A stretch of DNA of 20,871 nucleotides from a virus, in the IMG/VR virus record IMGVR_UViG_3300035670_001429, positions 1-20,871 of that record; one strand, given 5' to 3'. Positions 1 to 20,871 of the stretch are shown piece after piece (within the stretch, counting starts at the first letter, position 1; every line of letters starts with the position of its first letter). Under the pieces are notes generated by a model. The model saw only the letters and a program-made list of their open reading frames with translations, was not told where the DNA came from and searched no databases. The translations under genes were made by a program, and so were the position numbers.

Positions 1-405
1 TTTATGGAAGCACGTCGTGCACTAGGTGTTTGGGGACTAGAGCCCAGCGAGCTAGTTATGTTTGTTAGTCAAACAGCATACTATGATTTGCTAGACGACA
101 GCACATTCCAAAGCACAGATAAAGTCAGTGAGTCACGTAACACACTACTAACAGGACAAGTTGGCTTAATCGCACAAACTCCAGTTATTGTTACAGGTCA
201 ATTAACAGGTGCAGCAGCTACAGACCCACTAGCTGTACTAATTAATCCACGTAACTTTATCGTAGGTAACCATCGCGGCATGCGCATGGATACAGATGAC
301 GAAGTTGTTAACCAGCGTCGTGTACTAGTTGCTAGTATGCGTATTGCCATGAGTCGCCTAACAAGCAACGAAGGTAATGCTGTTGTAGCAGTTCGTTACG
401 TTTAA
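1..405 (+). CDS. Major capsid protein, HK97 fold (3' part only)
   Basis: This is the C-terminal 134 residues of a gene that begins upstream of the window; the frame is open from base 1, so the ATG at base 4 is internal. The protein builds the icosahedral head shell. Visible features are a beta-rich segment ending in a site like NPRNFIVGNHRGMRM, then a basic and acidic stretch (about residues 95-110), then a final strand ending VVAVRYV. This is the usual C-terminal layout of HK97-type capsid proteins, where the P-domain and A-domain end in a strand facing the capsid interior. The neighbours support the call: a terminator-like hairpin follows at once and a gp6-like connector is next. The family call rests on pattern and position, not on a database match. 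Confidence 0.85.
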   Translation, partial: FMEARRALGVWGLEPSELVMFVSQTAYYDLLDDSTFQSTDKVSESRNTLLTGQVGLIAQTPVIVTGQLTGAAATDPLAVLINPRNFIVGNHRGMRMDTDDEVVNQRRVLVASMRIAMSRLTSNEGNAVVAVRYV

Positions 406-414
406 TTTTAGTTT

Positions 415-444
415 AAGCAGAACTCTTAGGAGTTCTGCTTTTAA
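415..444 (+). terminator. Intrinsic terminator after the capsid gene
   Basis: A perfect 10-bp stem (416-425 with 430-439, extended by one A-T pair at 415/440) has a TTAG loop and runs into a short T tract at 439-442. It starts 10 bases after the capsid stop codon. The T tract is only four bases long, so termination may be partial, which would give more capsid transcript than connector transcript. Its right arm is also part of a second hairpin (431-478). Confidence 0.7.
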
Positions 445-478
445 AAGTTTAGTAAATTAGGCTTTTAAAAGCAGAACT
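431..478 (+). promoter_or_regulatory. Second hairpin that competes with the terminator
   Basis: Bases 431-447 and 462-478 are perfect 17-base reverse complements separated by 14 bases. Bases 431-440 are also the right arm of the preceding terminator, so the two hairpins cannot form together. This is the geometry of an attenuator or of an RNA-processing switch. The second stem contains the palindrome CTTTTAAAAG twice and is AT-rich in its upper half. The structure is seen directly; a regulatory role is inference. Confidence 0.5.
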
Positions 479-496
479 TGTTATCAAGGACAAATA

Positions 497-1060
497 ATGG
501 CTGACCTAATTACAAGAACAGATTTTAAAAAGTATCTTGGTATTACTACCAACAACAGAGACACAGAAATTGATTTTTTAATACCTAAAGTTAGCCAGCT
601 AATCAAAACCTATTGTCGCAGAACTTTCATAGACTATGTTAGTGACCTAAAAACAGAAGTTTATAATGGCGGATTTACTGGTATAGTTCTTGAGGAAACA
701 CCAATAATTACTGTAGACAGTTTTAGTATTAGCACAGATTACGGCCAAACATATACACCACTAGTAGAGTACACTGATTATGTAGTAGATGGGTATAAAA
801 TACTATCACTTAGCACTAGTGGATTTCGTGAGTATATACGCGGTTACCAAGTAGTGTACTATGGTGGATATGATCCACTACCAGAGGACTTACAACTTGC
901 TGCTTTTGATCTTGTAGAGTACTACATGAAAAATAACAGCGCAGTACATGTAAACCGTGATGTAACTCCCAATGTTACGCAAATACAGTATGTAGCTACA
1001 ACTAACTTTCCTGCACATATCAAGCGTGTACTAGATCAGTATATGGCGGATTATGCATAA
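497..1060 (+). CDS. Head-tail connector protein, gp6-like
   Basis: A 187-residue protein predicted to form a ring below the portal that joins the filled head to the tail. The family is the HK97 gp6 / SPP1 gp15 group. The N-terminal half is helical, with the typical stretch ITRTDFKKYLGI then a helix ending in a YCRRTF-like motif (about residues 4-45). A beta-rich middle follows, then the diagnostic C-terminal pattern YYGGYDPLPEDLQLAAFDLV (about residues 121-140), which matches the GY-x-x-LPEDL-x-x-A pattern of the family. The start is supported by AAGGA at 486-490, six bases before ATG. The stop overlaps the next start as TAATG, implying translational coupling. Confidence 0.82.
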   Translation: MADLITRTDFKKYLGITTNNRDTEIDFLIPKVSQLIKTYCRRTFIDYVSDLKTEVYNGGFTGIVLEETPIITVDSFSISTDYGQTYTPLVEYTDYVVDGYKILSLSTSGFREYIRGYQVVYYGGYDPLPEDLQLAAFDLVEYYMKNNSAVHVNRDVTPNVTQIQYVATTNFPAHIKRVLDQYMADYA

Positions 1061-2643
1061 TGCGCGCTACTCAAACTGCTGATGTTAGTTTTGTAAAAAA
1101 TTTGCCGCAAGAACTGTTAAATTCTGTAGGCACATATATTAAGCAAGATATAGAGCAAGATGACATACGATTGTATCAGCGAAAAACACTTGAGTTTAGA
1201 ACAATTGTAGATAATATGTTTCCTAGTATGTTAATTATTGACTATGATAACATACGCCAAGAATTAAAAAAGTACAGAGATATTAGCTTTTCGCTAAAAG
1301 AGGCTATAGGCAGAGACGTAGACCCTAAATTTGAGCAACGCTACAAGCAGTTTAAGTTTAGTGACAAAGAAGTAGAGTTAATAGTACAACTTATTACAGC
1401 AGCAGTTAGTGCTACTCGTGCAAGTAGTTTAAGTTATACACAAGACTTTGTTTATGAAGAACTAAACAGAATAGTAACCTATGGCGGCGAGCAGGCTAAC
1501 ATCTTACGCAGATTAAAATTACTATTTGATAAACCTATATACCTAACTGATATTAGCAGTGACAAGCGCGCCGTATTCCTATTTAAAAACTTTGATGATC
1601 TTACACAAAAGTTTACTAGTGGCCTAGACAAAGCATTTAACCTAGTGCCTATACCTGGCGTAGAATCCTTAGGTGACTTTTTAGACTATGGACACACTGC
1701 TGTAGGCTATACAGAAGGTGAAACTACTAAAGTACAGTTTAACAGCCCTAAGGTTATAAATGTTATATTTGATGTAATCAATCAAACTACTGGTAGCCAG
1801 CAAGGAGTTCAAGCAGCGCAGCAAGCCAGCGTTAACTTTTTAACACAAACTAGGCAAGTAGAAGAATACGTAACCGTAACCAAAGAATTTAGCGAAGGCT
1901 TTATTAAGGTATTTGTTAGCATTGGCGGTAATATTGTTAGATTTGAAAACAGTGCTGTTAATCAACTGCGTGGTAGTGTCTTAGAGCGTAATGTTAACAG
2001 ACAGTCGGCTGGTGCAACTATTAAAAAGTTAGGCGAACTAATAGGCCAACTAGGCGGTACACTAGCCACAGAAATTAAGCGTAAACTAGTGCTTGGACGT
2101 GGTAGTCCTAACGTCCTAGACTACATGGTTAACTCTATAATCAGCGCTATACGCGGCGAAACTATCACCAAGTTTACACAGCGTGTTAATAAAGCTACCC
2201 GTACTACTACAAAAGTTAAGGTTCCTACTATAGTTGGTATTACTAGTGGTGTTGTAAAATTCAAGCGCCCAGCCAAGCGACCAGAGGCTAAGCCTACGAT
2301 AAAAACTGGTAACGAAAAACAAATGCTAGCACTAGAGAACCTGTTAGCCGGTAACTTAGTGCAAACTGTAAAACAAAACATGGGCACTGGCAGTAGACGT
2401 GATATATTGAACTTGCGTAGTGGCAGATTTGCAGAAAGTGTTAATATACAGCGACTAACACAAAGTCGTGAGGGCATGATTACAGCCTACTACAGCTATA
2501 TGCGCAATCCCTATGCAACTTTTAGTCAAGGTGGTAAGCAGCAATATCCTCGCAGCCGAGACCCTAAACTGCTAATCAGCAAAAGTATACGCGAATTGGC
2601 AGTGCAAGCTAAAGTAACAAGATTAAGGGCCGTATTAGTATGA
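1060..2643 (+). CDS. Large virion protein in the connector region, function uncertain
   Basis: A 527-residue protein sits where siphoviruses usually encode the head-closure and HK97 gp10-like tail-completion proteins, which are normally only about 110-180 residues. Its first 400 residues are mainly helical and charged, with no family I recognise; there is no signal peptide and no clear membrane segment. The last 80 residues look like a small neck or tail-completion domain: LRSGRFAESV, then YYSYMRNPYATFSQGG, then SRDPKLLISKSIRELA. It overlaps the upstream gene by one base (TAATG) and the downstream gene by four (ATGA), so it is translated with both connectors. A virion neck role is inferred from position and the C-terminal pattern; an added helical domain on a gp10-like core is one possible reading. 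Confidence 0.6.
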   Translation: MRATQTADVSFVKNLPQELLNSVGTYIKQDIEQDDIRLYQRKTLEFRTIVDNMFPSMLIIDYDNIRQELKKYRDISFSLKEAIGRDVDPKFEQRYKQFKFSDKEVELIVQLITAAVSATRASSLSYTQDFVYEELNRIVTYGGEQANILRRLKLLFDKPIYLTDISSDKRAVFLFKNFDDLTQKFTSGLDKAFNLVPIPGVESLGDFLDYGHTAVGYTEGETTKVQFNSPKVINVIFDVINQTTGSQQGVQAAQQASVNFLTQTRQVEEYVTVTKEFSEGFIKVFVSIGGNIVRFENSAVNQLRGSVLERNVNRQSAGATIKKLGELIGQLGGTLATEIKRKLVLGRGSPNVLDYMVNSIISAIRGETITKFTQRVNKATRTTTKVKVPTIVGITSGVVKFKRPAKRPEAKPTIKTGNEKQMLALENLLAGNLVQTVKQNMGTGSRRDILNLRSGRFAESVNIQRLTQSREGMITAYYSYMRNPYATFSQGGKQQYPRSRDPKLLISKSIRELAVQAKVTRLRAVLV

Positions 2644-3080
2644 CAAAACGAACACAAATAGTGCAGGCCCTAGCCGAAAAATTTAAAACTATAGATGGTA
2701 GCACACCATATACAATTGACCTAAAAAATCAGTGTTTTGCCAAACTAAAGTTCTGGGATGAAATAAATGATTTTCCCAGTGTTTATATAACACCAGGTAC
2801 TGAACTGCGTGAATATCATCCAGCAGATTTTGCCTGGGGCATGCTAGGTGTATGTGTTAAGGTATACTGTAAAAGTGAAGACGGTGCACAAGAACAACTA
2901 GAGCAATTATTGGCTGATCTAGAAACTTGCACAGACCTAAATCGTCAACTTGTTTATGACACAACAAATGGTTACACAACAACAGAAATATTAATAGACT
3001 CGATAACTACGGACGAGGGACTGTTAGCTCCCTATGCAGTTGGCGAGATTAACTTACAGGTTCGCTATCAGATCATGTAA
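2640..3080 (+). CDS. Tail terminator / tail completion protein
   Basis: A 146-residue protein with the size and layout of the tail terminator family (lambda gpU, SPP1 gp17, DUF3168-like). These form a ring on top of the finished tail tube, stop its growth, and join it to the head. An N-terminal helix (TKRTQIVQALAEKFKTI) is followed by beta strands with FPSVYITPGTE, an acidic helix containing GAQEQLEQLLADLETC (about residues 80-97), and a final strand NLQVRYQIM. The start overlaps the preceding stop as ATGA. The tail tube gene follows, the usual order. The family assignment is from length, secondary-structure pattern and synteny. Confidence 0.7.
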   Translation: MTKRTQIVQALAEKFKTIDGSTPYTIDLKNQCFAKLKFWDEINDFPSVYITPGTELREYHPADFAWGMLGVCVKVYCKSEDGAQEQLEQLLADLETCTDLNRQLVYDTTNGYTTTEILIDSITTDEGLLAPYAVGEINLQVRYQIM

Positions 3081-3139
3081 GCAACCGTGTTCACAAAAAC
3101 CTAGCACAGATAAAAGTCTAGTCGTGGTTGCTGGAACAC
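3080..3139 (+). other. Possible RNA pseudoknot in the tail tube leader
   Basis: Between the tail terminator and tube genes, 3080-3089 can pair with 3123-3132 (10 bp including two G-U pairs). The overlapping segment 3087-3092 (GTGTTC) can instead pair with 3134-3139 (GAACAC). The order A-B-A'-B' is that of an H-type pseudoknot, or of two alternative stems. It ends five bases before the tube gene's ribosome binding site. It could affect translation or transcript stability, but it may be chance. Confidence 0.3.
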
Positions 3140-3143
3140 CCAC

Positions 3144-3150
3144 AAAAGGA
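3144..3150 (+). promoter_or_regulatory. Ribosome binding site that sets the tail tube start
   Basis: AAAAGGA lies eight bases before the ATG at 3159 but only two bases before an in-frame TTG at 3153. The spacing favours 3159 as the true start, giving a 415-residue product beginning MSFNLLRNSR. Confidence 0.75.
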
Positions 3151-3158
3151 AATTGATT

Positions 3159-4406
3159 ATGAGTTTTAATTTACTTCGTAATAGTAGAGTTTTCTTTACT
3201 ACTGCTGTAGGAGACACAGGATCGGCTTTAGGCGTTATTGGTGGAGCACTAGCTGCAGGCGGTAATGCTGTAGTTAGCAGTACTAATACACGCGAAATTC
3301 AAGTATTAGACGGTTTTGGTTTTAGTCAAAATACTACATCGGAAACAGTTACACTAAATGAAACAGGTGCTGTGCCTGTGCGTGGACAGCGTACATTTAA
3401 CACACAGTTAGATCCTGTTGACTTTAACATGACTACCTATATTCGTCCCTATGACGACAATACAGTGCTTACTGCAGAAGAAAGTGTACTGTGGAATGCA
3501 ATGTTTGCTGTTGATGCAATTGGTGGAGCAAATCCAGCTTGGGTAAATGGCGACAGTACAGTTACTCCAGAAACACCTGCTACTGTTGTAGCTACAAACA
3601 GTAACAAGCACCAACTACAGCGCTTTGGTTTAATTGTTGTAATGGACACTGCATGCTTTTTAATTGATGATTGCGTGTTAAACACAGCAACCATTGATTT
3701 TGGTATTGATGCAATTGCTAGTATTGCTTGGGCTGGTCAAGCTAAAGCAATTAGACCTGTTACAGGCCCAACAGCAATTGGTGCTGGTACATTTACTGGT
3801 AGTGGTATTTTTAATGCTACAACGTTTACACAAAAGATTACTACAGCTGCATTTATTGCCAACAAGCTTAGCACATTTACACTGCAAGCAGGTTTAGGTA
3901 GCCCAGGAACAGCTCCTACAACAACTACCTACTACAACTTACCAATTACTGGTGGTAACCTAACAATCAGCAATAACGTTAGCTATTTAACACCTGCTAA
4001 CCTAGGCATTGTTAACAATCCAGTTACATACTTTGCTGGTACACGTGCAATTAGTGGCAGTGTTACAGCTTACTTACGCAGTGGTAGTGCTACTGGTGCA
4101 GCAGATACCAGCGATCCAAGTACTGGACGCAAGCAAACTATACAGTTGCTACAAGACCTACTAGCTGGCAGCAGCACAACAGTAGATCCTAGATTTTACA
4201 TGAAACTGGTAATTGGCGGCAGCACTGCCAATGATCGTGTAGAAATTGAGATGCCTGGTGTAGTATTAACTATTCCAACAGTTGCTACCGAGCAAGTTAT
4301 TAGTACAACTATTAACTTTACAGCTCAAGGCACTGATACAATTGGTGGCGTTCGCAACTTCGATCTTGAAGAAGCTAACGAAATTAACGTTAAATACTAC
4401 GCTTAA
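3159..4406 (+). CDS. Tail tube (major tail) protein, probably two-domain
   Basis: A 415-residue protein predicted to be the main subunit of the tail tube. It is roughly twice the length of a single-domain tube protein such as lambda gpV. The sequence is rich in Thr, Ala, Gly and Asn with alternating hydrophobic residues, as expected for beta-sandwich rings. The two halves look alike in plan: residues about 55-190 contain VPVRGQRTFNTQL and TIDFGIDAIASIAWAGQ, and residues about 240-405 contain TRAISGSVTAYLR and TEQVISTTINFTAQG. An internal duplication like that of T5 pb6, where a trimer mimics a hexamer, would explain the size. Placement between the tail terminator and the frameshifted chaperones supports the call. 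A 9-bp hairpin follows the stop. Confidence 0.78.
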   Translation: MSFNLLRNSRVFFTTAVGDTGSALGVIGGALAAGGNAVVSSTNTREIQVLDGFGFSQNTTSETVTLNETGAVPVRGQRTFNTQLDPVDFNMTTYIRPYDDNTVLTAEESVLWNAMFAVDAIGGANPAWVNGDSTVTPETPATVVATNSNKHQLQRFGLIVVMDTACFLIDDCVLNTATIDFGIDAIASIAWAGQAKAIRPVTGPTAIGAGTFTGSGIFNATTFTQKITTAAFIANKLSTFTLQAGLGSPGTAPTTTTYYNLPITGGNLTISNNVSYLTPANLGIVNNPVTYFAGTRAISGSVTAYLRSGSATGAADTSDPSTGRKQTIQLLQDLLAGSSTTVDPRFYMKLVIGGSTANDRVEIEMPGVVLTIPTVATEQVISTTINFTAQGTDTIGGVRNFDLEEANEINVKYYA

Positions 4407-4418
4407 GTTTTACTAACC

Positions 4419-4439
4419 GGAGCTAGCGGTGCTAGCTCC
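4419..4439 (+). other. Hairpin after the tail tube gene
   Basis: A perfect 9-bp stem, GGAGCTAGC with GCTAGCTCC around a GGT loop, lies 12 bases after the tube stop codon. It is not followed by a run of T, so it is more likely a 3' stabilising structure or RNA-processing site, or a weak terminator, than an efficient terminator. It would help the tube transcript to outlast the chaperone transcript. Confidence 0.55.
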
Positions 4440-4457
4440 ATAAATCTTTGACAACAC

Positions 4458-4868
4458 ATGGCCGATATTAACCTTAAAAGTTTATTAGTTCCCTCTAAGT
4501 CTATTGAAGTAGAGTACCCTGGCATGCCAGGTTTTGTAGTTAACGTAGCATTTTTAAGTAGAGAAACCTTAATCAATATTCGTAAGCGTGCTACCAAAAC
4601 AACCTTTAAAAATCGTCAAGCTCAAGAAGAACTCAATGACGAACTTTTTCTACAACTATATGTAGAAAACGCTGTAAAAGGTTGGAGTGGCTTAAAGTTT
4701 AGTTATCTTGAAAAACTAGCACCAGTTGATATAAGTCACCTAGATCCAGCTGATGAACTCGGCTTTACTAGTGAAAACGCTCTTTACTTAATGAAGAACA
4801 GCGGAGATTTTGACAGCTTTATTAGCGAACAGGTTACAGACCTGGGAAACTTTTCCAAGAGCAGCTAG
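4458..4868 (+). CDS. Tail assembly chaperone, short form (gpG-like)
   Basis: A 136-residue cytosolic protein expected to coat the tape measure during tail assembly and to be absent from the mature virion. The N terminus MADINLKSLLVPSKSIEVEY, then VNVAFLSRETLINIRKRAT and DELFLQLYVENAVKGWSGL (about residues 56-74), follows the plan of siphovirus chaperones upstream of the tape measure gene. Residues 130-131 are encoded by the slippery heptamer GGGAAAC at 4844-4850; without a slip, translation ends five codons later at TAG 4866-4868. No Shine-Dalgarno sequence is visible before the ATG, but a stop codon lies three codons upstream in frame, so there is no earlier start. Confidence 0.8.
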   Translation: MADINLKSLLVPSKSIEVEYPGMPGFVVNVAFLSRETLINIRKRATKTTFKNRQAQEELNDELFLQLYVENAVKGWSGLKFSYLEKLAPVDISHLDPADELGFTSENALYLMKNSGDFDSFISEQVTDLGNFSKSS

Positions 4869-5239
4869 AAGTTGTACAGCAACAATTAACTAACTACTTT
4901 GAAAATCAAGTAGCTGGCGGTGTTACCAAAGACATGTACTTAGATATGTGTGCTATGATGGGTACTGAGCCGGACGATAGTGAAATGCCTGTAGAGCTAG
5001 AAGATATGCCACTAGAGGTACAACAAGCTATGTTAGTTTATCGTATGTTGCGTGACGAGTGGGAAGGGTTTAGCGGCGCCTATTTAGGCAAAAGCTATAT
5101 TGGACTTACAGAAATACTGCAGTACACAGAAATAGAGCACAGTGAACATAAATTAATTGTTATGCTAATAAAAACCATAGACGGTATACGCAGTCAACAA
5201 ATCAGCAAATACCGAGAACAGAAAAAGCCTGCTAGTTAG
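4458..5239 (+). CDS. Tail assembly chaperone, frameshifted long form (gpGT-like)
   Basis: A -1 slip at 4844-4850 joins the first 131 residues of the short chaperone to 129 more residues read from base 4850, giving a predicted 260-residue fusion. The -1 frame has no stop from the slippery site to TAG at 5237-5239. Across the junction the sequence reads LGN then LFQEQLEVVQQQL. The extension contains VAGGVTKDMYLDMCAMMG, an acidic stretch EPDDSEMPVELEDMP, and a helical C terminus, typical of the second half of gpGT-like proteins, which binds both tube protein and tape measure. The ATG at 4934 lacks a ribosome binding site and lies inside the open -1 frame, so a separate gene there is unlikely. 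Slip efficiency cannot be judged from sequence. Confidence 0.82.
4844..4850 (+). promoter_or_regulatory. Slippery heptamer GGGAAAC for -1 ribosomal frameshifting
   Basis: The heptamer is in phase as G GGA AAC (zero-frame codons GGA at 4845 and AAC at 4848). It matches the X XXY YYZ rule and differs by one base from the lambda G/GT site GGGAAAG. A 5-bp inverted repeat (4830-4834 with 4840-4844) ends on its first G. A bulged 8-bp hairpin (4894-4902 with 4906-4913) lies about 43 bases downstream, probably too far to act as a classical stimulator. Confidence 0.85.
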
Positions 5240-5255
5240 TTTAGCAGGCTTTTTT
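5222..5255 (+). terminator. Strong intrinsic terminator before the tape measure gene
   Basis: A 13-bp stem (5222-5234 with 5242-5254), with an eight-pair GC-containing core (GCCTGCTA), closes a seven-base loop and runs into TTTTTT at 5250-5255. It overlaps the last codons and the stop of the long chaperone form. It separates the head/tube/chaperone unit from the tape measure unit, which has its own promoter just downstream. Confidence 0.85.
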
Positions 5256-5275
5256 ATTACTCAAAATTTTTGTGT

Positions 5276-5304
5276 TTGACATTTAACTACCCTTGTGGTA
5301 TAAT
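5276..5304 (+). promoter_or_regulatory. Consensus sigma-70-type promoter for the tape measure unit
   Basis: TTGACA at 5276-5281 and TATAAT at 5299-5304 are separated by 17 bases, and TGG directly before the -10 box gives an extended -10. Transcription would start near 5311, about 35 bases before the tape measure ATG. The last nine spacer bases, CCCTTGTGG, are almost the same as in the promoter at 19537-19565. Confidence 0.85.
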
Positions 5305-5345
5305 TGGTGTAAATCTGTGCAAATCTTATTAAGCCTGGAGTAAAT

Positions 5346-8300
5346 ATGGCAGGTAATAAAGTAAATATAGAACTCAATGCTATAGATAACGGTACGTTTA
5401 AGCAACGTATCAATGATGCCAAAGAGTTAAACAAACAAGTAGAACGAACACAACAACTGCTTACAGGAACAAAAACTGGTAATCGCGCTGCTCGTGCTAC
5501 TTATGGCGGCATGGCTGGCGGAGATGTTGCACAGTATAACGCTGCTCGTGGAGCAGCTGAAGCAGGTGGTGCTAGTGCTCGTGACTTTGCAGACCAAGCT
5601 CGTGGCCTTGGTGGATTAGTTCGCCTATACGCTACCTATGCTGCTAATATATTTGCAGTTAGTGCTGCCTTTAGCGCACTGCGTGAAGCAATGCAAACAG
5701 ATATTATGGTTAAAGGCCTGCAGCAGCTAAGTGCTGCAAGCGGCACTTCTATGGGTAGCCTAGCCAAGCAATTTAGCGATGTAACGGATGGAGCTATTAG
5801 TTTTCGTGAGTCTATGCAAGCAACTGCTAAGGCAGTAAGCAGCGGATTATCTAGTGCACAGTTTATTGAACTAGGCAAGGTAGCCAAAGGTGCTAGTCAA
5901 GCATTGGGCTTAGACATGAGTGATGCTGTTAGTCGTCTTACACGTGGTATTACTAAGCTAGAGCCTGAACTATTAGACGAATTAGGTTTGTTTACTAAAA
6001 CAGGTAAAGCTGCTGAAGAATATGCTCGCAAGGTAGGTAAAACTGAAGCACAGCTAACAGATTTTGAGCGCCGTCAAGCATTTGCTAATGCTGTGCTAGA
6101 AGAAGGGCGTCAAAAATTTGGCGAAATAGCGCAAGCTGGTAATCCCTATGATAAACTACTAGCACAACTAAAAGACGTTGCGCAAAGTATATTAAGTACA
6201 GTAAATAGCATTATTACTCCTATAGCTAAATTACTAGCGGATAACACCGGCTTAATAGGTGCAGCAATTGCACTAGCTGCCATAAAAATTACCAAGCAAG
6301 CTATACCAGCACTAACTAGTTGGCAAGCAGGTTTAAAGGACGCTGCAAAAGCTGCCAAAGATCGCATGGGCGAGGTAAATGAGGCTTTTCAAGGAGTTTT
6401 TTATACCAGAGCTGCTACAGCGGCTGGTATACCAGAATTAGAAAAGCAATTAAAGGCTGCTCAACAAAGCCTTACTAGGTCTGTGGTAGATAAGCGCACA
6501 CTAGAAAGTAGCAGCTTTAAGCAAGTAACTACCGCTAAAGAATTGAGTGATAAAGATCGTGCTAAGCTAGCCAAGGACATTGAAAAGTATGAAACTAGCG
6601 CACTAAAAAGTCGTCAAGATCAAGTTGCAGCAGCTAGAGAAATGCTGCGGGTTGACACAGAGATTAAAAATATTAGAAACCAGCTTAATACTGCCTATGA
6701 TAAAACCATTGATCAAATGGACAAGCAGGCTAAGTTTGGTAGTGCTATTTGGCAGCGTGAACAGCTTACCAGAGCTGCTCGTCAACGCTATGCTGAACTA
6801 GATATACGCAGTCGTGTATCAGAAAACGTTGACACAATGGGTGTGCGTGGTGCTGTGCAAGAATTGTACAAAGAAACTAATGCTAACAAAGACCTTAGCA
6901 GAATGTCTAAGTTTAAAACAGTTACACTGGGAACAATGGTTGCAGTAACTCGCGGCATAGAAATAGCTGCCAGCGCATTTAGCAGATTTTTCTTTGTAAT
7001 TGGTGCAGCAGTTGCAGTTTTCGAGGTGCTGGATAGTATATTTAGCAAAAACAGTGAACAAACACAAGCACTAAACAAAAGTTTAGGCATGTTAAATGAT
7101 ACTACACAAACAGCCAAAGATACCAGTGAAAAATATAAAGACAGTATTAGCAGCGATGCTATAATAGCTTATAGTAACAGCTTAGACGAACTAACACAAT
7201 CACTGAAAAATGTTAGTAAAGGTTTTGTAGAAGCACAAGAAGCTGCTGGATATTGGGATTTTATTTGGGATAGAATAAAAGATGTAACACCTTTTGTTGA
7301 TAATTTGCAAGAATCAACTTCAAAAAGTATTGGTAAAAGTTTAGTAGCAGCTATAAAAAGCGTACCAGAAGGCCCAATGCGAGACGAGCTTAGCCAAAAA
7401 TTCTTTAAAACACTAAAGCTAGGTGATAAGGCACTAGTTAATACAGAAACTTTCACAAACGCACTAAAAGGCCTAGACGCTGAAACTTATGCTAAAGTTC
7501 TCCAACAACTTGGCGTTGATCAGGGTAGTGTTAATGAAAAGTTTAAAGAAAGTACGCTTTATTTAAAAGATTTAGAGTCTAGTACCGAAGCCGCTACAAA
7601 AGCTCAACAAGCATTTAATAATAGTCTAAAAGATACTAGCCCAGTAGCACAATTTTTTAGAACTAGTATTAGTCTTGCAGATACATTATCTAAAGCTTTA
7701 AAGCAGGTAGATTTTAATGCTCAATTAGGTGCGTTGGATAAGCTATCTAAAATAGATTTAACAATTTTTGATCCTAGTGTAGCCCTTGAAATCGCAAAAC
7801 AAGTAAATGCTTATAAAGAAATAGCACCTAGATATAAGGAGTTAACAAGCATTGCAAGTGATGCACAAAAGCGCTTAGACCAACTAAATCAAATGGTTAT
7901 TGATTCGCAACAAATTTCTCCCGAAGATGGCTTAATTACTATAGATCCGCAATTACAAGATAAAATAATTCAAGTTCAGGGTATTATAGATACAGCTAAA
8001 AAAGCCGCTGATGATCTAAAAGAAAAGACAAAAGAAATAGCCAACGAAACACAACTATTAGTTGAGAGAAGTATTGGAGCAACTATTTCCAGAAGTTTAG
8101 ATGCTTTTAATACAAAGCTGCGACAGGCTGTAGTAGAGCAGCAAAAATATATACTAAGTAAATTTCCAGTTAGTACTGAAGCAGGTATTCAATTAAGCAA
8201 TAAGCTAGCCAAAGAACAAATAGACCTAGACTTTAAATTAATAAATAGTCAAGAAATGCTTAGTGCTTCGCAAGATTTACTACGTATTCAAATTCAGCGA

Positions 8301-10508
8301 CTAGCGGACATTGAAGAATTAAAAAATCTTCCTAAAACTGCAGAAAATATACCGCGTGCAGTAAAATTAGCTAGCAGAATAGGCGAAGCCGGACGAGCAG
8401 AGGAACTATTTTCTGGGGCAACACTAACAGAGCTTAGGGCAGCAGCCGTTTATAATCCAGCATTATATGCACTAGTAGAACGTAGACAAAAGCTAGCACT
8501 AGCCTCACAGCAAAAGGGCATTAAACTTTCTATAGAAGATTTTAATACTGCACTTGCCGAAATTGCCTTAGCTTCTGACGACAAGATAAAAGTATTAAAT
8601 ACTTTTATAAAAGGACTAGAAAATAGTATTAGCTCTGTTGTTACCGATACTGAGTATGGTATAGGAACAAAATCTGTTATGCTGCTACAATTGGCAGAAA
8701 TGCAACGCAAAAAATTAGCTGAAGAAAGTCAAAAGCAAATAGATATTGCGCTTAGAACCGGTAAAGAACTGGTTTCAACGGCTAAAGGAGATACTGCTAA
8801 AAAAGATGCACAAGAAGCTGCTAATGAGTTAGAACGCAGGGCTCGGCTAGAAGCACAAATTAATTTAGAACTATTTGATCAAGCAGAAGGTATAAGACAA
8901 GTAACTCAAAATAATCAAGACTATCTATCAATACTAGATATAAAATATCAAAAGTTAGATAAAGAACTAGCAATACAACGTGAGCTAAGAAACTTAGAAA
9001 CATTAAGACTTGAAAATAGATTAAAGCTAGAAGAAGAACTACTAGGTCAAGCTGACAGATTCAGAACATTAACTGATGATCAGATTAGAAATCAACGCAA
9101 GCGCATACAAGAACAACGAATAGAGAGAGAATTAGCAAATAACCTATTTCAATTACAAGAAAGCAGAGCACAAGCAGCCAGAGACGCTGTAAAATCTGGT
9201 GGAATTGGAGATGATTCGGGGGCTGCTACTCCGCAACAATTAAAGGCAAGTGAAGCATATTCACTAGAACTAGACCGCCTACAGGCACTAGAAAAACAAT
9301 ACAAACTAACAGCCGAAGGCCAGCGACAGCTACTAGAAGCACAAAATCAATTTTCACTGCGCGAAGAAGCCTATGCAGATGCATTTGTTCGCAGCTTTGA
9401 CCGGATGACTGATGCTGTTGTAGAGTTTACAAAAACAGGTAAACTTAACTTTAAAAACTTAATAAACAGCTTTTTAGAGGACTTATTACGTTTTGAGGTT
9501 AAAACTGCTATGCAGCAAACTCTTAGTAGTTTAGGTGGCGGCATGGGCCTAGCCAAAACTGTACTAGGTCGTATTGGCTTAGCCAGTGGTAAACAAACAC
9601 CAGAAACAATGCTGCAGCCTAAGGGCACTGAAGGTGATCCACTATATGTAACAATAGTTGGGCCGGGTATATCAAGCTATACAGGCCTAGGCAGAAAACC
9701 TGGCGAGCCTGCTCCTATAGTTAGCAGAAGTAGTCCAGATTTTTATACTGGCAGGCAATTTGAGGCAGATATACCAGCATCAAATACTAGTGAACTATTA
9801 GCAGCTAATCGTATACCTTTTATAGTTAGTGGAGCTGAGGGACCTTTTACCTCTGCAAGTACTATACCTGAACAGAAAATGCTTGGAGAAGATAGGTTTG
9901 AAATAACTGGTGGAAAAACACTGTCTCAAGGAGTAAGGTTTGGCGAACGCTGGGAAGCCGAAGTGACCCCTTCAATTGAAAGAGTTAGTGAAAATCTTAA
10001 ACGTAGTTTTACTATAGATAGTCAAGCTCTTACTACTAGCATGATTACTGGTTTTGAGGGCGGGTTCCAAGGATTGGCTAGTATAGTACAGCGAACAGCA
10101 CTGCAGGCTGGTGGAAGTTTGCTTGGTGGCTTATTTAAAAGTTTTGCTGGTGGTGGGTTTGGCACAGGTAATCTTTTTGGCAATTTAGACTTTGGCGGAT
10201 TTTTTGCTGATGGTGGTAATATACCAAAAGGCAGCTATGGCGTAGTAGGCGAAGCAGGACCCGAAATCGTAACAGGCCCAGCAACTGTTTATCCTATGCG
10301 CAGCGGTCAAGGTAATGTAGAAGTAGTAGTCAACAACTACAGCAATGCCAGCGCAGAAACTCGTGAAACTACCGACAGCCGTGGAAATCGTCGTATTGAG
10401 GTAATAGTTGGTGAAATGGTAGCTGGCGAAATGTCTAGACCAAACAGTGCTATGCAGCAATCACTAACAAATAATTTTGGTGCTAGACCAATAGTAGCAA
10501 GGAGATAA
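5346..10508 (+). CDS. Tail tape measure protein
   Basis: A 1720-residue protein that sets tail length, is wrapped by tube subunits, and is ejected into the host ahead of the DNA. Most of it is helical and Gln/Lys/Glu/Ala-rich, consistent with coiled coil. Two hydrophobic segments, at about residues 295-315 (LIGAAIALAAIKI) and 546-565 (FFFVIGAAVAVFEV), may insert into the host membrane. The C-terminal region has a typical tape measure tail: LNFKNLINSFLEDLL (about residue 1375), then FADGGNIPKGSYGVVGEAGPE (about residues 1619-1638), then VEVVVNNYSNASAETRE. At about 0.15 nm per residue this would give a tail near 0.26 micrometre, an estimate only. ATG 5346 is preceded by GGAG at 5337-5340. The gene is the first in its own promoter-driven unit. 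Confidence 0.95.
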   Translation: MAGNKVNIELNAIDNGTFKQRINDAKELNKQVERTQQLLTGTKTGNRAARATYGGMAGGDVAQYNAARGAAEAGGASARDFADQARGLGGLVRLYATYAANIFAVSAAFSALREAMQTDIMVKGLQQLSAASGTSMGSLAKQFSDVTDGAISFRESMQATAKAVSSGLSSAQFIELGKVAKGASQALGLDMSDAVSRLTRGITKLEPELLDELGLFTKTGKAAEEYARKVGKTEAQLTDFERRQAFANAVLEEGRQKFGEIAQAGNPYDKLLAQLKDVAQSILSTVNSIITPIAKLLADNTGLIGAAIALAAIKITKQAIPALTSWQAGLKDAAKAAKDRMGEVNEAFQGVFYTRAATAAGIPELEKQLKAAQQSLTRSVVDKRTLESSSFKQVTTAKELSDKDRAKLAKDIEKYETSALKSRQDQVAAAREMLRVDTEIKNIRNQLNTAYDKTIDQMDKQAKFGSAIWQREQLTRAARQRYAELDIRSRVSENVDTMGVRGAVQELYKETNANKDLSRMSKFKTVTLGTMVAVTRGIEIAASAFSRFFFVIGAAVAVFEVLDSIFSKNSEQTQALNKSLGMLNDTTQTAKDTSEKYKDSISSDAIIAYSNSLDELTQSLKNVSKGFVEAQEAAGYWDFIWDRIKDVTPFVDNLQESTSKSIGKSLVAAIKSVPEGPMRDELSQKFFKTLKLGDKALVNTETFTNALKGLDAETYAKVLQQLGVDQGSVNEKFKESTLYLKDLESSTEAATKAQQAFNNSLKDTSPVAQFFRTSISLADTLSKALKQVDFNAQLGALDKLSKIDLTIFDPSVALEIAKQVNAYKEIAPRYKELTSIASDAQKRLDQLNQMVIDSQQISPEDGLITIDPQLQDKIIQVQGIIDTAKKAADDLKEKTKEIANETQLLVERSIGATISRSLDAFNTKLRQAVVEQQKYILSKFPVSTEAGIQLSNKLAKEQIDLDFKLINSQEMLSASQDLLRIQIQRLADIEELKNLPKTAENIPRAVKLASRIGEAGRAEELFSGATLTELRAAAVYNPALYALVERRQKLALASQQKGIKLSIEDFNTALAEIALASDDKIKVLNTFIKGLENSISSVVTDTEYGIGTKSVMLLQLAEMQRKKLAEESQKQIDIALRTGKELVSTAKGDTAKKDAQEAANELERRARLEAQINLELFDQAEGIRQVTQNNQDYLSILDIKYQKLDKELAIQRELRNLETLRLENRLKLEEELLGQADRFRTLTDDQIRNQRKRIQEQRIERELANNLFQLQESRAQAARDAVKSGGIGDDSGAATPQQLKASEAYSLELDRLQALEKQYKLTAEGQRQLLEAQNQFSLREEAYADAFVRSFDRMTDAVVEFTKTGKLNFKNLINSFLEDLLRFEVKTAMQQTLSSLGGGMGLAKTVLGRIGLASGKQTPETMLQPKGTEGDPLYVTIVGPGISSYTGLGRKPGEPAPIVSRSSPDFYTGRQFEADIPASNTSELLAANRIPFIVSGAEGPFTSASTIPEQKMLGEDRFEITGGKTLSQGVRFGERWEAEVTPSIERVSENLKRSFTIDSQALTTSMITGFEGGFQGLASIVQRTALQAGGSLLGGLFKSFAGGGFGTGNLFGNLDFGGFFADGGNIPKGSYGVVGEAGPEIVTGPATVYPMRSGQGNVEVVVNNYSNASAETRETTDSRGNRRIEVIVGEMVAGEMSRPNSAMQQSLTNNFGARPIVARR

Positions 10509-10509
10509 T

Positions 10510-10872
10510 ATGCCAATTCCTGTATGGCCAGTAACACTGCCACAAAGTCCACAAAAAGACTTTCAAGAAACTATAGGCGTAAATATCGTTCGTTCTAGTA
10601 TGGATGCAGGACCGGCCAAGCAGCGATTGCGTGGCCGTAGACCTAGCATGCTCAGTTTAAGCTTTATAATGACTACCAGTCAAACACAAACACTAGAAAC
10701 ATTTGTAAATACTGATCTACTAGGAGTTAAGCGATTTACGTTTACACATCCTAGAACTAACAATAGTGTTGAGTGTAGACTGGTACCACAAGGTGACGGA
10801 CAATTCTTTACCCTGCAGTATCGTGCGCCAGGATACTGGCAAACTAACTTACAATTTGAAGTATTACCATGA
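10510..10872 (+). CDS. Distal minor tail protein, gpM-like
   Basis: A 120-residue protein directly after the tape measure gene, the position of lambda gpM, a component of the distal tail tip complex. It opens with PIPVWPVTLPQSPQKDFQE and contains RSSMDAGPAKQRLRGRRP, a beta-rich middle, FTHPRTNNSVECR, and a closing strand QFEVLP. This plan (proline-rich start, MDAGP-x-K-x-R motif, THPRT motif, final EVLP) is one I know from minor tail proteins in this position. The ribosome binding site AAGGAG lies inside the last tape measure codons, and only one base separates the stop from this ATG, so translation is probably coupled. The exact role in tip assembly is inferred from synteny. Confidence 0.72.
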   Translation: MPIPVWPVTLPQSPQKDFQETIGVNIVRSSMDAGPAKQRLRGRRPSMLSLSFIMTTSQTQTLETFVNTDLLGVKRFTFTHPRTNNSVECRLVPQGDGQFFTLQYRAPGYWQTNLQFEVLP

Positions 10873-11426
10873 GTAGACTGAGTACGCTATCCGCAGACGC
10901 TATACGCGCTATGTTTTCGTCTGAAACAGACGAGCAATTAATTATGCTTGTAACTATTACAGATCCAGAAGATCTAGCAAATCCCGTACGTTTAGCAGAT
11001 GGATTTACTCAGCGACTTACTGGAGCCACAGCTACAACTGCAACAATCACAGGCGATACAACTGACAACGAAGTAATATATGGTGTTATTAGCAACAGTC
11101 AAAGATATGTATTTTTACCTATGCAAATTACACTGCCTACAGAACAAGAAACTGGCGTAGGCAACTGCTCTATTGTATTTAACTATGTTACTCAAGAAGC
11201 TATTTATTTAATCAGACAACATCTAACAAAACCAGCAGAAGTAAATATACAGCTAATACTAGCTAGTGATCCCAACTATGTAGAAGCTAGCTTTCCTAAA
11301 TTTTATATTACCAATGCTACTTACAGTGCTGAAAGTGTACAACTACAGCTGGAAATGATTAGCTTTAGTCGTGAGCCCTTTCCTAACTTTAACTTTACAC
11401 CATTATATTTTCCAGGATTGTTCTAA
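10869..11426 (+). CDS. DUF1833-family distal tail protein
   Basis: A 185-residue protein that I recognise as the DUF1833 type found between the gpM-like and NlpC/P60 genes in many tailed phages, roughly the slot of lambda gpL. It has an N-terminal segment LIMLVTITDPEDLANPVRL, a central YVFLPMQITLPTEQETGVG, then a helix with LTKPAEVNIQLILASDPNYV, and the characteristic ending REPFPNFNFTPLYFPGLF. Conserved Cys clusters like those of gpL's metal site are not visible. It overlaps its upstream neighbour by ATGA and its downstream neighbour by TAATG. It probably helps form the collar of the tail tip; the biochemical role of the family is not established. Confidence 0.8.
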   Translation: MSRLSTLSADAIRAMFSSETDEQLIMLVTITDPEDLANPVRLADGFTQRLTGATATTATITGDTTDNEVIYGVISNSQRYVFLPMQITLPTEQETGVGNCSIVFNYVTQEAIYLIRQHLTKPAEVNIQLILASDPNYVEASFPKFYITNATYSAESVQLQLEMISFSREPFPNFNFTPLYFPGLF

Positions 11427-14400
11427 TGAATTATAATAAATATATTGGCTTACCATATAAAGAAAATGGTAGAAGCACAGATGGTGTAGACTGTTGGGGA
11501 TTGGCCCGATTGTTTTATAAACACGAGCTAGGTATAGAGCTACCTAGCTACTCAGAATTATACGCTGGCAGCTATGACCCTAAGGTTGTAGCTGCTATTG
11601 ACTATTATAAGGACGGTTGGCAGCAAGTAACCAGCCCACATCCAGGCGACCTATGCCTGTTCAACATCCTAGGCGAACCAGCACATATTGGCGTTTACAT
11701 AGGCGACCAACGATTTATACATAGCAGAGATGGCTTAGACAGTGTAATTGAGCGCATAGATAATTTTACTTGGACAAAACGACTGCTAGGGTTCTACAGG
11801 TATAAACCTAATAATATCTTAGCTACTGGCAAACCACACCCACTACAGTGGTCTAATACTGTAGTTGAAGGTGCACTAGCAGGCACTACATGCAGTGAAT
11901 TTGCCCAATATATTATTAACAAGTATAAGTTAAGCGCTAGATTAGCCAAACGATTACTATTAACCATAGACGGCGTAATAGTTCCACAAGATCGCTGGAA
12001 TACTACAACTATTGGTGCTGGACAAAATGTCAACTATAGAGTAGTTGCTGAAGGTCGCCAGGGTTTGCGACTAGTGCTAATGATTGCAGTATTTGTTATT
12101 TCGCAAGATCCGGTAATAGCAGCAAAAGTAGGCGCTGCAGTTGGCGGTAGTGCCGCAGTTGGCAGCGCTATTATACAAATTGCTGGTACTGTGCTAGTCA
12201 ACGCAGCATTTCCTATTAGACCACCAGAGGTAAAAGATCCAGGACAGTCTATTGGTGCTAGCCTATTTACCGGCAGTCAAAACCAAGCAAATCCATTTGG
12301 TGCAATTCCAGTAGTACTAGGCCGTAATCGTGTTACAGGCGTACTAGGTGCTACACCATATATAGAAACACTAACTAACACTAACCTGCTACACCTATTA
12401 ATCATCTGGGGATTTGGCCCACTGCAAGTAGATGAAAATAGTATTAGCGTTGGTGCTACACCGCTTAGTGAACTGCACAGCGACAAACTAGTATATAATA
12501 ACACAGAAGTAGCCTATACATTACCTGGACTAACCACCGAAACGCAAACACAAGCAGATACCTTTAACAGCTACTATCCTAGCGATGTGCAGCAATTGCC
12601 AGCTAGTCCTGTTGAACTAGTAAATAATGCCAATGATGGTAATCCCTGGACCTTAGTAACATTTACGCAGCCAGCTACTAGCATTGACGTTGCCTTTAAC
12701 TTTCCTGAAGGCTTACGCGCCATCTATACCAAAGACGGCAAAACAGATAAATTTAATGTTAGCCTGGGGATTGAAGTTGTACCGGCCAATCAAGTACAAA
12801 CAAATCCTAACTTAGACAGCACAGCTAGTAGTAATATTGATTACTATAATTTAAGTACCAGTAAAACTGAGCAGGTAGATGTACCACAACTGTGGGTTAT
12901 TGATGAGTATACGTCAACTACCACATATCAACGCTTTACACTCTGTTTACGACCAAACTCAGATAGCCTAACAATATTTGCTGGTAGTGCTAGTGATACT
13001 AATGCCAGTAATCCTAGTAGTAGCTATAAAAGCTACTTAAATACCAGTGCATATACTCAACTACTGGGCACACAGCGTGATTTTATATTTGAACCGCAAA
13101 TTCCTAGTGGCTACTTACGACTGTACAGCTTTACACTAGACAGTGGTAACAACATATCCAATCAAACAGATCATACTAGTGGCTATACCACACTAGTTAA
13201 AAGTGGACTAAACTTTACACTAGCACAAACTAGTAAGCAAGACTACAGCACTGGTGGTGCAGAAACGGTTTTCTTACCCAGCTATAATGCTACGGTTAGT
13301 GCGGGCAGTTTAACTAGCATAACACTTAGTAGTGCTAATGCTGTAACACAGCTAACAGTATTTAACAGCAGAACAAACTTTGCCAACGTAACCAATGTTA
13401 CTAGAAGTGATGATATTTGGCATAACTTTTTACGACAATATGGAGTTTGGGGTACCACAGATATATCTACTAGTGTTACATTTGATCAGCAGGCTACATT
13501 TACTGCGCCCTATGATGGCACCTATCTAATAGATTTTTCAGCTGATGACTATGGCCAGGTATACATTGATAATGTTACAGTTGGTACTAGTACACCAGTA
13601 GTTAGTGTAAGCAAAAACTTTAGAAGCTTTACTACTAAAGAAGTCTATTTAGGTGCTGGCACACATACTATTAGAATTACTGCTAGTAGTGCTCAGGTAG
13701 TAGGAAGTACATCACAGTCGTCAGCAGGTATTGCCTGTGTAATTAGATTTGTTTATGACGGTGTGCAAAATGTACTGCCAACACGTGGTTATAAGATTAT
13801 TACAATTAGTAGAAATTACAAAGATGCATTTAACTATGTATACAAACTAGATAATATACCTAGAAATACTTATGCAGTACGCGTCAAGCGTATTACCAAT
13901 GATGATCCTGAGCAAATTGCTGATTGGCGAGTAGCCTCACGTGTATCACTGCAAGTAGTCAGTGCCTATGACAGCAAAGACAATCCACCACTTAAGCCAC
14001 TGCCCAAGCGAAAGCTGCGTGATAATAGTGGTGCAATAATTGCAGAAGAACCACGTAACCTAGCCAGAACAGCCATTAAGGTGCAAAGTACTAACAAAGT
14101 AAATGGTACGCTGCAAGGCGTAAATGCACTAGTGCAAACCATAGCAAAAATAAATATTAACACTAATGGTACATATACCTATGGTGCAACTAATAATCCA
14201 GCAAGTTTATTTGTGCATGTACTGCAGCATACAGCTAACAGCTATAGCGTTGGTGACAGTGAAATAGACTGGCCTACTATTAGCAGCTGGTATAATTTTT
14301 GCAATGCTAATCCAGCAGCAGAGTATAAAACAAACTACGAACAGCCTATCTTAGCGTACAACAATGTTATATCTAGCACGCAAAATTTAATGGAATTGTT

Positions 14401-16165
14401 GCGTGATATATGTGCAGCAGGCATGGCAAGCCCTACTTATGTTAACGGCAAGTGGAGCGTGGTAATTGACAGGCTTAGATCGCATACCATACAGCACTTT
14501 ACGCCACACAACAGCTGGGGTTTTGAGAGTACAAAAACATTGGTTAGAATACCAGATGCCTTTAGAATTGCTTTTGCTAATGAAACTAAAGCCTATCAAG
14601 CAGATGAAATTATTGTTTACAACTATGGCTTTGGCGAAACAGATGGTTACATAGTTACCAGCGGTAGCTTTGTTGTAGGCAGAACTTATAGAATTATTAA
14701 ACTAGGCACTACTAATCAAGCTCAGTGGAATACTATAGCAGGCACTAGCGGTGTAACTTATGTGGTAGGAGATACACTTGTAGCTGCTGCAGCGGGTAGT
14801 GGTACTGGCCAGGCTTTTACTACACAAGGTAGCAGTGGCAGAGCTGTTAAAGGTGCAGAAATATTTGAGCAGTTAACACTGCCAGGTGTAACTAATCCAG
14901 ATCAGATTAGATATTTTGCAAGCTGGCATCTAGCACAGTTAAAACTACGTCCAGAAACTTACTCACTAAACAGTGACTTTGAGTACCTGGTATGTACTCG
15001 CGGTGATCTTGTAAAAGTAACACATGATGTTCCGCGCTGGGGAGTTGGTTCTGCTAGAATTAAAAGCATTGCTGGAAATACTATAACACTTACAGAACCA
15101 GTATTATTAGATAGTACCAAGTCATATAGCATTACTATTAGAACTAATGGTCTTACAACTACTGAGGGATCTGGCTCTGTTACACGAGCTATTCAAAGCG
15201 TAGGTACTAGTAACTACTATACAGCTATTACTACTACAACTAGCTTTACTGGTGTAGAAACAGATAACTTAGTAATGATAGGCGAAAATAATAGCGTAAG
15301 CCAAGACCTAATAGTACTCGGCGTTGAACCAACTTCAAATGCGGGTGCTAGGCTAACACTAACAGATTATAGTCCTGATATTTATACCAAAGACCTAGAT
15401 AACGAGTATGTACACTTTAACTCTAATATTACACTACAAAACACAGACATTGTAAAAAATACTATAGTTAAATTTCCAACCATAACAGGTGCTACAAGTA
15501 ATACTTACTACAGCACTGAAATATCAAATGGCAACTATGCTAATACAACTATTATTAGTTTTAGTAATCCTACAGAATTAACAGCTAATACAACACATGT
15601 TCAACTGCAGGTAATTGAATCAAATAGCGTATTTAACGACTTAGATCCACAAAATACTTATTTGGTTAATAAAGACACTGGCAGCTTAACAGTTGTAGGA
15701 CTTAAAACTGGTTATACCTATAAAACACGTGCAAGATATGCAAATAGTACTGCTAGTGTATTTGGTCCTTGGAGCAGTGAAACAAGCTTTTACGTAGATG
15801 GTAAAAGTGATAATCCGTTTGCTGTTACTGATGTGGCTATTACATTGCAAGGTACTAATGTTATAGTTAAACCTGTAATTACAGGCACAGAACCTGCCAC
15901 ACACAAAACCTATGTATTTAGACTGTATAGAACAGCTAGTAGTGGTAGTGCTGATTTTTGGACAACTGCCTGGGATAGTACAAATATGCTAGAAGTACAA
16001 AGCAGAACGCAAGCAGTATTTAACTTATTAAACTTACCTAGAGATACGGGTAGAATAAGTAGTAGTGGAGTTAACTATAGAATAGCTTGTAGAGCACTGG
16101 ATAATACAGATGTTTATAGTACTACTAGTGCTATAGGCAGTATAAAGATTCAGACCATACAGTAA
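11426..16165 (+). CDS. Tail tip fusion: NlpC/P60 peptidase + gpI-like + gpJ-like
   Basis: One 1579-residue chain holds functions that lambda encodes as gpK, gpI and gpJ. Residues 1-125 are an NlpC/P60 peptidase with DGVDCWG (Cys23), EPAHIGVYIG (His87) and FIHS (His99) as the likely catalytic triad; it would cut peptidoglycan peptides. Residues about 133-210 resemble the beta-grasp gpI-like domain, with LLLTIDGVIVPQDRW and NVNYRVVAEG. Hydrophobic segments follow (about 213-229 and 233-263). The gpJ-like core begins near 285 (NPFGAIPVVLGRNRV) and resumes near 1041 (RIPDAFRIAFANE). Between them, residues about 660-780 look like a PA14-type sugar-binding domain. Residues about 1074-1134 are a small GTT/GTG-rich module. 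The end is fibronectin III-like (about 1370-1575). It should form the tip, pierce the wall and contact the receptor or fibre. Confidence 0.85.
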   Translation: MNYNKYIGLPYKENGRSTDGVDCWGLARLFYKHELGIELPSYSELYAGSYDPKVVAAIDYYKDGWQQVTSPHPGDLCLFNILGEPAHIGVYIGDQRFIHSRDGLDSVIERIDNFTWTKRLLGFYRYKPNNILATGKPHPLQWSNTVVEGALAGTTCSEFAQYIINKYKLSARLAKRLLLTIDGVIVPQDRWNTTTIGAGQNVNYRVVAEGRQGLRLVLMIAVFVISQDPVIAAKVGAAVGGSAAVGSAIIQIAGTVLVNAAFPIRPPEVKDPGQSIGASLFTGSQNQANPFGAIPVVLGRNRVTGVLGATPYIETLTNTNLLHLLIIWGFGPLQVDENSISVGATPLSELHSDKLVYNNTEVAYTLPGLTTETQTQADTFNSYYPSDVQQLPASPVELVNNANDGNPWTLVTFTQPATSIDVAFNFPEGLRAIYTKDGKTDKFNVSLGIEVVPANQVQTNPNLDSTASSNIDYYNLSTSKTEQVDVPQLWVIDEYTSTTTYQRFTLCLRPNSDSLTIFAGSASDTNASNPSSSYKSYLNTSAYTQLLGTQRDFIFEPQIPSGYLRLYSFTLDSGNNISNQTDHTSGYTTLVKSGLNFTLAQTSKQDYSTGGAETVFLPSYNATVSAGSLTSITLSSANAVTQLTVFNSRTNFANVTNVTRSDDIWHNFLRQYGVWGTTDISTSVTFDQQATFTAPYDGTYLIDFSADDYGQVYIDNVTVGTSTPVVSVSKNFRSFTTKEVYLGAGTHTIRITASSAQVVGSTSQSSAGIACVIRFVYDGVQNVLPTRGYKIITISRNYKDAFNYVYKLDNIPRNTYAVRVKRITNDDPEQIADWRVASRVSLQVVSAYDSKDNPPLKPLPKRKLRDNSGAIIAEEPRNLARTAIKVQSTNKVNGTLQGVNALVQTIAKININTNGTYTYGATNNPASLFVHVLQHTANSYSVGDSEIDWPTISSWYNFCNANPAAEYKTNYEQPILAYNNVISSTQNLMELLRDICAAGMASPTYVNGKWSVVIDRLRSHTIQHFTPHNSWGFESTKTLVRIPDAFRIAFANETKAYQADEIIVYNYGFGETDGYIVTSGSFVVGRTYRIIKLGTTNQAQWNTIAGTSGVTYVVGDTLVAAAAGSGTGQAFTTQGSSGRAVKGAEIFEQLTLPGVTNPDQIRYFASWHLAQLKLRPETYSLNSDFEYLVCTRGDLVKVTHDVPRWGVGSARIKSIAGNTITLTEPVLLDSTKSYSITIRTNGLTTTEGSGSVTRAIQSVGTSNYYTAITTTTSFTGVETDNLVMIGENNSVSQDLIVLGVEPTSNAGARLTLTDYSPDIYTKDLDNEYVHFNSNITLQNTDIVKNTIVKFPTITGATSNTYYSTEISNGNYANTTIISFSNPTELTANTTHVQLQVIESNSVFNDLDPQNTYLVNKDTGSLTVVGLKTGYTYKTRARYANSTASVFGPWSSETSFYVDGKSDNPFAVTDVAITLQGTNVIVKPVITGTEPATHKTYVFRLYRTASSGSADFWTTAWDSTNMLEVQSRTQAVFNLLNLPRDTGRISSSGVNYRIACRALDNTDVYSTTSAIGSIKIQTIQ

Positions 16166-16174
16166 GGATAATAC

Positions 16175-19100
16175 ATGGCATTAACAATTACACCAGGTCC
16201 AAAATCTTTAGACTTATATTTTACAGTTCCCACAGGTAAGATATATATTGATGATGATACTAACACTCCTCTATCTACACAGGTAGAGGAGGTGGTAGAA
16301 CGAGATGACCTAGTTAACCTAAAAGTGTGGGCAAGCACTACAAGTGGATTTACACCAGATGCTGGTACACTAAAATATGATGCGGCTTTTCAAAGTAAAC
16401 TTACACTAACAGACCTATTAGCTAATACTACCTACTATGTAAAATATGCCTATATTAGCAAAATAGATCCGGATAGTTATACTATATCTTCACAGTCCAG
16501 TGCTGTTACAGAAAGTGCTGTAGCATTACTAACACTAGATCCCACAGACTGGGCATTTATCTTTGATAATAATTTAGCTACTGTAGCAAACTATCCGGCC
16601 AGCATATTATTTACTGCAAATAAACAAAATCTTGCGGGAACAGTAACTTTTACAGCCACAGCTTATAACAGTAGCAACGCTAGCCTGGGTAGTGTTACAC
16701 TAACAGGTACTGGTGATAGTAGAACACTTACAGCAGCTAATTTTAATAGCTTAGGCGCAACTACTGTTAGATATGTTAAAGTAGTTGCTACACTAGGATC
16801 AATAAGTGATACAGTAACTATTTGGCGTGGTGATAACGGCAGTGATGCGCTAACATTTTTGCTAACCAATGAGTCACATACTGTACCAGCAGATAGCAGC
16901 GGTAATGTTACTAGTTATACTGGTGCACTTACTTATGCTGCAATATTTCGTGGTATTACCAATGAAACTAGTTTATGGACTATTACTAAAAGTGATAGCA
17001 CCGGTTTAACTACTACACTAACTGGTACAGGTACTAGTAATATAACACTAACTGTTAATACCTTAGCTAGTGGTACAGATAGTGCAACTAGTACTATTAC
17101 AGCTACTAGAACTGGTTATCCTACGCTAACAAAAGACTTTTCACTTAGTAAAAGTCGGGCTGGCACTAATGGTACCAATGGTTCACCAGGAGCCACAGGC
17201 CCAACAGGTCCACAAGGAAATCCAGGCAGTGCCGGTACAACCGGTCTAGAAGGTATTCGCAGTATAACAGCCTATAGAGTTCGCAGTCAAAGTGATAGTG
17301 CATTAACCACAGCACCTAGTAATACTAGTGGTGCTACTGCTCCCACTGACTATAGCCTAACAGCTAGTGCAGTAACAGTAGGACAGGTATTGTGGTATAG
17401 CTTTGGCAGATATAATCCTAATACTACTGCCTTAGAAGGTATACCTGCAAATACTACTACCTGGAGCGTACCAGTAGCAGCCAGCATATTTCAAGATATA
17501 CGCAGCGATAACTATAACGGGCCTAATCCACCAACTAGCGCAGATTTTGGCACTACAGGCTACTATTTTAGACGTAGCACTGGCGAACTATTTGCTACTA
17601 GCGCGTACTTACGTGGTAGCTTAGTAACCGGTACAAGCGGTAGTCAACGCATTGAAATAAATTTATCAAACAGTAATAGACTAAAAGCTCTTAGTAGTAG
17701 TAATAGCGAGTTAATATCCTTAGGCGGCACAGGAAATAACACAGAACCAACAGTAATTGTAAATGCTAGACCAATTACTGATGGTATCTTTACCTATGGT
17801 GTTGGTCAAGCAGTTTTTCTTACAAACTACGATAACGCATCTGTACCTAGTGGTTCAACATTTGGCACAGCTATAAAAGCTCAACAAACTGATTTTAGCA
17901 GTGTAGCGGAACTATGTAGTTATTATAAAAGTGGCACTAGTGCAGCTGAATCTTCGGCAGTTTATGGCAGTCAAGTAAATTATACTACTGAAACACCTAG
18001 CTTAATACATGTAGGCACTGGTCATTTAGGATACTGGTCTGCGGCTGGTTGGTGTGTAGGTGGATTATTTACAGCAGCTTACACTGGCAGTAATGGAAAT
18101 GTTGCAGAAGTTAGATTAGCTGATCCTAATAATGGTTACGCTATACACTTAGTTACCGGTACGTTTAGATGGGGCAATGTAACTATTAGTGCGCCACCTA
18201 ATAATTCTACAACATATTTACGGGCTGATGGTACTTGGAGCACTGTTTCAGGATTACCTGCTGGCGGTACTGCTACACAGGTATTAATTGGTAATGGTAC
18301 TTGGACCGATAGTCCGCAACTAGTAAATCCTGCAGCAAGTGGTGGTTACTATGGCATTAACGCTGGAGTTAGTAAAAAGATCTTAGACTACGATAACGGT
18401 TCTATGGCAGTTATTGTTGGCAGAGAAATTACTAGTGGTGGTTTAGTAGTAACTAGTAATGCTATTAGACCGCTGCAATTACGCAGTACAGCCGTAACCG
18501 ATCTAGGAACTACTAGTGGTGGAGATTATACCTTTAGAAATCTTGGTTGGGGTGGATATGTAATACCACCTCCACCAGGCGGCACAGGTTCATTTTTACG
18601 CAGCGATGGTACCTGGGGCACAGCCAGCGGGCCACAGGGACCTACGGGTCCAGCAGGGCCACAGGGTACTCAAGGAGCACAAGGGATTCAAGGTGCTCAA
18701 GGTCCTCAAGGTGCCACAGGTCCACAAGGACCACAGGGCAATACGGGTAGTACAGGTGCCGCAGGTGCTACCGGCCCACAAGGACCGCAGGGTAATACAG
18801 GTGCTCAAGGTTTGCAAGGCCCTGTAGGTCCTACAGGGCCGGCAGGTACTGGCACTAATACTGTACAGCTACAGCAAAGTAGTAGCAGCAGTTACTTTAC
18901 TTATCCACAAAGCGCTAAAAACAGTATAGCTGGCAGTGATGGTACTAATATTGTATTTTATCAGGCTACCACAGACGGTCGTGCATACACAGACTGGCGA
19001 GGTGTATTTTGGAATCAAGGCTCTAGCAGTTGGACAGCTTATAGCTCAGACGAACGGCTTAAAAACGTACTAGGCATAATACCTATTAGTGATAGTTTTA

Positions 19101-19393
19101 GTGCTATTAAAACACTTGGCCCACCAATTATCTATGACTGGAAGGATGATCCATATGACCAACCTACCTGGGGCTATACAGCACAGCAAGTAGGTGCTGC
19201 TATACCTGGTGGTATGATTGAAGCACCTATTTTAGCCAACGACCCTAAACTTACGCAATATGACTTTAAAATACAAACCTATGACGACGGCAAACTAGTA
19301 GCACTGCACAATAAAGCTGTATATGATCTTGTACTAGCCGTAGAACAACTGCAGCAAAAAGTCGCAACATTAGAAGCAAGATTAAATAACTGA
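16175..19393 (+). CDS. Collagen-like tail fibre with S74 self-cleaving chaperone
   Basis: A 1072-residue trimeric fibre candidate. The N terminus (1-330) is beta-rich and fibronectin/Ig-like, resembling C-terminal J domains, and could attach to the tip. Nine Gly-X-Y triplets occur at residues 330-356 and 25 at 819-893. Fibre motifs of the type YLRADGTWS recur near 678, 700 and 805. The C terminus carries SSDERLKN (957-964), the signature of peptidase S74 intramolecular chaperones. Cleavage would occur before Ser958, with Lys963 as the likely partner, releasing about 115 residues that end in a coiled coil ([17 protein letters not shown]). The ribosome binding site AAGGA (16164-16168) overlaps the upstream stop. 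The receptor-binding part is probably residues 480-800. Receptor specificity cannot be read from sequence. Confidence 0.85.
18629..18853 (+). repeat. Collagen-like Gly-X-Y coding repeat
   Basis: Twenty-five uninterrupted nine-base Gly-X-Y units, rich in GGPQ/GPT/GAQ-type triplets, encode residues 819-893 of the tail fibre. Near-identical DNA units (for example GGTCCACAAGGACCACAG and close variants) make the tract a likely site of length change by recombination or slippage. A shorter tract of nine triplets is at 17162-17242. Confidence 0.9.
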
Positions 19394-19494
19394 AAATTTT
19401 AGATCGACAAAACTACCCCCACTTGGCGACCGGGCTAACCAAACCAACTTGGATACCACAAAAGGGTCTATAAAGAACTGAAAAAGTTCCGCTC
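19394..19494 (+). other. Unexplained C-rich stretch after the fibre gene
   Basis: No gene with a start codon is visible. The segment contains CCCCC and two imperfect repeats: CCACTTGGCGACC (19419-19431) and CCAACTTGGATACC (19444-19457). It also has a small hairpin, GAACT with AGTTC (19475-19489). It is richer in C and poorer in CTAG than the genes, and leads straight into a strong terminator, so it could be a structured 3' UTR or a small RNA. Confidence 0.35.
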
Positions 19495-19533
19495 AATGCC
19501 CTGCTTAATATTGATTAGGCAGGGCATTTTTTA
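19495..19533 (+). terminator. Strong intrinsic terminator after the fibre gene
   Basis: AATGCCCTGC (19495-19504) pairs perfectly with GCAGGGCATT (19519-19528), and the stem continues inward for five more pairs including one G-U, leaving an ATTG loop. A run of T follows the stem. It ends the tape measure-to-fibre unit. Confidence 0.9.
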
Positions 19534-19536
19534 TAG

Positions 19537-19565
19537 TTGACAACCTCTTGCCCTTGTGCTATAAT
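19537..19565 (+). promoter_or_regulatory. Consensus sigma-70-type promoter for the third unit
   Basis: TTGACA at 19537-19542 and TATAAT at 19560-19565 have a 17-base spacer, with TGC before the -10 box as an extended -10. The spacer ends CCCTTGTGC, matching the tape measure promoter at the same distance. Transcription would start near 19572, leaving a leader of about 117 bases before the next main gene. Confidence 0.85.
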
Positions 19566-19613
19566 ATACAAGTGTTATAAAAAGGTTTAAATATTTTTAC
19601 TTGACAACGGCAG

Positions 19614-19634
19614 TGCCAATACAATCAGTTGGCA
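19614..19634 (+). promoter_or_regulatory. Inverted repeat in the leader, possible operator or hairpin
   Basis: TGCCAA (19614-19619) and TTGGCA (19629-19634) are perfect reverse complements nine bases apart. The dyad lies about 45-60 bases downstream of the expected transcription start. It could be a protein-binding site or a small RNA hairpin. With six-base arms it could also be chance. Confidence 0.3.
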
Positions 19635-19650
19635 GACTAGCTACAATTAA

Positions 19651-19689
19651 ATGTGTATGTTAACCGCTGCTAACGTAGAGGAGGCGTAA
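19651..19689 (+). CDS. Possible 12-codon leader peptide
   Basis: ATG at 19651 opens a frame encoding MCMLTAANVEEA. Its stop TAA (19687-19689) overlaps the next gene's ATG as TAATG, the same coupling arrangement seen at two other gene junctions here. No ribosome binding site is visible before 19651, and the frame may be accidental. If translated, it would run ribosomes onto the AGGAGG site at 19679-19684 and could couple translation. Confidence 0.25.
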   Translation: MCMLTAANVEEA

Positions 19690-20033
19690 TGGACGTTGTA
19701 GAAAATCACAGCCTGGTACAAACAATTAGCGTGGCAGGAATGGCTATTATCGCCCTAGGAGTGGGCATACAAAAACTAGTAAAAGAGTGGCGCAGTACTG
19801 ACGCAGAAACTAGTGTAATTAAAATGATGCACGAGGAGTTGGAGCGTATGGGTACACAAAATGCCAAGCTTACCGAAGAATTAACCAAGCTGCAAAATGA
19901 GATTGTTGAGCTTAACAATCAACTAGTTAAATTTAGTATTGAAAATAACAAATTACAGCAGGATGTAGCTGCACTAACCCTAGAACTAAATAGTTTTAAA
20001 AAATTAGCTGCAATAAGAAAGGTCAAGGTGTAG
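19689..20033 (+). CDS. Membrane-anchored coiled-coil protein, function unknown
   Basis: A 114-residue protein with one predicted transmembrane helix (residues about 9-27, LVQTISVAGMAIIALGVGI) and a long C-terminal coiled coil (about 47-106). From Leu61 to Leu100 the heptad is regular: Leu, Ile, Val or Phe alternate at 4- and 3-residue spacing, with one polar exception, Asn86. Before the helix the flank is acidic (Asp2, Glu5); after it is basic (Lys29, Lys32, Arg35). The positive-inside rule therefore predicts C-in, which argues against an inner-membrane spanin (N-in, periplasmic coil). A lysis accessory, a membrane scaffold or a virion component remain possible; I do not recognise the family. 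AGGAGG (19679-19684) is a near-ideal ribosome binding site, and the gene is first in its own promoter-driven unit. Confidence 0.75.
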   Translation: MDVVENHSLVQTISVAGMAIIALGVGIQKLVKEWRSTDAETSVIKMMHEELERMGTQNAKLTEELTKLQNEIVELNNQLVKFSIENNKLQQDVAALTLELNSFKKLAAIRKVKV

Positions 20034-20034
20034 T

Positions 20035-20634
20035 ATGGCTCCTGCAAAAGTTAATTTTAAAATATTTCAAGGTACTACTTTTAGGCAAGTATATCGCTGG
20101 GAAACTGATACAAAATATTATGCTAATATTCAAGCTATAAGTAAAAGTGGGCCTTGCATAATAACTACTAGTGCTGCACACAGCATACCACCAGGCTGGC
20201 GCATTAAGGTTACCAATGTTGTTGGCATGAAAGAAATTAATAGTACTGGCGATGATGACTATCACTTTGTTAATGATGTTACCGCTAGTACACTAACTGT
20301 TAATAGTATTAATAGTACTGGATATAGTAACTATACTAGTGGCGGTACTATTGAGTACTATGCCCCATATCCGCTACAGTATTATACAGCTAGAATGCAA
20401 ATTAGAGCTAATGTAAATAGTGATACAATTATTTTAGCATTAAATAGTAATGCTGGTGGTGGTATTGTACTAGACACTGCAAATAGTACAATAACACTAA
20501 CCATAACTGCTCAACAAACAGAGCAGTTTAATTTTACCAGCGCCGTATATGGCATGGAATTAACAGATACTAGTGGTGTTGTTACTCCTTTTATTACCGG
20601 TAATATAATTGTAGTAAAGGATGTGATACGATGA
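20035..20634 (+). CDS. Beta-rich tail fibre/baseplate adaptor-like protein
   Basis: A 199-residue protein with no membrane segment, rich in Thr, Asn, Ser and Ile. The N-terminal pattern VNFKIFQGTTFRQVYRWET (about residues 6-24) and the closing pattern YGMELTDTSGVVTPFITGNI (about 171-190) resemble the Ig-like N-terminal adaptor domain of BppU-type baseplate proteins. An insertion (about 30-110, with TTSAAHSIPPGWRIKVTNV) splits the two ends. It probably anchors the collagen-like fibre encoded next, with which it overlaps by ATGA. It begins one base after the coiled-coil gene's stop, so the three genes appear to be one translated unit. The adaptor role is inferred from pattern and context. Confidence 0.6.
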   Translation: MAPAKVNFKIFQGTTFRQVYRWETDTKYYANIQAISKSGPCIITTSAAHSIPPGWRIKVTNVVGMKEINSTGDDDYHFVNDVTASTLTVNSINSTGYSNYTSGGTIEYYAPYPLQYYTARMQIRANVNSDTIILALNSNAGGGIVLDTANSTITLTITAQQTEQFNFTSAVYGMELTDTSGVVTPFITGNIIVVKDVIR

Positions 20635-20871
20635 GTATTGTACAAACTAATACTAGTACTATTGTAGTAGATAATACGCAACTTAAAGTTATTGCCGGCG
20701 GCATGTTAGGCCCAACTGGGCCAACTAGTACCGTACCCGGTCCAACAGGGCCAACAGGTGCTCAAGGTATTGCAGGTCAGGGTATTAGCATTAAGGGCAC
20801 TGTGGCTACTGTAGCCAGCTTACCTAGCGGTGGTAACCAAGATGCCGACGCCTATATAGTAACACAAAATA
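20631..20871 (+). CDS. Collagen-like tail fibre protein (5' part only)
   Basis: The gene starts at ATG 20631, overlapping the upstream TGA (ATGA), with AAAGGA at 20616-20621, and runs off the window after 80 codons. The N terminus MSIVQTNTSTIVVDNTQLKV is followed by a short collagen-like segment (LGPTGPTSTVPGPTGPTGAQ and the following GQG; about residues 26-52). Then comes GISIKGTVATVASLPSGGNQ and DADAYIVTQN, a pattern I know from phage fibre and short-tail-fibre-like proteins. Being co-translated with a likely adaptor suggests a second receptor-binding or decorating fibre, distinct from the S74 fibre. The receptor-binding C terminus is not in view. Confidence 0.78.
   Translation, partial: MSIVQTNTSTIVVDNTQLKVIAGGMLGPTGPTSTVPGPTGPTGAQGIAGQGISIKGTVATVASLPSGGNQDADAYIVTQN

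Follow-up and report, generated by a model that had tools for sequence, protein, structure and literature searches.

A conserved spacer word at two strong promoters of a T5-like phage lineage probably marks late genes

Two promoters in a 20,871-base virus record (39.7% G+C; the whole record is called the window here), which we name P1 and P2, share the 3' half of their spacer. Comparison of relatives at the level of sequence identified this half, with the consensus RCCCTTRTG at −22 to −14, as a selected element tied to the P1 and P2 positions. The word probably marks late genes, in preference to a coincidental match or a recent copy; most likely it serves as a promoter element of the late class, in combination with host sigma70. 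A more specific reading, a late-class identity element read by the polymerase together with a phage factor, has in our judgement an even chance of being right; its timing, its strength and its reader are what we infer.

The window is probably a fragment of a genome. It carries a tail module of T5-like type with genes for a head-tail adaptor, tail terminator, major tail protein, tail assembly chaperone, tape-measure protein, central tail protein J and a collagen-like fibre. In tblastn searches, the tape-measure and major tail proteins matched Demerecviridae phages and retrieved about 900 phage records, mostly T5-like, with 25–35% identity among the matches listed. A near-identity search of cultured phages yielded no close relative. 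P1 and P2 both lie in this late tail module, the placement of T5-type late promoters, and the terminators, promoter elements, leader and downstream genes mapped below are on the + strand. The first gene downstream of P1 is the tape-measure gene (5346..10508; PHROG 3779, E 4e-47), about 40 bp from the end of the −10 hexamer. P2 is located ahead of a coiled-coil/adhesin module. Its first downstream gene, E114 (19689..20033), follows the −10 hexamer after about 125 bp, and the putative product has a hydrophobic N-terminal segment and an otherwise coiled-coil-like sequence. The second gene (20035..20634) belongs to PHROG 1084, a family without assigned function, and in an 82-kb relative collagen-like and lectin-domain proteins are encoded among the genes 3' of E114. 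Apart from the promoters, a GGGAAAC slippery heptamer was observed in the correct frame at 4844-4850, shortly before the tail chaperone ORF (4458-4868) ends. The −1 frame beyond it is open into ORF 4934-5239, and a programmed −1 frameshift of the lambda G/GT type is likely at this site.

P1 (5276-5304) reads TTGACA TTTAACTA CCCTTGTG G TATAAT and P2 (19537-19565) reads TTGACA ACCTCTTG CCCTTGTG C TATAAT. The twin promoters with a shared spacer block that an earlier note had described were thus found letter for letter at 5276 and 19537. The CCCTTGTG block spans −21 to −14, and its final four bases, TGTG, constitute the extended −10 (TRTGn). Both sites have the complete set of sigma70 extended −10 features (TTGACA, a spacer of 16-18 bp, TATAAT and TGn), and orthologues keep them. 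An intrinsic terminator lies directly 5' of each promoter. At P1, this rho-independent terminator (5222..5256) consists of a 14-bp hairpin with a folding energy of −18.9 kcal/mol and a T tract that is kept in relatives. It is followed by an A/T block, AAATTTTT (5264..5271, −47 to −40), which resembles an UP element and may act as one, the −35 hexamer (5276..5281), the spacer element ACCCTTGTG (5289..5297, −22 to −14, extended −10 TGTG included) and the −10 hexamer (5299..5304), with a transcription start predicted near 5311. At P2, the terminator (19495..19534; 15 pairs, −22.7 kcal/mol) has a T tract that overlaps the UP position. The −35 hexamer (19537..19542), the spacer element GCCCTTGTG (19550..19558, −22 to −14, again with TGTG) and the −10 hexamer (19560..19565) follow, and transcription is predicted to start near 19572.

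The predicted leader at the 5' end of the P2 transcript (19572..19688) is partly conserved in relatives and matched no Rfam family. A second promoter within it, suggested by a TTGACA near 19601, was rejected since the sequence offers no fitting −10 at 16-18 bp. In one branch (relatives L256-L305) the leader contains a short hairpin, ATCTAAA-GGC...GCC-TTTAGAT, in which some changes are apparently paired.

The full pattern TTGACA-N8-CCCTTGTG-N-TATAAT occurs in the window at P1 and P2 only. The same holds for TTGACA-N15-19-TATAAT, for which shuffled sequences gave a mean of 0.04 sites, none of 100 shuffles containing two. In a promoter scan of the window P1 and P2 were the sole sites matching 12 of 12 hexamer positions, the total of 52 sites against 47.6 expected being at chance level. 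Scanning viral contigs for the pattern gave at least 118 loci. Among the matches listed with recognisable neighbours, most lie just upstream of a tape-measure gene or of E114 homologues; the remaining loci seem to be scattered, unrelated phages, at about the level expected by chance from the number of strong promoters. In five unrelated phage contigs (L025, L033, L038, L062, L113) the same word is part of an inverted repeat like GGGGTTGA-N-TCAACCCC around the −35.

Such a scan is biased towards the word; relatives were therefore re-collected blind to the motif by protein similarity, starting from the chaperone gene that precedes P1 and from E114, which follows P2. Every relative used to assess conservation is a virus contig from a metagenome. 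A terminator followed by a promoter of the TTGACA-17-TATAAT type was present at nearly every locus long enough to include P1. P2 was found at most E114 loci and was absent at five (L236, L241, L242, L250, L252). In the first P1 set, 17 of 25 distinct spacers carried exact CCCTTGTG. At P2 it was present in 25 of 34 distinct spacers, with 27 different upstream halves, and most of the remaining P2 spacers had one- or two-base variants of it. The earlier note had suggested looking for further copies and for conservation; the window holds the two copies only, and many relatives keep the word at both places. A more distant P1 set added words such as GCCTGTGTG, GCTGGTATG and GGTCACATG, and the more distant P1 promoters retained no more than a loose pattern of the kind TGCY-N3-RTG. 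In a branch exemplified by G012, G013, G017 and G019, P1 carries CCATATGTG, GGTTGCATG or GCTCACATG and P2 retains GCCCTTGTG. As a separate observation, the P1 promoters of another branch (L204-L226) have an inverted repeat, GACCAT-N10-ATGGTC, across the −10, possibly an operator.

Changes per site were counted by parsimony on protein trees of 92 P1 and 39 P2 promoters; as the trees were built on short proteins (114-136 residues), the counts are rough. Both trees displayed three zones: the hexamers and TG barely change, the early spacer and −13 change freely, and −22 to −16 is constrained. On the P1 tree, the −35 hexamer had 0.5 changes per site, −29 to −23 a mean of 23.6, and −13 had 37; −22 to −16 was intermediate with 5-17 changes, and −15 and −14 had none. 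On the P2 tree the block was nearly frozen, with 0, 1, 3, 3, 0, 0 and 5 changes at −22 to −16 versus 9-15 at −28 to −24; the first spacer half had about 13 per site and most block sites 0-3. Rank tests on the P1 and P2 trees gave p = 0.006 and 0.002, respectively. Conservation extends one base upstream of the block noted earlier, with A or G at −22. The A/T block at −47 to −40 of P1 was nearly frozen as well (almost no changes at −46, −45 and −41 over the 92 promoters); at P2 the T tract of the terminator occupies its place.

The word is also specific to these positions within genomes. Fifteen related records were scanned for TTGACA-N17-TATAAT with at most one mismatch, and each promoter's position, strand and spacing served for its manual assignment to P1 or P2. 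If one mismatch is allowed, the word was present in 18 of 24 P1/P2 promoters and in none of 86 other strong promoters (Fisher 7e-16; as the records share ancestry, the p-value assumes more independence than there is, though the contrast is large). Another promoter in three related records (G012:82, G013:9212, G019:42708) keeps its own spacer 3' half, CTAGGTCTGC, with a variable first half, which hints that spacer 3' halves may be constrained at several promoters in these phages. In the 82-kb relative (G002 25268-29469, in L139) we further observed a second promoter family, mostly with an 18-bp spacer and a shared TTGACACGCnnGCAAAAATTATGnTATAATTTTGGCGCC-like word of its own, that surrounds a cluster of small D5-like HTH genes.

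We propose that P1 and P2 are two restart promoters of the late module in this T5-like phage lineage. The terminator would stop the upstream transcript before each of them. A full-consensus sigma70 promoter, with an AT-rich upstream block, TTGACA, a 17-bp spacer, extended −10 and TATAAT, would then begin a new transcript, at the tape-measure gene from P1 and at the E114/adhesin module from P2. The late-class element may be read on top of the ordinary sigma70 contacts and would set the timing or strength with which host RNA polymerase, with phage factors bound to it, uses promoters that would otherwise be always on. No Sigma70_r4 or Sigma70_r2 domains were found in the related genomes searched, which agrees with transcription through the sigma70 of the host, as in T5 (PMC7472727).

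The leading candidates for the reader are D5-like DNA-binding proteins encoded by the phages themselves, though the link is circumstantial. D5 acts in T5 late transcription. Relatives of T5 encode this protein (T5.118; PMC8624392), and in our set 9 of 14 records carried D5-like regulators (PHROG 323), full-length in three; in several genomes the only D5-like proteins were small HTH paralogues. In four related fragments and in the window no D5-like gene was found, and a small D5-like protein gave only weak, uninformative matches to solved structures. Tentatively, and as a possibility on the doubtful side of even, a phage regulator, perhaps D5-like, may read the −35/−10 spacer of otherwise full-consensus sigma70 promoters and thereby activate late transcription with no new sigma factor needed. 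The earlier note had named a regulator site as one option. The block may be such a site, but in one branch P1 and P2 of the same genome carry different words. Since P1 differs there while P2 keeps GCCCTTGTG, no single factor can require the word at both, and these divergent P1 words are the main evidence arguing against a single obligatory reader.

A serious rival, possible although rather doubtful in our estimate, is that host RNA polymerase alone reads the element, −22 to −14 tuning open-complex formation, promoter escape or sensitivity to supercoiling with no phage factor involved. Contacts of the beta-prime zipper and sigma region 3 with −18/−17, adjoining the extended −10, are known (PMC5101437), and spacer composition alone can shift promoter strength, timing and the response to supercoiling (PMC8695583). 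The TTRTG part agrees with the general preference among 143 unrelated phage promoters, and the drift of the P1 word with the loose TGCY-N3-RTG kept is more what one would expect of polymerase contacts than of a fixed operator. Against this stands the CCC part. At −21 to −19 C is rare in ordinary phage promoters (frequencies 0.11, 0.09 and 0.15), the expected frequency of CCCTTG given TG in the 143 promoters is about 9e-5 (an independence estimate), and CCCTTGTG within one mismatch occurred in none of the 143, which all have the form TTGACA-N14-TGN-TATAAT. The other strong promoters of the same genomes also lack the word, though early promoters should profit from such tuning too. Selection for strength, another suggestion of the earlier note, therefore holds for TTGTG, which fits the preference of strong promoters, but not for CCC at −21 to −19, which runs contrary to it; a generic strong-promoter consensus was rejected for the same reason.

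Bacterial and archaeal genomes gave only 56 matches to the exact pattern in 257 Gb, mostly in gut Clostridia, and in 369 genomes drawn from the class of L317 there was one match for GCCCTTGTGNTATAAT and none for a scrambled block. With the word nearly absent from bacteria outside Clostridia, a common host promoter form was rejected as well; this near-absence and the disfavoured CCC together indicate that the word reflects neither generic strength nor a common host form. Convergent use in Clostridia was likewise dismissed, as the matching genomes have 45-194 perfect TTGACA-N17-TATAAT sites each and the matches are at about chance level by our estimate. Of the 46 clostridial matches, 17 are followed by a tRNA gene at a distance of about 80 bp or less (L318, L319, L321, L323, L324, L325, L328, L331, L338, L339, L341, L342, L351, L354, L356, L358, L362).

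Unlikely, in our view, is an old copying or exchange of one promoter cassette between both places, by which the shared word would mainly reflect shared ancestry. There is room for such a cassette since P2 of the window (TTATAG TTGACAACCTCTTGCCCTTGTGCTATAAT) has an almost identical counterpart in the P1 of a distant branch (L016: TTATAG TTGACAACTCCTTGCCCTTGTGCTATAAT). Ancestry alone, however, cannot explain retention of the block within a lineage in which the first spacer half was replaced repeatedly, and the flanks of P1 and P2 in the window have little excess similarity. The recent duplication considered in the earlier note was rejected: the flanks are nearly unrelated, hardly more alike than at other offsets, and orthologues in divergent lineages carry the word at both positions. 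Coincidence between two strong promoters is highly improbable; a lucky agreement between two spacers of the same genome is conceivable, and by our estimate unrelated phages and Clostridia contain the exact full pattern about as often as chance predicts, but the word is conserved at both orthologous places in the motif-blind samples, the contrast within genomes is strong, and divergent proteins and spacers indicate that the orthologous loci are not near-identical copies of one genome.

The spacer element lacks dyad symmetry, a point against the favoured reading. Several known promoter types were tried and rejected. A phage sigma-factor promoter of the T4 late type does not agree with the perfect −35 and the lack of sigma domains in the related records searched. 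The site of a spacer-bound MerR-type activator would have a 19-20 bp spacer with a dyad; here the spacer is 17 bp and the block non-palindromic. A dyad operator of the Arc/Mnt type between the hexamers was dismissed as well: inspection by eye showed no dyad in CCCTTGTG or in the flanks common to both promoters, and the partial dyads read by eye around the −10 of P2 are not common to P1.

Separate strong promoters within a late module, which had been thought unusual, are not unusual for this kind of phage: Escherichia phage T5 (Demerecviridae) has the late promoters PG25 and PJ5 (PMC7472727), strong sigma70-type promoters in the homologous tail module. PG25 lies directly behind a rho-independent terminator beside the tape-measure gene, although after it, whereas P1 is located before; PJ5 is further upstream in the tail module than PG25. 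Both T5 promoters (PG25, TTGATA-N17-TATAAT; PJ5, TTGACA-N17-TATACT) lack TG and CCCTTGTG, and P1 and P2 do not share their sequence features. T5 promoter classes are also reported to differ mainly in the discriminator and not in the spacer (PMC7472727). Curvibacter phage P26059A (KY981271), the one cultured phage in which an E114 homologue was found and the nearest cultured relative found for E114, has a comparable tail module order; however, this promoter type is missing upstream of both the tape-measure gene and the E114 homologue, and the strong promoters listed for the genome all lack the word. Within the block, TGTGN corresponds exactly to the TRTGn (−16) element of extended −10 promoters, but at P1 and P2 conservation continues to −22 (RCCCT), alongside a perfect −35. 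T4 early promoters have an extended consensus with conserved bases outside both hexamers and are used by host sigma70 polymerase. They differ in being early and not late, in sequence, and in a conservation spread over the promoter versus the spacer block seen here.

In conclusion, a widespread relative of T5 has two proposed late restart promoters whose conserved spacer element is absent from its other strong promoters, and it encodes D5-like proteins; this provides a specific sequence and specific proteins to probe. If a phage regulator does read the spacer, the element would offer a concrete way into the unsolved early-to-late switch of T5-like phages. The promoter spacer, usually regarded as free to vary, can undergo strong selection.
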